From positions 1-64,000 of the forward strand of contig JANQQD010000115.1 of NCBI GenBank assembly GCA_028285185.1: a DNA stretch of 64,000 nt, given 5' to 3'. Position 1 is the stretch's first letter. Every line of letters begins with the position of its first letter. Below the pieces are notes generated by a model. It worked only from the letters and a program-made list of their open reading frames with translations, had not been told where the DNA came from and searched no databases. Positions 1 to 64,000 of this stretch are shown here, in pieces. Made by a program: the position numbers and the translations under genes. The stretch comes from Anaerolineae bacterium (GTDB lineage Bacteria; Pseudomonadota; Alphaproteobacteria; DSM-16000; Inquilinaceae).

Positions 1-64
1 CCGCCGCGTCGACGCGGCGGCACTAAGCGCCGCCTGCGGCGCTTCCCGAAGGCGCGTCGACGCC
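1..64. repeat. Palindrome cluster A (intergenic hairpin modules)
   Basis: Three consecutive palindromes occupy the left edge. Positions 1-20 form a perfect palindrome centred on GTCGAC. Positions 25-44 form a hairpin with arms AAGCGCCGC and GCGGCGCTT. Positions 51-64 are an imperfect GGCGCG-TCGA-CGCC copy. The last two modules recur in the same order at 36.7 kb and, with altered centres, at 30.0 kb. The flanking gene on the right ends towards this region, as at the other clusters. They may act as bidirectional terminators or mRNA-end stabilisers. Confidence 0.7.
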
Positions 65-146
65 CCTTCCGCCCCAGTTGACGGGTCCTCGTCGGGGCAA
101 CCGCAGTTCTCGCTTCGCAACATGAAGAGCCATAACGCCGCCACCG

Positions 147-752
147 TTACTCCCCCGGGCGGGCGAGGCTGAAGACCTCGCGGATCACCGAATAGTCCCG
201 ATAGCCGAGCCGGGTCAGTGGGTTGAACCGGGTGATGTCGAAATGGCCGTCGACCAGGCAATCGTCGCGCAGATGGACGCCGGTGACCTCGCCGAAGACC
301 GCGAAATTGGCCTCGCCGGAGAGCTGCACGATCTGCGTCATCCGGCACTCAAGCGTTGCCGGCGCGCAGGCCACCCGCGGACAGTCGATGGTCTCGCAAG
401 CGGCCTTTTCGACACCGGCGAGGGCGAACTCGTCGGTCTCCCGCTCCCAGGGCCCGGAGGTCTGGTTCATCACGTCGCGCATCGCATATTCGACGATGTT
501 CACCGCGAAGACCCCGGTCTCGCGGATGTTCCCCACACTGTCCTTGGTCCCGTCGCGGTCCGGCTTGGCGGAGGTCGAGGCGAACATCACCTGGGGCGGC
601 ACATAAGCGACCGCATTGAAGAACGAGTAGGGCGCGAGGTTGTCGCGCCCGTCCGCGCCCCGCGTCGCGATCCAGCCGATGGGGCGCGGCGTGACCACGG
701 CGTTGAACGGGTTATGCGGCAGGCCATGGCCGTCCTCGGGGCGGTAGAACAT
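147..752 (-). CDS. Flavin reductase-like (FMN-binding split barrel) protein
   Basis: 201-residue protein of the DIM6/NTAB flavin-reductase family, which binds FMN and often supplies reduced flavin to oxygenases. The N-terminal TPRPIGWIAT segment and the following NLAPYSFFNAV segment are the usual flavin-binding signature. The ATG at 752 is preceded by GAGGAG at proper spacing. The open frame continues upstream to about 1.55 kb, but that extension is antisense to the next genes and has no family similarity. It is divergent from the acetyltransferase gene. The partner oxygenase is not in the window, so the physiological substrate is unknown. Confidence 0.85.
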   Translation of the reverse strand: MFYRPEDGHGLPHNPFNAVVTPRPIGWIATRGADGRDNLAPYSFFNAVAYVPPQVMFASTSAKPDRDGTKDSVGNIRETGVFAVNIVEYAMRDVMNQTSGPWERETDEFALAGVEKAACETIDCPRVACAPATLECRMTQIVQLSGEANFAVFGEVTGVHLRDDCLVDGHFDITRFNPLTRLGYRDYSVIREVFSLARPGE

Positions 753-827
753 CCGGGTCGCTCCTCGTTGTTTGCGGCAGGCGTAACCGCATGCTACCCG
801 CGCGGCCAGCCGCAAAAGAGGGCGGGC

Positions 828-1301
828 ATGGACGGGATCGGGGTCGAGGCGCCGGAAGATTGGTGGGAGGTCGAGGCGCTTTACGACCTCTGTTTCGCCC
901 CGGGGCGCGAGGCGCTGTCGTCCTACCGGCTGCGGGAAGGCGTGAAACCCGTTGCAGCGCTCTGTTTCGTGGCCCGGGACCATGAGGTCGTTGGCGGGGC
1001 GGTGCGTAACTGGCCGGTGCGGGTCGGCGGCGCGGCTGCCCTGCTTCTCGGCCCCATCGCCGTCCACCCGACGCGGCAGGGGGAGGGGCTTGGCGCCTTC
1101 CTGATCCGCAAGGTGCTGGAAGAGGCGCCCGCGCTGGGTTGGGACCGGGTCATGCTGGTGGGCGATGCGCCTTACTACGGGCGGTTCGGATTTCAGCGGC
1201 TCGATGGGGTGGGGATGCCGCCGCCGACGAACCCCGAGCGGGTGCTCGGTTGGGGGGCGTGGACCGGCATTCGGGGCCAGGTGACGCGCGCAGACGATTG
1301 A
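828..1301 (+). CDS. GNAT family N-acetyltransferase
   Basis: 157-residue GNAT-fold acetyltransferase of the YhbS-like type. The acetyl-CoA binding motif A is visible as LLLGPIAVHPTRQGEGLGAF (Q/RxxGxG/A pattern), followed by a C-terminal GDAPYYGRFGF segment typical of this subgroup. The acceptor substrate cannot be told from sequence. The ATG at 828 was chosen because the protein then begins at the family's normal N-terminus. The longer open frame upstream runs antisense through the flavin reductase. Confidence 0.85.
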   Translation: MDGIGVEAPEDWWEVEALYDLCFAPGREALSSYRLREGVKPVAALCFVARDHEVVGGAVRNWPVRVGGAAALLLGPIAVHPTRQGEGLGAFLIRKVLEEAPALGWDRVMLVGDAPYYGRFGFQRLDGVGMPPPTNPERVLGWGAWTGIRGQVTRADD

Positions 1302-1332
1302 ACCGGCGCTGTTCCGGGCCCATCTTGAGGGT

Positions 1333-2133
1333 ATGGAACAGACCGATCCGCCGATGAAACTCGTCAATCCCGATCCGCCGCCGGTGCCGCTGAGCGATAC
1401 CGCGCGGGCGGAGATCGCCGCCATCGTCGCGCGCCAGGCCAAGGCGCAGAGCGTGCTGATGCAGATCGTCACCTTTGCCGGCGGGCAGGTCGAGGACGTG
1501 ATGAAGGTGCTCCCGAAGGGCACCCGCGCCCAGGTCGAAACCGGCGTGCGCAATGCGCTCCAGCGCAGCTATGACCTCGCCAGCCGGAGCCGGAGTGATC
1601 TCGTCTCCGGAGACCGGGCGCACCGGGTTCTGGCCACGATTTCAGGGGCTTTGGGCGGGCTCGGCGGCTTGCCGACGGCGCTCGCGGAACTCCCCTTGGC
1701 GACGACCGTCATCTTCCGCGCGGTCCAGGGCGTGGCCGAGAGCCATGGCGAGGACCCGCATTCCCCCGAAACCCGCATCGAATGCCTGCGCGTCTTCGGG
1801 TCCGGCGGTCCGGGGGAGGCCGATGACGGGGTTGATACCAGTTTCATAGGCGCGCGCCTGTCGCTTTCGGGCCCCGCCGTCCACCGCCTGATCGCCACCA
1901 TCGCGCCGCGCTTCGCCACGATGCTGGGCCAGAAACTCGCGGCCAAGGCAATCCCGGTAATCGGCGCCGCGGCGGGGGCGGGCACGAACTACGCCTTCAC
2001 CGATTACTATGTCGAGATGGCCCACGTGCATTTTGGTCTGCGCGCCCTTGCGCGGGACCACGGCGAAGAGGCCGTGCTCGAAGAGTTCCACCGCCAGCTC
2101 GCCTCGCGGTCGATCCCGGCAAAGCGCGCCTGA
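1333..2133 (+). CDS. EcsC family protein
   Basis: 266-residue protein matching the EcsC family. Recognisable parts are the helical N-terminal half, the glycine-rich GALGGLGGLPTALAELPLATTVIFRAVQ stretch near residue 100 (a probable membrane-associated hydrophobic segment), and the C-terminal AIPVIGAAAGAGTNYAFTDYY segment. A GAGGG lies just before the ATG at 1333; an in-frame ATG at 1354 is an alternative. In Bacillus, EcsC is encoded with an ABC transporter, but no transporter lies nearby here. The function of the alphaproteobacterial members is not established. Confidence 0.8.
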   Translation: MEQTDPPMKLVNPDPPPVPLSDTARAEIAAIVARQAKAQSVLMQIVTFAGGQVEDVMKVLPKGTRAQVETGVRNALQRSYDLASRSRSDLVSGDRAHRVLATISGALGGLGGLPTALAELPLATTVIFRAVQGVAESHGEDPHSPETRIECLRVFGSGGPGEADDGVDTSFIGARLSLSGPAVHRLIATIAPRFATMLGQKLAAKAIPVIGAAAGAGTNYAFTDYYVEMAHVHFGLRALARDHGEEAVLEEFHRQLASRSIPAKRA

Positions 2134-2199
2134 CCCGTCGGCAGGATTTACAATAGAAATCAACAGGTTTCCGTTGTGTCGCGGGCACTGAAACCCGTT

Positions 2200-4452
2200 T
2201 CAACTCTCCCAGTCCCGCTGCCTGAGCCACTCCATGACCGCCGGCCGCACGGACATCTCGCCCCGCTCCCGCGCCCCGTCGATCACCGCCTTGACCTCGT
2301 CGAGATTGGACCGCCGCAGGATATGCTTCACCGGCCCGATCGAGGCCGGCCGCATGGAGAGCATCCGGAGCCCCATCGCCGCCAGACAGAGCGCCTCCAC
2401 CGGCCGCCCGGCATCCTCGCCGCAGAAACTGAGCGCGGTGTCATGGGCCCGGCAGCGCCGGATCACCATCTCGATATAGCTCAGGAAGCTCACATTGAGC
2501 GTGTCGTAGCGCCGCCGGACCCGTTCGTTCTCGCGATCCGCGGCGAAGAAGAACTGCTTGAGATCGTTGCCCCCGATGGACAGAAAATCGACCTCCTGAA
2601 AGAAGATGTCGGGCGAAAAGCCGAGGCTCGGCGTCTCCAGCATCGCGCCCACCTCGTAGCGCTCGGGCAAGGGATGACCGAGGATACGCTCCCGTTCGAG
2701 GGCCTTGTCGAACTCGGCCCGGGCGGTGCGGAACTCTTCAAGCTGGGCGACGAAGGGGAACATCACGGTCAGCGGCCGACCATTGGCGGCGCGGATCAGC
2801 GCCTGGAGCTGCATCCTGAGCACCCCCGGCTTGTCGATCCCGACACGAAGCGCGCGCCAGCCCATGGCCGGGTTCGGCTCGTCATTGGCCTTCATGTAGC
2901 TCAGCACCTTGTCGGAGCCGATATCGAGGGTACGGAAGGCCACCCGCCTGCCCCCTGCCGCCTCCAGCACCCGGGCATAGAGCGCTGAGAGTTCAGCCCT
3001 TTTCGGCATCTGATTGCGGATCAGGAATTGCAGCTCGGTGCGGAACAGACCCACGCCCTCGGCCCCGGAGGAGGGCAGCGAGGGCAGGTCCGCCATCAGC
3101 CCGGCATTCATATGGAGCGCGACGACGGAGCCGCAGAGCGCCCGCGCCGGCTCGTCGCGGATCGAGGCGTAGCGGGCCTGGGCCCGGGCCTGCATCGCCA
3201 TCTTGTCGCGGAACGCGGTGGTCACCGTCTCGTCCGGGCGCAGATGAACGATGCCCTGGTCACCATCGACGACGATCCGGTCGCCGTTCAGCGCATCGGT
3301 CGTGATGTTGCCGGCATGAACCACGAGCGGGATCGCCCAGGCCCGGGCGACGATGGCCGCATGGCTGCCAACCGAGCCCTCCTCGAGCACGATCCCCTTG
3401 AGCCGCTTGCCGTAGTCCAGAAGCTCCCCGGGCCCGATATTGCGGGCCACCAGCACCGGATTGTCGGGCATCTCCGCACCGGTCTCGCCGCCTTGCCCGG
3501 TGAGGATGCGCAGGAGCCGGTTCGACAGGTCGTCGAGATCGTGGAGCCGGTCGCGCAGATAAGGGTCGGCGGCCTCACTCATCCGGGCGCGGGCCAGGGA
3601 TTGCTCCTTCTCCACCGCGGCCTCGGCGGAAAGGCCGTTCTGGATATCGGCCTCCATCCGCCGCATCCAGCTCCGCGAATTGGCGAACATCCGGTAGGCT
3701 TCGAGCACCTCAAGCCCCTCGCCGCCGCGGTTCGGCGTGGCGTTCAGCATGTCGTCGACGGAGACGCGCAGGCGGTCCACGGCGTCGCGCAGCCGGGTCA
3801 GCTCCGCCTCCGGATCGTCGGTGATCAGATTGGTCACCACGACACGCGGTTCGTGCAGGTAGACCTGGCCCTCCACCACCCCTTCCTGCCCCACGGTGCC
3901 ATGCATCAGCACCGGCTGCTTGTGGCGGGCCGACAGCGCCGCGCCATCGCCGACGAAGGCGCCAAGCTCGGTCATCTCGGCGATCACCATGGCCACGACT
4001 TCGAGCGCATAGACCTCGTCGGCGGAATAGGTCCGCGCGTCGCGGGACTGCACGACAAGGACCCCCATCACCTCGCCCAGGCGCTGCACGGGCACGCCGC
4101 AGAAGCTCGAGAACCGCTCCTCCCCGGTCTCGGGCATGTAGCGGAAACCCCGGGCGGAAGGGGCGTCGGGCGTGTTGATCGCCTGGCGTTTGCGGGCCAC
4201 GCGTCCGACGAGACCCTCGCCGAGCCGCATCCGCGTCTGGTGCACCGCCTCCGCCGCGAGCCCCTCGGTGGCGCAGAGCTCCAGGGTCTCGGCATCGCGG
4301 AACAGGTAGATCGAACAGACCTCCGCCCCCATCGACGAGGCGATGAGCTGCACGATCTTGTCGAGCCGCGCCTGCCCGGCGGCATCCTCGGCCATCGTGT
4401 CGCGCAGACGGCCCAGGAGCTTGCGGCTCTCGGTCTCGAAGCTCTGCGCCAT
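2200..4452 (-). CDS. ptsP: PEP-protein phosphotransferase of the nitrogen PTS (EI-Ntr)
   Basis: 750-residue enzyme I of the nitrogen-type phosphotransferase system. It takes phosphate from phosphoenolpyruvate and passes it to NPr (PtsO). Domains in order: GAF sensor (about 15-165), PEP-utiliser N-terminal domain (about 175-300), swivelling phosphohistidine domain with active-site H364 in GSVGSHAAIVARA, and a C-terminal TIM barrel with the conserved Cys677 in FCGEDAGRP. Length and order match PtsP. It stands immediately downstream of lysC on the same strand (127 bp), an arrangement common in alphaproteobacteria. It regulates nitrogen and potassium metabolism in relatives; no ptsN or ptsO is in the window. 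Confidence 0.95.
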   Translation of the reverse strand: MAQSFETESRKLLGRLRDTMAEDAAGQARLDKIVQLIASSMGAEVCSIYLFRDAETLELCATEGLAAEAVHQTRMRLGEGLVGRVARKRQAINTPDAPSARGFRYMPETGEERFSSFCGVPVQRLGEVMGVLVVQSRDARTYSADEVYALEVVAMVIAEMTELGAFVGDGAALSARHKQPVLMHGTVGQEGVVEGQVYLHEPRVVVTNLITDDPEAELTRLRDAVDRLRVSVDDMLNATPNRGGEGLEVLEAYRMFANSRSWMRRMEADIQNGLSAEAAVEKEQSLARARMSEAADPYLRDRLHDLDDLSNRLLRILTGQGGETGAEMPDNPVLVARNIGPGELLDYGKRLKGIVLEEGSVGSHAAIVARAWAIPLVVHAGNITTDALNGDRIVVDGDQGIVHLRPDETVTTAFRDKMAMQARAQARYASIRDEPARALCGSVVALHMNAGLMADLPSLPSSGAEGVGLFRTELQFLIRNQMPKRAELSALYARVLEAAGGRRVAFRTLDIGSDKVLSYMKANDEPNPAMGWRALRVGIDKPGVLRMQLQALIRAANGRPLTVMFPFVAQLEEFRTARAEFDKALERERILGHPLPERYEVGAMLETPSLGFSPDIFFQEVDFLSIGGNDLKQFFFAADRENERVRRRYDTLNVSFLSYIEMVIRRCRAHDTALSFCGEDAGRPVEALCLAAMGLRMLSMRPASIGPVKHILRRSNLDEVKAVIDGARERGEMSVRPAVMEWLRQRDWES

Positions 4453-4579
4453 GACCCCCTCGTTCGTTCCGAAGACTGGTTAGATCACAACCCGGGCGGG
4501 AACGAAAACGATTTGCGCTGCGGTGGGGCGCCGGAGGCCGGCCGTTCCGCCGCCCTGCGGTGGGTTGGCCGGCCCTGCC

Positions 4580-5818
4580 TTACCCCGCCTTTTCGAGCTC
4601 GAACGCATCGTGGAGCGCCTGCACGGCCAGCTCCATATACTTGCGGTCGATCAGGACGGAGACCTTGATTTCCGAGGTCGTGATGACCTTGATGTTGACC
4701 CCTTCGTCGCGAAGCGTGGCGAACATCTTCGCCGCCACCCCGGCATGGCTGCGCATCCCAATGCCCACGATGGAGACCTTGGCGACCGCGTCGTCGACCA
4801 CCAGATCATGGAAGTTGATCTCGCCCGCCTCCTTCGCGGCCTGCATGGCCTGTTCCGCCCTGAGCGTCTGATCCGTGGGGCAGGAGAAGGTCATGTCGGT
4901 GCGCCCCTCCTCGGAGATGTTCTGCACGATCATGTCCACATTCACCCCGGCCTCGGCCAGGGGGCCGAAGATCGCCGCCGCGATCCCGGGCCGGTCGGCG
5001 ACCGAAATCAGCGTCATCTTGGCCTCGTCCCGGCTATGGGCCACGCCGGCGACCACGTTCATTTCCATGATATCCTCCTCCGCGCAGACCAGCGTGCCCG
5101 CATTGTCCGATTGCTCGCCGAAGCTTGACAGGACCCGCAGCCGCACGCCGTAGCGCATCGCCAGTTCCACCGAGCGGGTCTGGAGCACCTTCGCGCCGAG
5201 TGAGGCCAGTTCCAGCATTTCCTCATAGGCGATCTTGTCGAGCTTGCGCGCTTTCGAGGCGATCCGGGGATCGGTCGTGTAGACCCCATCGACATCCGTG
5301 TAGATGTCGCAGCGCTCGGCCCCGAAGGCGGCGGCGAAGGCCACGGCGGTGGTGTCCGACCCGCCCCGACCCAGGGTCGTCACCCGGCCCTCCGGGCTGA
5401 TCCCTTGAAATCCCGCCACCACGGCGACCCGCATCCCCTCGCCGAATTTCTGGGTGATGTTCTCGGTCCCGATCTCCTCGATCCGGGCTCCGGCATGGGC
5501 GGAATTTGTGTGAAGCGGCACCTGCCAGCCCTGCCAGCTCCGCGCCGGCACGTCCATTTCCTGCAAGGTGAGCGCCATCAGCCCCGCGGTGACGTTCTCG
5601 CCTGAACTCACCACCGCGTCGTATTCGCGGGCATCGAAGAGCGGCGAGGTCTCCTGCACCCAGCCGACAAGCTCGTTCGTCTTGCCTGCCATGGCGGAGA
5701 CAATGACGATCACATTGTAGCCGTTCGCCACCTCGACCCCGACGCGCTTCGCCGCCCGGCGAATGCGGTCGAGCGAGGCGACGCTGGTGCCGCCGAATTT
5801 CATCACCAGAACCGGCAT
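4580..5818 (-). CDS. lysC: Aspartate kinase
   Basis: 412-residue aspartokinase that phosphorylates L-aspartate in the first step of Lys, Thr and Met synthesis. The kinase domain begins with KFGGTSV (residues 7-13) and contains GRGGSDTTAVAFAA. The C-terminal third holds two ACT domains (for example MTLISVADRPGIAAAIFG and KVSIVGIGMRSHAGVAAKMF) that bind feedback inhibitors. Size and layout fit the LysC type whose beta subunit starts internally in some bacteria. The ATG at 5818 begins the conserved N-terminus. It is followed by ptsP on the same strand. Confidence 0.96.
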   Translation of the reverse strand: MPVLVMKFGGTSVASLDRIRRAAKRVGVEVANGYNVIVIVSAMAGKTNELVGWVQETSPLFDAREYDAVVSSGENVTAGLMALTLQEMDVPARSWQGWQVPLHTNSAHAGARIEEIGTENITQKFGEGMRVAVVAGFQGISPEGRVTTLGRGGSDTTAVAFAAAFGAERCDIYTDVDGVYTTDPRIASKARKLDKIAYEEMLELASLGAKVLQTRSVELAMRYGVRLRVLSSFGEQSDNAGTLVCAEEDIMEMNVVAGVAHSRDEAKMTLISVADRPGIAAAIFGPLAEAGVNVDMIVQNISEEGRTDMTFSCPTDQTLRAEQAMQAAKEAGEINFHDLVVDDAVAKVSIVGIGMRSHAGVAAKMFATLRDEGVNIKVITTSEIKVSVLIDRKYMELAVQALHDAFELEKAG

Positions 5819-5892
5819 TGTGGTCCCTTGTCCCGTTCGCCGGGGCTTTTAGGGGGCGGCGCGGTGCCGCGCAATGCGGCGTTGCGGCCGCG

Positions 5893-6597
5893 TCAGGTGG
5901 GCCGCTTGCCGAAGAGCACCTCTTGGGCCTTGCGGTCGGTCTGGATTCTGTTGCGCTTCTCGGACGCCACGGCGCGGCCCTTCTGGACCGCCGGGCGGCT
6001 GCCCACAGCCTCCAGCCAGCGGGCCATATGCGGCTTGTCCTCGATTGTCTGCTGCTGGCCTTCCCAGAGCGAGGCCCAGGGCCAGATCGCCATATCCGCA
6101 ATGGAGTAAAAATCGCCCGCGACGTACTCGTTTTCCGCCAGCTGCCGGTCGAGGACGCCGTAGAGCCGCCCGGTCTCGTTGCGGTAGCGGTCCTTGGCGT
6201 AGGGCAGGTCCTGGGGCGGCTCCATCGAGGGCGCGTATTTCAGGAAGTGATGGGCCTGCCCGGCCATGGGCCCGACGCCGCCCATCTGCCACATCAGCCA
6301 CTGGTCGATCGCGATCCGGTCCCGCTCCGTGGGGCCGCCGAACTGGCCGGTCTTGCGGGCGAGGTATTGCAGGATCGCGCCGGATTCGAAGATCGAGATC
6401 GGCGCGCCGTCCGGCCCGTCCGGGTCCACAATCGCCGGCATCCGGTTGTTCGGCGCGATCTTCAGGAAGTCTGGTTTGAACTGATCTCCGGCCCCGATAT
6501 CCACCAGATGGAGATTGTAGGGCAGCCCCATCTCCTCCAGTGCGATGGTGATCTTCCAGCCGTTCGGCGTGGGCCAGTAGTGGAGGTCGATGGGCAT
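5893..6597 (-). CDS. Glutathione S-transferase family protein (YfcG-like)
   Basis: 234-residue protein with an N-terminal thioredoxin-fold GST domain (IDLHYWPTPNGWKITIALEEMGLPY) and the conserved cis-Pro/ESGAILQYLA glutathione-binding motif near residue 73. An all-helical C-terminal domain follows. The Asn of PTPNGWK and the overall pattern fit the Nu-class/YfcG group, which has disulfide-reductase and peroxidase activities. The substrate is unknown. It lies 74 bp upstream of lysC on the same strand and 27 bp downstream of the hydrolase gene, so co-transcription is possible. Confidence 0.88.
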   Translation of the reverse strand: MPIDLHYWPTPNGWKITIALEEMGLPYNLHLVDIGAGDQFKPDFLKIAPNNRMPAIVDPDGPDGAPISIFESGAILQYLARKTGQFGGPTERDRIAIDQWLMWQMGGVGPMAGQAHHFLKYAPSMEPPQDLPYAKDRYRNETGRLYGVLDRQLAENEYVAGDFYSIADMAIWPWASLWEGQQQTIEDKPHMARWLEAVGSRPAVQKGRAVASEKRNRIQTDRKAQEVLFGKRPT

Positions 6598-6624
6598 GGG
6601 GCCGCTCCTGTCCGGGTTGCCCCG

Positions 6625-7506
6625 TCAGGATGGCGTTTGCGGGCGAAAGGGCAAGGGGGGCAGCGGCAGGCGCCGCCGGGGCCGGGCCGGGCGCGTGACC
6701 GTGGCGCGCAGAAGCGGCAGCGGCGTCGCGGCGGGGCGGTGCAGGAGCGCGCGGTAGAGGCTCCAGATGCCCGGGCGCAGATAGCCCGACCAGTGGCAGA
6801 CCGGCACTTTCGGCGGCCGGATCCGGTAGCCGAGACGGTGGAGGGCGGCGAGGCTCTCGGCCCGGTCGAGCGGCAGGTCGAGCCAGTTCGGCAGGTCCGG
6901 CCCGCCGCGCCCGAGCGTCGGCCCGCGATGGGGCAGGGCGGCGCGCAGGAGCAGGTCGAAGAGCGCGTTCTCCCGGCCGGTCACGTTGACGACCTCGGTG
7001 CCGGGCCGGTCCGCGATGATCTGCGCCGCCTCTGCCCGGAATGCCGCCGCCGAGATCAGCAGAAGCCGGTCGACGGTCCCGGGACTCAGCGCCGGCAGGG
7101 CGTGCAGCGCGACATGGGCGCCGAGGGAATGGCCGACAACGTGGAGCGGGCGATCCGGGGTCTTCGCCTTGACCACGGTCAGGAGCCGGGTCAGGGATCG
7201 CGCCGCACCGAAGGATGCCGCCCAAGCCTCCCAAATTGTTCCGCTTGCGGGCCAGCCGAACGCCACGCCCAGGCCGCGCTCGCCCGCCAGGCCCAGATGG
7301 CGCGGCCAGGACACGGCCTTCCAGCACTCCCTGGTGGGTTCCAGGGCCAGGATATGGCGATGGGGGTCGCGGCGCGGATCGGCCGGGTTGAACTTGAACC
7401 CGTGCAGCATGACCACCACCGGCGCCCCCGGGGCGAGTCCGGCGAGGGTCGCGTCAAGCGCGCCCTCGTCGATCGGATCGTCCGCGTTGACCGGTAGGAG
7501 TGCCAT
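6625..7506 (-). CDS. Alpha/beta hydrolase
   Basis: 293-residue alpha/beta-hydrolase fold protein. The oxyanion motif HGFKF is near residue 35 and the nucleophile elbow GHSLG is at 125-129 with Ser127. The C-terminal tail is rich in Pro, Arg and Leu. The substrate is not identifiable; the family includes esterases and lipases. The ATG at 7506 has a GGGGCGG element upstream. The same frame stays open to about 8.05 kb, but that extension lies antisense to metZ and is not considered coding. Confidence 0.75.
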   Translation of the reverse strand: MALLPVNADDPIDEGALDATLAGLAPGAPVVVMLHGFKFNPADPRRDPHRHILALEPTRECWKAVSWPRHLGLAGERGLGVAFGWPASGTIWEAWAASFGAARSLTRLLTVVKAKTPDRPLHVVGHSLGAHVALHALPALSPGTVDRLLLISAAAFRAEAAQIIADRPGTEVVNVTGRENALFDLLLRAALPHRGPTLGRGGPDLPNWLDLPLDRAESLAALHRLGYRIRPPKVPVCHWSGYLRPGIWSLYRALLHRPAATPLPLLRATVTRPARPRRRLPLPPLPFRPQTPS

Positions 7507-7636
7507 CGCCGCCCCACTACATCTTGTGGCGACGCCTAGGGCGCCGATGCAACAGGCCCGTGAAGCGGCCATGACAGGACCATGACGCGGCGGCCCCGTG
7601 GCTTGACGGCAACGGGATCGGGTTCTAAGGCGGCAT

Positions 7637-7690
7637 CCGTGGCGATTTGTCAGCCGGATTGCGGGCCACGTTAAAGAAACCGCTAAAGAG
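7637..7690 (+). promoter_or_regulatory. SAM-II riboswitch
   Basis: The leader of metZ carries the SAM-II pattern. Stem P1 is CGTGGC (7638-7643) pairing exactly with GCCACG (7665-7670), the loop contains GATTTG, and the conserved single-stranded tail GTTAAAGAAACCGCTAAAG follows, able to form the H-type pseudoknot. SAM-II is found mainly in alphaproteobacteria ahead of methionine genes and binds S-adenosylmethionine to switch expression off. A terminator hairpin lies 11 bases downstream. Confidence 0.92.
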
Positions 7691-7701
7691 GTCAGGGCCA
7701 C

Positions 7702-7736
7702 GCCCCGATACCTTGTCCGGTGTCGGGGCTTTTTTG
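7702..7736 (+). terminator. Intrinsic terminator/attenuator in the metZ leader
   Basis: A 9-bp stem GCCCCGATA (7702-7710) with TGTCGGGGC (7721-7729) and a 10-base loop is followed directly by a run of T (TTTTTT at 7730-7735). It stands between the SAM-II aptamer and the metZ start, ending about 14 bases before the ATG. This suggests that ligand binding acts through transcription termination rather than only by masking the ribosome site. Confidence 0.85.
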
Positions 7737-7749
7737 ATTGGGGGCCGCC

Positions 7750-8919
7750 ATGACGAACTGGGACAAGCGCACCAAGGCGGTCCATGCCGGCATCCGCCGC
7801 TCCGCCTATGGCGAGGTGAGCGAAGCGATTTTCCTGACCCAGGGTTTCGTCTACGACAGCGCCGAGGCCGCCGAGGCCCGGTTCATCGAGGCCGGCGAGG
7901 ACGAGTTCATCTATGCCCGCTACGGCAACCCCACGGTGCGGATGTTCGAGGAGCGGATCGCGGCGCTCGAAGGGGCCGAGGACGCCTTCGCCACGGCGAG
8001 CGGCATGGCGGCGGTCAATGGCGCGCTGATGTCGCTCCTGAAGGCCGGGGATCATGTGGTGTCCTCCCGCGCGCTCTTTGGCTCCTGCCTCTACATCCTC
8101 GAAGACCTCTGCCCGCGTTTCGGCATCGAGGTCAGTTTCGTGGACGGCACCGATCTGGCCGCCTGGGAGGCCGCGATCCGGCCCGATACGGCGGCGGTGT
8201 TCTTTGAGAGCGTCTCCAATCCGACGCTACAGGTGATTGATATCGAAGCCGTTTCGGCGCTCGCCCATGCGGTCAGCGCGGTCGTGATTTGCGACAATGT
8301 CTTCGCCACGCCCGCCTTTTCACGGGCCATCGAACAGGGCGCGGATGTCGTGATCTATTCCGCGACGAAGCATATCGACGGGCAGGGCCGGGCGCTGGGC
8401 GGGGTGATCCTCGGGACCCGGGAGGCGATCCGCAAGACCGTCGAGCCCTACATGAAGCATACCGGCGGCTCGATGTCGCCGTTCACCGCCTGGATGCTGC
8501 TGAAGGGGCTGGAGACGATGGAGCTCCGGGTTCGCGCCCAGGCGGATACCGCGCTGGCCCTCGCCCGGGCCCTCGAGGCGGACGGGGTGCGGGTCATCTA
8601 TCCCGGCCTCGCGAGCCATCCGCAACAGGCCCTCGCCATGGCCCAGACCGGCAGCGGCGGGACCGTGCTGTCGATTGACACGGGCTCTCGCGGTGCGGCG
8701 TTCCGGTTCCTCAACGCCTTGAAAATCTTCACGATTTCCAACAATCTCGGCGATGCGAAATCGATCGCGACGCATCCGGCGACCACCACCCATCAGCGGC
8801 TGCCCGATGACCAGAAGGCGGTGCTGGGGATCACACCGGGCCTGGTGCGGCTGAGCATCGGTCTGGAGGCGTCGGACGATCTCCTCGGCGATCTGCGCCA
8901 GGCCCTCGCGGCGCGCTGA
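7750..8919 (+). CDS. metZ: O-succinylhomoserine sulfhydrylase
   Basis: 389-residue PLP enzyme of the Cys/Met metabolism family that converts O-succinylhomoserine and sulfide to homocysteine. Visible motifs are YARYGNPTVRMFE, ATASGMAAVN, and the PLP-lysine K207 in VIYSATKHIDGQGR. A C-terminal SIGLEASDDLLGDL completes the family pattern. The start is the ATG at 7750 with GGGGG just upstream; an in-frame TTG at 7738 overlaps the attenuator T-run and is less likely. Control by the upstream SAM-II riboswitch fits a methionine biosynthesis role. Confidence 0.95.
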   Translation: MTNWDKRTKAVHAGIRRSAYGEVSEAIFLTQGFVYDSAEAAEARFIEAGEDEFIYARYGNPTVRMFEERIAALEGAEDAFATASGMAAVNGALMSLLKAGDHVVSSRALFGSCLYILEDLCPRFGIEVSFVDGTDLAAWEAAIRPDTAAVFFESVSNPTLQVIDIEAVSALAHAVSAVVICDNVFATPAFSRAIEQGADVVIYSATKHIDGQGRALGGVILGTREAIRKTVEPYMKHTGGSMSPFTAWMLLKGLETMELRVRAQADTALALARALEADGVRVIYPGLASHPQQALAMAQTGSGGTVLSIDTGSRGAAFRFLNALKIFTISNNLGDAKSIATHPATTTHQRLPDDQKAVLGITPGLVRLSIGLEASDDLLGDLRQALAAR

Positions 8920-8947
8920 GCCACGCTCCGGGGCGCGCCAGCGGCGA

Positions 8948-9754
8948 TCAGGCCGCGAAGGCTTCTGCCAGTTGATCGAGAACCAGCGCGCCGTAGGCGC
9001 CGTTGGCGTGGATCAGGTCGTCCTTCGGCTGCTGCTGCCGGCCCGTGACCGAGAGGCGGATCGCCCCTTTCACATAAGGATCCGACGTGAAGACGTCGGC
9101 CGCGCGCGTCTCTGGCGGCTGCGGCAGGAACCGCGCGCCGTGCCGGCGCAGAACCCGCATCGCCGTCTGATCGAAGAGGCTTGAAAGCGCCTCGGCATCG
9201 CCGTTCCGGACCGTGTCGGCGAGCCGCCCGAGCCCCTTTCGGCCGGCATCGATCGCCGCCACCGCACTGCGGGGCTGGCTGGTGACAAGGATCGGCCGGT
9301 CGGTGCCGGTCCGGAGCCGGTCGACCAGGCGGATGGCGAGAGAGTCGGCGAGGCGGATCTCCGCTATGGCGCAAGCCGCCGGGTTCGAGATCAGCGTCAC
9401 CGGTTCGGTGGCCAGGTCTGAAACCCATTGCAGAGACGGCAATGCCGTCCAGCGGGCGTCCTGGTACAGTGCCAGCAGGCGCGCCAAGGCGATCTGCGCT
9501 CCGGCGATGATGAAGCCGTCGAACGCGGCAAGATCGATCGACGGTCCCGCGTCGTAGCGTGCAAACAGACCGCGGGCGGCGTCGCTGATCGGCACCAGCC
9601 GGCCCTGTTCCACCGAGGTTTCAAGAAGCGTGGCACCATGGCCGCCGATCATCGTCAAATCCAGTCCCGGCCAGCGCTCCGGTCCGGCGTCCCAGGCGTC
9701 TTTCAACGCCGCGAGATGAGAATTGCCGAGAATGCACAGGCGCAGGGATGTCAT
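8948..9754 (-). CDS. GNSH-motif (SGNH-like) protein, paralogue 2
   Basis: 268-residue protein beginning LRLCILGNSHLAALKDAW. The GNSH box at the end of the first beta strand resembles the block-I motif of SGNH/GDSL-type hydrolases, and the C-terminal DDLIHANGAYGALVLDQL has a His in the place of the block-V D-x-x-H. It is clearly paralogous to the gene directly upstream (same GNSH box, PQP motif, and HANxAxGALVLxQ ending). Its ATG overlaps that gene's stop as ATGA, so translation is probably coupled. A role in modifying surface glycans is possible but is inference. Confidence 0.65.
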   Translation of the reverse strand: MTSLRLCILGNSHLAALKDAWDAGPERWPGLDLTMIGGHGATLLETSVEQGRLVPISDAARGLFARYDAGPSIDLAAFDGFIIAGAQIALARLLALYQDARWTALPSLQWVSDLATEPVTLISNPAACAIAEIRLADSLAIRLVDRLRTGTDRPILVTSQPRSAVAAIDAGRKGLGRLADTVRNGDAEALSSLFDQTAMRVLRRHGARFLPQPPETRAADVFTSDPYVKGAIRLSVTGRQQQPKDDLIHANGAYGALVLDQLAEAFAA

Positions 9755-10554
9755 GGCGCCAGCCGCGCGTTGATCTGATTGAGCACCAGGGCGCCGAAGG
9801 CCGGATTGGCATGGGTGACGTCCGGCGTGCTTTGGGCACCGTTGCGGGTGCTGACGCGGATCTCCTTGTCGAGCATGAAGCGCTGCCTCGTGAGGATGTC
9901 GTCGACCATGGTGCGGCGCGGCTGCGGCAGATAGTCGACGCCGATCCGACGCGCGGCGGCGCGCGCAGCCTCGGTGAAGAGTCGGGCCAGTTCCGGCGCG
10001 TCGCCGTCCCGGATCGCCCGGCCATTGCCATAGAACCGGGGCACCCGGCTCCATCGGGCCTTCTGGTTGAGCCAGGGTTGCGGGACCATCAGCACCGGGG
10101 CGTCGGTGATCCGGCGCAGCAGCCGGGCCAGATGGCCGGCACCCGAGCGCGCGAGGCGGGCGGTCAGGCCGGCCCGGGCAGCAGGCCGGGAAATCATGGT
10201 CTGCTCCATCCCTGCAAGGTCATCGGTCTTGAACAGAGAGTGCAGGAATGGCCAACGCGCGTGGCGGGCCAGGGTCAGCGTATGGAGCGGCTTGAACCCG
10301 AGCCCGACCAGCACATAGCCGTCATAGCCAGAGACGTCGAAGGTCGCGGTGCCGTTCAGCTTCTCCATCTGGTCCCGGGTCTCGTCGCTTGCCGCGCAGA
10401 TCGCGCCGTTCTTGAGACGGGTTTCAGCCGCCGCCGAGCCGCGAAATCCCAGATAGGCGATCTCGATCCCGGGCCAGCGCTGCGGCGCCGCGTCGAACGC
10501 GTCGCGGAGCGCGATGACATGGGAGTTGCCGATCATCAGGAGCCGCCGGGTCAT
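9751..10554 (-). CDS. GNSH-motif (SGNH-like) protein, paralogue 1
   Basis: 267-residue protein starting RRLLMIGNSHVIALRDAF with the same GNSH box as its neighbour and the C-terminal DVTHANPAFGALVLNQI. A central VLMVPQPWLN stretch corresponds to ILVTSQPRS in the paralogue. Start and stop both overlap the neighbouring genes by 4 bases (ATGA), so it is the middle member of a tight three-gene operon headed by the GSCFA gene. No signal peptide is evident. The two paralogues probably arose by tandem duplication. The catalytic role is inferred only from the motif. Confidence 0.65.
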   Translation of the reverse strand: MTRRLLMIGNSHVIALRDAFDAAPQRWPGIEIAYLGFRGSAAAETRLKNGAICAASDETRDQMEKLNGTATFDVSGYDGYVLVGLGFKPLHTLTLARHARWPFLHSLFKTDDLAGMEQTMISRPAARAGLTARLARSGAGHLARLLRRITDAPVLMVPQPWLNQKARWSRVPRFYGNGRAIRDGDAPELARLFTEAARAAARRIGVDYLPQPRRTMVDDILTRQRFMLDKEIRVSTRNGAQSTPDVTHANPAFGALVLNQINARLAP

Positions 10555-11615
10555 CGACCGAAAGCCTCGATCAGCATCTCCTCGCAGATCAAATCGTCGG
10601 CCTCGTCGTCGGCTTCGTCGGGCTCCCGAACCGGTTCGTCGACGGCCCCCCGATCCGGCTCTCGTAGACCGTGGGCGTCAAGAAAGACGTTCATGACCCG
10701 ATCGACCCCCTCCGGCAGGACGCTGCGCAGATTCGGGGCGAACCAGGGCCCGCCGGCGGCGGGCGAGGTGACGAGTTCGTAGGAGGGGAAGTAGCCGACA
10801 TCCCCATGATCCTCGGCAAAATCCGCAGCGGCGGCGCGCAGCGCGGCCTTTGACCGGCCGGTCGCGTCGAGGACATGGGCGCCGGAGGCGGTGGCGGTCA
10901 GCGGCACCGGCGAGACGGTCAGCAGCATCTCCATCCCGGGGCGGAATCGGTGCAGGAGAGTGCGGATCGCCTCAAGGTCCTCGACGATCTCGCCATAGCG
11001 GAAGTTGACGAATTCATGCTGCGTCTGATCGAACTGCCCGGCGATCACACCCGGGCAGACCGGAAACACCCGACCCGTTTCGTGGTCCTGCCAGGCCTCG
11101 GTCAGGCCGAGCGTGAACACGAAGACCTCCGCCGAACGCAGCATTTGCGCGGTTTTCTCAAGATGGTAGTCGCGGTGCAGCAGAACTTCGTTGACGCTGC
11201 CCAGTCCCTCCGGTTCCACATTCGGGCGGAACGCGTCGACGAAGCGCTGCTGCGGCGTCGTCCAGACGAACCGCTCATCGACATGACCCTGCGCCGCATC
11301 CTCCAGAAGCTGGCGGAGCTGCCTTGCGGTGTAGATGTTGCCGTAGCGGCCGGAGAACAGGCGGTAGCCAAAGCGGTGTGCGATATCGTCGGGCATCACC
11401 TGCGGTGCGGGTTCCGCGTCGAGCACCGCACAGCCGGCCTGCCGCAAGGCGCGGCCGATATGCTGGGCGAAACAGCTCCCCGCCGTTGCGATAGCCGTGT
11501 CCCGGTCGATCGGCTGGACGGGTCTGTAAAGATCAGCAAAATCAGAGATATCCGCCTCCAAAACGCCGCTACGCCAGAAGGCGCGAGCGGGCAGGTCGGC
11601 ATAAGGGTGGCTCAT
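10551..11615 (-). CDS. GSCFA domain protein
   Basis: 354-residue protein with the defining motif GSCFAQHIGRAL at residues 46-57. This places it in the GSCFA family (distantly related to SGNH/PC-esterase folds), whose biochemical function is unproven. Other family features are FTLGLTEAW near residue 170 and TVSPVPLTAT near residue 240. An acidic, low-complexity region (EPDEADDEADD) precedes the C-terminus. It heads an operon with two GNSH-motif paralogues coupled by ATGA overlaps, suggesting the three act together, perhaps on a polysaccharide. Confidence 0.85.
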   Translation of the reverse strand: MSHPYADLPARAFWRSGVLEADISDFADLYRPVQPIDRDTAIATAGSCFAQHIGRALRQAGCAVLDAEPAPQVMPDDIAHRFGYRLFSGRYGNIYTARQLRQLLEDAAQGHVDERFVWTTPQQRFVDAFRPNVEPEGLGSVNEVLLHRDYHLEKTAQMLRSAEVFVFTLGLTEAWQDHETGRVFPVCPGVIAGQFDQTQHEFVNFRYGEIVEDLEAIRTLLHRFRPGMEMLLTVSPVPLTATASGAHVLDATGRSKAALRAAAADFAEDHGDVGYFPSYELVTSPAAGGPWFAPNLRSVLPEGVDRVMNVFLDAHGLREPDRGAVDEPVREPDEADDEADDLICEEMLIEAFGR

Positions 11616-11802
11616 CGGGACACCTGAAGGATTGGGGAACCGGTTACTGTTTCGTCATCTGAGACAATTCACTTTAGCTGTGGCGCGTTAACGAAGACTT
11701 TGCGGCAATCGCATGGCAAGGATGTCGTCCGCTGCCGCGCTTCTTCTGCCATGTTTGCTTGTCGCTTGACAGGGTTCGGCCGCCGCGCCAACGCTGCGCC
11801 CC

Positions 11803-13251
11803 ATGCTGGATCTGCGTCCTGTCGGATATGTCATCGGGCTCATGGTGGCGGCGCTGGGCGTGACGATGCTGGCGCCGCTGGTCGCCGACCTGACGACAGG
11901 CAACGGCCATTGGCCGGTCTTCGTCGAGGCGGCCTTCATCACGGTCCTGACCGGCGCGCTGATGGCGCTGGCCTGTGCCAACGGGGTCGGCTCCGGGCTG
12001 ACGATCCGCCAGACCTTCCTGCTGACCACGCTGGTCTGGCTCGCTTTGCCGGTCTTCGGTGCGATCCCCTTCATGCTCGGGGCGACCAATCTCGGCTTCA
12101 CGGATGCGTTCTTCGAGGCGATGTCAGGGCTGACCACGACCGGGGCGACCGTGCTCGGCGGGCTTGAGGCCCTGCCCGAGGGGCTGAAGCTCTGGCGCGG
12201 TATCCTGCAATGGCTGGGCGGCATCGGGATCATCGTCGTCGCGATGGTGTTCCTGCCCGAGCTGAAGGTGGGGGGCATGCAGATCTTCCGCTCGGAAGGT
12301 TTTGACACGATGGGGAAGATCCTGCCCCGGGCGACCGAGATCGCGAGCCGGATTTCGGTGATCTACGTCGCCCTCACCCTGGCCTGCGCGCTGGCTTATG
12401 CGGCGACCGGCATGGACAGTTTCGATGCCCTGACCCATGCGATGACCACGGTGGCGACCGGGGGGATGGCGAATTACGATGCCTCCTTCGCCGCTCTGCC
12501 CCCGGGGTCGCATTACGTGGCGGTGATCTTCATGATCCTCGCCGCGCTGCCTTTCGTCCGCTACGTGCAGCTCCTCGCCGGCAGCGCGAAGCCGCTCTGG
12601 CGGGACAGCCAGGTTCGGGGCTTCTTCCTTGTGCTCTTCGCGCTTGTCCTTCTGATGACGCTCTGGACCTGGCGCAGCGTCCACGGGCCCGGCGAGACCG
12701 GCTTTCGCGAGGCGCTCTTCAACGTGACCTCGATCCTGACCGGCACCGGATACGCCAATGCCAACTACATGCTCTGGGGGCCCTTCGCCGTCACCATGTT
12801 CTTCTTCATCGGTCTGATCGGCGGCTGCGCGGGCTCCACCGCCTGTTCCATCAAGATCTTCCGCTACCAGCTCCTCTTCGCCTCGATCAAGGTGCAGATC
12901 CGGCGGCTGCACAGCCCCAGCGGCGTCTTCACCCCGCGTTACGAGGGCCGGTCGGTGAGCGAGGATGTCTTGAATTCGGTCATGGCCTTCTTCGTGGCCT
13001 TCATCGTGTCGATCGGGGTGACTTCGGTGGCGCTGGGCCTCACCGGGCTCGACTTCACCACCTCGCTTTCGGGGGCTGCGGCGGCGCTCGGCAATATCGG
13101 GCCGGGGCTGGGGCAGGAGATCGGGCCGGCGGGAAATTACCAGGGGCTGAACGACACCGCGAAGTGGATCCTTGCCATGGCGATGCTGGTGGGGCGGCTC
13201 GAGATCATGGCGGTGCTGACGATCATAACTTGGCAATTCTGGCGTGCCTGA
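11803..13251 (+). CDS. trkH: TrkH-family potassium uptake membrane subunit
   Basis: 482-residue integral membrane protein of the TrkH/KtrB superfamily, the ion-conducting subunit of Trk potassium uptake. Hydrophobic helices alternate with four pore loops: SGLTTTGATV, TTVATGGMANY, TSILTGTGYAN, and ALGNIGPGLG, whose glycines form the selectivity filter. The VGRLEIMAVLTI ending is characteristic. No trkA lies in the window, so the regulatory partner must be encoded elsewhere. The ATG at 11803 precedes the first membrane helix directly. Confidence 0.93.
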   Translation: MLDLRPVGYVIGLMVAALGVTMLAPLVADLTTGNGHWPVFVEAAFITVLTGALMALACANGVGSGLTIRQTFLLTTLVWLALPVFGAIPFMLGATNLGFTDAFFEAMSGLTTTGATVLGGLEALPEGLKLWRGILQWLGGIGIIVVAMVFLPELKVGGMQIFRSEGFDTMGKILPRATEIASRISVIYVALTLACALAYAATGMDSFDALTHAMTTVATGGMANYDASFAALPPGSHYVAVIFMILAALPFVRYVQLLAGSAKPLWRDSQVRGFFLVLFALVLLMTLWTWRSVHGPGETGFREALFNVTSILTGTGYANANYMLWGPFAVTMFFFIGLIGGCAGSTACSIKIFRYQLLFASIKVQIRRLHSPSGVFTPRYEGRSVSEDVLNSVMAFFVAFIVSIGVTSVALGLTGLDFTTSLSGAAAALGNIGPGLGQEIGPAGNYQGLNDTAKWILAMAMLVGRLEIMAVLTIITWQFWRA

Positions 13252-13288
13252 CGCGGTCCGCCAGACGCGCCCCTTCGGGCCGCGTGAT

Positions 13289-13312
13289 CATTTGCGCCCC
13301 TCCGGGGCGACG
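13289..13312. repeat. 24-bp dispersed element, intergenic copy
   Basis: Contains the hairpin CGCCCCTCCGGGGCG. The whole 24-bp stretch recurs exactly, in reverse complement, at 17468-17491 inside glyQ. Here it lies between trkH and the TPP-enzyme gene, just ahead of that gene's ribosome site. Confidence 0.85.
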
Positions 13313-13329
13313 CAATTCTGGAGGGCATG

Positions 13330-14916
13330 ATGGACCGGCCGCTCGGCGTACAGATTTCCCGGATGCTGAAAGAGCGCGGGGTAGACGTGATCTTCGGTAT
13401 CCCGGGCGTCCACAACCAGGAGCTTTATCGGGGCATCGAGGAGGCCGGGATCACCCATGTCCTCGCCCGCCACGAACAGGGCGCGGGGTTCATGGCCGAC
13501 GGCTACGCGCGGGCCACGGGGCGACCCGGGGTGGCCTATGTGATCACAGGACCGGGGTTGACGAATATCCTGACGCCTCTCGGCCAGGCCTATTCGGACA
13601 ATGTGCCCGTTCTCGCGATCTCCTCCTGTCTTGCCGATGTCACCGGGCGCAAGGGGCAGCTCCATCAGATGATCGACCAGCGGGCGGCGGCGGCGACGGT
13701 CTGCGACTGGTCCGAAGAGGCGCGGGAAGCCCGGACCGCCTACCATCTGATCGACCGGGCCTTGCGTGATTTCGCCTGCGGCGACAGCCGGCCGAAGCAT
13801 GTTCAGGTGACGATCCCGGCGCTTGAGGGGCTGGCGCCGCCGCCGGGTGCGGCGCAGCGGGGTAGGGGCCGGCTGATCCCGAACCCGGCCGAAGTGGCCT
13901 ATGCGGCCTCTCTGCTGAGAGAGGCGAAGCGGCCGATGCTGATCCTGGGCGGCGGCGCGCGGGGTATCGCGGGCGCGCCGGTGACAGCGCTGCTGGAGGC
14001 CGGCGGCTTCGCGAGCTTCACCACCTATGCCGGGCGCGGGATCGTGCCCGACGACGCCCCGCTCCATTTCGGCGCCTTTCTGGCCCGGCCCGAGAGCGCC
14101 AAGGTGATCGCGGAAGCCGACCTTGTCCTGGTCATTGGGTCGGAACTGTCCGAGGTCGATCTCTGGCGCCCCCGCCTCTGCCACCGGGCGGAGATGATCC
14201 GGGTGGACAGGTCGCAGGACCGACTGACCACCGATGTTGGCGCCAGCGTCGCGATCCGCGCCGATGCTGGGCCTTTCGTCGAGGAGCTGCTGGCGGAGAT
14301 GGGGGCGGCCGGCGCTGAGCCCGGCTGGCGGCCGGCCGAGATCGCCGAGGCGCGCGCCCGGTGGCGGGCCGAGGTGGATGCCGAGTATCCCGACGTGCTG
14401 CCGGTCGCCGACGCCCTGCGGGCGATGCTCCCCGAGGACACGATGATTTACTCCGACATGACCCAGTTCGCCTATGCGGCCAAGGAGGTCTGGCCGATGG
14501 CCCGCCCCGGCCACTGGCACCATCCGTTCGGCTTCGGCACCCTCGGCTACGCGCTCCCCGCGGCGATCGGCGGGGCGGTCGGGCGCCCGGGTCTGCCAAC
14601 TGTGGCCATCGCCGGCGATTACGGGCTGCAATACACCTTGCCGGAGCTCGGCGCTGCCGTGGAACTGGGTCTACCCCTGCCGATCCTCCTCTGGGACAAC
14701 GGCAAGCTCGGTGCTATCGAGGCGAGCATGGTGGCGGCCCAGATCGCGCCGAACGCGGTGATCCAGCGCAATCCGGACTTTTTGGCACTGGCCCGGGCCT
14801 ATGGGGCGGAGGCGGCGGAGCCGGGGGATTTCGGGGAACTCGCAGACGCCCTCGGGGCGGCGTTCCAGGCCGACGGTCCGACCCTGATCCGGATGACGCC
14901 GGCGCTGGCGCGGTAG
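13330..14916 (+). CDS. Thiamine pyrophosphate-dependent (acetolactate synthase-like) enzyme
   Basis: 528-residue TPP enzyme of the acetohydroxyacid synthase/decarboxylase superfamily. The N-terminal domain has the cofactor-activating Glu in ARHEQGAGFMADGYARATG. The C-terminal TPP site is AGDYGLQYTLPELGAAVELG followed by LLWDN, where Tyr replaces the second Gly of the usual GDG. Relatives in this clade are often annotated as 5-guanidino-2-oxopentanoate decarboxylase, but the substrate cannot be fixed from sequence. Two adjacent ATGs exist (13327, 13330); the GGAGGG at 13320-13325 favours the second. It has no regulatory small subunit beside it, arguing against a true biosynthetic AHAS. Confidence 0.82.
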   Translation: MDRPLGVQISRMLKERGVDVIFGIPGVHNQELYRGIEEAGITHVLARHEQGAGFMADGYARATGRPGVAYVITGPGLTNILTPLGQAYSDNVPVLAISSCLADVTGRKGQLHQMIDQRAAAATVCDWSEEAREARTAYHLIDRALRDFACGDSRPKHVQVTIPALEGLAPPPGAAQRGRGRLIPNPAEVAYAASLLREAKRPMLILGGGARGIAGAPVTALLEAGGFASFTTYAGRGIVPDDAPLHFGAFLARPESAKVIAEADLVLVIGSELSEVDLWRPRLCHRAEMIRVDRSQDRLTTDVGASVAIRADAGPFVEELLAEMGAAGAEPGWRPAEIAEARARWRAEVDAEYPDVLPVADALRAMLPEDTMIYSDMTQFAYAAKEVWPMARPGHWHHPFGFGTLGYALPAAIGGAVGRPGLPTVAIAGDYGLQYTLPELGAAVELGLPLPILLWDNGKLGAIEASMVAAQIAPNAVIQRNPDFLALARAYGAEAAEPGDFGELADALGAAFQADGPTLIRMTPALAR

Positions 14917-14921
14917 CGGGC

Positions 14922-14969
14922 CGATCTTTCGACGAAAGATCGCGCGCCCGATTATTCGACGAATAATCG
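14922..14969. repeat. Palindrome cluster B between convergent genes
   Basis: Two perfect 21-base hairpins follow one another: 14922-14942 with arms CGATCTTTCG/CGAAAGATCG around a central A, and 14949-14969 with arms CGATTATTCG/CGAATAATCG around a central A. Outside them the sequences GTAGCGGGC and GCCCGCCGCTAC can pair, closing a larger structure. The cluster fills the gap between two converging genes and may act as a bidirectional terminator. Confidence 0.75.
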
Positions 14970-14980
14970 GCGGCCCGCCG

Positions 14981-16762
14981 CTACCAGCAGCTCACCAGAA
15001 CCGTCATTTCGGCGGCACGCTCGGTCAGGCTTTCAGGGGGCAGGAAGCCGAGATTGTCCGTCGTGCGGATATCGACCCCCGCGGTTTCGAGCGAGGCCAG
15101 GATCGCCTCGGCATCCGCGGCGAAGCTCACATCCCCGGGCAGCACCCGCCCGTCCCGATCCTCCCGGGGCAGCAGCATCCCCAGCACCGCCCCGCCATTG
15201 TCGAAGAGCGGCCCGCCCGCATCGCCGGGCTGGGCGGCGAGCGTCAGGCGCTTGATCTCCTCCTCGCCTTCGAGCCCGCGCAGATCCGCGAGCGTCCCGA
15301 AAGTCACCGTCGGGGCCGAGAGGATCCCGCCATAAGGAAAGCCCGACACCGCCACGCTCGATTGCAGCCGCGGCACCCCGGTCTGGAACTCGGCGACCCG
15401 GATCGGGGCGAGCGATGCCTGCGGCCTCAGCACCGCGATCCCGAGGGCCTCGTCGAGATGGGCGACCGTTGCGTCGGTCTGGCTATCGAGGGTGATCCGG
15501 TCGCAGCCCGCCACCGCCTCGGCGGTCGTCAGCACATCCCCCCCGCCGTTCAGGAAGAAGCCGGACCGCGAAAGGTCCGGTCGCCGCACGTCGAGCCCGG
15601 CGATCAGGTCGATGGCCTGATCCTCTCCCGGCGGCGCAATGGCCGGGTCGAGGGCGCCCGGCAGGGTCTCGAAACTCTCGCGCATCGTGGCCAGAACCCG
15701 GGTCCGGCGCTCTTCGTCCCCGGCGGGCCAGATGAGCGCGAAGCCCTTGATCGTCCCCTCGGCCAGCCGCGCCTCCACATAGGTCGCGCGGGTGGCGTCG
15801 GTCCCTTCGATGGTGAACCGCGTCGAGTTGCGCTGCCGGGGGCCGTCGAGCGGCACGATCTCGAGGGTCTGAAGGATCTCGTAGAGGCCGAAGAAGCGGT
15901 CCTCGCCGCCCTCCTGCGAGATCAGCAAGACCTGGGCGGGAAGGTCGTCACTGCGCGCATCGAACCGCACGAAGGGCGGTTCGTATTCGCTGAATTCCAC
16001 GACACCCGTCGGCACCTGCATCCGGATGCCGCTCGCATCGTCCTGCACCAGTTGCAGGTCCATCCCCTCAAGCACCGCGTTATAGGCCGCGATCAGTTCC
16101 ACCCGCTGGCCGCTGGTGAGGACGCCGGTGGGCTCGTGATTGTTCGCCTCCTGCCAGGCCCGCATGGCGCCGCGGGTCCCGCGCCCGAAGGCGGCGTCGA
16201 TGGCGCCCTGGTAGAAGCCGGCCCATTGCAGGGCGATCTGCAACTCCTCGCGCTCGCCGCGGGTCAGGCTGGCTTCGCTGGCGCGGGCCTGGGCCGGACT
16301 CTCGTCTGGGATTCGGATCGGGTCCGGCTCGGGTCGGGGCAGGGCGGCTTCCGTTGCGTCGGGTGGCGCGGCGTCCACAGTTCCGGGCAGCGGCTGCGGT
16401 GTCACCGGCGCGCCGACACCGATCGGCCAGAATTGCTGGCGGAAGGTGGAGCCGGCGACAACGTAGCTGTCGCCCGGAATGCGGCCCTGGGCCCGCAAGT
16501 CCCGCAGAAGCCGCTCGGCATCCGTCTGCGTATAGGGGCCGAGTGCGATCGCGTACCAGCCGCTCGACAACGCAAACCCGGTGACATTTTCGAGCCGTGC
16601 CGCGTAGCCCCGTGCCGTGTCTGTCGCGCTGGCCAGGCTGCGCTGCGCCTCGATCTGCACGAAGGCTGACTGTTGCGCCGACGCCGCGCCGATCAAGGCC
16701 AGCCAGAGTGCCAGCGCCGCGAATATCCGTCTCAATCGCACCAATCCGTCCTCGTCCGCCAT
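14981..16762 (-). CDS. Exported SPOR-like/peptidoglycan-binding protein with a trypsin-like pseudoprotease domain
   Basis: 593-residue secreted protein. An N-terminal signal peptide ends at about residue 30 (ALIGAASAQ). A SPOR-like repeat region covers about 31-110, a peptidoglycan-binding domain about 168-228 ([19 protein letters not shown]), and a trypsin/DegP-like fold the last 200 residues. The fold is recognisable but the catalytic triad is gone: the usual TAHVV is TAEAV (E415 for His), the usual DLAxLR is LGIAVLR (G441 for Asp), and GDSGGP is GDAGGP (A515 for Ser). It is probably a non-catalytic envelope protein that binds peptidoglycan. It is divergent from glyQ. Confidence 0.8.
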
Positions 16763-16908
16763 TGTCCGTTCCCGGCGGGCAACTTAGCAGATGGCTCTCC
16801 AGCGTCAGCACGAAAGTGGCCGGGCTTGCGGGGGCCATCGGTCGGCTCCGATTGACCGCCCGGGCGGGCCGCCGTAAGGAGCCCGGGATCGCGACAGACG
16901 AGGGTCCG

Positions 16909-17856
16909 ATGGCCGAGGCGCCGACAAGTTTCCAGGAGATCATCCTGCGGCTCCAGACCTACTGGGCCGGGGCGGGCTGCGCGATCCTGCAACCCTATGA
17001 CATGGAGGTCGGCGCCGGCACCTTCCACCCGGCGACCACCCTGCGGTCCCTCGGCACCACGCCCTGGGCCGCGGCCTATGTCCAGCCGTCGCGCCGGCCC
17101 ACCGACGGGCGCTATGGCGAGAACCCCAACCGGCTTCAGCATTATTACCAGTTCCAGGTACTGATGAAGCCCTCGCCGCCGGACTTCCAGGACCTCTATC
17201 TCGGCTCGCTGGAGGCGATCGGGATCGACATGGGGCTCCACGATATCCGCTTCGTCGAGGACGATTGGGAAAGCCCGACGCTCGGCGCCTGGGGCCTCGG
17301 CTGGGAGGTCTGGTGCGACGGGATGGAAGTCTCGCAATTCACGTATTTTCAACAGGTTGGCGGCCATGATTGTCATCCCGTCTCGGGCGAGCTGACCTAC
17401 GGGCTGGAGCGGCTGGCGATGTATGTGCTGGGCATCGATCATGTGATGGACATGCCGTTCAACGATCCGTCGCCCCGGAGGGGCGCAAATGGTGAAGTGG
17501 CGCCGATCCCGCTCACCTATGGCGACGTGTTCCGGCAGGCGGAGGAGGAGTATTCGCGCTACAATTTCGATGTGGCCGACACCGAGACCCTGTTGCGGCA
17601 GTTCGAGGATGCCGAGACCCAATGCGCCGCGATCCTCGACGCACCGGCGCTCGACCCGAAGACCGGTAAGCGCATCGTCATGGCCCAGCCCGCCTATGAC
17701 CAGTGCATCAAGGCCAGCCACCTCTTCAACCTGCTCGACGCGCGCGGTGTGATCTCGGTCACCGAGCGGCAGGCCTATATCGGGCGGGTGCGGACGCTGG
17801 CGAAGCTCTGCGCCGATGCCTTCGTCCAGGCCGAGGCCGGCGGGGCCGCGGCGTGA
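16909..17856 (+). CDS. glyQ: Glycyl-tRNA synthetase alpha subunit
   Basis: 315-residue catalytic alpha subunit of the alpha2beta2 glycyl-tRNA synthetase. Motifs seen include [24 protein letters not shown], the motif-2 region [19 protein letters not shown], and [17 protein letters not shown] (motif 3). Start at 16909 follows GAGGG. An unusual stretch [12 protein letters not shown] at about residues 187-198 is encoded by a palindromic 24-bp element that also occurs at 13289-13312; it lies between MPFNDP and IPLTYGDVF, normally joined more directly in this family. The next gene overlaps its stop (GTGA). Confidence 0.95.
17468..17491. repeat. 24-bp dispersed element inside glyQ
   Basis: Exact reverse complement of 13289-13312, with the hairpin CGCCCCGGAGGGGCG. 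It is read in frame as part of SPRRGANG in GlyQ and keeps the reading frame open. This resembles coding-sequence insertions of palindromic elements known from Rickettsia, though the element family is different. Confidence 0.8.
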
Positions 17857-18374
17857 GCGGGCGGATTGCGATCATGGGCATCCTGGTGACGGCGCTGGTG
17901 GCGGGGATCGCGATGTACTACCTTCAGGTCTTCGCGTTCTACGAAGACGTTGAGGTCGCGGATGTGCAATTGACCTCGCTCGTCACCGGCGCGCCGGAGC
18001 CCGTGGTGTTCGAAAACTACCAGGGCATCGACAGCGACAGTTCCCCGATCCGCTATCGCTCCTGTTTCGATCTGATCGGCTCTCAGGCGATGCTGAGCGA
18101 GACCTACGCAATCCACCCGGCCCCGGTGCCGCTCAACGCGCCAGGCTGGTTCGACTGTTTCGACGCCGGCGCCCTCGGCGCGCAGCTCGAAAGCGGCGAG
18201 GCCATCGCCTTCATGGGGGTGGAGAACATCCGCTACGGGATCGACCGGGTCGTGGCGGTGCTGCCGGACGGCGCGGCTTATTCCTGGAACCAGATCAATG
18301 CCTGCGGCGAGGTCGTCTTCGACGGCGATCCGGTGCCGGAGGGCTGCCCCGAACCTCCCGACACGCTGAGATAA
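17853..18374 (+). CDS. Membrane-anchored protein between glyQ and glyS (DUF6446-like)
   Basis: 173-residue protein with one N-terminal membrane helix ([20 protein letters not shown]) and a periplasmic-type remainder with four Cys (SCFDL, FDCFD, NACGE, EGCPE). A homologue in this position is common in Rhodobacterales and appears to correspond to DUF6446; its function is unknown. The GTG start overlaps the glyQ stop (GTGA), and its TAA is followed at once by the glyS ATG, so it is translationally embedded in the glycyl-tRNA synthetase operon. An internal ATG at 17874 is possible but would shorten the membrane helix. Confidence 0.75.
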
Positions 18375-20630
18375 ATGCCCGATCTGCTCATCGAACTCTT
18401 TTCCGAGGACATCCCCGCCGGGATGCAGGCGCGCGCGTCCGAGGACCTGCGCCGGCTGATGACCGACGGGCTCGTGGAGGCCGGGCTGACCTATGCCGGC
18501 GCCGGTGCCTTCGCGACGCCGCGGCGGCTGGCGCTCTCGGTCGAAGGGCTCAGCGCGGCGAGCCCGGACCGGCGGGAGGAGCGGCGGGGGCCCAAGGTCG
18601 GCGCACCGGACATGGCCGTGGAGGGCTTCTGCCGGGGGGCGGGCGTGGACCGCGCGGCGTTGGAGGAACGCGATACCGGCAAGGGCGTCTTCTACTTCGC
18701 CGTGGTCGAAACGCCGGGGCGCCCGGCGGAGGCCATCTTGGCGGAAGTTCTTGACCACGTGATCCGCCACTTCCCCTGGCCCCATTCCATGCGCTGGGGC
18801 GACGGCTCTCTGCGCTGGGTCCGGCCGCTGCACTCGATCCTCTGTATCCTGAGCGATGAAGAGGGCGCGCGGGTCGTGCCGCTGACTGTGGACGGGATCG
18901 TGTCGGGGGACCGGACACAGGGCCACCGTTTCATGGCGCCGGAGCCGTTTTCCGTTTCATCCTTCGACGATTACGAGGTGAAGCTGAAGGCGGCCAAGGT
19001 GATCCTGCGCCCGGAGGAGCGGGCCGAGGCGGTCTGGCAGGACGCCACCAATGCCGCCTTTGCCGCGGGGCTTGAGGTGGTGGAGGATCGCGGGCTGCTG
19101 GCCGAAGTCGCGGGGCTCGTCGAATGGCCCGTGGTGCTGATGGGCGAGATCGACGCGGCCTTCCTCGACCTGCCGGCGGAAGTGCTCACGACCTCGATGA
19201 AGACGCACCAGAAGTTCTTTTCCGTCCGGAACCCGAAATCGGGTCGGATCGAGCGCTTCGTGACCGTGGCCAATATCGAGACCGCCGATCACGGCGCGAC
19301 GATCCTCGCGGGGAACCGGAAGGTGCTCGCCGCCCGGCTCGCGGACGCGAAGTTCTTCTGGGAGAACGACTTACGGGTGGCCAAGGCCGGGATGGGCCCG
19401 TGGCTCGACCAGCTCGCCAATGTCACCTTCCACGCCAAGCTCGGCTCCCAGGCCGACCGTGTCGCCCGCATCGCGGCCCTGGCCCGCGAGATCGCCCCAG
19501 CGGTGGGCGCCGATCCCGATCTGGCGGAGCAGGCGGCGCGGGTCTGCAAGGCCGATCTAAGCTCCGAGATGGTCTTTGAATTCCCTGAGCTTCAGGGGCT
19601 TATGGGCCGCTACTACAGCGAAGCGGCGGGCCACCCGGCCGAGGTCGCCGCCGCCTGCGAAGAGCACTATGCCCCCCTCGGCCCCTCCGACGCCGTACCC
19701 ACATCGGCGGTCTCGGTGGCCGTCGCGCTCGCCGACAAGCTCGACACGTTGACCGGGTTCTGGGCTATTGACGAGAAACCGACCGGATCAAAGGACCCCT
19801 ATGCGCTGCGACGGGCGGCGTTGGGGGTGATCCGGCTGATCTTAGGGAGTAAGCTCCAATTCTCCTTGACAGAATGCGCTTGGGCACATCTCGATACCTA
19901 TCCCGAGGAGAGGTTCGACGCGACGCTCGAGAAGCAAGCCGACAGGGATGAGGCGATAGCCAGATACCTTGGGGTCAGCGTTGATGAAGTCTTCGACAAG
20001 CGCATCGCCAGAGAAGACAGGGATGGTCGGCTCGAGATAGACGGCGCACTCGAGGCGGATCCGGTACTGCGTCTTACGAAGCTTGGTCCAAAGTTCAAAA
20101 TCGGGGCCGACCTCCTCGCCTTCTTCCACGACCGCCTCAAGGTCCATCTCCGCGATGAGGGCATTCCCCATGATGTCATCGACGCGGTGCTCACGATGTC
20201 GGGGAGCGACGACCTCACCCTCGTCGTCAAACGGGCCGAGGCGCTCGCGGCGTTCCTCAAGACCGAGGACGGCGGGAACCTCGTCCAGGGCTTCAAGCGG
20301 GCCAATAACATCCTGAGCCAGGCGGAAGAGGCCGATGGGGTCGAATACTCCTACGGCGCCGAACCGAAATTCGCCGAAGGCCCCGAGGAACAAGCGCTTT
20401 TCGCCGCCCTCGATACCGCCGAAGCGCAGATCGCCCCGGCGATGGAGAAAGAGGATTTCGCCGCCGCCATGGCTGCCATGGCCGCCCTCCGCACGCCCAT
20501 CGACGCTTTCTTCGAGGCGGTGCAGGTCAATGCCGAGAACTCCGTGCTGCGGCGCAACCGGCTCAACCTGCTGAGCCGCATCCGCGCCATCTGCCTCGGC
20601 GTCGCCGACCTCACCAAACTTGAAGGCTGA
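18375..20630 (+). CDS. glyS: Glycyl-tRNA synthetase beta subunit
   Basis: 751-residue beta subunit, responsible for tRNA binding and assembly with GlyQ. It opens with the standard DLLIELFSEDIPAGMQARA and contains the HD-like region YSEAAGHPAEVAAACEEHY and a C-terminal DALR-type anticodon-binding helix bundle. It is longer than many homologues because residues about 490-573 (bases about 19841-20095) form an extra charged segment. That segment has visibly lower GC and different codon choice (AAG, ATA, AGA, CTT) than the rest of the gene. It starts immediately after the preceding stop codon. Confidence 0.94.
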   Translation: MPDLLIELFSEDIPAGMQARASEDLRRLMTDGLVEAGLTYAGAGAFATPRRLALSVEGLSAASPDRREERRGPKVGAPDMAVEGFCRGAGVDRAALEERDTGKGVFYFAVVETPGRPAEAILAEVLDHVIRHFPWPHSMRWGDGSLRWVRPLHSILCILSDEEGARVVPLTVDGIVSGDRTQGHRFMAPEPFSVSSFDDYEVKLKAAKVILRPEERAEAVWQDATNAAFAAGLEVVEDRGLLAEVAGLVEWPVVLMGEIDAAFLDLPAEVLTTSMKTHQKFFSVRNPKSGRIERFVTVANIETADHGATILAGNRKVLAARLADAKFFWENDLRVAKAGMGPWLDQLANVTFHAKLGSQADRVARIAALAREIAPAVGADPDLAEQAARVCKADLSSEMVFEFPELQGLMGRYYSEAAGHPAEVAAACEEHYAPLGPSDAVPTSAVSVAVALADKLDTLTGFWAIDEKPTGSKDPYALRRAALGVIRLILGSKLQFSLTECAWAHLDTYPEERFDATLEKQADRDEAIARYLGVSVDEVFDKRIAREDRDGRLEIDGALEADPVLRLTKLGPKFKIGADLLAFFHDRLKVHLRDEGIPHDVIDAVLTMSGSDDLTLVVKRAEALAAFLKTEDGGNLVQGFKRANNILSQAEEADGVEYSYGAEPKFAEGPEEQALFAALDTAEAQIAPAMEKEDFAAAMAAMAALRTPIDAFFEAVQVNAENSVLRRNRLNLLSRIRAICLGVADLTKLEG

Positions 20631-20697
20631 GCCTTTGTAACGTTTCTGTTGCGGCGAATCGCCGGATCGTTATGGTCCGCAGCGGAGGAATGCTGCG

Positions 20698-23241
20698 GTG
20701 CAGAAAGAGATCAGATACGAGGATGTGACCCGGATCACCGCCGAGGCGCCGATCGCGGCGGCGGTCCACGGCGGGCGGGCGAAATGCCTGCAACGGCTGA
20801 TCCGGCTCGGCATGCCGATCCCCGCCACCGCGGCGCTCTCCTTCGACGCAGTGCGCCGGATCGCGGCGGGACGGCTGCCGGACATGGGCGCGCTGATGGG
20901 CGCGTTCGGGCCCGCGCCGCTGCTCTCTGTCCGGCCCAGCAGCCAGGACCCGGATTGGGGCGGGCCGGTGGCGATCCTCAATATCGGCATGTGCGACGCG
21001 GCCTATGAGCGGCTGCGCCATGAGATCGGCGCCCCCGCCGCGACCTCGCTCTATGTCCGGTTCATCCACGCCTATGCGGTCCATGTGGCCCGGCTCGACC
21101 CGGAGGCGTTCGACGTGCCCGCCGAGCCGAGCCACGAGGATCTCGCGCTGATGCTGCGCTCCTACGAGGAGGAGACCGACGAGCTCTTCCCGCAGGACCC
21201 GGCGGCGCAACTCACCGGTGTCCTGAAATCCATGGCGCGGGCCTGGGAGGGCACCTCGGCTCGGCTCCTGCGCCAGGCCAAGGGCGCCCCCGCCGATGCC
21301 GGGCTCGGGCTTGTCGTGCAGGAAATGGCCCTCGGTGTCGGGCAGGGGGAGAGCGGGTCGGGCGTTATCGCCTTCGTCGATCCGGCCACCGGCGAGCGGC
21401 AGGTGCGCGGGCGCTATATGAGCCAGTCCCAGGGGCGCGAGGCGCTCTCCGCCGGGGCCAAGGCGCTCTATCTGGCGGCGGACGCGCGCGGGCCGTCCCT
21501 GGAGGAGCGCTGCCCGGCGCCCTTCGCGGAGCTTCTGGAGCATGGCCGCGCCTGCCGGGAGCGGCTGCGCGAGGAGATGCAGATCGAATTCACCATCGAG
21601 AACGGGCAGTTACGCATTCTCGATGCGGTACGGGTGCAGCGCTCGGCCCGGGCGATTGTGCGAATCGCGGTAGATCTGGCCGAGGCCGGGATCATCCCGG
21701 AAGAAGAGGCGGTGCTGCGGGTCGAACCGGCGGCGCTCTCGCAGCTTCTGCATCGGCAGATCGACCCCGCCGCGCCCCGCGACCGGATCGTGAAAGGCAT
21801 CGCGGCGAGCCCCGGCGCTGCCTCCGGCAGGATCGTCTTTACCGCCTCGGAGGCTCAGGCGAGTGCTGCGCGGGGCGAGCCCTGCATCCTGGTCCGGCGG
21901 GAAACGGCGCCGGAGGATGTGCGCGGGATGCATGCGGCGCAGGGTGTGATCACATTGCGCGGCGGCATCACGAGCCATGCGGCGGTGATCGGGCGCGGGC
22001 TCGGCCTGCCTTGCGTCGTCGGCGCCTCGGACCTGACTCTGGACCGCAAGCGGCAGAAGATCGTCGGCCCCGATGGCCGGTCCTTTGCCGCCGGGGATGT
22101 GATCACGGTAGACGGGACCAGCGGCGAGGTTCTGGCCGGCGAACCGGCGATGCTGGAGGCCGGGCTCGACGATGCCTTCCGCACACTCCTCGGCTGGGCC
22201 GACCGGTTCCGCGATATCGGCATCCGGGCCAATGCCGACACGCCGGGGGACGCCCAGACCGCACGCAATTTCGAGGCCGAGGGGATCGGGCTCTGCCGCA
22301 CGGAGCACATGTTCTTTGAGGGCGACCGGCTCGGCGTGATGCGCGAGATGATCTTCGCGGAGACGCCGAAGGGGCGCCGTGCCGTGCTCGACCGGCTCCT
22401 GCCGATGCAGCGGGCGGATTTCGAGCGGCTTTTTGAGATCATGGCCGGCAGCCCGGTCTGTATCCGGCTCTTCGACCCGCCGCTGCATGAGTTTCTGCCC
22501 AATGACCGGGCCGGGATCCGCTATCTGGCGGACCGGCTCGATCTGGCGGCCTCCGACGTCGCGGCGCGGATCGAGGCGCTGGAGGAGTATAATCCCATGC
22601 TCGGGATGCGGGGGGTGCGGCTCGGCGTGACGGTGCCGGAGATCTACGAGATGCAGGCCCGCGCGATCTTCGAGGCGGCGATTGCGGCGGGGCAGAACGG
22701 CGCGCCGGTGGTGCCCGAGATCATGATCCCCCTGGTCAGCGCCATGCGCGAGGTCGAACTGGTGAAGAACCGGATCGATGCGGTCGCCGTGAACCTGCAT
22801 AACGAGACCGGGGCCGAGGTCGAGTACAAGCTCGGCGTGATGGTGGAGACGCCGCGCGCCTGTCTGCGCGCCGGCGACATTGCCGAGCATTCCGCGTTTC
22901 TCTCCTTCGGGACCAACGACCTGACCCAGATGACCTACGGGCTGAGCCGTGACGATGCCGGGCGGTTCATGTCGGCCTATGTCCAGCAGCGGGTCTATGA
23001 GGAGGATCCGTTCCACACGCTCGACCTGGACGGGGTGGGCGAGCTTCTGTCGCTGGCCGCCGAACGGGCGCGGAGCGGCGTGCCGGACATCGTGCTTTCG
23101 GTCTGCGGCGAGCATGGCGGAGACCGCCAAGCCATCGAGTTCTGCCGCGCGCGGGGCTTCGATTATGTGTCCTGCTCGCCGTTCCGGGTTCCGGTTGCGC
23201 GACTTTCCGCCGCTCAACTGGCCTTGCGCGCGCCTCGATAA
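20698..23241 (+). CDS. Pyruvate phosphate dikinase-like protein with a degenerate nucleotide-binding domain
   Basis: 847-residue protein homologous to PPDK (pyruvate + ATP + Pi to PEP). The phosphohistidine domain is intact (H427 in RGGITSHAAVIGRG), and the PEP/pyruvate TIM barrel keeps CRTEHMFF, SFGTNDLTQMTYG and Cys803 in SVCGEHGGD. The N-terminal ATP-grasp half is poorly conserved: the VSVRSG...GMMDT region reads LSVRPSSQDPDWGG, and the usual ILQTR ATP-site motif is ILDAVR. It may therefore not use ATP, or be a paralogue with another role. GTG start with GGAGGA upstream. Confidence 0.75.
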   Translation: MQKEIRYEDVTRITAEAPIAAAVHGGRAKCLQRLIRLGMPIPATAALSFDAVRRIAAGRLPDMGALMGAFGPAPLLSVRPSSQDPDWGGPVAILNIGMCDAAYERLRHEIGAPAATSLYVRFIHAYAVHVARLDPEAFDVPAEPSHEDLALMLRSYEEETDELFPQDPAAQLTGVLKSMARAWEGTSARLLRQAKGAPADAGLGLVVQEMALGVGQGESGSGVIAFVDPATGERQVRGRYMSQSQGREALSAGAKALYLAADARGPSLEERCPAPFAELLEHGRACRERLREEMQIEFTIENGQLRILDAVRVQRSARAIVRIAVDLAEAGIIPEEEAVLRVEPAALSQLLHRQIDPAAPRDRIVKGIAASPGAASGRIVFTASEAQASAARGEPCILVRRETAPEDVRGMHAAQGVITLRGGITSHAAVIGRGLGLPCVVGASDLTLDRKRQKIVGPDGRSFAAGDVITVDGTSGEVLAGEPAMLEAGLDDAFRTLLGWADRFRDIGIRANADTPGDAQTARNFEAEGIGLCRTEHMFFEGDRLGVMREMIFAETPKGRRAVLDRLLPMQRADFERLFEIMAGSPVCIRLFDPPLHEFLPNDRAGIRYLADRLDLAASDVAARIEALEEYNPMLGMRGVRLGVTVPEIYEMQARAIFEAAIAAGQNGAPVVPEIMIPLVSAMREVELVKNRIDAVAVNLHNETGAEVEYKLGVMVETPRACLRAGDIAEHSAFLSFGTNDLTQMTYGLSRDDAGRFMSAYVQQRVYEEDPFHTLDLDGVGELLSLAAERARSGVPDIVLSVCGEHGGDRQAIEFCRARGFDYVSCSPFRVPVARLSAAQLALRAPR

Positions 23242-23421
23242 TCCCAGATATCGTGGTCGCCCGGCAGGCATCCGCTACATTCTGAAGCCGCTCACTCACT
23301 TCGCATGCTTTGCGCGAAGGTTGTGCAGCAAGTGGCTGGATTCATGCGTAATCTTGGCATAAGACGCCTGCCGAGCGTGCGGGTCTGGGTCCGCGCGCGG
23401 AAATCTGGGTGGGGAAGTTCT

Positions 23422-24102
23422 ATGCTCCGTTTCATTCGGGCGGCCGTGGCCTCTGGTGCCGTGGCCTGCACTCTGATCATCGGTGGCGCCGTGTCCGTGA
23501 CCGCCGATCCTGTCATGTCCGGCCGTCTCGAAGCGCTGCTCGGCCAGGAGCGCGAGGCACTTCGCGTCATTCCCTCGGCCCGGCTTGCGACGCTGACCGC
23601 GCCGCCTCCGGCGGAGGCGCGCCAGATCCAGACCGCAAGACCCGAAGTGCGCTACGACCGCGCCTTCCTCGCCAGCCTGCCGCGCGCCAGCGGTGGCGCG
23701 GATTGGCGCTGCCTTGCGGAGGCGCTCTATTTCGAGGCGCGGGGCGAGAGCGTGCGCGGCATGTTCGCGGTCGGCGAGGTGATCCTGAACCGGGTCGACA
23801 GCGCCAATTACCCGAACTCGATCTGCGGGGTGATCAATCAAGGAACGGGCCGCAAGTACCAGTGCCAGTTTACCTATACCTGCGACGGCCATCCGGAGCG
23901 GATCGGCGAGCCGGCGGCCTTCGCCAAGGTCGGCAAGGTGGCGCGGCTCCTGATCGACGGGGCGCCGCGGCAGCTTTCCCAGGGCGCCACCCATTACCAC
24001 ACCCGCTCGGTGAACCCGCGCTGGGCGCGGACCTATCCGCGGGTGGCAACCATCGGCTACCACCACTTCTACCGCCAGCCGACGCGCACCGCGTCGAACT
24101 GA
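23422..24102 (+). CDS. Secreted cell wall hydrolase (SleB/hydrolase_2 family)
   Basis: 226-residue exported protein. The signal peptide LRFIRAAVASGAVACTLIIGGAVSVTA ends near residue 28, and the hydrolase_2 domain covers about 95-215. The catalytic-type Glu lies in CLAEALYFEARGES, followed by GMFAVGEVILNRVDSANYPNSICGVI and the QCQFTYTCDG segment. The family cleaves peptidoglycan glycan strands (lytic transglycosylase-like) and was defined by SleB of spore formers; here it would serve wall turnover. The ATG at 23422 with GGGGA upstream was chosen because it places the signal peptide first. Confidence 0.85.
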   Translation: MLRFIRAAVASGAVACTLIIGGAVSVTADPVMSGRLEALLGQEREALRVIPSARLATLTAPPPAEARQIQTARPEVRYDRAFLASLPRASGGADWRCLAEALYFEARGESVRGMFAVGEVILNRVDSANYPNSICGVINQGTGRKYQCQFTYTCDGHPERIGEPAAFAKVGKVARLLIDGAPRQLSQGATHYHTRSVNPRWARTYPRVATIGYHHFYRQPTRTASN

Positions 24103-24127
24103 GCCCCCATTCCCGAGGGTCGCGCCG

Positions 24128-25120
24128 GTGACCGCGATGATCGTTCCGATCGCGAACACCGGCGCTGGGGCAGTGCTTGGCGGCAGTCGGGTCGTCCGGT
24201 TCGCGGCCGTCCGCCGCGGTCCGGACGTGCTGGAGATCGACCGGCTCGACCCCGTTACCCTTGATCGGCTCTCCGCCCCGCGCCCAGCGCTCTGCGGCCT
24301 GACCCTCGACCGGCCCCGGGTCATGGGCATTCTGAATGTCACGCCGGACAGCTTCTCCGACGGCGGCGATCTGGAGAGCGTCGCGGCCGCCGTTGCCCGC
24401 GCGCGGGCGTTGGCGGCCGACTTCCTCGACATCGGAGGCGAGAGCACCCGGCCCGGGGCCATGCCGGTTCCCGAGGCCGAGGAGCGTGCCCGGGTCGTGC
24501 CGGTGATCGAAGCGATCCGCGCCGCCGGGATCGCAACGCCGATCAGCATCGACACCCGCAAGGCATCTGTCGCCGCCGCCGCGCTCGACGCCGGCGCCGA
24601 TCTGGTCAACGACGTCTCCGCCGGGACCTATGACGGCGCCATGTTCTCGCTCGTCGCCGAGCGCGGCGTGCCGATCTGCCTGATGCATGCCCGGGGCGAT
24701 CCGCAGACCATGCAGGACGATCCGTGCTACGACGATGTGGTGGCGGAGGTGCTCGACCATCTTGCGACCCGCCTTGCCGCCGCCGAGGCCGCCGGCATCC
24801 CCCGTGACCGGATCGTCATCGACCCAGGCATCGGCTTCGGCAAGACCCAGGAGCACAACCTCGCGCTGCTGCGCGATCTTGCCGCCTTTCACGCGCTTGG
24901 CCCTCCACTCCTCGTCGGCGCCTCGCGCAAGCGCTTCATCGGGACCATCGGCCGTGCCGATGCCCCGAAGGACCGCTTGGGCGGCTCACTGGCCGTCGCG
25001 CTCCATGCCGCGCTTCAGGGGGCGCATCTTCTGCGGGTTCATGATAGTGTCGCCACCACACAAGCCCTGCGCCTGATGCTGGCGATGAACGGGGCGGGGG
25101 CGAGCGACGAGGGCGACTAG
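24128..25120 (+). CDS. folP: Dihydropteroate synthase
   Basis: 330-residue enzyme condensing p-aminobenzoate with hydroxymethyldihydropterin pyrophosphate in folate synthesis, the target of sulfonamides. Motifs: GILNVTPDSFSDGG, DIGGESTRPGA, SIDTRKA, DPGIGFGK and GASRKRFIG. The N-terminal 60 residues before the TIM barrel are an extension common in this clade. The GTG at 24128 lies 8 bases after GAGGG; an ATG three codons later is the alternative. Its stop abuts the glmM start, the widespread folP-glmM pair. Confidence 0.95.
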   Translation: MTAMIVPIANTGAGAVLGGSRVVRFAAVRRGPDVLEIDRLDPVTLDRLSAPRPALCGLTLDRPRVMGILNVTPDSFSDGGDLESVAAAVARARALAADFLDIGGESTRPGAMPVPEAEERARVVPVIEAIRAAGIATPISIDTRKASVAAAALDAGADLVNDVSAGTYDGAMFSLVAERGVPICLMHARGDPQTMQDDPCYDDVVAEVLDHLATRLAAAEAAGIPRDRIVIDPGIGFGKTQEHNLALLRDLAAFHALGPPLLVGASRKRFIGTIGRADAPKDRLGGSLAVALHAALQGAHLLRVHDSVATTQALRLMLAMNGAGASDEGD

Positions 25121-26458
25121 ATGGGCAAGCTGTTCGGAACCGACGGGGTGCGCGGCACCGCCAATTCCTGGCCGATGACGGCGGAGATGGCGCTGAAGAT
25201 CGGCGCCGCGGCGGGGCGGTATTTCCGCAATGACGGCTCCAACGGGCACCGCGCGGTGATCGGCAAAGACACAAGGCTCTCGGGCTACATGTTCGAGAAC
25301 GCGCTGACCGCGGGGCTGACCTCCACCGGGATGAACGCGCTCCTCCTTGGTCCGGTGCCGACGCCTGCCGTGGGGATGCTGACCACGTCGATGCGGGCCG
25401 ATCTCGGCATCATGATCTCGGCCTCTCACAACCCGCACCACGACAATGGCATCAAGTTTTTCGGCCCAGACGGGTTCAAGCTCTCCGACGAGGCCGAAGC
25501 GGAGATCGCGGCCCTGGTGGAAAGCGAGCTGACCCCGACCCGGCCCGAGAATATCGGCCGCGCCAAGCGGATCGACGATGGCCGGTTCCGCTATGCCGAG
25601 CGGCTGAAGGGGACGTTTCCCGCCGGCATGCGCCTCGACGGGCTGAAGATCGTCGTCGATTGCGCCAATGGGGCGGCCTATCGCGTGGCGCCGGAGGTCC
25701 TCTGGGAGCTGGGTGCCCAGGTGATCCCCGTGGGCGTCGCGCCGAACGGGACCAATATCAATCAGGACTGCGGCTCTACCAGCACCGGTGTCGCGGCAGA
25801 GAGCATCGTCAGCCATGGCGCCGATGTCGGGCTCTGCCTCGACGGCGATGCCGACCGGGTAATGATCCTCGACGAGACCGGGCAGGTGGCCGATGGCGAC
25901 CAGGTCATGGCGCTCTTCGCCCGCCGTTGGGCCGAGGCCGGGCGGCTGAAGGATGGCACCCTGGTGGCCACGGTGATGTCCAATCTCGGGCTCGAACGGT
26001 ACATGTCCGACGCTGGTCTGCGCCTCGAAAGGACCCGGGTCGGCGACCGCTACGTGGTGGAACGGATGCGCGAGGGCGGCTGGAACCTCGGCGGCGAGCA
26101 ATCGGGCCATATCGTGATGACGGATTATGCGACGACCGGCGACGGGCTGCTCGCGGGCCTGCAATTCCTCGCCGCGATGGTGGAGACGGGCAAGCGCGCC
26201 TCCGATCTCGCCCGCGTCTTCGAGACGGTGCCGCAACTGCTCAAGAACGTGCGCTACGCGGGCACCGACCCGCTCGACGCCGCCTCGGTGAAGGCCGCGA
26301 TCTCGGACGCCGAGGGGCGGCTGAACGGCAAGGGCCGGCTGCTGATCCGCAAATCCGGCACCGAGCCCCTGATCCGCGTGATGGCCGAGGCCGAGGACGA
26401 GGGGTTGATGCGGCAGGTCGTCGACGGGATCGTGGCGGAGGTGGAGGCGGTGGCTTGA
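25121..26458 (+). CDS. glmM: Phosphoglucosamine mutase
   Basis: 445-residue enzyme interconverting glucosamine-6-phosphate and glucosamine-1-phosphate for UDP-GlcNAc and so for peptidoglycan and LPS. Active-site phosphoserine lies in [18 protein letters not shown], the metal loop is DGDADRVM, the sugar loop GGEQSGHIV, and the phosphate loop [12 protein letters not shown]. Length is normal. The ATG follows the folP stop directly without a gap, so the two are co-translated. Confidence 0.97.
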
Positions 26459-26465
26459 CGCCGAG

Positions 26466-26708
26466 TCATCCCGTCTCTTGGAGCCAGACCGCGATCAGGA
26501 GGCAGAAGAATGCGGCATTTGCCACCAGCAGTGTGAGATAGGGAAAGGTCGTTTCCCGTTCCGCGCCGAACACGCTCAGCGCCGTTCCCAACAATCCGAA
26601 CACGCCGCCGAGCAGGGTCAGGTTGGCGACCCTGCTATCGCCCGAAAGCACTAAGGTTGCTACGATTGCACTGGCGAGCAATGCCGCGGCTGTCAACCGG
26701 CCCCGCAC
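26466..26708 (-). CDS. Small membrane protein, unknown
   Basis: 80-residue very hydrophobic protein with three likely membrane helices (AAALLASAIVATLVLSG, NLTLLGGVFGLLGTALSVF, YLTLLVANAAFFCLLIAVW). I do not recognise a family. It is the last of three short genes read in the same direction downstream of ilvC with gaps of 15, 9 and 4 bases, which supports it being real. It converges with glmM with only 7 bases between the stops. Confidence 0.55.
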   Translation of the reverse strand: MRGRLTAAALLASAIVATLVLSGDSRVANLTLLGGVFGLLGTALSVFGAERETTFPYLTLLVANAAFFCLLIAVWLQETG

Positions 26709-26712
26709 CGGC

Positions 26713-27168
26713 TCAATCGAGCGCCGAGAGGGCCTTCCTGGCCCGTTCCCACGGACGTTTGGCGAAGCTCAGGATATAGCCGAAATCGGTGGGCACGACA
26801 TCGCTCGGAACTTCGGAAAGCTCCCGCGATTCGGCGGGCGAGATGCGAAAACTGTAGGTCCTGCTCGCGGATTTCAGGCGCCGCGGCATCCGCCTTGGCC
26901 GCGCAAGAACCACGATCCGCTCATCGGGCACGGCAACGGCTGTCCATTTCGTGCCGGTTTCGGACAGATCCTCCGCCGTGGCGGTCACGGCGGCGGCTCT
27001 TCCGGTGCTGGCCCTGGTGGCGTGTTCAAAAAAACCAAATCTTGCCAGAAAGCCGGCGAACTGCCTGCCGGATACGAAGTCGCGGTCCGCGGCCCATTTC
27101 CGGGTGAACGCCGCGCCGTCCATGCCAAGCCTGTCGCCGATCGTCGTTATCTCAGTCATATCGCTCAT
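26713..27168 (-). CDS. Hypothetical protein downstream of ilvC
   Basis: 151-residue soluble, basic protein with no family I recognise. The N-terminus (SDMTEITTIGDRLGMDGAAF) is acidic, and the C-terminal half is rich in Arg and Ser (RPRRMPRRLKSASRTYSFRISPAESRE). It lies 9 bases from the upstream short gene and 4 from the downstream one, indicating an operon. No signal peptide or membrane segment is visible. Confidence 0.55.
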   Translation of the reverse strand: MSDMTEITTIGDRLGMDGAAFTRKWAADRDFVSGRQFAGFLARFGFFEHATRASTGRAAAVTATAEDLSETGTKWTAVAVPDERIVVLARPRRMPRRLKSASRTYSFRISPAESRELSEVPSDVVPTDFGYILSFAKRPWERARKALSALD

Positions 27169-27177
27169 GGGTCGTCC

Positions 27178-27597
27178 TCACGGCAGAACATAGACATCCA
27201 TCGGCACCTCGCCAAGCTTCATGCCGATTTCGGCGATGGTTCCGGCGGCCCGCTTCCTGGCATGTCTTGCCGGGGTGCGGCTTGTCACGATGTCGTGCCA
27301 GACGGTGTGCCCGCCCAGCTCGTAATAGAGGGCCGACGGCATCACCGAGGGCAGCCGGCCCTCCAGGAATTCGAGCAGCAATCGCCAGAAACCGGGATTG
27401 GCCGCGTGTGCGACAGACAGTGTCGGCGTCTCGCAATAAAGCGACAACGTGCCCGCACCTGAAAACGTCGCGGTCGCGACGAGAAATTTCGTGTGCAGGG
27501 CGCGCGTTCCCACAACCCTGTCGATATAGCCGTCGAGGAAGCCGAGGACAAACGGCGGATGCTGGGCAAGCCTGTCCTCATTCTTCCGAATGGTCAT
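27178..27597 (-). CDS. Hypothetical protein immediately downstream of ilvC
   Basis: 139-residue protein of unknown family, without signal peptide. A hydrophobic segment with Trp and Leu (PGFWRLLLEFLEGRLPSVM) lies in the middle. It starts 15 bases after the ilvC stop on the same strand and is followed by two more short unknown genes. It may be transcribed with ilvC. No functional inference can be made beyond the linkage. Confidence 0.55.
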   Translation of the reverse strand: MTIRKNEDRLAQHPPFVLGFLDGYIDRVVGTRALHTKFLVATATFSGAGTLSLYCETPTLSVAHAANPGFWRLLLEFLEGRLPSVMPSALYYELGGHTVWHDIVTSRTPARHARKRAAGTIAEIGMKLGEVPMDVYVLP

Positions 27598-27612
27598 ATG
27601 GCAGCAATAGGA

Positions 27613-29937
<2,325 letters not shown>

Positions 29938-29946
29938 GGGGCGACA

Positions 29947-30035
29947 GCCCGTCGACGGGCCGTAGTTACGCGATCTCGAGATCGCGTCTTGAAGCGCCGT
30001 CGACGGCGCTTAAGCAAGGCGCGACGACGCGCCTT
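29947..30035. repeat. Palindrome cluster C between convergent genes
   Basis: Four perfect palindromes in a row: 29947-29960 (GCCCGTCGACGGGC), 29968-29987 (ACGCGATCTCGAGATCGCGT), 29992-30011 (AAGCGCCGTCGACGGCGCTT) and 30016-30035 (arms AAGGCGCG/CGCGCCTT around ACGA). They fill the space between the converging aminotransferase and ubiH genes. The last two have the same outer arms and order as those at 36.73-36.77 kb and 25-64. Confidence 0.8.
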
Positions 30036-30098
30036 CCACCAGCAGTGGGGTCAGGGCGGATCGGCACGACGTCGGACCGGTCCGGCGCCGCCTGTCTC

Positions 30099-31298
30099 CT
30101 AACCCGTCGCGCCGAGCCCCAGCCGCATCAGGGTCTTGCGCACCGGCGCGAGGCCGTAGAGCGCCTCCACCCCCTTCGCCCGCAGGTCACGCAGCACCGG
30201 AGCGCCGGCCATGGAGGCGCGGTTCAGGGCATCGACGCCGGTGACCCGCAGCCTCACCTCCGGATGGCGGCGGCGTTCGTAGGTCCGGAGCGGGCCGGGA
30301 TCGCCGATCTGATCGGGGTGTGTCCGGGCGAGGTCGAGGAGACAGGCGAGATCGGCAAGGCTCATGTTCAGCCCCTGGGCTCCGATGGGCGGCACGACAT
30401 GGGCCGCCTCGGCCATCAGCGCCGTCCGGGGCCCGGTCATCGTCTCGGCGATCTGGCTGATAATCGGCCAGATCAACCGCTTTGAAACCAGTTTCAGCGG
30501 CCCGTAGAGATCGGCGGAGCGCGCCGTCGCCTCGGCCTCGAAGGCATCCTCAGGCAGGGCGGCGAGCCGCTGTGCCTCGGGCCCGCGCTCCATCCAGACC
30601 ACAGCGGAACAGGGCTGGCCCTCGTGATCAGAGAGCGGCACGAGGGTGAACGGCCCGCCGGAGCGGTGGATTTCCGTGGAGACATTGTGGTGCGGGGGGC
30701 CATGGGTGACCGCGAAGGTCACCGCCTTCTGCCCATAGCGGAAGGTGCGGACGCCGATCCTGAGCGCCGCGCGCACGGGCGAGGCCCGGCCATCGGCGCC
30801 GATCACCAGCCGGGCGCGGGTGCGGGACCCATCGCTCAGCCGAACCAGCGCCTCTCGGTCCCTCGACACCATGCTCTCGAACCCGGTGCCGGGGCGGAAA
30901 TCGACCTCGGGCAGCTCGGCAATCCTGGCGACCAGCTCGCGCCGCAGCAGCCAGTTGGGGACGTTCCAGCCGAACGGGTCCGAACCGATATCCGCGGCAT
31001 TGAAATCCCGGATCAGCCGGGGCGTCGGCTCCGCGCCGCCAGCATCGACGATCCGCATGATCTGAAGCGCGGCAGCATCGGGTGCGATCCGGTCCCAGAT
31101 CCCGGCCTCCGTTAGCAGAGCGCGTGCCGGCTGAAGGAGCGCCGTGGTCCGCAGATCCGCGCCCTCCGCCCGTTCCTCGGTGACCGGCGGCGCAGGATCG
31201 ACGCAGATCACCGAGAACCCCGCCGCGCCAAAGGCGCAGGCCGCGGTCAGCCCGGCAATACCGCCGCCGGAGATCAGGATATCGGCCGTTTCCGTCAT
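30099..31298 (-). CDS. ubiH: UbiH/UbiF-family FAD-dependent hydroxylase
   Basis: 399-residue class A flavoprotein monooxygenase, probably hydroxylating the ubiquinone precursor ring. The FAD dinucleotide motif is ILISGGGIAGLTAACAFGAAG, the DG motif LVIGADGRASPVRAAL, and the third motif LMAEAAHVVPPIGAQGLNMSLAD, where AEAAH replaces GDAAH as is typical for this ubiquinone subgroup. ATG at 31298 was preferred to a TTG three codons upstream. The exact ring position is not assignable from sequence, so the symbol is approximate. Same strand as the following HAD gene. Confidence 0.85.
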   Translation of the reverse strand: MTETADILISGGGIAGLTAACAFGAAGFSVICVDPAPPVTEERAEGADLRTTALLQPARALLTEAGIWDRIAPDAAALQIMRIVDAGGAEPTPRLIRDFNAADIGSDPFGWNVPNWLLRRELVARIAELPEVDFRPGTGFESMVSRDREALVRLSDGSRTRARLVIGADGRASPVRAALRIGVRTFRYGQKAVTFAVTHGPPHHNVSTEIHRSGGPFTLVPLSDHEGQPCSAVVWMERGPEAQRLAALPEDAFEAEATARSADLYGPLKLVSKRLIWPIISQIAETMTGPRTALMAEAAHVVPPIGAQGLNMSLADLACLLDLARTHPDQIGDPGPLRTYERRRHPEVRLRVTGVDALNRASMAGAPVLRDLRAKGVEALYGLAPVRKTLMRLGLGATG

Positions 31299-31340
31299 GG
31301 GGCGCAAGCTAGGGCAGGGCAGTGTGCCCGAAAAGCCCGG

Positions 31341-31985
31341 TCAGACGAGCTGCGACAAGAAACCGGTGAGGTCGTCGGTATGGTGGTGGATGTGGTCGGC
31401 CGGATGCGGGGCCGGGGCGACATGGATTGTGCGCATCCCCATCGCATGGGGGGCGGCGAGATTGCGGGTGTCGTCCTCGAACATCGCGCCCCGCTCCGGC
31501 GCCAGCCCGTCGAGCGCGAAGACCGCCTCGAATGCCGCCTGTTCCGGCTTCGGCCGATAGCCCGCATGTTCGACGCCGTAGACCGCGTCGAAGAGCCCGC
31601 CGAGGCCCCGGGCGGCCAGCACGCGCTGGGCATAAGGTTCAGAGCCGTTGGTATAGACGATGCGGCGGCCGGGTAGACGGGCGATGGCAAGTGCAAGCTC
31701 CGGCGCGGGCACCAGATGGCCGAGGTCGATATCGTGGACCGCGGCGAGATAGGGCTCGGGGTCGAGATCGTGCTCGGCCATCAGCCCGGCCAGGGTCGTG
31801 CCGTAGTCGCGCCAGTAATGGCGGCGCAGCCGGTCGGCCTCTCCCTCGGTCACGCCGAGGGCCTCCATCACATAACCCGTCATCCTGCGCTCGATCTGGT
31901 CGAAGAGCCGGGCCTCGGGCGGATAGAGGGTGTTGTCGAGGTCGAAGACCCAGGCGCGGACATGGGTGAAGGCGGCGGCGACCAT
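31341..31985 (-). CDS. HAD-family pyrimidine 5'-nucleotidase
   Basis: 214-residue haloacid-dehalogenase-fold phosphatase of the pyrimidine 5'-nucleotidase (Sdt1/YjjG-like) group. Motif I is VFDLDNTLYPP with the nucleophile Asp, motif II YTNGS, motif III Lys in RPKPEQAAF, and motif IV MFEDDTRNLAAP. The YPPEARLFDQIERRMTGYV cap start is characteristic of this subgroup. It probably dephosphorylates UMP/CMP or related metabolites. It lies 42 bases upstream of ubiH in the same direction. Confidence 0.88.
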   Translation of the reverse strand: MVAAAFTHVRAWVFDLDNTLYPPEARLFDQIERRMTGYVMEALGVTEGEADRLRRHYWRDYGTTLAGLMAEHDLDPEPYLAAVHDIDLGHLVPAPELALAIARLPGRRIVYTNGSEPYAQRVLAARGLGGLFDAVYGVEHAGYRPKPEQAAFEAVFALDGLAPERGAMFEDDTRNLAAPHAMGMRTIHVAPAPHPADHIHHHTDDLTGFLSQLV

Positions 31986-32087
31986 GGCCGAGCCTTAACG
32001 GCGGGGACGAAGGGCCGCAACCGGGCCGGCTTGATCGGCCTCGGGGGAGGCGCGTATTGTGCCCCATCCCTGATGATCGGAGGGGTG

Positions 32088-32741
32088 ATGAGCGACACGC
32101 GCGCGGGTCAGAGAGACGCCTACGACCTCATCCTCGAGGCCATCGACGGCGGCGTCTACGCCCCCGGCGACCGGCTTGTGGAGAGCGAACTGGCCGAGCG
32201 GTTCGGCGTGTCGCGGACACCGATTCGCGAGGCGCTGCAACGGCTCGAAACCCAGTCGCTGCTAACCCGCGACGGGCGCTCGCTGATTGTCGCCTCGCTT
32301 GACCATACCCAGCTGGCCGAGCTCTATGTGGTGCGCGGCGAGCTAGAGGGCCTGGCCGCGCGGCTCGCTGCCCGGCACGCGACGCCCGAGGAGATCCAGG
32401 TCTTGCGCGACATGCTGGAGGCGGACCACGCGCTGATCGGCGATCCCGAAGCGATGAGTCGGGCCAATCGTCGGTTCCACAAGCAGATCCATCTGGCCAG
32501 CCACAACCGGTTTCTGGTCCAGCAGCTCGACCTCGTGCATCGCTCGATGGCGCTGATGGCCTCGACTTCGATTGCCGCCGAGGGTCGACCGGCCGATACG
32601 CTCGCCGAACACGGCGTGATCGTGGCCGCTATCGAGGCCGGCGACGGCGAGGCCGCCGATGCCGCCCTGCGCAAGCACATCTCGAAGGCTTTCGCTACGC
32701 GGCTGCGCCTGGACGCGGAGGCGGTGGAAGCGGCGGAGTAG
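32088..32741 (+). CDS. GntR-family (FadR subfamily) transcriptional regulator
   Basis: 217-residue regulator. The N-terminal winged helix (about 10-75) has LVESELAERFGVSRTPIREALQRLE, the diagnostic GntR recognition segment; the C-terminal FCD ligand domain (about 85-205) has the helical metal-binding pattern with His residues (NRRFHKQIH, AEHGVIVAAI). The ATG at 32088 follows CGGAGGGG. No metabolic operon is adjacent, so the ligand and targets are unknown. Its 3' end overlaps the convergent glycosyltransferase by 47 bases. Confidence 0.88.
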   Translation: MSDTRAGQRDAYDLILEAIDGGVYAPGDRLVESELAERFGVSRTPIREALQRLETQSLLTRDGRSLIVASLDHTQLAELYVVRGELEGLAARLAARHATPEEIQVLRDMLEADHALIGDPEAMSRANRRFHKQIHLASHNRFLVQQLDLVHRSMALMASTSIAAEGRPADTLAEHGVIVAAIEAGDGEAADAALRKHISKAFATRLRLDAEAVEAAE

Positions 32742-34668
32742 AGCCGCCTGGACCAGCCCGTTTCGCGTCCCGTTTCCGACCCGGCAGTTCGGCATTGATC
32801 TGGAGCGGCGGCTGATAGAGGCCGTGGGCCGTCTTGTCCCAGAAGAACGGCCGGCTCACCAGTTCCGCGAGCGCCTTGTAACAGGCCAGCACCGCCAGCG
32901 GGAAATAGAGATGCAGGCTCGGCGCCCATTTCATCAGGTCCGGCTTGCCGGCGCTGCGCACCGCGACCATGGCGGCGGTGATGTTAAGCAGTTCCGAAAA
33001 CAGGAAGACCGCGCCGAGGGCGAGCAGCGACCAGCCCGGCACCAGTCCGGTGAACGGATGGCCGAGGCCGAAGAGCAGGAGCCAGAACGACCACAGCAAC
33101 GGCGCGAGGGCAAAGGAGAGCAGCGTCCCGGCAAAGAGCACCTGAACACCGAAAAAGCGCCGCGGGCCCAACTCCCGCCAGAGCCGCCAGGGGCGGCGCA
33201 TATGGACGAAATAGGTCACCCCATAGCCCTTGAGCCAGCGCGAGCGCTGTTTGACCCAGGGCCAGGCCCGGCAATTCGCTTCTTCGGCGGTCACCGTGTC
33301 GATCAGTTCGGTCCGGTAGCCGGCCCGGGCCAGGCGCAACCCGAGATCGGCATCCTCGGTGACGTTGTGGGCATCCCAGCCGCCGAGCTCCTCCAGCGGC
33401 GCACGGCGGAAGAACAGCGTCGTGCCGCCGAGCGGGACGACAAGGCCGAGCCGCTCCAGCCCCGGCAGCATGATCCGGAACCAGGTCGCGTATTCGAGCG
33501 TAAAACAACGCGCGAGCCAGTTCGACCTCGCATTGTAGAAATCGAGGATGCCCTGGAGGCAGGCGACATCGGCGCCGCGGGCGGCGAACCGGGCCACAAC
33601 CTTGCGGATCTGATCGGGTGCCGGTGCGTCCTCGGCATCGTAGACCCCGATGATCGAGCCACGGGCGAAATCGAGGGCGTAGTTCAGGGCGCGGGGCTTG
33701 GTCTTCAGGGTGCCTTCGGGGACCACGATGACCCGGATCCAGGGCGGCATCTCGGCGGCGGCGATGGCATTGCGCGTGGTCAGGTCGCCGGATTCCATGA
33801 TCAGGCAGATATCGAGCAGTTCGCGCGGATAATCGAGAACCCAGAGCCGGTGCAGCAGGTGGCCGGCAATCGCCCGCTCGCGAAACAGCGGCACCAGAAT
33901 CGAGACCGTCGGGAGCCGCGCCGGCACCGGTTCCGCCCCGTCCTGCGGCGCCGCGCGGCGCCCGGCCAGATAGGCCGCAAACACCGCGAATTTCAGCATC
34001 ATGCTGAACAGCAGAGTCAGAATGGCCAGGCCGGTCAGCGTCACGAAGGTGGCGCGGGGAAACAGCATCGCCGCCTCGACAAGCAGGACCAGCAGCACCG
34101 CGACGGTCGCCAGCGCGACGCGCCAGCTCCAGGATCGGCTGCTCATCGCGTCGGCGACCCTCGTCTCGGCCCGGACGGTCAGGCGGTGGTCGGCGACCCG
34201 TTTGAGCGCGGTGTGCAGGCCGGTCTCCGTCGTGACTGCCATCGAAACCTGACCGAAGCAGGCGGTCAGCGCGGCGCGGTGGCGGGCGATCTCTTCCGGC
34301 CGGCAGGTCAGCACGACGATCGTGCCGCCGACCCGGCGCCAAGGCAGGATGCCCTCACGGGCACAGATGTCGGCGCCGAAGGTCTGAACCAGGTCGGGAT
34401 CGGGAAGGTCCGCCACCGGGTCGATCACCATCGCGCCGAGCGCGCCCGCCTCGGCCTCGGCGACGGCCTCGCCCGGCAGGGCAAGACCGAGGCGCAGCGC
34501 ATCCGGCAGCCGGACGTCGAGCCGCTGGGTCCGGGCGGTCATCTCGCGCAGCCGGCGATCGCTGAGAAATCCCATCCGCACCAGCGCCTGCCCCGTCGAA
34601 TCGCCGCCGGGCAAGGCCCTGCGCAATCCGGGCGCCGCCCACATCCTGTCCCGCCGATCCGCCGTCAC
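32695..34668 (-). CDS. Family 2 glycosyltransferase with N-terminal MshEN-like domain
   Basis: 657-residue membrane glycosyltransferase. Residues about 20-165 resemble the MshEN/GspE N-terminal nucleotide-sensing domain (TGQALVRMGFLSDRRLREM). Two membrane helices follow near 185-235, then a GT2 catalytic domain with DAEDAPAPDQ (DxD), TEDADLGLRLARAGYRT and the QRSRWLKGYG motif seen in processive synthases, and further helices near 520-610. MshEN domains can bind cyclic di-GMP, so polysaccharide synthesis may be signal-controlled; that is inference. GTG start at 34668 with GGAGGG upstream; a nearby ATG is out of frame. Low-complexity Pro/Gly tail overlaps the GntR gene. Confidence 0.82.
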   Translation of the reverse strand: MTADRRDRMWAAPGLRRALPGGDSTGQALVRMGFLSDRRLREMTARTQRLDVRLPDALRLGLALPGEAVAEAEAGALGAMVIDPVADLPDPDLVQTFGADICAREGILPWRRVGGTIVVLTCRPEEIARHRAALTACFGQVSMAVTTETGLHTALKRVADHRLTVRAETRVADAMSSRSWSWRVALATVAVLLVLLVEAAMLFPRATFVTLTGLAILTLLFSMMLKFAVFAAYLAGRRAAPQDGAEPVPARLPTVSILVPLFRERAIAGHLLHRLWVLDYPRELLDICLIMESGDLTTRNAIAAAEMPPWIRVIVVPEGTLKTKPRALNYALDFARGSIIGVYDAEDAPAPDQIRKVVARFAARGADVACLQGILDFYNARSNWLARCFTLEYATWFRIMLPGLERLGLVVPLGGTTLFFRRAPLEELGGWDAHNVTEDADLGLRLARAGYRTELIDTVTAEEANCRAWPWVKQRSRWLKGYGVTYFVHMRRPWRLWRELGPRRFFGVQVLFAGTLLSFALAPLLWSFWLLLFGLGHPFTGLVPGWSLLALGAVFLFSELLNITAAMVAVRSAGKPDLMKWAPSLHLYFPLAVLACYKALAELVSRPFFWDKTAHGLYQPPLQINAELPGRKRDAKRAGPGGSTPPLPPPPRPGAAA

Positions 34669-34758
34669 ATCCGTCCCTCCGGTCGCCGCATGTAAGCATC
34701 GGAGGGATTAACGGATGGTTAACCAAGATCGGGATCGCTGCAGGGGCGGCCGCCGGTT

Positions 34759-35919
34759 TCAGACGGCGCGCCGCTCCATGGCCGCGGCGAAGCGTTCGAA
34801 GAGGTAGTAGCTGTCCTGCGGCCCGGGGCTCGCCTCGGGGTGATACTGCACCGAGAAGACCGGGCGGTCGGCCATCCGCAGCCCGCAATTCGATCCGTCG
34901 AAGAGGCTGACATGGGTCTCGACGACGCCGGGGGGGAGCGACTGGCTGTCGACCGTGAAGCCGTGGTTCATCGAGGTGATCTCGACCTTGCCGGTCTCCA
35001 GATCCTTCACCGGATGGTTGGCGCCGTGATGACCGTGGTTCATCTTGATCGTCTCGGCGCCGAGCGCCAAGGCGAGCATCTGGTGGCCGAGACAGATCCC
35101 GAAGACCGGCAGGTCGGTGGTGTCGAGCACGTCCCGGATCATCGGCACCGCATAATCCCCGGTTGCCGCCGGGTCGCCGGGACCGTTGGAGAGGAAGAGG
35201 CCGTCCGGGTTCTGGGCCAGCACATCCGCGGCGGTCGCCGTCGCCGGCAGCACCGTCACGTCGCAGCCCGCCGAAGCGAGGCAGCGCAGGATGTTCCGCT
35301 TCGCCCCGTAATCGAGCGCCACGACGCGGTGGGACGGCGCCTGCTGCCGGCCGAAGCCTTCGGGCCAGGCCCAGCGGGTCTCGTCCCAGCGGTAGGATTG
35401 CGCGCAGGTCACTTCGCGGGCCAGATCGCGCCCCTCGAGGCCCGAAAAGGCCCGGGCGGCCTTCACCAGCGCGTCGATGTCGAAGGCGCCATCGGGATCG
35501 TGGGCGAGCGCGATATGGGGCGCGCCCTGCTGACGGATCGCCCGGGTCAGCCGCCGCGTGTCCACGCCGCCGATCCCGATCCGCCCGCGCCGCGCCAGCC
35601 AGTCCGAGAGATCGCCCGCCGCGCGCCAGTTCGACGGCTCGGTCGGGTCCCATTTCACCACCATCCCCTCGGCCACCGGATCATTGGCCTCGTCATCCTC
35701 GGCATTCACGCCGACATTGCCGATATGGGGGAAGGTGAAGGTCACCACCTGCCCGGCATAGGACGGGTCGGTCATGATCTCCTGATAGCCGGTCATCGCG
35801 GTGTTGAAGCAGAGCTCGGCGGTGCGTTCGCCGGTTGCGCCGAAGCCGCGCCCGAAGAACAGCGTCCCGTCGGCGAGCGCAAGACAGGCGGTCGGGTGGT
35901 CTGGCGTCTCGGCACTCAT
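34759..35919 (-). CDS. carA: Carbamoyl-phosphate synthase small (glutaminase) subunit
   Basis: 386-residue glutamine amidotransferase subunit supplying ammonia to CarB for arginine and pyrimidine synthesis. The N-terminal CPSase domain has [24 protein letters not shown]-type sequence (here [20 protein letters not shown]). The class I amidotransferase domain has the nucleophile Cys in GICLGHQML and the His/Glu pair in [13 protein letters not shown]. It is divergent from yqeY, a pairing frequent in alphaproteobacteria. carB is not in the window. Confidence 0.96.
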   Translation of the reverse strand: [386 protein letters not shown]

Positions 35920-36068
35920 CGCGGGCCCCCTCGGTGCGGCATCCGCGCGTTCCTAGGCAGGCCCACGCCGCCGGTCAAGGGCCGGCCAAGGAAGGGGCCG
36001 CGGCGGTTGTCAGGGCGCGGCGGGGGGCCTATCTTCGGGCCTTCGGGAGACCACATATAGGTATCGGA

Positions 36069-36527
36069 ATGGACATGCGCAGCCGGGTCAGCACGGCCCT
36101 GAAGGATGCGATGAAGAACAAGGAGAGCGGGCGGCTCTCCACCCTGCGGCTGATCAATGCGGCGATCAAGGATCGCGAGATCGCCGCGCGGGGAGAAGGC
36201 GAGGGGAGCGAGGTGGGGGATAGCGACGTGCTCGCGATCCTCGGCAAGATGGTCAAGCAGCGTCAGGAAAGTGCCCGGGCCTATGAGGAGGGCGGACGGC
36301 TCGATCTGGCGGAGAGCGAGCGGGACGAGATCACGGTGATCGAGGAGTTCCTGCCCCGTCAGCTCTCCGACGATGAGGTTGAGGCGGCGATCGGCGCGGC
36401 AATCGGGGAGGTCGGCGCCGAGACGATCCGCGATATGGGCAAGGTCATGGGGGTCCTGAAGGGGCGGCACCAGGGTCAGATGGATTTCGGCCGGGTCGGA
36501 CCGATGGTCAAGGAACGCCTCGGGTGA
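36069..36527 (+). CDS. yqeY: GatB/YqeY domain protein
   Basis: 152-residue YqeY family protein, homologous to the C-terminal tRNA-binding tail domain of GatB. The pattern MKNKESGRLSTLRLINAAIKDREI, KQRQESARAYEEGGR and EFLPRQLSDDE is diagnostic. The biochemical role is unclear; links to tRNA-dependent amidotransferase have been proposed from homology. It is divergent from carA with a 149-bp shared intergenic region. Confidence 0.9.
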   Translation: MDMRSRVSTALKDAMKNKESGRLSTLRLINAAIKDREIAARGEGEGSEVGDSDVLAILGKMVKQRQESARAYEEGGRLDLAESERDEITVIEEFLPRQLSDDEVEAAIGAAIGEVGAETIRDMGKVMGVLKGRHQGQMDFGRVGPMVKERLG

Positions 36528-36579
36528 CCCGAGGCGGGCAGGGTGCGTCTCAGCCTAGTGATCCGACCGGTGGCGGTGG

Positions 36580-36774
36580 CCGAGTTTTCGACGAAAACTC
36601 GGTCCTGATCTTCGCGAAGATCAGGTCTCCGGCCCGAGGGACCTCCGGGGGCGTGGCAAAGCGCCAGGGTCCGGGCGCGGGACGGCCTTTCGAAAGGCCG
36701 TCACCACGCGCTTTCGAAAGCGCGTCCTGAAGCGCCGCCTGCGGCGCTTCTTCTAAGGCGCGTCGACGCGCCTT
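36580..36774. repeat. Palindrome cluster D, six tandem hairpins
   Basis: Six perfect palindromes between the convergent yqeY and EamA genes: 36580-36602 (arms CCGAGTTTTCG), 36605-36624 (CTGATCTTCGCGAAGATCAG), 36681-36702 (arms GACGGCCTTTC), 36706-36725 (ACGCGCTTTCGAAAGCGCGT), 36729-36750 (arms GAAGCGCCGC) and 36755-36774 (AAGGCGCGTCGACGCGCCTT). The last three match the module order of cluster C, and the last two that of cluster A. This is the largest of the clusters. Confidence 0.85.
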
Positions 36775-36821
36775 CCCCCGTCGTGGGGGCCGGGCATCTC
36801 ATTGTCCGTGATCGAGTTGCC

Positions 36822-37742
36822 TCAGTTTCGTAAGTCCGCCGTGACCCTCGTTTTGCGAAGCGCGCGCCCGTCGAGGATCAGAAGCCCCAGTCCCAGGAGC
36901 CCGAGCCCGGCGAAGACGTTGGGCGACAGGGTCTCACCCAGCACAACCGCGCCGAGGCCGATGGCGACAGGCGGAATCAACAGGGTCACCAGCATCGTGT
37001 TCCCCGCTCCCGCCATGGCCAGGATACGGTAGTAGAGCAGGTAGGCGCCAGCGGTCGCGACCAGTGTCAGATAGGCCAGGGCGGCCAGGGTCTCGGCCGG
37101 CAGGGCGAGGGTCGGCGCCCCGTCGATCCAGACTGCCGCTGGCACGGCGATGAGGGACGAGGCCGTCAGCATCCCCGCCGCCGACACCTCGGGGGCCAGG
37201 GACCCCAGCCGGGTCCGGGCCCAGACCGATGCCAGGGCGTAGGAGATGGTGCCGCCGATCACCGCGAGCTGCGCGAGCGAGGTGATGTCGAAGCTTCTGA
37301 GGCTCTCCAGCCCGATCGCCACCGCAACCCCGGCGAACCCCAAAGCGATGCCGAGGCTGCGGCGCCGGGTCAGGCGCTCATCGGCCAGAAAGAGCGCGGC
37401 AGCCAGGGCGCCGAAGATCGCGGTGCCGGCATTGAAGACGGCTGTGAGCCCGGTGGGGATGTGGAGCTGCCCCCAGGCCATCAGCCCGAAGGGCACGACG
37501 TTGTTGAGCAGGCCCATGACAAGCAGCGCCCCCTAGATCCGGGGCTCGCGTGGCACCGGCAGGCGGCGGATCGCGACCCAGAGCCAGAGCGCCAGGGCGG
37601 CCCAGAACACCCGGTGCGCGACGGAGGTCACAAATCCCATCTCGTCGAGGGTCAGGCGGATCGCGAGGAACGATCCGCCCCAGATCAGGCCAAGCGTGAA
37701 GAGTTCGATCCAGGCGCGGGGGGTGAGGGTCGGGACGGTCAT
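36822..37742 (-). pseudogene. EamA/DMT-family transporter interrupted by in-frame TAG
   Basis: The two parts lie in the same frame and together give a 306-codon DMT-superfamily exporter with ten expected helices. Codons 1-69 (WIELFTLGLIWGGSFLAIRL..) end in a TAG at 37535-37533. The frame continues GALLVMGLLNNVVPFGLMAWGQ, where relatives commonly have Trp at the stop position, so TGG to TAG is the simplest change. The rest is intact and could restart at the ATG at 37517 (231 residues) but would lack the first helices. The gene is either recently inactivated or carries a sequencing error. Confidence 0.8.
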
Positions 37743-37799
37743 ACCTCCTCTTCGCCCGTTGCCGCCCGTCCTGCGACCCGGTTCCTGCGCAAAGGCCGG

Positions 37800-38300
37800 T
37801 CAGGTGCGGCCGAGGCGGTGCGAGAGGTCGCGGTAGAGGTCCTGCCGCTCCTCCTCGCTCAGAAACGCGCCGATCTCCACCTCGCGGCCCGCGCCCTTGA
37901 GCGTCACATAATGCTTCACCGGCCCGCCCTCGTCATGGAGCGTCACGCGCACCCAATGCGGGTTCGCGGTCCAGTCCTGCCGGTCCCCGCGCGGATTGTG
38001 CCGGGTCAGGGTGATCCGTTCCGGCCAGAGGCGGAGTTCTTCGAGGACCTCGCCATCCCGGTAGCTGCGGTTGAGCGCCAGCCAGAGCCCGCCGAAGACC
38101 ACAAGGAAGAAGGGCAGCACGCCCCAGACCACCGGACTGCCGAGCACCGCGAGGAGCGGCACGGCGATCAGCAGGGCTGTGGCGCCCATGAAGGCCACGA
38201 AGTGCTTCCTGAGGAGCGAGCGATAAGGCCAGAGATGCAGCTCCGCCTCGGGCGGCGGGCCGTCGGCGGCCTCGGGGCTCTCGATCCATTCATAGGGCAT
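37800..38300 (-). CDS. DUF2244 membrane protein
   Basis: 166-residue protein with two adjacent membrane helices (about 38-75, FMGATALLIAVPLLAVLG and VWGVLPFFLVVFGGLWLAL) followed by a cytoplasmic beta-rich part (LRLWPERITLTRHNPRG..). This matches DUF2244, often found near cytochrome oxidase genes in alphaproteobacteria; function unknown. ATG at 38300 gives the usual MPYEW start. Divergent from the MarR gene with 78 bases between starts, so shared regulation is possible. Confidence 0.8.
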   Translation of the reverse strand: MPYEWIESPEAADGPPPEAELHLWPYRSLLRKHFVAFMGATALLIAVPLLAVLGSPVVWGVLPFFLVVFGGLWLALNRSYRDGEVLEELRLWPERITLTRHNPRGDRQDWTANPHWVRVTLHDEGGPVKHYVTLKGAGREVEIGAFLSEEERQDLYRDLSHRLGRT

Positions 38301-38378
38301 GCCGGGATCGTCCGATGTTCCGCGCCGGCCCGCAAGGGGCGGGCTTGCGATCCGCGCTGCCCCGGCGGAGATTGCGCC

Positions 38379-38807
38379 ATGGCCGATCCCTTTGCCGAGA
38401 ACCTCGGATACCTGCTGAACCGCTGCGGCGGGCAGATGGCGGCGCGGTTCGAGCGGGCGCTGGAGCCTTACGATATCAGCATCGCGCAATGGGGGGCGCT
38501 GCTCGCGATCCATGAGCGGGGGGCGGCGGCGCCGTCGGAGATCGCGGCGCGGGTCGGCATCGACCGCGGCGCGACGACCCGGCTGATCGCCCGGATGGAG
38601 GCCAAGGGCCTCGTGGAGCGGCGGGCCCACGAGGCCGATGGCCGTTCGGTGATGCTGTCGCTCAGCCCGCATTCGGCGGCGCTGATGCCGGAGCTTCTGG
38701 CGCTCTCCCGTAAGGTGAACCGCGAGGCGCTGGGCCTCCTGCCCGAGACCGAGGCAACGGCACTGCTCCGGGCGCTGCGGCGGCTCTCGGACGGCCTCCG
38801 GGACTGA
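38379..38807 (+). CDS. MarR-family transcriptional regulator
   Basis: 142-residue winged-helix regulator. The core is YDISIAQWGALLAIHERGAAAPSEIAARVGIDRGATTRLIARMEAKGLVERRAHEADGRSVML, with the recognition helix and the DGR wing typical of MarR. MarR dimers usually bind palindromes and release them on binding small phenolic or electrophilic ligands. A perfect 18-bp palindrome 47 bases downstream, in front of the SDR gene, is the probable operator. Confidence 0.92.
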   Translation: MADPFAENLGYLLNRCGGQMAARFERALEPYDISIAQWGALLAIHERGAAAPSEIAARVGIDRGATTRLIARMEAKGLVERRAHEADGRSVMLSLSPHSAALMPELLALSRKVNREALGLLPETEATALLRALRRLSDGLRD

Positions 38808-38854
38808 TCCAGAAAAAAGCGATGGCGGGCGTTGACGGATCGCCGAGGTCAAAC

Positions 38855-38872
38855 TAATTGCCTAGGCAATTA
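38855..38872. promoter_or_regulatory. Perfect 18-bp palindrome, probable MarR operator
   Basis: TAATTGCCTAGGCAATTA is perfectly self-complementary and lies in the 86-base gap between the MarR gene and the SDR gene, 21 bases before the SDR start. AT-rich half sites of this form (ATTGCCTAGGCAAT) are typical of MarR operators. Confidence 0.75.
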
Positions 38873-38893
38873 AATGGTCCAATGGAGGTTCAG

Positions 38894-39874
38894 ATGACCG
38901 AAGACAGGATGACACGGCGCGAGGTGCTGGCCGTTGGCGCGGCAGGTTTGGCGGCGGGGGCGCTGGGCGCGGGTGCCGCCCGGGCCCAGGGGATCGAGGG
39001 CTCGGCCCTCGTCACCGGGTGCAGTTCCGGTTTCGGCCGGCTCTCCGCGCTGGAACTGGCCCGGGCCGGCATTCCGACCCTTGCCACCATGCGCGACCCG
39101 GCGGGCGCCAATGCCGAGGCGGCGGAGAGCCTGAGGGCCGAGGCCGGCGATGCACCGCTCCGGATCGCCGCGCTCGACGTGCGCGACCGCGACAGTGTGG
39201 CGACGGCCGTGGCGGAAGCGGAGGCACTCGGGCCTTTGGAGATGGTCGTCAACAATGCCGGCTACATCCTCGCCGGGTCCATCGAGCTTCATGACGAGGC
39301 GGATGTCCTGGCCCAGTTCGACACCAACCTCGTCGGCTATCACCGGCTGATCCGCGCCGCCCTGCCGGGGATGCGCGCCCGGGGAAGGGGCCTTGTCGTG
39401 CAGGTCAGTTCCGGGCTCGGGCGGATCGTGTTCCCGACCCAGGGCTGGTACGTCGCCACCAAGTTCGCGATCGAGGGGATGTCCGAGGCTCTGGCCTATG
39501 AACTCGTGCCCCTCGGCGTGGACCTGACGATCGTCCAGCCGACCCAGTACGCGACACAGTTCCTGCCCAATGGCCGGCGTTACTTCGAGGACCTTGTCAG
39601 CCGGATCGATGCCGAGCGGGCCGCGGCCTATGCGGACCAGATCGGGATGACGCGGTTCGGATTGCAGGACGATCCGGCGGCGCCGGACGCCCGCGAGGTG
39701 GCCCGCGCGATCCGGGAGCTGGCGGAGATGGAACCGGGGCGGCGTCCTCTGCGGCGCATCGTGTCGCCGGAGCCCTTCGGCCTCGAACAGATCAATGGCG
39801 GGCTCGCGGCGGCGCAGGATGCGGTGTTCGAGGGCTCGCCCTTTGCCGAGTGGCGGGCAATGGTCACCGACTAG
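38894..39874 (+). CDS. Tat-exported short-chain dehydrogenase/reductase
   Basis: 326-residue SDR with an N-terminal twin-arginine signal: MTRREVLAVGAAGLAAGALGAGAARA, ending near residue 32. The Rossmann motif is ALVTGCSSGFGR, NNAG is at VVNNAGYILAG, and the catalytic Ser, Tyr, Lys are in QVSSGLG and YVATKFAIEGM. Tat export would carry the enzyme folded with its NAD(P) cofactor to the periplasm, which is unusual for an SDR. The ATG at 38894 is 5 bases after GGAGG; an upstream ATG at 38882 overlaps that site. Probably repressed by the adjacent MarR protein. Confidence 0.85.
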   Translation: MTEDRMTRREVLAVGAAGLAAGALGAGAARAQGIEGSALVTGCSSGFGRLSALELARAGIPTLATMRDPAGANAEAAESLRAEAGDAPLRIAALDVRDRDSVATAVAEAEALGPLEMVVNNAGYILAGSIELHDEADVLAQFDTNLVGYHRLIRAALPGMRARGRGLVVQVSSGLGRIVFPTQGWYVATKFAIEGMSEALAYELVPLGVDLTIVQPTQYATQFLPNGRRYFEDLVSRIDAERAAAYADQIGMTRFGLQDDPAAPDAREVARAIRELAEMEPGRRPLRRIVSPEPFGLEQINGGLAAAQDAVFEGSPFAEWRAMVTD

Positions 39875-39994
39875 TGCATCATGAGACCGACCTGAACCGG
39901 CCACGTCGCCTTGGGCCGGGAGCGGGCCTTCGGCGCCGGGCAGTTCAGCGCGAAACACCGCTTGCCCCGCGCAGCACGGCGCGTATGCGCCCGG

Positions 39995-40071
39995 GTCGCC
40001 ATTGTCGCGGTCGCCCATTGAGGCGCCATTGGTCCGAGCCCAATGGCGACGGTCCGAGTGACAATGGCGAC
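39995..40071. repeat. Compound inverted repeat between convergent genes
   Basis: The 12-mer GTCGCCATTGTC (39995-40006) pairs exactly with GACAATGGCGAC (40060-40071). Within it CGCCATTGG (40024-40032) pairs with CCAATGGCG (40040-40048) across a 7-base loop, and a further near-copy of GTCGCCATTG lies at 40010-40020. It can fold into one long nested hairpin. The 39875-40322 gap between the SDR and ctaD genes otherwise holds only the terminator and no convincing gene; short open frames there lack family similarity. Confidence 0.7.
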
Positions 40072-40274
40072 ACCTCCCCCCGGGAGGGCCGCCTTCGAAA
40101 CGGATGTTGTGCGCGTGGCGATGCAGACGAGGGAGCTGACGGGCCGAGCCAATGTCATGGGCCCACCCGAGGTCGGTCCGGCCGCATGCGCGCCGTGGCC
40201 CAGATGTCCGTTCACCGCCCATAGGTCCGGTTCTATCTGATCTCGTCAGGCTCTAGCAGCGTCCGGAACGACAA

Positions 40275-40300
40275 AGGCCCCGGCGTTCCTGCCGGGGCCT
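40275..40300 (-). terminator. Hairpin terminator downstream of ctaD
   Basis: AGGCCCCGGC (40275-40284) pairs perfectly with GCCGGGGCCT (40291-40300) over a 6-base loop. Read on the minus strand it follows the ctaD stop by about 23 bases and is trailed by TTTGTCG, a weak T-run. It could serve both convergent genes. Confidence 0.7.
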
Positions 40301-40322
40301 CTTCTAGTTGGTTCAGGTCCCG

Positions 40323-41996
40323 CTAATGGGCGTGCTTGTTGTCCCACTCGCTCTGCTTCGGGAGCGTCTCGAACGTGTGCTCCGGCGGCGGCGAGGGCAG
40401 CGTCCATTCCAGCGTGTCGGCCCATTCGTTCCACGGGTTCGGCGCGGTGCAGTTCTTTGGCGCCAAGAGCGTCCGGAACAGGATCACCAGGAAGAACACG
40501 AAGGAGGCGAAGGCGATATAGGCGCCGATCGAGCTGACATAGTTCCAGAGCGCGTAAGCCTCGGGATAGTCGATATAGCGCCGCGGCATGCCTTGGCGGC
40601 CGAGGAAATGCTGCGGGAAGAAGGTCAGGTTGGCACCGATGAACATCGACCAGAAATGCAGTTTGCCGGCCCATTCCGGCAGCGCCCGCCCGGCCATCTT
40701 CGGCAGGTAGAAATAGATGCCGGCGAAGATGCCGAAGACCGCGCCGAGGCTCATCACATAGTGGAAATGCGCCACCACGTAATAGGTGTCGTGATAGGCC
40801 CGATCCACCGCGGCCTGGCTCAGCACGATGCCGGTCACGCCGCCCACGGTGAACAGGAACAGGAAGCCGAAGGCCCAGAGCATCGGCGTCTTGAACTCCA
40901 CCGAGCCGCCCCACATCGTCGCGATCCAGGAGAAGATCTTCACCCCCGTGGGCACCGCGATCACCATTGTCGCCAGCATGAAGTAGCTCTGCTGGGTCAG
41001 CGACATGCCCACCGTGTACATGTGGTGGGCCCAGACCACGAAGCCGAGGACACCGATGGCGATCATCGCCCAGACCATCGGCAGATAGCCGAAGATCGGC
41101 TTCTTGGAGAAGGTCGCGATCACATGGCTGATGATCCCGAAGGCCGGGATGATGATGATGTAGACCTCCGGATGGCCGAAGAACCACAGGATATGCTGGT
41201 AGAGGATCGGGTCGCCGCCCTGGGACGGATCGAAGAAGCCGAAGCCGAAATTGCGGTCCATCAGCAGCATGGTGATCGCGCCAGCGAGCACCGGCAGGGC
41301 CAGCAGGATCAGCCAGGCGGTCACGAAGATCGACCAGGCGAAGAGCGGCACCTTGAAGAGCGTCATGCCCGGGGCGCGCATGTTCAGGAAGGTGGTGATG
41401 ATGTTGATCGCGCCGAGGATCGAGGAGGCGCCGGAGAGGTGGACCGCGAAGATCGCGAGATCCATCGACATGCCGCCCTCATTGGTCGAAAGCGGCGGGT
41501 AGAGCACCCAGCCCACGCCGGAGCCCATCTGGCCGTTGCCGCCGGGCGACAGCATCGAGGCCACGCCCATGGAGGCGCCGGCGACAAAGAGCCAGAAGCT
41601 GAGATTGTTGAGCCGCGGGAACGCCATGTCCGGCGCGCCGATCTGGAGCGGCATCAGATAATTGCCGAAGCCGCCGAAGAGCGCCGGAATCACCACGAAG
41701 AACATCATCAGGACGCCGTGATAGGTGATCAGGACGTTCCAGAGATGGCCGTTTGGCGTACAATCCTCTGTGGCCGCAGCGATAAAGCGCATCCCCTCGA
41801 GGCACATATACTGCACGCCCGGGGCCTGAAGCTCCATCCGCATGTAGATCGTGAAGGCGACGGCGATGAAGCCCAGCGTGCCCGACACGAAGAGATAGAG
41901 GATGCCGATGTCCTTGTGGTTGGTGGACATGAACCAGCGGGTGAAGAACCCGCGTTCGTCGTGGTCCTCATGCCCCTCTACGGTCGCGTCGGCCAT
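40323..41996 (-). CDS. ctaD: Cytochrome c oxidase subunit I (aa3 type)
   Basis: 557-residue heme-copper oxidase core subunit with twelve membrane helices. Visible landmarks: MSTNHKDIG at the first helix, the heme a ligand His in [15 protein letters not shown], the D-channel-type [20 protein letters not shown], the cross-linked His-Tyr region [16 protein letters not shown], the CuB His pair in VWAHHMY, and heme ligands in [10 protein letters not shown]. This is the terminal oxidase of aerobic respiration at the cytoplasmic membrane. The other cta genes are not in the window, as is common for roseobacter ctaD. Confidence 0.97.
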
Positions 41997-42278
41997 CCAG
42001 GATCTCCCGTTTCGGCTACAGGCTGCACGCCGCTCACGGGCGGCGGGTCGGAGTTTTGAGAGGTTCTAGACCGGGTGTCGGGTGGGGGCAATATTCCACG
42101 GATGAAATATGTGGGCCAGAATGGCGCAGGGGCCGGCGCGACGGCCGGCCCCTGGTCTGAGGTCGTGCGACCCGCGTCGCATTTCCCGTCTGGATCGAAT
42201 CGGCTTTCCCGGCCTTTCGCCTTCCGCTCAAACGCAAAAACCGATGCGTGTTTAGACGAGAACTGGAAACGCTCCGGA

Positions 42279-43829
42279 TCAGAAGAACCCCATCGGGTTC
42301 TCGTCGTAGCTGACCAGGAGGTTCTTGGTGTTGCGGTAATGGTCGAGCATCATCTTGTGGTTCTCGCGCCCGATCCCCGACTTCTTATAGCCGCCGAAGG
42401 CCGCGTGAGCGGGATAGTGGTGATAGCAGTTGGTCCAGACCCGGCCCGCCTCGATCGCGCGGCCCATCCGGAAGGCGCGGTTGCCATCCCGCGTCCACAC
42501 CCCGGCGCCGAGACCGTAGGAAGTGTCGTTGGCGATCTCGATCGCCTCCGCCTCGTCCTTGAAGGTGGTCACCGACAGAACCGGTCCGAAGATCTCCTCC
42601 TGGAAGATGCGCATCGAGTTGGTGCCGCGGAACACGGTCGGTTCGATGAAACAGCCCTCGTTCAGCCCGCCGCCGAGCTTGGCGACATCGCCGCCGACGA
42701 GCACTTCGGCGCCTTCTTCCCGGCCGAGCTTCAGATAGCCGGTGATCTTTTCCATCTGCTCGGTCGAGGCCTGGCTGCCGATCATCGTCTCCATCTGGAG
42801 CGGATTGCCCTGCTTGATCTGCCTCACCCGGTCGACGGCCCGCTCAAGGAAGGCATCGGCGACATCCTCCTGCACCAGCGCGCGGCTCGGGCAGGTGCAG
42901 ACCTCGCCCTGGTTGAGCGCGAACATCGCGAAGCCTTCGAGGCACTTGTCGAAGAACGCATCGTCACGGTCCATGATGTCGGCGAAGAAGACATTGGGCG
43001 ACTTGCCGCCCAGTTCCAGGGTCACCGGGATCAGGTTCTCGGCGGCGGCGCGCATGATGATCTGGCCGGTTGAGGTCTCGCCGGTGAAGGCGAGCTTGGC
43101 GATCCGGTCGGAATTGGCCAGCGCCGCGCCGGCCTCCGGGCCGAAGCCGTTGACGACATTGATGACACCGTTCGGGACCAGATCGCCGATCAGCTCCATC
43201 AGCACGAGGATCGAGGCCGGGGTCTGTTCGGCCGGTTTCAGCACCACCGCGTTGCCGGCGGCAAGCGCCGGGGCGAGCTTCCAGACCGCCATCAGGATCG
43301 GGAAGTTCCACGGGATGATCTGGCCGACCACGCCGAGCGGCTCGTGGAAATGGTAGGCATAGGTATTGGCGTCGATCTCGGCGATGGAGCCCTCATCGGC
43401 CCGGATCACCCCGCCGAAATAGCGGAAATGGTCCACCGCCAGGGCCAGATCGGCATTGACCGTCTCGCGGATCGGCTTGCCGTTGTCGAGCGTTTCGGCC
43501 ACCGCGAGCCGGGTCAGGTTCTCCTCGATCCGGTCCGCGATGCGGAAGAGCAGCGTCGAGCGTTCGGCGAGCGAAGTGCGGCCGAAGGCGGGTGCCGCGG
43601 CATGGGCGGCGTCGAGCGCGGCCTCGACATCGGCGGCGTCGGAGCGGGCGACCTCGCAGATCGTCTCGCCGGTGATCGGGGTGGCGTTCTCGAACCACTT
43701 GCCGGAGCGCGGGTCGACGAATGCACCGCCGATATAGTTGCCGTAACGGGCCTTGTAGGGAAATTCGATGCCAAGGTGGCTCGCATCGAGCGCGGCGCTC
43801 GGGCCGGTGGCGTTGGTGTGGACGTTCAT
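42279..43829 (-). CDS. NAD-dependent aldehyde dehydrogenase (AcoD/ExaC-like)
   Basis: 516-residue ALDH oxidising an aldehyde to the acid. The NAD-binding and catalytic motifs are [21 protein letters not shown], the catalytic Glu in [14 protein letters not shown] and the nucleophile Cys in [11 protein letters not shown]. Similarity is to the acetaldehyde dehydrogenase group (AcoD, ExaC). The ATG at 43829 has GGAGG upstream; the frame remains open further without family similarity. The 281 bases between this gene and lipB hold its promoter region and nothing else recognised. Confidence 0.92.
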
Positions 43830-44110
43830 GGGGGTCCTCCTCTGTGGATTTGCAACGGCCCTGACTGGCTCTGGCTGGCTTGTGGACGCGGCACCGAACG
43901 TCCCGGGCGGCGCAGCAGGGCCATCGGGATCGTGGGCGCGGCGAACCCTTGCTGGGGTGCCGGGGCGGACCGTTCGGGTCGTGCCGTTCGGAATGTACCG
44001 GTTGCGCCGTTCCGTTCTCCTCAACCGGAAGGCGGCCCGGGCGGCCTGGAGGTCGCCAGTCTTGTCTAGGTCCGAATCTGCCGTTGCGTCACCGGGGCGG
44101 AGCGTCGCAG

Positions 44111-44812
44111 TCAGGCGGCCGATAGGGTCTTGGCAAAGCTCCGCCGGAGCGCCAGGTCGAGATCGTCCATCGTCACCGGCAGTCCGAGATCGACGAGGCT
44201 GGTGACACCGTGGCCGGTGATCCCGCAGGGCACGATGCCGTCGAAATGGCTCAGGTCGGGATCGACATTGATCGAGATGCCGTGAAAGCTCACCCATTTG
44301 CGCAGGCGGATGCCGATGGCGGCGATCTTGTCCTCGCGGGGTGTGCCGTCGGGCAGGGGCGGCTTCTCGGGCCGCGCGACCCAGACGCCGACGCGGCCCT
44401 CGCGAACCTCGCCGCGGATGTTGAACTCGGCCAGTGTGGCGATGATCCAGGCCTCAAGCGCGGCGACGAAGGCCCGGATGTCACGCCTCCGCCGGTTCAG
44501 GTCGAGCATCACATAGGCCACGCGCTGGCCGGGCCCGTGATAGGTGTATTGCCCGCCGCGATTGGTCTCGAAGACCGGGAACCGCTCGGGATCGGTCAGA
44601 TCGGCGGGCTTGGCGGAGGTGCCAGCCGTATAGAGCGGCGGATGTTCGAGGAGCCAGACCGCCTCGCCTGCCATGCCCGCCGCGATGGCCTCGGCGCGGG
44701 CCTCCATCTCCGCGACCGCGGTCTCGTAGCCGGTGAGGCCGGGGGAGGTGATCCACTCGACCAACGGCTCAGCCCCGTCGAGCCGAAGGACCGGCTGCAC
44801 GATGGGGGCCAT
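44111..44812 (-). CDS. lipB: Lipoyl(octanoyl) transferase
   Basis: 233-residue LipB, transferring octanoyl from acyl carrier protein to lipoyl domains of 2-oxoacid dehydrogenases. Family motifs are [40 protein letters not shown] with the active Lys, and IVPCGI with the acyl-accepting Cys. Length is normal. It lies 144 bases from the divergently oriented tRNA-Leu gene and marks the end of the conserved core before the mobile region. Confidence 0.95.
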
Positions 44813-44956
44813 GCCGGCGATCCGGCCGCGGCGTCGGGATGAGCGTCATGGACCCGATGTAGGGAAGTCTGTGCGGGCACGCCAGAGGCCCGGATTTTTG
44901 GGCCTTGAGCCAAGGCGGGCACTTCGCTAAGAGGCCGGACACCAAGCCGGGACAGT

Positions 44957-45043
44957 GCGGTCGTGGCGGAATTGGTAGACGCGCAGCGTTGAGGTCGCTG
45001 TGGGGTAACACCCGTGGAAGTTCGAGTCTTCTCGACCGCACCA
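44957..45043 (+). tRNA. tRNA-Leu (anticodon GAG)
   Basis: The acceptor stem GCGGTCG (44957-44963) pairs with CGACCGC before discriminator A and encoded CCA. The D arm TGGCGGAATTGGTAGACGC, the anticodon loop TTGAGGT in a CAGCG/CGCTG stem, a long variable arm (TGTGGGGTAACACCCGTG) and a T arm GAAGTTCGAGTCTTC are all present. The long variable arm and anticodon GAG identify leucine (CUC/CUU codons). Its 3' end serves as the integration site of the adjacent island and is kept intact. Confidence 0.97.
45021..45043. other. attL (tRNA-Leu 3' end)
   Basis: 23 bases starting TTCGAGTCTTCTCGACCGCA, covering the T-arm 3' half, acceptor strand and CCA of tRNA-Leu. The same 23 bases recur at 60555-60577; flanking bases differ on both sides (G before and T after here; T before and A after there). 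Confidence 0.93.
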
Positions 45044-45098
45044 TTCTCTTCCCCCTGAAAACTAAGAAAAGTCAGTAAAACAAGGGCCTTGGCGCCAC

Positions 45099-45150
45099 GT
45101 TTGTGTCACATTTTGTGCTACATTTTGTGTTACACGGCTGTAGCACAAAG
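45099..45150. repeat. Left arm-type integrase binding sites
   Basis: Three direct copies of a TTTGTGYYACA motif (TTTGTGTCACA, TTTGTGCTACA, TTTGTGTTACA) spaced 12 bases apart, then an inverted copy CTGTAGCACAAAG. The same arrangement recurs at 60446-60495 inside the other end. They lie between attL and the integrase ATG, as expected for arm sites that also autoregulate int. Confidence 0.75.
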
Positions 45151-45162
45151 TGGAGAATCAGC

Positions 45163-46695
45163 ATGGCGCGGAAAGTGGACGGGGCGCAGATCAGGGGCGG
45201 CAGGTATTACCTCAACATTCGGATTCCGGTGGAGGCGAGGGCGGCATTCGACGGGAAGACGCATCTTCGGGATGCGCTCAAGACCGCTGACCCGAAGGTC
45301 GCCGAACAGAAGGTCACGCTGGCACGAGCGCAGATTATCGAAGCGGAGAACAGCGCCCGTCAGGGCGCCAATCTGTCCGACGCGATAGCCGCGCTCCCCG
45401 CCGATCAGCGCCGCCTACTGGACGATGCAGGCGGTCTCGACGGGCTCTTGAAAGAGTATGAGCGTAGCAGGGTCGCCGCCGCTTTCACGGCAGTGGGGGA
45501 CGATTACGGCGAGCCGCTAGACCCTCGCGAGGCGCGTCTACAAGAGGCGCAGGACAGGGCCGCTCACAACGTCATGGTTGACGAAGCGAAGCGCGAAGCG
45601 AAAGCGCTGACTGCACTCGGGCAGGCCGTGGCACCGCTCACCGTTGCCGCCGGTGTGACCGGTCTGCGCGAGCTAGCCGCTGCCTACTGTGAAGCGAAGA
45701 ACACGGCTCCGGGGACGCGAGAAGCCATTGAGGCGGTGGTCAGGCGGTTCATTGAGTATCACGGCGACGTGGCGCTAGAAGACCTGACCACTGCCCATCT
45801 GCGCGAGTATGCGACCGCCGCCAAAGGTCTGCCGCGTGTCACGTCCTCGAAGAAACTGAGGGGAATGGCGATGCCCGACCTGTTGCGCGTTGCCAAGGCG
45901 CAGGGGCTCGAAACGATAGGCGAGTCGACGCTGGACCGGCACGTGTCCATGCTCAAGGCGCTCACCGCCTTCGCCGTCCCTCAAGGCTTCATGATCACCG
46001 ACCCTTGGGCTCAGTTTAAGGTCATCCGCCCCCGGACCAAACATGCCACGAAGACCAAGGCCCGCGCACCATTCGTGCCCACCGACGCCGCCCGGATACT
46101 CGCCTACGCCCGGAACGAATACGACCCGGCGACTATCGACCGGTGGGCGCCGGTCTTGGCCTGTTATCAGGGCGCGAGGCGCGAAGAGATTGGCCAGATG
46201 GTGGTGGGCGATATCTTTGAGAGTGATGGCGTGTGGGCCATGCGGATCACCGATCTGGAAGACGGGCAGCGGATCAAGAACGCGGTGAGCTTGAGGACGA
46301 TACCGCTGCACCCCAAGGTCATCGCCGAAGGTTTTACGACGTTTGCGAAAGGGCAGGGCGGGCGTGACGGGTATCTGTTCAGCGAAAAAGAGCGGTGGAG
46401 CAGCAAGCTTAGGCTGATGACACCGGACGCGCGTGAGCGCGTGACAGAACGCTATGGCAAGCGCTTCTCGCGGATGTTGCGCGAGAAACTGGATATCAAA
46501 GACGGGCGGTATGTCTTTCATAGCTTCCGCCACCTTTGGGAAGACGCCGCCGAAGATGCGGAGATGCCGCAAACACATCGGCGAGCGCTGGCAGGGCGGT
46601 CCAAGGCGGGCGATAGCCAAGCTGGATATGGTGACGGGCCGCAATTGAAAGCGCTGGCGAAGAGTTTGGCGAAGATTGATCCGCTAACTAATTGA
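45163..46695 (+). CDS. int: Tyrosine-family integrase of the island
   Basis: 510-residue phage-type tyrosine recombinase. An N-terminal arm-binding region (about 1-90) is followed by a core-binding SAM-like domain (about 165-290) and the catalytic domain. Active residues seen are R339 (YQGARREE), H453 and R456 (HSFRHLWED) and nucleophile Y489 (SQAGYGDG); the usual second His is Arg479. It would recombine the 23-bp tRNA-Leu att sites. ATG at 45163 follows GGAG by 7 bases; the arm-type repeats end 12 bases before it, so Int may repress its own promoter. Confidence 0.93.
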   Translation: MARKVDGAQIRGGRYYLNIRIPVEARAAFDGKTHLRDALKTADPKVAEQKVTLARAQIIEAENSARQGANLSDAIAALPADQRRLLDDAGGLDGLLKEYERSRVAAAFTAVGDDYGEPLDPREARLQEAQDRAAHNVMVDEAKREAKALTALGQAVAPLTVAAGVTGLRELAAAYCEAKNTAPGTREAIEAVVRRFIEYHGDVALEDLTTAHLREYATAAKGLPRVTSSKKLRGMAMPDLLRVAKAQGLETIGESTLDRHVSMLKALTAFAVPQGFMITDPWAQFKVIRPRTKHATKTKARAPFVPTDAARILAYARNEYDPATIDRWAPVLACYQGARREEIGQMVVGDIFESDGVWAMRITDLEDGQRIKNAVSLRTIPLHPKVIAEGFTTFAKGQGGRDGYLFSEKERWSSKLRLMTPDARERVTERYGKRFSRMLREKLDIKDGRYVFHSFRHLWEDAAEDAEMPQTHRRALAGRSKAGDSQAGYGDGPQLKALAKSLAKIDPLTN

Positions 46696-46705
46696 ATTAA
46701 AACAA

Positions 46706-46755
46706 TTGACCCGTTTTCACAATTAGCTTGTATTTATACTATATATCTATATAGT
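46706..46755 (+). promoter_or_regulatory. AT-rich promoter with palindromic operator
   Basis: TTGACC (46706-46711) is followed by an AT-rich stretch with TATACT (46735-46740). The palindrome ACTATATATCTATATAGT (46738-46755, arms ACTATATA/TATATAGT) overlaps the probable -10 and start region. It precedes the run of small island genes and looks like a repressor-controlled promoter. Exact -10 assignment is uncertain because several hexamers fit. Confidence 0.5.
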
Positions 46756-46817
46756 GGAGGCAATAGGACGTAATTGCGTCGTATTCCATTTCCCCAATAA
46801 TGATTGGAAAACACACC

Positions 46818-47357
46818 ATGGCGATTAATAGCGCATCCTCATTCAAGAAGATGCTTGACGATGACGAAAAGAACGGTGGCGAATTGAAATACCGCGCTCA
46901 GACGATTGCGGCAGGCTACCTCAATGCTTGCGCGGAGCGCGGAATAAAGAACGTCACGATTGAGGACCTCTATTCTCTCTCCGCAGTGCAATTGCATATC
47001 CTTCTGAATGAGCCGGTTCAAGAGGGTATAGATTGGATTACGGAAGGTGAGCAAAAGGGCATCGCGGGCTTTCAAACTGCGAAAGACAATCGCGAATTGA
47101 TGGAAGCTCTGGGCGATGAGTCCGACGCAGCTAAGAAATTGGCAGCCGAAGAGAAGTTGGCCAAAGCAATGAGCGAACTCAGCCCCGCCGAGCGCATGCG
47201 TCGCGCGCGAGAAATGGGCCAGAGTTTCCCCGGGCGAAAGACCGGCGAGGGTGAGAAGAATGAGCTAGATGCCTCTGCGAAAGCGGCAGAAATCAAGAAG
47301 CTGGAATCGGCTCCAGCATGGTTGAAAATGAAGCGCGCGAGGGAGCTTGGGCTATGA
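46818..47357 (+). CDS. Hypothetical island protein
   Basis: 179-residue charged, helical protein with no family I recognise. The middle (NRELMEALGDESDAAKKLAAEEKLAKAMSEL) looks coiled-coil-like, and a Ser/Pro-rich linker precedes the C-terminal KKLESAPAWLKMKRARELGL. First of a run of small genes after the palindromic promoter. ATG 46818 has only a weak GGAAA upstream; ATG 46800 is an alternative. Its stop overlaps the next start as ATGA. Confidence 0.6.
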   Translation: MAINSASSFKKMLDDDEKNGGELKYRAQTIAAGYLNACAERGIKNVTIEDLYSLSAVQLHILLNEPVQEGIDWITEGEQKGIAGFQTAKDNRELMEALGDESDAAKKLAAEEKLAKAMSELSPAERMRRAREMGQSFPGRKTGEGEKNELDASAKAAEIKKLESAPAWLKMKRARELGL

Positions 47358-47620
47358 GTAAGCAACTATATGTGAGTCGAGACGATCTTTCCGCATCGCT
47401 CAACATGTCCCCGCATCATTTTTCAATGGTCTTGTCGGTAATTGGCTATCCGAAAGGTGAGATTGCGCGTATTCAGTCCACCCGCGCAAGTCACGCGTCG
47501 ATGAAGGGCTATCCTTTAGAATCTTCTATTCACTTCCTGCGGAACCGTGTGGAGCGTTTTGACGACGCGTCGGAGGCGGAATTGCGCAAGCGCGCGCGTC
47601 CAGCGCGTCATGGAAGCTAA
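47354..47620 (+). CDS. Small HTH-like protein (possible excisionase or Nu1-like)
   Basis: 88-residue protein whose N-terminal 40 residues (YVSRDDLSASLNMSPHHFSMVL) look like the helix-turn-helix of excisionases or phage packaging Nu1-type proteins. The C-terminus is basic (RKRARPARHGS). It is translationally coupled to the upstream gene (ATGA overlap) and overlaps the following gene by 11 bases. A role as excisionase or regulator is a guess from fold appearance and position. Confidence 0.5.
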   Translation: MSKQLYVSRDDLSASLNMSPHHFSMVLSVIGYPKGEIARIQSTRASHASMKGYPLESSIHFLRNRVERFDDASEAELRKRARPARHGS

Positions 47621-48098
47621 CGAAGACGGCTCTGCGCCGTTGGCCAACGAAGCGGACGAAAATTTCGCGAGGTTGGTGGCGCTCGAAGGTCTCAGCTTCC
47701 AAGACGCTTTCATTGAATCGCGTCCCGGACCTCGCCGTCAGAAGTCAGATTCGACGCGAGTCCTCGCGTCGCGGCTAGCCAAGAAAACAGAGGCGAGGCG
47801 GTTGTATCTGGCCCGGCGGGCTGCGGACAAGAGGCCCGCCGTGGTGCGCACCGACCGTCAGAGCATACTTCTGTTGATGGACCGCGTGACGACCTCGATG
47901 CGGCGTGCTGCGGAGCTTGCAGCAAAGCACGGTGACAGCAAGTTGGCCAACAGCCTACGTGCCTCTCTCACGGTCCATGTGGGCCGCCATAGCCGCGTCT
48001 CGCAACGGCTGGAACGACCGGCCCCGGCGAGCGACCCGGAAGATGATGAGGTTTATGTAATGGCCCGGCGCATTTTGGAAATGAAAGATGAGTGTTGA
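47610..48098 (+). CDS. Small terminase subunit-like protein
   Basis: 162-residue protein. Residues 17-70 (ENFARLVALEGLSFQDAFIES ... TRVLASRLAKKTEARRLYLARR) follow the pattern of the HTH region of Terminase_2-type small subunits: aromatic-rich helix, G-x-S turn, A-F helix, then ASRLxKK-EAR. The rest is helical and basic. If correct, it could redirect phage packaging to the island, as TerS does in phage satellites. The similarity is by eye and weak. Starts inside the previous gene and overlaps the next by 11 bases. Confidence 0.45.
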   Translation: MEANEDGSAPLANEADENFARLVALEGLSFQDAFIESRPGPRRQKSDSTRVLASRLAKKTEARRLYLARRAADKRPAVVRTDRQSILLLMDRVTTSMRRAAELAAKHGDSKLANSLRASLTVHVGRHSRVSQRLERPAPASDPEDDEVYVMARRILEMKDEC

Positions 48099-48480
48099 GG
48101 CGTTAGTATTCGTTTGTTCGGAATCCCTCACTGAATTGGAGACGCTGACCGCCAGTCTGGACGGCACCAACCCGAAGACAATTAGCGCCCGACTCCGGCA
48201 GATTGGCGATGTGGCGGCGACGCTAAGTGGCGGGCTGGACAAATTGTCGAAATTTATGGATGAACTGCCCACAGACGATCCAAATGCAATAGCGAAAGGG
48301 CCGCCCGTGCCACGAGATGATGGCGGACTCCTATTGCAAGCGGCACAGGTATTAGTCGATGAATTGGAGGGTGAAATTGATGGTGGGACGAAAAGTAGGA
48401 CGGAACTCAACCGAGAATCAAACGATTATTCTGACGCGGCAAGGAAAGCTCACGAAGCCGAGCGGCGCGGCGATAACTGA
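48088..48480 (+). CDS. Hypothetical island protein
   Basis: 130-residue acidic protein of unknown family. The first 70 residues are predicted helical (SLTELETLTASLDG.. LSGGLDKLSKFMDEL), and the C-terminus is polar and charged (RESNDYSDAARKAHEAERRG). Its ATG lies inside the last codons of the preceding gene, so it belongs to the same transcript. No function can be proposed. Confidence 0.55.
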   Translation: MSVEALVFVCSESLTELETLTASLDGTNPKTISARLRQIGDVAATLSGGLDKLSKFMDELPTDDPNAIAKGPPVPRDDGGLLLQAAQVLVDELEGEIDGGTKSRTELNRESNDYSDAARKAHEAERRGDN

Positions 48481-48526
48481 GCCAATTAGTTAGCCGTTCG
48501 ACCTGATTTGCGATCCAACAGATAGC

Positions 48527-48733
48527 TTGGTTCAAGTCAAATCGCCCGAGCATTTCCGCGAGTCGCTTGTTTCGCTCCTATTGCGATTGGGAGTGAACCG
48601 CGATGTGGACGAACTGATTGCCAGCGCCACGAATCTCAAGCCGAAAGAGCATGAATCTCTGACACACTGGCAAATACAAGCAAAGCGTCGTTTGGCGCGG
48701 CAAGCAATAAGTGGTCAGGCACTTATTGAATAA
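48527..48733 (+). CDS. Possible small island protein
   Basis: 68-residue frame starting at a TTG (VQVKSPEHFRESLVSLLLRLGVNRDVDELIAS..) with amphipathic helical character and no recognised family. It lies in line with the small-gene run and has plausible codon use, but there is no ATG, no clear ribosome site, and an in-frame stop lies 12 codons upstream of the TTG. Could be a genuine short protein or chance. Confidence 0.35.
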   Translation: MVQVKSPEHFRESLVSLLLRLGVNRDVDELIASATNLKPKEHESLTHWQIQAKRRLARQAISGQALIE

Positions 48734-48868
48734 TTGAATCGGCGAGGTTGTTTTTTGGACGCTTCCAATCTCGCCTAAACTGGCGTCCGTCGCGTTTGTG
48801 TCATAACCGCGACGGGCGCCCCCTTTTCCCGATAAACTGTAACCTCCGAATCCCGAATAGGAAAAGAG

Positions 48869-49264
48869 ATGAAAGATACATTAGAAATGCAATTCGATTT
48901 TTGTCGCAAGACGCGGGCAAAGGCTCACTTGTTCTTAGCCAAGGCTCTAGCGGATCAGGGCGACATTGGCGAGGCCTACGCCGAAGTTGTTAGCTACGCC
49001 GAATTCCCGGGTGAGATTCTTGAATTGGCCCGCGCCGTTGACTGTTATCTAGCTGCCAAGGCGGGCGGAGAGCCTGTCCGTGTAGATGCTAGCGCGCTGC
49101 GTCGCAGCTTTGGTGCAGAGGCGAATTGGGCGTTGAGGCTATGCGGTGTCCGCCCCGTGAACAAGGGCCGTGATCGGATTTGGACGGACGCGCTCAACGG
49201 CGAAGAGGCGGTGCCAGTGACCTTGCCGCCCGATCTGTTGGAAGCGTGGTGGTCCGATACATGA
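48869..49264 (+). CDS. Hypothetical island protein
   Basis: 131-residue protein with helical N-terminus (FCRKTRAKAHLFLAKALADQGDIGEAYAEVVSYAEFPGEILELARAVDCYLAAKAGG), no signal peptide and no recognised family. ATG at 48869 is preceded by AGGAAAAGAG, a good ribosome site. It is the last of the small genes before the replication-type gene. Confidence 0.6.
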   Translation: MKDTLEMQFDFCRKTRAKAHLFLAKALADQGDIGEAYAEVVSYAEFPGEILELARAVDCYLAAKAGGEPVRVDASALRRSFGAEANWALRLCGVRPVNKGRDRIWTDALNGEEAVPVTLPPDLLEAWWSDT

Positions 49265-49617
49265 TATTTAGTGATGTATTGTTGGGCCAACATTACGAAC
49301 AGTGACGATTAGGCGGGTGATTACCCTGCGTTTCCTACCCAATCGCTTGCGACTGGTAGGACTGTCGCCGGAGTCGAAATTTAGCTACTGAGAAATTACT
49401 TGACAATTGGAAATGCAGCCAACCGCGCAGGGGCTGACAGAACCGAATCAGTCATGTAGAAGTGAAAGTGGCTCACCACGCGCCCTTGCCGGGGCGTCCA
49501 TCGGGAAAGAAAACGATGGAAGGGTGAGCCAAAGATTTGAACAGACCTTTGATACCGCAAAGAACGCCAGTGCGTCAATAGAAAGCGGGTCACGGTCGCA
49601 TAGATGGAAGAATTAAC
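49265..49617. other. 353-bp gap before the primase/helicase-like gene
   Basis: No convincing gene. A TTGACA hexamer at 49400-49405 could be a -35 element but lacks a clear partner. A 69-codon open frame (49407-49616) has no family similarity and no ribosome site. The region probably carries the promoter of the downstream gene. Confidence 0.4.
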
Positions 49618-52035
49618 TTGAGCAATCTTGAACGGCTCTTTGAGTCTCAGCAAGCGCACGGCGCGCTTTGGGATTTGCCCTATTCCGACGGTTTTCAGGA
49701 TGATTACGCAAGCATCCTCATGGAAGAGGCTCACGCTGATCTGGAGCGCTTGATATACCAGAAGAACGATGCTGCGTTCTGTGAGGATCAAGGACGTGCC
49801 CTGCCTAAGCGGGGCGTGCTGACTCGCACCTTGGATAATGTGCTTTTCAGCACGGCGCTTGCCGAGTCCGAAGAGATTAGGCTTGAACTAGGCATCGAGG
49901 ATGCGACCTGTTTGGGCGAGACCTTGCTTGAATTGATTGAGGACCCATGCTGGCCGCGTGACCTTCTGCTTGGCCGCGTTCAGGATAAGTTGGGCTATAG
50001 CGAAGGGCAGGTCCGAAAGGCATACCGCGAAGCCGCGCGACGCGTTTCCTCGGCTCAGATTGAATGTGCGACGCCGTTGCCGCCCAAGCCGCCGCAGAAG
50101 GACGACCGGTCAGCCGTCTATCGTGTGATAGACAAGGCTCTCGCCGCCCTTCCGCGCGAGGTCACCGACCTGAAACTTAATCAGGCAGTCATTGGAATCG
50201 CCAAGCGCTCCGACTTCGACCGCAATGCGAAAGACTATCTGGTCGGACAGATCGCCGCCAATACCTACATGGGCAAGACCGCCGCCCGGGAGACGGTCAA
50301 AGACGCTGAGAAGATAGTGACAGGGGCGAAGCGGCCTAAAGCGCGAAAGGGGCACGGGGTCATTGTCTTGGGAGATCACCGCGCTGACAGCGACGCCGCC
50401 TATAAGATCATGACGACGCAAGGTGACGACCCAGACATCTTCCAGAACGGCGGGCGGATGACTGAGGTGTTGGAAGACGAAAACGGTAACATCCGTATCG
50501 GCGCAATCCTAAAACCGCGCTTTAAGGGCGGGCACCTTGAGGAGCGTATAGACTTCTACCGCGAGACGGCGAAGGCGACATACAATACGAGCGCCCCGGA
50601 CGCGCTGGTGAACCGCGTCTATGAGATGCCGCTGGCGTGCTATCCGTCGCTCTATCGGATCACCAGTTTTCCGACCTACTCCAAAGAACTCGCCTTGGTA
50701 ATGGACCCCGGATTCCACACCGAAAGCGGCCTCTATCACAAGCCAAAATCGGGCATCGATATTCCGCCGGTGCCCGAGTTTCCGACAAAGGAAGAGGTTG
50801 AGGCCGCGCGGGATGTGCTGGTCGATCTGTTCGCCGATTTCCCGCTGGACGGGATGACGCGGGCCGAAATCGAAGACGCGGTTGCTAATGGTGAACCGGT
50901 GCCATCACTCGCACATACGCTATCGGTGCCGCTGACTCCGATCATGCGCGACGCCATCAACGGCCCGACGCCCAATCACTTGGGCCGGAAGGACAAGCCG
51001 CGCAGTGGCGCGACGTTGCTTATGAGCGCCGCGAGTTGCGTCGGGACACTTGAACCAGCGGCCCCTCAGCCGCTCCCGGAAAACCGGGCGGAGGTGCAAA
51101 AGACGCTGACAGCAATCATTGATTCCGGTGAGCCTTTCGCTTTCTTCGATAATCTGCCGAAAGGTGAGACGACCGAGTCCGATGAACTTGCGGCGGCGAT
51201 GACCGCATATCCCGAATACACCGGGCGGCGGCTCGGGGTGACCGGAATGGTCAAGGGGCGTGTCACGCAAACATGGCTGACCTCAGGCAACCGCACGCAA
51301 CTGTCAGAGCAATTGCGTGAACGGACTCTGTTGATCGACGTTGATCCGAAGATGGAGCGGCCCGGCGAGCGACCGGATAACCTGTTCAAGTACGTCCCGC
51401 TCGTTCCGCATATTCAGGATAATGCAGGCCGCTACATTCATGCGCTGTTGACGCTGGTCCAAAACTGGAAGGCGAAGGGCTGCCCGCCATGGAAAGGGCA
51501 GGCGCTCGGCGGATTCGAGGATCATGCGCGAGTGGTGGGCGGCATTCTGGACGCCGCTGGCATCTTCGGATTCATGGGCAACCGGGACAAGTTGCGGGCC
51601 AAGATGGCGGTTGCCGAGGACCCGGAAACCGAACTTCTCGATGCCATGATCGAAGAACACCACCGCGAGTCGACCCTGTTTCGAATCTGGGGCGCTGACG
51701 CGCCACCCGATCAGATCAAAAACGATGCCGGTGATCTGGTGCCGTTCGAATACGCAAGGCATCGGGTCGTTTCAGTCCGCGAACTTCTGGTGCGCGAACA
51801 GATCGCTATCAAGCATTGGGGATATGACTTCGAAGACGGCGACATCATCTATCGGTCCAAGTCCAAGGCCAAAATGACTTACCACTTTGGTGCGATGGAG
51901 GGCACGACGCGCGAATGGCGCGACGCCCAGACCGAAGATGCGGCGATGCACGGTCGGTATGTGCTAGTGAAGGTCCACAAGGACAATCGCGGGAACCTGT
52001 ATCGCTTGGATCAGTTGGAGCTGATCGGGCACTAA
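49618..52035 (+). CDS. Primase/helicase-like replication protein with degenerate P-loop
   Basis: 805-residue protein. The C-terminal half follows the island/phage DNA helicase-like ATPase pattern: leader SGLYHKPKSGIDIPPVPEFPTKEE, a P-loop position reading PRSGATLL where GSGKTLL is expected (Lys replaced by Ala), Walker B-like FAFFDNLPKG, sensor-1 TWLTSGNRTQL, arginine region LRERT, and the tail LGGFEDHARVVGGILDAAGIFGFMGNRD. The N-terminal 250 residues are helical and unassigned. The start is a TTG after GGAAG. It ends 20 bases before a 12-bp repeat cluster, so it may be the initiator binding there. Missing Lys suggests lost ATP hydrolysis or another mechanism. Confidence 0.65.
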   Translation: MSNLERLFESQQAHGALWDLPYSDGFQDDYASILMEEAHADLERLIYQKNDAAFCEDQGRALPKRGVLTRTLDNVLFSTALAESEEIRLELGIEDATCLGETLLELIEDPCWPRDLLLGRVQDKLGYSEGQVRKAYREAARRVSSAQIECATPLPPKPPQKDDRSAVYRVIDKALAALPREVTDLKLNQAVIGIAKRSDFDRNAKDYLVGQIAANTYMGKTAARETVKDAEKIVTGAKRPKARKGHGVIVLGDHRADSDAAYKIMTTQGDDPDIFQNGGRMTEVLEDENGNIRIGAILKPRFKGGHLEERIDFYRETAKATYNTSAPDALVNRVYEMPLACYPSLYRITSFPTYSKELALVMDPGFHTESGLYHKPKSGIDIPPVPEFPTKEEVEAARDVLVDLFADFPLDGMTRAEIEDAVANGEPVPSLAHTLSVPLTPIMRDAINGPTPNHLGRKDKPRSGATLLMSAASCVGTLEPAAPQPLPENRAEVQKTLTAIIDSGEPFAFFDNLPKGETTESDELAAAMTAYPEYTGRRLGVTGMVKGRVTQTWLTSGNRTQLSEQLRERTLLIDVDPKMERPGERPDNLFKYVPLVPHIQDNAGRYIHALLTLVQNWKAKGCPPWKGQALGGFEDHARVVGGILDAAGIFGFMGNRDKLRAKMAVAEDPETELLDAMIEEHHRESTLFRIWGADAPPDQIKNDAGDLVPFEYARHRVVSVRELLVREQIAIKHWGYDFEDGDIIYRSKSKAKMTYHFGAMEGTTREWRDAQTEDAAMHGRYVLVKVHKDNRGNLYRLDQLELIGH

Positions 52036-52048
52036 CAGAATGTTAGTG
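52030..52048. repeat. Inverted repeat over the stop codon
   Basis: CACTAACA and TGTTAGTG form a perfect 8-bp inverted repeat with a 3-base spacer. It includes the TAA stop of the replication-type gene and stands directly before the 12-bp repeat cluster; terminator or protein-binding site. Confidence 0.55.
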
Positions 52049-52055
52049 AATCGCC

Positions 52056-52448
52056 GGTGCTAGGGTCGGTGCTAGGGTGGTGCCAGCCTCTGACCCTAGC
52101 ACCGATTTTTGACCACTTGATCAAATTTCCGGTCCGCCAATCTGCGACGCGGTGCTGGGGTCGGTGCTAGCCTCGACCCTAGAACTACCCTAGCACCGAC
52201 CCTAGCACCGCAATTACGCCAATGATTCCATTGCCTTACGGCTTGCGGTGCTAGGGTCGGTGCGGTGCTAGCCTTTTCTCAGGTGAGAGCTTCAGAAAAT
52301 AATTCAGCGGATTCGGCACAATTCTGGCGCACGACATGTTATCAAAAGCGAATTGGTGAGGAGTCGTGCATTGATAACATGTTGTGCAGGTCGAAAAATC
52401 TCTACCGCCCCTCGGGTCGCTCAGAGGCTAGCACCGCGCCGACCCTAG
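52056..52448. repeat. Cluster of 12-bp repeats (iteron-like, putative origin)
   Basis: Core unit GGTGCTAGGGTC and variants. Copies: 52056-52067 and 52068-52079 (tandem), inverted 52092-52103, 52151-52162 (CTGGGG variant) and 52163-52174 (GGTGCTAGCCTC), inverted 52175-52186 (partial), 52186-52197 and 52198-52209, forward 52247-52258 and 52264-52275, inverted 52424-52435. A further inverted copy begins at 52441 and is completed at 53328 beyond the IS. Units abut without gaps. Position after the primase/helicase-like gene suits a replication origin; an operator array is the alternative. Confidence 0.8.
52329..52387. repeat. 17-bp inverted repeat within the origin-like region
   Basis: GCACGACATGTTATCAA (52329-52345) and TTGATAACATGTTGTGC (52371-52387) pair with one mismatch across a 25-base spacer. 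It lies in the AT-richer part of the repeat cluster. It could be an initiator or recombinase site; it does not match any dif site I can recall. Confidence 0.6.
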
Positions 52449-53253
52449 GTCACCGACTCATAAACGCGCAACCAGATGCGTGTTGCGGCGAGTTTGACGA
52501 GTGCGAGGAAGTTGGCGTCATGTTTCTCGTATCGGGTCGCGATAGCTCTGTAATGCTTGAGCTTTGAGAAGAACCGCTCGATACGGTTGCGCCGGCTGTA
52601 GGCCTGCCGATCAAGCGGCGGTGGGTCGGAGCGGCGCGGGATCGGGCGGATCACGGCGCGCGCCCCGAGCTGCGCGAGGTGGTCGCGCAGCCGGTTGCTG
52701 TCGTAAGCGGCGTCCGCCAACAGGGTCTGACCGGGACCGACCGTGCCGAGCATATCGTCGGCAGAGCGGCCGTCATGAGCCTGCCCGGCAGTCAGTTTCA
52801 AGGTGATCGGCAGACCGTTCGCATCGGTGACGGCGTGGATTTTGGTGGTCAGACCGCCCCTCGAGCGCCCCATGCAGATGGCTCGAAGGTCAGCCAGACC
52901 GGTGGTGCCGGCGGGCGCTTGGCCCCCCTTTTTGCGTTCGCTCCGTGCTGGTGAACGCGGATCGAAGAGCTGTCCACCGACTGCTCCGACCCTTCGTAAG
53001 CCGCTGACACCGCTTCGAATATCCGGTCCCACACACCCAAACGCGCCCACCTTACGAAACGATTGTAACAGGTCGTGTAGGGGCCGTAGCGGTCCGGGAT
53101 GTCGGCCCAGGGCGACCCGGTTCTCAGCCGCCAGTAAATCCCGTTCAGAACCCGCCGGTCGTCAACGCGCGGAACACCCCGTGGCTTGTTCGGCAAAAGC
53201 GGTTCGATGATCGACCATTCGAAATCGGTCAGTTCGTAGCGACGTTGGGCCAT
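52445..53253 (-). CDS. IS5-family DDE transposase, two frames joined by -1 frameshift
   Basis: Frame A (53253 down to 52849) gives the N-terminal part ELTDFEWSIIEPLLPNKPRG and the first catalytic Asp (QSVDSSSI). Frame B (to 52445) gives the second Asp (LLADAAYDSNRL) and Glu (RRNRIERFFSKLKHYRAIATRY). They overlap at AAAAAGGGGGG (minus strand, 52933-52923), a slippery run allowing -1 shift, giving a fused protein of about 269 residues. The TAG stop of frame B lies entirely within the CTAG target duplication, so the stop is supplied by the host site. Confidence 0.9.
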
Positions 53254-53323
53254 GCTGCTCTCCTCTACTCCAGGAGTGAATCAGCAATCCTATAACGACG
53301 CTACCGATTTATGAGTGCGTGAC
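52449..53323. mobile_element. IS5-family insertion sequence, 875 bp, with 4-bp CTAG duplication
   Basis: Terminal inverted repeats start GTCACCGACTCATAAA (left) and GTCACGCACTCATAAA (right, reverse complement). CTAG is duplicated at 52445-52448 and 53324-53327, the target preference of IS5 elements (YTAR). The element has split one copy of the 12-bp repeat GACCCTAGCACC at its central CTAG. Two overlapping transposase frames are present without disabling changes. Confidence 0.93.
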
Positions 53324-53558
53324 CTAGCACCGCAGAGCCGAAAATCCCCAAATCGCACTAACACCGAATGGCTGGTGCTGGCCCGCGTTAGCGGGCGTCA
53401 TTCGAAGCTGGCTGGCTGAACAGTGTTGAGAGTAGTCATGCATTCATCACGCAGGATTGAGGAATGCCCAATCGCTTCTCCCCATGGGGCTCTACTGAGT
53501 CAGTCCCACACAGGGCAGGCGAATTGCCGCATTGCGTGAGGCTCGCGTTAGTTGCCTC

Positions 53559-53888
53559 TCAGTCGAGGACCAGAGACCCCGTAATCCCGTTGTCGAGACG
53601 ATAGCTCAAATCAACAAATAGCGTCCCCGCCCTCGGCGAAATCGTGGCGGTTCCGGAGTTCGCCATTCCAATGCAGTCTACAGGGATCGTCTGGGCCGGG
53701 ATATCAGTAAACTGATCCGCGCCCCTGCTTGCTGCCAATCCAGTACAACGCCATGCGTTTCCAACAACGGCAAAAGCAACCTTCCAATTGTCATCGTCAT
53801 GTTTCGTGACAGTGGCGTATGCGTTCGGATTCACGACTCCGCATGCCGAAACAGCAGCGAGCATAGCGATTGCAGGTAGCATCCTCAT
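53559..53888 (-). CDS. Small lipoprotein, unknown
   Basis: 109-residue protein with a lipoprotein signal (MLPAIAMLAAVSACG; lipobox AVSAC, Cys16 to be acylated). The mature part (YATVTKHDDDNWKVAFAVVGNAWRC) is predicted beta-rich with two further Cys that could form a disulfide. No family recognised. It is transcribed towards the IS and stands alone. A hairpin GCCCGC-GTTA-GCGGGC at about 53375 may terminate it. Confidence 0.65.
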   Translation of the reverse strand: MRMLPAIAMLAAVSACGVVNPNAYATVTKHDDDNWKVAFAVVGNAWRCTGLAASRGADQFTDIPAQTIPVDCIGMANSGTATISPRAGTLFVDLSYRLDNGITGSLVLD

Positions 53889-54536
53889 GTATGTTCGCCT
53901 TGTCCCTCAGCGTGTCGTTATCCCTTAACCGTGGCATGAAAGATCGCGACTCAACAAGGAAAAAAGACTGCGGCTTGCGTGCTAACAAACCCCGCTCCAG
54001 CTACACCCAACCCACCGCCGCGAAGATCGCAACCTGAAAGTCTCCGCTGCCCCTCATTTGGGAGCCCGGACGCCACTGTTAACTGTGGTTGAGACCGTTA
54101 ACCGCTGGCAACCGTCAGCCAATATCGCGCCAATTCCCCCCTGCAACCCATAAAGAGGCCAAGATTTCTTGGCAATTCTTATCACCCCGCGCCAACAACG
54201 GCCCAATTGCCGATCTTGATAGAATCCGCCACACGCTGGCCGCCGACACAAAACATTCCAAAAATGGAATGTGAACAATTCTCCACCCTCTGGCAAGTCT
54301 GTGCATTGGTGCACAAATAAGAATATTGCGCAAGACGACCAATCCGCGCAACTTATTGAGATCAAGGCCGATTGTTTTCAGATTTGGCCCTAGAGATCGG
54401 ACCCGAAAGCGCCCGATTTGAGTATACTCCTATAGGACGGCTAGAAGCGGCCTGAATCTGTCCCATTAGCCTTGCAGAATCATTTTTCGGACACTATGTA
54501 TTTATCGGACAGTCAAATAGGACAAGGACGGCGAAG
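53889..54536. other. 648-bp intergenic region upstream of the resolvase
   Basis: No gene supported. It holds a hairpin ACATTCCA/TGGAATGT at about 54251-54273, the 10-bp palindrome GAGTATACTC at 54420-54429, and repeated GGACA boxes near the resolvase start (listed separately). Short open frames on both strands lack family features. Confidence 0.5.
54487..54524. promoter_or_regulatory. Candidate resolvase binding sites (res-like)
   Basis: TCGGACA at 54487-54493 and 54505-54511 (18 bases apart) and TAGGACA at 54518-54524 lie directly upstream of the resolvase ATG. Resolvases of the Tn3 family bind sites with TGTCCG-type ends next to their own gene, so a res site is plausible, but the subsite structure is not clear. 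Confidence 0.4.
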
Positions 54537-55121
54537 ATGGGCGAGTTAATCGGATATGCCCGCGTCAGTAGCGCGGGCCAGAAGCTGGACGTTCAAACAG
54601 AAGCGCTCACACGCGCGGGCGTCAGCCCGGAGCACCTTTATGCAGAGAAGGTGTCCGGCACGAAACGCGCAGGACGTGAGGCCCTAGAGGACATGCTGAG
54701 CCGTGGTATTCGCAAGGGTGATACGGTCGTGGTCACGCGCCTTGACCGTCTCGCCAGATCGTCGCGTGATCTTCACAACATCGCTCATACCCTCGAAACG
54801 AAGGGCGTTGGGCTCAAGGTCTTGGAGCAGGACATTGACACAACGACCAGTGCTGGTCGGCTCTTCTTTTCGGTGCTGAGCGCTATCAGCACATTTGAGA
54901 CTGAGATACGCAAAGAGCGTCAGCGTGAAGGCATAGAAGCCGCAAAGCGGCTGAAGGGGACCGACGCCTACGTGTTCAAGGGCCGTCCAGCGACGATAGA
55001 TGCAGAACGGATCAAGTCACTTCGCGCCAAAGGGAAGACACCCACTGCAATCGCCAAAGAGCTTGGGATAGCCCGATCCAGCGTCTATCGTCATTTGACT
55101 AGCATTGGGGCTCAAGCATGA
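54537..55121 (+). CDS. Small serine recombinase (resolvase/invertase family)
   Basis: 194-residue Tn3-type resolvase. The catalytic domain begins LIGYARVSSAGQKLDVQTEAL with nucleophile Ser11 in ARVSS; the RLDRLARSSRD arginine motif and the E-helix FSVLSAISTFETEIRKERQREGIEAAK follow. The C-terminal HTH is TPTAIAKELGIARSSVYRHL. It probably resolves cointegrates or multimers of the island or of a lost transposon; no Tn3 transposase is present. ATG 54537 follows AAGGACGG. Confidence 0.92.
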   Translation: MGELIGYARVSSAGQKLDVQTEALTRAGVSPEHLYAEKVSGTKRAGREALEDMLSRGIRKGDTVVVTRLDRLARSSRDLHNIAHTLETKGVGLKVLEQDIDTTTSAGRLFFSVLSAISTFETEIRKERQREGIEAAKRLKGTDAYVFKGRPATIDAERIKSLRAKGKTPTAIAKELGIARSSVYRHLTSIGAQA

Positions 55122-55871
55122 ACAACGTCCCCGATACAGGCGCTCATGCGCCTGACGGCGGCTAGTGGCGATCTACCAGCATAGGCACTCAGGGGCGCTA
55201 ACGCGCCCCAATAGCCCCTCTGCCAGCATGGCAGCCTCAACGCCACCACCCTCCCTACCTGCCCACCAATCAACCGATCAACCGCGCCAGTCAGGGCGGG
55301 TCGGTTCTCACCGACAGGTGAGCGAGCGGGCTATCAGCTTGCCAGTGTGACAGGGCCGTCTGAGTCGGCGGGCGACTAGGCTAGTAGGCTGTCACACTGC
55401 CCACCCTGCCACACGGCTACAGGGCCGCGTCAGCGGCGCGCAGCGCGAGACACGTTGCACGTGTGTGCGATCCTGCAAATCCGACCCTCCAAAACACAAT
55501 ATCTAGGGTCCCCCGAGGGTTACCCCCCCTAGGGCTTGTGGGCGGCGCGGATACTGCATGGGGGTAGCAGGCATTTTTTCATCCCAATTAACGGCAGGGA
55601 CCCAAGCCCTCAATTCATCCTCCGCCAATTCTCTAATTCCAGATTCAATTGATTCACCTGTTTTGGCGGCTGTTAACAGAATGACCCGTTACCACTGCTC
55701 CAATTCAACTACTCACGTCTCAATGATCTCATGGTGCGGGTCAGCAAACTGATCCCTAAATCGCACGCAAATCTCCTCGTCCACGCATCGCAGCATGACA
55801 AGTCTTCTGATCCGCTCACCGGACGCTCTAAGCACCTATGTCCCTATCGCCTTTGACTACCTAAGATCACG
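55122..55871. other. 750-bp region with hairpins, no gene supported
   Basis: Two perfect hairpins follow the resolvase: CAGGCGC-TCAT-GCGCCTG (55137-55154) and GGGGCGC-TAAC-GCGCCCC (55192-55209), then a CCGC-GTCA-GCGG stem near 55424. A 64-codon frame at 55558-55752 has no ribosome site or similarity. The rest is anonymous. The hairpins could end the resolvase transcript, although no T-run follows. Confidence 0.5.
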
Positions 55872-57734
55872 TCAACCTAGGTCGAACGCCGCATCGATCT
55901 TCTTGAACAGCTTCTCAGCCTTGGCGGCCGTGTCGCGTGGAAGGTCCTTGATTTCCTTCCATCCGTCAAAATCCTTGAGCATCTCTTTCAGCACGTGCTT
56001 CTTGTCCAAGTCGCGCCCGTGGCGGGACTTTAGCGCTGTCTCGACTCGCTTCGAAATCAAAGTAGGACCGTCGTCAGGCAAATCCTCCAACTTGATCGCC
56101 AAGCCATATGCGCGATTCACGCAATCAAGAAACCACTCGTCCGGAAATAGGTCCTCTACCGCAGAGTCCGTTTCTGTGATTCCCGCCGCCTCGCCGATCA
56201 TAAGCACCCGAAATTCGTGCCCGGTTTCGGCTGCATACTCTTTAAGGTCCATTTCGTTGATTTTGGCCCGCGCGACGTTTCCGGCTTCGTCAGAATCCAA
56301 AAGAACTGCCGCGTCCCACCTCTGACCTAGAGCGAATGCGACATACATTGGTGCTTTTGAGGAAGTCTGAGCGGGCCAGAGATAGATTTGCTCTGAAAGG
56401 CCGGTTTTTCCAGCTTTCGATAGTATGCCCGAGAGCTTGTTTATGATCAATGCATCAGTACCACCTTCGACAATCAGCACCTTTCTGTTCCCAAGCATCC
56501 CCGAAAGGTCAGGCGTGAGGCCAAGTGAGCTTTCAATTACCGCCATAGGAGCTGGCTGCGCGCTCACAACGCCGTGTGTGATCGCCACATGATGATCTTT
56601 ACTCTCCACGATGCGGACTCGTTCGGGGTTTGCTTGGTCTACCATCGATGCCAAGTGCGTTGTATAAAGAACAGTGTTTGACTCGCCGAGTCCGTCAAAG
56701 ACCCGAAGAAGATCGCGCTGACCGGTGTAGTGCAGATGAATACCCGGTTCTTCAAGTAGAAGGACGCAATTTGCAAATTCACCATTGCTAGCGTGAGTGA
56801 ATTTCCAAGCAAAAGACACATACCATCGAAAACCAGTTGAGCGACGGTTCAACCGAACGGGGAACCCAATTGCTTCATCCTCAGCAAAGATGTTTAGTGT
56901 TGGGCCATCGACGTCGATGTCGAACTTGACCTTCTTTTGAGTCCAAAGACGCTGAAACTGTTGCGTCAAATATGAAGACGCGGCCCGCTTGTCGAATTGG
57001 CGAATAGTTCGACCTTCTTTCGATTCACCCTTCTCAACGAAATCGTCAATGTCGATTTCTGCAAGGTCTAGCACAATCAGGATCGTCTGATCCTCGGGGC
57101 TCAGACTGTTTCGATTGTCTCTCCCTACTTTGTCTAGGCGGATTTTCAGGTCTGTCAACTCGACCTGCGTTCCCGAAAAGTTGTAGTCCTGAATCAAGAC
57201 AAACTTCGGCACATTCTCTCGCGCCCACTTGGAGACCCTGTCTGTGTCCATTCCAAATTCGTTGGGGTCTAGCGGGTTGCTTTCATCATCCGCTAGGGTG
57301 AAGCCGGTCTGGTAGCCATAGGACTTCCAAGCGAAGATACTGAGCGACTCCGGCAAGTCGGGCGACTCACCGGCTTCGACTGGAACTGAATCGCTTTCCT
57401 CGCCGACTTCACCATCGCCCTCTTGGTCTTCGTCAGGGCTCAACGCCGCAAATTCCTGCAACGCTGCGATATCCTCGTCGCTCAGTAGGAACTGAGCCCT
57501 ACAGACCTCCTTGCCTTCCGCATCTTTGCGCCCTTTCCAGTCGTCCACGGGCCAGTCTTCGGCAGTGTCATAGGTTGCCCCGTCAATGTAGGGGTTTAGG
57601 CAGTAGAGCGCTTCGAACAGGTTGCTCTTTCCTGCTTCGTTGGGTCCTACGAAAGCCGTAATGTCGTTGGCGTCTATCCAGCCACTTTCGATGACGTTGC
57701 GATAGTTGGAAACTCTGAATCTCTTGAGGCGCAT
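55872..57734 (-). CDS. OLD-family ATP-dependent endonuclease
   Basis: 620-residue ATPase-TOPRIM protein of the overcoming-lysogenization-defect type. The Walker A is GPNEAGKS (30-37), the ABC signature-like segment RSTGFRWYVSF lies near 298-308, Walker B is CVLLLEEPGIHLH (323-335) and a switch His is in YTTHLASMV. The TOPRIM domain has E423 (LIVEGGTDALI) and D480/D482 (VLLDSDEAGN). An acidic low-complexity insert covers 98-130. Such proteins occur alone or in phage-defence systems (OLD, Gabija GajA, PARIS-like). No GajB-type helicase is adjacent; the H-NS-like gene lies 124 bp upstream on the same strand. Confidence 0.88.
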   Translation of the reverse strand: MRLKRFRVSNYRNVIESGWIDANDITAFVGPNEAGKSNLFEALYCLNPYIDGATYDTAEDWPVDDWKGRKDAEGKEVCRAQFLLSDEDIAALQEFAALSPDEDQEGDGEVGEESDSVPVEAGESPDLPESLSIFAWKSYGYQTGFTLADDESNPLDPNEFGMDTDRVSKWARENVPKFVLIQDYNFSGTQVELTDLKIRLDKVGRDNRNSLSPEDQTILIVLDLAEIDIDDFVEKGESKEGRTIRQFDKRAASSYLTQQFQRLWTQKKVKFDIDVDGPTLNIFAEDEAIGFPVRLNRRSTGFRWYVSFAWKFTHASNGEFANCVLLLEEPGIHLHYTGQRDLLRVFDGLGESNTVLYTTHLASMVDQANPERVRIVESKDHHVAITHGVVSAQPAPMAVIESSLGLTPDLSGMLGNRKVLIVEGGTDALIINKLSGILSKAGKTGLSEQIYLWPAQTSSKAPMYVAFALGQRWDAAVLLDSDEAGNVARAKINEMDLKEYAAETGHEFRVLMIGEAAGITETDSAVEDLFPDEWFLDCVNRAYGLAIKLEDLPDDGPTLISKRVETALKSRHGRDLDKKHVLKEMLKDFDGWKEIKDLPRDTAAKAEKLFKKIDAAFDLG

Positions 57735-57858
57735 TTGTTGCTCCGATTGTACCCGGTACTCAGCACGCTACACGGGAGCCGAGGGTGTTCCAACACCGCG
57801 ACTGAGGATTGAATCAGGGTGTCAACAGATCGCTCTACAGCGATGCGATGCCCAAATC

Positions 57859-58176
57859 CTAGATCGCCAAATCTTCCGGCTTCTTCCCCGCCGCGATTGC
57901 GCTCTTGAACCATTCCGGCTGCCTTCCCTTTCCGGTCCATGTCCGCCCGGTGTCGGGGTCTTTGAACTTCGGCGTCCCTGCCTTGCCCTTCCGTTTCGCG
58001 CTCTTGGGCGCTCCACCCCCGCCCAGATCGGCGAGCGTGTATCCGAACTTCTTCGCAACCTTCTCCGCCGCAGCCTTGGCCTTTCTCAGGTCATCGGTTG
58101 ACAGCTTCTCAAGTTGATTTTCGATCCGGCTCCTGAGCTTTTCTAGCTCACCCTTGGTCATCTTCTTCACGTCCAT
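57859..58176 (-). CDS. H-NS-family nucleoid protein (xenogeneic silencer)
   Basis: 105-residue H-NS-like protein. The N-terminal 60 residues form the oligomerisation coiled coil (KGELEKLRSRIENQLEKLSTDDLRKAKAAAEKVAKKFG), and the C-terminus is the DNA-binding fold KFKDPDTGRTWTGKGRQPEWFKSAI, with the TWTGKGRQP AT-hook-like loop diagnostic of the family. Carried on islands, such proteins silence AT-rich foreign genes, here possibly the OLD gene it precedes. ATG 58176 has AGGAGA upstream. Confidence 0.92.
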   Translation of the reverse strand: MDVKKMTKGELEKLRSRIENQLEKLSTDDLRKAKAAAEKVAKKFGYTLADLGGGGAPKSAKRKGKAGTPKFKDPDTGRTWTGKGRQPEWFKSAIAAGKKPEDLAI

Positions 58177-58427
58177 TGGTCTCTCCTGTCTGCCTAATCA
58201 TGCTTAGATCAGAGTATTGACCATGGCGCAATAGCAACATCAATTCCCGCCCATTTCGATTCGGACGCTTAAAGTTTTGCGGTTTCTGTTTGGATTCAAT
58301 CACTTCACTTTTTGGCGTATGCCGATGTGCCGTTTTGTGGAAAAAGTCACAAATATCAATGTCTTGCCAATCTCGTGCGGCGTTTCTAGATGTGCTTTGC
58401 GAACGAAACAGAACAGGAGAAGTAAGA

Positions 58428-58799
58428 ATGGAGTACCCTAGTGAACTAACTGCTCAGATTGAGAAGATGCGAGCCGAGATCGGAACTGAATACGAACCAA
58501 TTGTCGATCTGGCAATGTCCTTTGGACGCTTTGCCGCCGCATACGGCGCGACGGATGAAGAGAGCTTCGCAGTCTACAACGACACAATGAAGTACTTCAA
58601 AGGGGGGATGCCGTTACCGACTATCGTTTCGCGCACCCTCGGCGAGGTGCCAGCCACTCGGGCGCTGATGTCGCAGAAGATTCGGGTGAAGGTGCGGGAA
58701 GTGGAGATACCCGCGCCGCAGAAAATTCGTGTGAAGGTGAAAGACGTGACACCTGAACCGCAGACAATTCGGGTGAAGGTGAAAGAGTATGAAGCGTGA
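58428..58799 (+). CDS. Unknown protein with three C-terminal IRVKV repeats
   Basis: 123-residue protein. Residues 1-80 are helical, without a recognised family. The C-terminus has three tandem repeats beginning QKIRVKV (83), QKIRVKV (98) and QTIRVKV (112), spaced 15 and 14 residues and separated by acidic-proline linkers, likely short beta strands. The DNA repeats are similar too (about 58672-58792). ATG 58428 has AGGAGA upstream. It overlaps the next gene by 11 bases and is divergent from the H-NS-like gene. Confidence 0.65.
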   Translation: MEYPSELTAQIEKMRAEIGTEYEPIVDLAMSFGRFAAAYGATDEESFAVYNDTMKYFKGGMPLPTIVSRTLGEVPATRALMSQKIRVKVREVEIPAPQKIRVKVKDVTPEPQTIRVKVKEYEA

Positions 58800-59442
58800 C
58801 GACCTTTACTCCAAACCGGACCTAAAGGTTCGCGGATGGACTCCCGCGCTCATGCGGGACCATCTACCGGAGCCCGACGACACACGCGCCAATCCGTTCT
58901 ACAAGTCGGGCGCTGAAATGAAGCTCTGGCGAAAATCAACCGTTCACAAGATCGAACAGCGAAAGGCGGTCAAAGAGGCGATGACGAAGGCCAAGAAACG
59001 CCGAGAGGCCGGTTTGGAAGGTTCAGCCAAAGCAGAAACAACCCGCGAGCGGGAAGCCAAGGAAGACCTTCAAGTAGCCTTCGACGCCGCAATGAACGAA
59101 GGCCTGTTGGACGCGCGCCCGAACATGGCGGAAGTCAAAGATGCGTTGGAAGACAGTGTGCACTACAAGCCGCCGACGCCGCGAAATCTGGTCAACTGCA
59201 TCCGACACGAGTTCACGGATTACGACTACCACGCGCAGTTTCTCTATGGCGACCTGTTGGGCGAATACCGCGCGGCGGTTCTGAATTCCATCGCGCGGCA
59301 CTGCCCTTCTCTTCGGGAAGAGTGTCAACGCCAGAAGCGCGAATGGCTTCCGTCCAAGACACCCGCAGGTGCGCGTCGCAGCACAGTCCGAGCCAAGCAA
59401 GCCGGTGTCTGGGCGACCGACGAAGAGCGAGTCCGGGCCTGA
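58789..59442 (+). CDS. Unknown charged protein, partner of the IRVKV-repeat protein
   Basis: 217-residue very charged protein. The N-terminal 45 residues (VRGWTPALMRDHLPEPDDTRANPFYKSGAEMKLW) resemble a short module found in many bacterial proteins, GWT..(hydrophobic)..LPxPD..NPxYKSxxxM+LW, of unclear role. A helical, Lys/Arg/Glu-rich middle part follows, then a basic C-terminus. Start overlaps the preceding gene, so the two are co-translated. It converges with the SRAP gene. Nucleic-acid binding is possible from composition but unproven. Confidence 0.65.
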   Translation: MKRDDLYSKPDLKVRGWTPALMRDHLPEPDDTRANPFYKSGAEMKLWRKSTVHKIEQRKAVKEAMTKAKKRREAGLEGSAKAETTREREAKEDLQVAFDAAMNEGLLDARPNMAEVKDALEDSVHYKPPTPRNLVNCIRHEFTDYDYHAQFLYGDLLGEYRAAVLNSIARHCPSLREECQRQKREWLPSKTPAGARRSTVRAKQAGVWATDEERVRA

Positions 59443-59451
59443 TCGACCGGG

Positions 59452-60078
59452 CTAATCACGCCTTTCCACAACCTCTAACAGGTCATCCGCCAAGGGCCTC
59501 TGTAGCGTCTTGGCCTCTGCCCAAGGGGCCTCTAGCCAAACCCGCCATTCTTCCGGCTCCACCAGCACAACAGGCATAGCTTTCGGATGGATCGGTTTGA
59601 CGACTCCGTTTGGCTCGCACGTCAGAAACGCGAAAAGATCGTCAACGCTTTCGCCGTCCTTCACCTTCCGCACACTCCGCCATTCGCGAACCTCAATCCC
59701 CGCGAAGAACCCGGCCCGGTCACCGGTCAGTGCGAACCACGCGTTTCCGCCTTTGATCGGTTCGGCGAAACGGTCGAAGGGGACAAGACAGCGGTGCTCA
59801 GGGCCTAGCCACCGCCGCCAATGCGGTGAGCCCGTGTTGCGGACGTTCGTCACGCCGCGATCTGCCTTGCCTCTGATAAACTGCGGCGGCGTCGGCAGCC
59901 CCCAGCGGGCGCTGACCAATTCGAGCCCATCCGCACCGTGCCGGACAACCGGCGCATTTGTGTTTGGATAAATGCCCTGAAGGGGAGGCTGATTGCCAAG
60001 CCGATCCGTCACGTCCTGATCCGCGAACAGGCTGCGCATCGCCTCTTGTGTGCGCGTGAGATTGTAGAGGTTGCACAA
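59452..60078 (-). CDS. SRAP domain protein (YedK/HMCES family), TTG start
   Basis: 208-residue SRAP protein that would covalently cap abasic sites in single-stranded DNA through Cys2. The TTG at 60078 is preceded by GGGAGGA at ideal spacing and gives Met-Cys-Asn-Leu-Tyr-Asn, the required N-terminus. Other active residues: Asn and Arg of TNVRN, Glu in FDRFAEP, His in PIHPKAMPVVL. The frame is open 118 codons further upstream, but reading from there would bury the catalytic Cys inside the chain. On mobile elements SRAP genes often accompany DNA-repair or SOS-type cargo. Confidence 0.85.
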   Translation of the reverse strand: MCNLYNLTRTQEAMRSLFADQDVTDRLGNQPPLQGIYPNTNAPVVRHGADGLELVSARWGLPTPPQFIRGKADRGVTNVRNTGSPHWRRWLGPEHRCLVPFDRFAEPIKGGNAWFALTGDRAGFFAGIEVREWRSVRKVKDGESVDDLFAFLTCEPNGVVKPIHPKAMPVVLVEPEEWRVWLEAPWAEAKTLQRPLADDLLEVVERRD

Positions 60079-60432
60079 GCTTTCGTCCTCCCGCCCAAAC
60101 GGCAGATGCGGCGAACGATAGCTGACAGACATTGTGCTGTCCGCCAAGACAAGCTGCGGAAAGCGGGCGTGGAAGGTGCGGGCATCTTCGACGCAACGAA
60201 AGTGAAACTCGATGCCGTCGCCCAGAATCGAGTGCCCGGGCGTCGTCGCGAATTCAGTCAGTCCGAGGTTTTCGCGGAGCCAATCATGCGGATCATTCTC
60301 GCGGCCAAGCGCTGACGTGCCACCCTCGGGGATGAGAACGCGCAGCGTGACCGGCCAAGCCGTCCGGTCACGCTTCGCTTGCGGGGTGGTGCGGCGTGTC
60401 ATGAGGGCGAAACATTCCAAGAACATCCGCAA
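60079..60432 (-). CDS. Possible N-terminal ORF fused in frame to SRAP
   Basis: An open stretch of 118 codons (start 60432; Met at residue 11, MTRRTTPQAKRDRTAWPVTL, is likelier) runs without a stop into the SRAP frame. Its end FPQLVLADSTMSVSYRSPHLPFG looks like a folded small protein rather than random sequence, but I do not recognise it. Either a fused 326-residue protein is made, with SRAP also made from the internal TTG, or an original stop has been lost. Confidence 0.4.
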
Positions 60433-60445
60433 CGGTCAAGCTGCA

Positions 60446-60495
60446 CTTTGTGCTACATTTTGTGCTACACCTTGTGTCCCAACCCTGTAGCACAC
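60446..60495. repeat. Right arm-type integrase binding sites
   Basis: CTTTGTGCTACA, TTTTGTGCTACA and CCTTGTGTCCCA follow each other at 12-base spacing, then an inverted copy CTGTAGCACAC. This mirrors the left cluster at 45099-45150 in unit, spacing and orientation, lying 60 bases inside attR. Confidence 0.75.
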
Positions 60496-60537
60496 GATTC
60501 AGAAAATGTAATTAAAGCAAGACGCTAAGGGACATAT

Positions 60538-62106
60538 TCAGAAAACCAACGACTTTCGAGTCTTCTCGACCGCACCAAACCTGACTCGTTGGACTGAACC
60601 CCCCTCTAAAGCCTTGAATGGCAAGGCGATTTGGGGAGTTCTAGGTCCTTCGTTTCGACAGTACGGGATACGGTCGGCGAAGGCCAGTTTGATCACCGTG
60701 CGGCGCAAAGGTGTCGACCCGCTTTCCCAGAGTTTCCAGGGGTTTGCGAGGAACGCCAACACTGGTTCTAGTTTTTCCTCGAACGTACCGCGTGGCTTGA
60801 CCTGCTTCGTCATCTGGTCGGCGAGTTGGGCTTTCCTGAGCTCCAGTTCGGCGATCCTGTCTTCATAGGTCCGGATGACGGTGGCGTTGGTTGAGTCGAT
60901 CACCCGCGTCAGAAACGCCTCGATCTGTTTTTCGATTTCGGCGATCTGAGTCCGCGCGCTGTCCTGCGCCGTCCGCGCCCGTTCGGCGCGCGCCTCCCAG
61001 GCCGACTTGAACATTGCGCGCGCGAGGGTGACGAGGTGCTCCGTCGGCTGCAGCGCCTTGAGGAGCGCGCCGACCTCTCCCTCGATCCTGTCCCGCCGGA
61101 TGGACTTGCCATAGGCCGGACATCCTTTGGTCTGGCAGAGGTAGTAGGGGTGCCGCTGGTACTTGCCCGTGCTCCAGGAGGATCGGAGCGGCACGTTGCA
61201 TTCGCAGCAGGTGACAATGCCGCGCAGCGCAAAGTCGTCGCCGATATTCTTCCGCTTCGGCGCCTTTGCCGTGCCCTGCCGGAGCGCCTGTACCTTGTGG
61301 AAAGTGTCAGCAGAGATCAACGCCTCATGGTGCCCCTTCAGCCAGTGGATACCGTAGCGCTCGCTGACGATGTGGCCGGTATAGATCGGGTTGGTCAGGA
61401 TCTCCGTGACCTTCTGTTGCGTCACGACGCCGTGCTTGTTGCGCGGGAAGGCGGGTTGAGCGTCGAAGAAGCGCTTCACCTCGGCCTGCGATCCGAAACG
61501 GCCCGTTGCGTATCCCTCGAACGCGTCGCGGATGATCGAAGCATAGGGCTCGTCGGGGAAGAGCATCTTCCCGCGCCCTTTCACGGCACGGTAGGCGTAG
61601 CCGATGGGGCTGGCATGGACCCAATACCCGGACTGCATCCGCGCTTCCATCTTCTGGGCGACCTGGCGGCCATTCTGCTTTCTCTCCAGGGCTCCCTGAG
61701 CGGCCATGATGGTTTCGATGAACTCGTCTTCGGGCGTGTCTCCGAGCCGGAAGTTCAGGCATTCGATCTGGGCGCCCCGCTTTCGGAACGCCTCCCTGAG
61801 CTTGATGTGGAACTCGACATCGCGCGCGAAGCGCTTGAGGTCGTCGAAGATGACGACATAACGCTCGTCCGGCTGCGCATCGAGGAAACTCAGAAGCGCG
61901 ACCATGCCCGCGCGTTTCATGAAGTCGCCACCGCCGGTCACGGTGTCCGGAAAGACGGCGGCGACCTGAAGACCCTTGCTTTCGGCGAACTGCCGACAGC
62001 GGGTTTCCTGCGATTCCAACCCATGCCCTTCAGCTTCCTGTGCGCGGGAGGAGACGCGGCAATAGATGACGGCCTGTTTCGGCGCGGTCTTGTCGTCTTT
62101 TCTCAT
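60538..62106 (-). CDS. Large serine recombinase of the neighbouring element
   Basis: 522-residue large serine recombinase. The catalytic domain starts AVIYCRVSSRAQEAEGHGLESQ with nucleophile Ser19; a recombinase domain has PIGYAYRAVKGRGKMLFPDE, a zinc ribbon has CCEC and CQTKGC, and a coiled coil (RTAQDSARTQIAEIEKQIEAFL) follows. The last 13 codons read through attR (60555-60577) into island DNA and stop at 60538, so the original C-terminus was replaced when the island inserted. The ATG overlaps the stop of the upstream 92-residue gene. Confidence 0.88.
   Translation of the reverse strand: MRKDDKTAPKQAVIYCRVSSRAQEAEGHGLESQETRCRQFAESKGLQVAAVFPDTVTGGGDFMKRAGMVALLSFLDAQPDERYVVIFDDLKRFARDVEFHIKLREAFRKRGAQIECLNFRLGDTPEDEFIETIMAAQGALERKQNGRQVAQKMEARMQSGYWVHASPIGYAYRAVKGRGKMLFPDEPYASIIRDAFEGYATGRFGSQAEVKRFFDAQPAFPRNKHGVVTQQKVTEILTNPIYTGHIVSERYGIHWLKGHHEALISADTFHKVQALRQGTAKAPKRKNIGDDFALRGIVTCCECNVPLRSSWSTGKYQRHPYYLCQTKGCPAYGKSIRRDRIEGEVGALLKALQPTEHLVTLARAMFKSAWEARAERARTAQDSARTQIAEIEKQIEAFLTRVIDSTNATVIRTYEDRIAELELRKAQLADQMTKQVKPRGTFEEKLEPVLAFLANPWKLWESGSTPLRRTVIKLAFADRIPYCRNEGPRTPQIALPFKALEGGSVQRVRFGAVEKTRKSLVF
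60555..60577. other. attR (23-bp tRNA-Leu 3' end copy)
   Basis: Exact 23-base repeat of 45021-45043, containing TCGAGTCTTCTCGACCGCAC. It marks the right end of the island and lies inside the 3' end of the serine recombinase gene. Confidence 0.93.
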
Positions 62107-62381
62107 GCGGCATCCTCCTCACCGGACCCCGATTGGAGATCGGAGACCGGTTTCGAGTTTAGCATGGCGGCTTCGAGGGCGGCCTTGAGATCGAGGGGTT
62201 CTCCACAGCTTTCTGAGGCGTCGCTGACGTCCCACCCCAGATCGACGAAGCAGAGTACGATCGACCAGAGCGCCTCGATCAACGCACGTTTCTGCTCCGG
62301 CGTCGCATCGCTCTGCTCGAGATAGGGCAGCCAGTCCTCCCAATCGTGGTGCAGCTTTGGCTTCGGGGTGGATGGGGACAT
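62103..62381 (-). CDS. Hypothetical protein upstream of the serine recombinase
   Basis: 92-residue acidic protein (HHDWEDWLPYLEQSDATPEQKRALIEALWSIVLCFVDLGWDV) with one amphipathic helix region and no recognised domain. Its stop overlaps the recombinase ATG (ATGA), so the two are translated together; it may be an accessory factor for the recombinase. Homologues of similar form sit before serine recombinases in related elements by my recollection, not checked. Confidence 0.65.
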   Translation of the reverse strand: MSPSTPKPKLHHDWEDWLPYLEQSDATPEQKRALIEALWSIVLCFVDLGWDVSDASESCGEPLDLKAALEAAMLNSKPVSDLQSGSGEEDAA

Positions 62382-62490
62382 GGGCGGCCTCTCTTTCGCG
62401 TTCTCCTATTCTGGCGTCCGCGCACCGCGCGCGAACAAAAAGGGAACAGTATAGGCATAAATTCCTAGATCTGACAAGCACTTATTCGTG

Positions 62491-63102
62491 CTAGCGTCGC
62501 GGACCGGAGCGCGCCGGTCTGCGGCGCTCGGGGTTCCGCGCCGCGCGTTCGGCGTCCCTAACGGGCGCGTGGAACTGCGCCTCGCGCTCTTTGCCCACCT
62601 CGTAGAGCGGTCTGCCTTCCTGCGCCTCATAGGCCTCCTTCATCAGTGACTTCGCACAGGCCTCGGTGACGCCGTGGGTTGCGGCCATGTCCAGGGCGGC
62701 ACGGTCCAATGCCTGGTAGAAGGGCAGCGTCTGGCCGTCTTCGATCATCGAAAGAACGGAGCGCGCCGCAGCGATCGGCGCCTCTCCCGGGGTCTCGCGA
62801 AGGCTGGCATCGCGTCCCAGGAGACGTTCCCGCGTCTGGTTCATAGTGTCTCCGTAACGCGCGGCATAGATGTCCCCCAGCAAGCCTTCCTCGCGCGATG
62901 CATCGAGCTTGTCGCGCCCCGCGAAGGTGCGAGCGTAGTCAGTCAGGGGCTCGATGAAGCTACCGGTCTTGCGAATCTCCCGGTGGATGATGCCCGCGAT
63001 GTTCCAGGCGGTTTCGAACTGACTGTCGGTGAGCCGACGGCCGGTATAGCTCTCGCGGGCTTGGGCCTGTGCATCCGCGGGTCGTTGCATCGCGTCATTC
63101 AT
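62491..63102 (-). CDS. Hypothetical plasmid/ICE-type protein
   Basis: 203-residue helical protein with a Cys-free core (LTDSQFETAWNIAGIIHREIRKTGSFIEPLTDYARTFAGRDKLD) and an Arg-rich C-terminus (NPERRRPARSGPRR). No family recognised. It is followed on the same strand by the 92-residue gene and recombinase, and preceded by another charged helical gene, a small operon-like set typical of plasmid and ICE backbones. Function unknown. Confidence 0.6.
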   Translation of the reverse strand: MNDAMQRPADAQAQARESYTGRRLTDSQFETAWNIAGIIHREIRKTGSFIEPLTDYARTFAGRDKLDASREEGLLGDIYAARYGDTMNQTRERLLGRDASLRETPGEAPIAAARSVLSMIEDGQTLPFYQALDRAALDMAATHGVTEACAKSLMKEAYEAQEGRPLYEVGKEREAQFHAPVRDAERAARNPERRRPARSGPRR

Positions 63103-63131
63103 GGACGCCTCCTTTTCTAGAGAGTTTTTGC

Positions 63132-63611
63132 TTATCGATCTCGGGTGGGGCGGGTGCGCTCCGGGCCGCCGCGCCCGTCACGCGCACGCCCAAAGGCCTC
63201 GCGCGACAGTCCGCGCTGGCGTTCGCGCGCGGAGATATCCTGAGAGAGCGTCTCATAGGCATCGGATTCCTCGCGGCGAATGTCCAAGAGGCGGGCCCGA
63301 TGCGCCGTTTCGATGCGGGTTTCGGCGCGTTTCTCGATCGTACCGGGGTCGAACCGATCGACCGGCATCGGGGCTGGATGATCGTGCTTGAGCGCGCCAG
63401 CGTCGCGCAGAATGGCCTCCCGGGCTTGCGCCAGGAGATCCGGGCGATCCCGCTCGAACTCTCTTGTGGCCTCGTCCTCGCGCTTCTCTGCTGCGGATTG
63501 GATGGCTTTGAAGCGATCCCAATCGTCATCGGTGCGCAGCGCGCGCACGGCGCTTTCCATCGTTGCGTCCCGAAACATCTCCGCAATGCCGAGTTGAAGA
63601 TCGAGCTCCAT
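63132..63611 (-). CDS. Hypothetical charged helical protein
   Basis: 159-residue highly charged protein, almost all predicted alpha-helix (RFKAIQSAAEKREDEATREFERDRPDLLAQAREAIL), with a basic Arg/Gly-rich tail. No domain recognised. It stands 29 bases upstream of the 203-residue gene in the same direction. The composition resembles accessory proteins near relaxase genes, but no relaxase is visible in the window. Confidence 0.55.
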   Translation of the reverse strand: MELDLQLGIAEMFRDATMESAVRALRTDDDWDRFKAIQSAAEKREDEATREFERDRPDLLAQAREAILRDAGALKHDHPAPMPVDRFDPGTIEKRAETRIETAHRARLLDIRREESDAYETLSQDISARERQRGLSREAFGRARDGRGGPERTRPTRDR

Positions 63612-63673
63612 GCTGTGGATATCTCCCCGCGCGCAAATTGCTCTTCGAAACAGCGCTGTGGTAATCTGTGGAT

Positions 63674-63943
63674 ATGGCGTTGTTCGACGACATTCAGGAC
63701 GTAAAGGACTGGCTTGAACCGTTCGATTACCTCAGCTTCTGGGAGGCCGTGGCCCCCTTTCATCTCTTCAGCATGGGGGATCGCGATCATTGCGACCGGC
63801 TGATCTCAGGCGGAAAGGTGCGGCCTGAGAAGATCCTTGCAGGGCTTAAATGCATGGCTCTGGTCGGCTTGCGCGACAGGCTCGACTTGCAACCACGCAG
63901 GTTCGACCGGCAGGTCCGGGAAAGCCTCGGGTCCGTTCACTGA
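63674..63943 (+). CDS. Hypothetical small protein at the right edge
   Basis: 89-residue protein starting MALFDDIQDVKDWLEPFDYLSFWEAVAPF; a GTG two codons upstream (63668) is an alternative start. It is acidic at the N-terminus and basic at the C-terminus, with no recognised family. It is divergent from the 159-residue gene with about 60 bases between them. Nothing further is supported in the final 57 bases. Confidence 0.55.
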   Translation: MALFDDIQDVKDWLEPFDYLSFWEAVAPFHLFSMGDRDHCDRLISGGKVRPEKILAGLKCMALVGLRDRLDLQPRRFDRQVRESLGSVH

Positions 63944-64000
63944 ACTTCGATCTTGAAGAACCGTATCCAGGGGCAGTGACCGTCCAAAGCCGGGGCCGTC

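Follow-up and report, generated by a model that had tools for sequence, protein, structure and literature searches.

The Streptomyces theta plasmid pWTY27 replicates bidirectionally and requires for its replication a 300-bp region located 3' of repA; RepA binds the iterons of this 3' region specifically, as seen by gel shift and footprinting (PMC3583192). In the phage-inducible chromosomal islands (PICIs), the origin lies immediately 3' of rep, and two sets of iterons flank an AT-rich melting region (PMC6092414). The stretch of DNA analysed here (the window; 64,000 nt, positions 1-64,000 of the forward strand of contig JANQQD010000115.1, assembly GCA_028285185.1) encodes an 805-residue protein, Rep, which is matched by pWTY27 RepA in blastp with E=3e-30 over residues 343-710 (28% identity over about 340 aa). 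In the plasmid, 10 GTGGGAAC-type sites are found directly 3' of repA, in the order + + - + + (66 bp) - - + - -.

In the window, an array of 13 copies of GGTGCTAG(GGTC/CCTC), in both orientations and partly gapless, begins 20 bases past the stop codon of the rep gene and extends between 52056 and 53331 (Table 1), which confirms the repeat cluster announced behind this gene by the original prediction. Twelve copies are intact and one is split by an insertion sequence; all are contained within 52056-52448, except the last 4 bases of the split copy (53328-53331), and two degenerate copies are found beyond the array, at about 53357 and 53374. Copies follow each other without a gap, at 12-bp steps, at 52056/52068, 52151/52163 and 52186/52198; the steps at 52068/52079 and 52175/52186 measure 11 bp. 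The two kinds of copy ending reported earlier are real: four copies end with GCCT(C/T) and all the others with GGGT-, and they may, as suggested then, stand for two site classes. The copies are grouped in blocks A to D, in the order + + +, -, + +, - - -, + +, - -, and blocks C and D mirror each other over 24 nt at 96%. The longest alternating purine-pyrimidine tract in the centre of the array has a length of 7. The 17-bp inverted repeat present in the spacer has no second occurrence in the 64-kb window.

Table 1. Coordinates of the iterons, the neighbouring genes and the ends of the integrated element, in window numbering.
Feature	Position	Strand	Remarks
attL	45021..45043	+	3' end of tRNA-Leu(GAG) (44957-45043), core TTCGAGTCTTCTCGACCGCACCA
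Tyrosine integrase	45103..46695	+	DUF6538 + phage integrase
Rep, 805 aa	49618..52035	+	Predicted SF3-type AAA+ helicase core (residues about 245-665)
Plus-strand copies	52056, 52068, 52079, 52151, 52163, 52247, 52264	+	GGTGCCAGCCTC at 52079, GGTGCTGGGGTC at 52151
Minus-strand copies	52092, 52175, 52186, 52198, 52424, 52441-52448 continued at 53328-53331	-	AGTTCTAGGGTC at 52175, weak
Iteron block A	52056..52103		+ + + - (52056, 52068, 52079; 52092 minus)
Iteron block B	52151..52209		+ + - - - (52151, 52163; 52175, 52186, 52198 minus)
Iteron block C	52247..52275	+	+ + (52247, 52264)
Spacer	52276..52423		148 bp, AT content 52%; flanked by blocks C and D, which are inverted to each other
17-bp inverted repeat	52329..52387		GCACGACATGTTATCAA / TTGATAACATGTTGTGC, 25-nt loop, inside the spacer
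Iteron block D	52424..52448	-	An intact minus copy, then the initial 8 bp of the IS-split one
IS5-type insertion	52449..53323	-	DUF4096/DDE transposase, two frames; not part of the origin
Last 4 bp of split iteron	53328..53331	-	IS flanks join to CCGACCCTAGCACCGC
Serine recombinase	54537-55121		
OLD/AriA/GajA-like AAA ATPase	55872-57734	-	Weak TOPRIM match
H-NS-type protein	57859-58176		
SRAP (HMCES/YedK-like) protein	59452-60432	-	Right end of island
attR	60555..60577	+	Same 23 bp as the tRNA 3' end, without mismatch

The array is not a chance arrangement, since the best 9-mer occurs at 10 sites per 600 bp (mean of 3.3 and maximum of 5 in 100 shuffles) and the combination of a gapless 12-bp tandem and an inverted copy of it, seen in the window, arose in none of the shuffles. 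All four occurrences of the exact 12-mer in the whole genome (7.0 Mb) are inside the array, so the 12-mer is not a repeat scattered over the host chromosome; copies with one mismatch found elsewhere in the genome are single and scattered. A known RNA in the array region was considered and set aside, as Rfam gave only chance-level microRNA matches and a sub-threshold match to ar35. The strong folding of the strand (z=-12) was not accepted as evidence of an RNA, because such folding is a by-product of the inverted repeats.

The extent of 52056-53340 originally assigned to the cluster holds for the repeats, but 52449-53323 within it is an IS5-type insertion foreign to the array. The insertion has imperfect terminal inverted repeats, two minus-strand frames for its transposase (52849-53253 and 52445-53050) and a CTAG target duplication at 52445-52448 / 53324-53327. 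When the flanks are rejoined, one further iteron (CCGACCCTAGCACC) is restored. No second full copy of the element was found in the 7.0-Mb genome. The insertion site is explained by the CTAG target preference, as this tetranucleotide is abundant in the array (11 in 413 bp vs 65 in the 64-kb window).

The array is located on an element of ~15.5 kb integrated in tRNA-Leu(GAG) and bordered by a 23-bp att repeat; the GC content drops from 65-70% outside to 53-60% inside. The integrase, the tRNA target and the att repeats mark it as a mobile element. Repeats of the TTGTGCTACA type, which are probable arm-type integrase sites, are present at both ends (45100-45150 and 60448-60470). A search for the empty site in five relatives gave the tRNA-Leu together with its left flank, and no right flank joined to them. 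The OLD/AriA/GajA-like ATPase is likely an anti-phage defence gene, for which no partner was identified. Among the island genes scanned against Pfam and PHROG, no virion, AlpA or terminase genes were recognised, and the upstream island frames scanned gave no primase family, although a primase may have escaped recognition.

The frame of rep is intact over its 805 codons. Sequence searches of Pfam, NCBIfam and PDB assigned the protein to no family, and a lone kinase match was dismissed as meaningless; PHROG 10537 and phage proteins match its residues about 190-680. The structure was modelled from 21 sequences (alignment A2), with pLDDT mostly of 70-97 over residues 245-665 and low confidence for the N- and C-terminal parts. 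In the model, the core is predicted to have the SF3 AAA+ fold, with Foldseek similarity to the SF3 helicases of AsfvPrimPol, the SaPI5 primase-helicase 7ola, D5/E5, NrS-1 and SV40 T antigen. The gene had been described as primase/helicase-like: the helicase part stands, as an SF3-type AAA+ core, but the primase domain was not found, nor any other recognisable N-terminal module in the window Rep. In the homologues the N-terminal modules vary (DUF7146-Toprim, Prim-Pol or polymerase). The 245 residues before the core and the 140 after it are unassigned; given their low-confidence models, no DNA-binding domain is claimed. The Walker A motif is degenerate (PRSGATLL, 50959-51042 of the window) and has no lysine; the Walker B (FFDN) and the TSGN sensor are intact, and the Walker B and T/S-GN sensor are conserved. 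Of the 21 sequences in alignment A2, 20 have no lysine in Walker A; this residue is present in pWTY27, other actinobacterial plasmid proteins and the homologue L143.

The closest relative of Rep, and the only close one found, is encoded in an Octadecabacter MAG (locus L011; 60% identity). Such relatives are evidently rare, since a scan of viral contigs with the single Rep protein, a search with the 12-mer tandem pattern and a search with the two-sequence alignment (window and L011) all returned nothing further. Directly after rep, L011 carries GGTGGTAGGTC-type units in both orientations, with a serine recombinase gene further on. A weight matrix made from the window units only finds 6 sites there (P=0.004; 1.5 on average in shuffled sequence) and no more than 3 in any of 82 other L011 contig stretches; on this count the L011 site is diverged yet recognisable. 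Taken on its own, the L011 array is weak (5 sites, with up to 4 in shuffles). The order of rep, array (CCAAATACA, 8 sites) and serine recombinase is found also in Lutimaribacter L040, whose Rep is 32% identical. The recombinases of L040 (10379-11086) and L011 (3641-4321), both of them Rhodobacterales elements, are 73% identical to each other; that of the window, in the equivalent relative place, is only 26% identical to the one of L011.

Among other homologues, arrays are carried by the plasmids L172-L174 and L009; L177 (Methanothrix), with 9 sites vs up to 7 in shuffles, is a borderline case. No array above the shuffles was found in L175 (Cereibacter), L176 (Legionella) and the phages L178 and L179, and none next to the gene in the nearest virulent-phage relatives, L008, L091 and L092. 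The homologues counted as lacking an array, a finding that the original prediction had named as adverse, are only distant relatives, the large proteins of virulent phages (L008, L091, L092, L178 and L179); in the nearest homologue a diverged array is retained.

In 132 non-redundant homologues, the sequence between the end of the helicase part and a point 450 bp past the stop codon was then tested for gapless tandem units accompanied, at no more than 220 bp, by inverted copies of that unit. For a unit length of 9, the test is passed by 103 of the 132 homologues (many of these loci are related, so that the family counts are not independent events) and by none in five rounds of shuffling; other unit lengths give next to nothing, except the window at 12. 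Control stretches never pass (0/131 just upstream in the same genes and 0/1106 elsewhere in the same loci; 0/1237 together). In 97 of the 103 both arms of the array precede the stop codon, and the iterons are therefore overprinted on the C-terminal tail of Rep, where they read as tripeptide repeats (GEP, GSP, CEP, GSQ), for example GEP-GEP-GEP or GSP-GSR-GSP; L112, L094, L016, L127, L023 and about 92 other loci are of this kind. The strand order plus-minus-plus-minus-plus-minus is observed in 67/103 (9.4 expected from shuffling). An alternating purine-pyrimidine tract occupies the centre; its median length is 28 nt, and it reaches at least 16 nt in 92/103 arrays vs 4/856 control stretches. In the tree, the arrays are distributed over several well separated branches, and none is found in the virulent-phage branch nearest to the window.

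Origins inside initiator genes occur elsewhere, as in phage lambda O. In the present case, it is more likely than not that the primase-helicases of mobile elements include a large lineage whose origin is the overprinted tail of the primase-helicase gene itself, with 9-bp iterons in the order + +, -, + + +, (54-74 bp), - - -, + +, - placed round an alternating purine-pyrimidine (Z-DNA-prone) tract. Within the same proposal, the window would carry a derived form, with its origin placed entirely downstream of the gene, longer units of 12 bp, a hairpin spacer replacing the tract and a Rep without the Walker A lysine. Searches of the open literature, which reach only a part of the publications, returned no case of 9-bp iterons overprinted in this way round an alternating centre.

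Very probably, the array in the window provides the iterons for a theta-type (double-strand-opening) origin belonging to the integrated element, with the Rep encoded immediately upstream as the protein that recognises them. Its anatomy, its non-randomness, its restriction to a single locus and the conservation of its position in the nearest homologue are established, and the order of gene followed by iterons is common to many homologues, including the experimentally proven pWTY27. The origin recognised by an adjacent initiator, as first proposed, thus gains support from the L011 array, the 3' arrays of distant homologues and the published binding of pWTY27 RepA. On the other side we count the virulent-phage relatives without an array (L008, L091, L092), units of 12 bp and not 8-9 bp, the absent alternating centre, a block order that is the same as the common order of the family with a chance of 0.086, the lack of a separate primase recognised on the island, and the weakness of the L011 array alone. 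Since the general block order is kept but the alternating tract is absent, the window is, judged by its sequence, a divergent form of the family origin. In the proposed mechanism, the tyrosine integrase would first excise the element, and Rep would then bind the direct and inverted iterons cooperatively, bending or looping the DNA over the spacer. This 148-bp stretch, which blocks C and D border as mirror images and which holds the 17-bp hairpin repeat, is the best candidate for the melting region; once opened, it could be loaded with the Rep ring and/or the host helicase and primase, leading to bidirectional replication. As this Rep, like most of its alphaproteobacterial relatives, has no Walker A lysine, the ring may serve more for origin binding, as a scaffold or loader, than in the manner of a canonical ATP-driven helicase.

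Iterons often double as copy control, and the array, which rep precedes and other genes follow, could in principle be an operator or an incompatibility/copy-control locus, through which Rep or a small island protein autoregulates or handcuffs origins while replication starts elsewhere. We regard this as improbable: the array is 3' of rep, outside its promoter, it is placed within the coding tail in 97 homologues, and in the homologous pWTY27 the 3' array is itself needed for replication (PMC3583192). A partition (centromere-like) or recombination site, serving for example the serine recombinase or the tyrosine integrase, is highly improbable. Arm-type repeats belonging to the integrase lie at each island end, ParA/ParB was not recognised among the island's genes, and the arrays accompany rep throughout the family, even where no recombinase adjoins. 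A serine recombinase gene does follow the array in the window, in L011 and in L040, with only 26% identity between the first two; the 17-bp inverted repeat resembles a two-armed recombinase site and may be all that the recombinase uses.

The split iteron, with its clean CTAG duplication in a CTAG-rich array, leaves some room for a decaying former origin, broken by the IS and with no present function, and the origin may indeed no longer be under selection. This reading, which overlaps with the preferred one on the identity of the array, is considered rather unlikely, as the Rep frame is intact, the outermost copy alone is struck, the other copies are well preserved and the target preference alone accounts for the site of insertion.

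With the array taken as the origin of the element, the island gains a concrete and testable replicon, composed of rep and about 420 bp, and a protein with no Pfam or NCBIfam match gains a likely function as an origin-binding Rep. If the proposal for the family is true, origins can be read straight from the sequence in more than 100 elements, and iterons and Rep proteins that diverge together form a natural series with which the DNA-binding part could be mapped.

In respect to the known systems, pWTY27 shares with the window a homologous helicase-type RepA followed by short iterons in both orientations. It differs in being a free actinobacterial plasmid, with 7-8-bp units at 9-11-bp steps and with the Walker A lysine present (MGSGKS), and it needs a separate RepB primase-polymerase, cotranscribed with repA, whereas none was recognised in the upstream island frames scanned. 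The PICIs (SaPIs and E. coli PICIs; PMC6092414) resemble the window as integrase islands of roughly 15 kb with a specific att site and a primase-helicase-type Rep, directly 3' of which lie the origin in the PICIs and the array in the window; the SaPI5 protein 7ola has, according to Foldseek, an SF3 fold related to that of the window Rep. No sequence relation to the PICIs was detected, however, the iterons differ in sequence and length, and no AlpA/Stl-type regulator, terS, packaging or capsid-interference gene was recognised among the island genes scanned. The window matches the PICI origin layout in position and in its inverted iteron sets, but its spacer, where the PICIs have an AT-rich stretch, is only 52% AT in an island of ~42-45% AT.

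The DUF7146-Toprim primase-helicases of alphaproteobacterial prophages (for example L112, L094 and L016) have a homologous helicase domain (26-31%) and a similarly placed array, but unlike the window they show 9-bp units, an array within the coding tail, an alternating purine-pyrimidine centre and an N-terminal Toprim. The closest named relatives of Rep after L011 are the polymerase-helicases of virulent phages (Ruegeria phage RpAliso, phrog_10537; 33%), which differ by their length of 1200-1300 aa, their setting in phages of roughly 150 kb and the lack of an iteron array beside the gene. The type of origin is already known; this variant of it is new in its 12-bp unit, its setting on an island and its Rep without the Walker A lysine.
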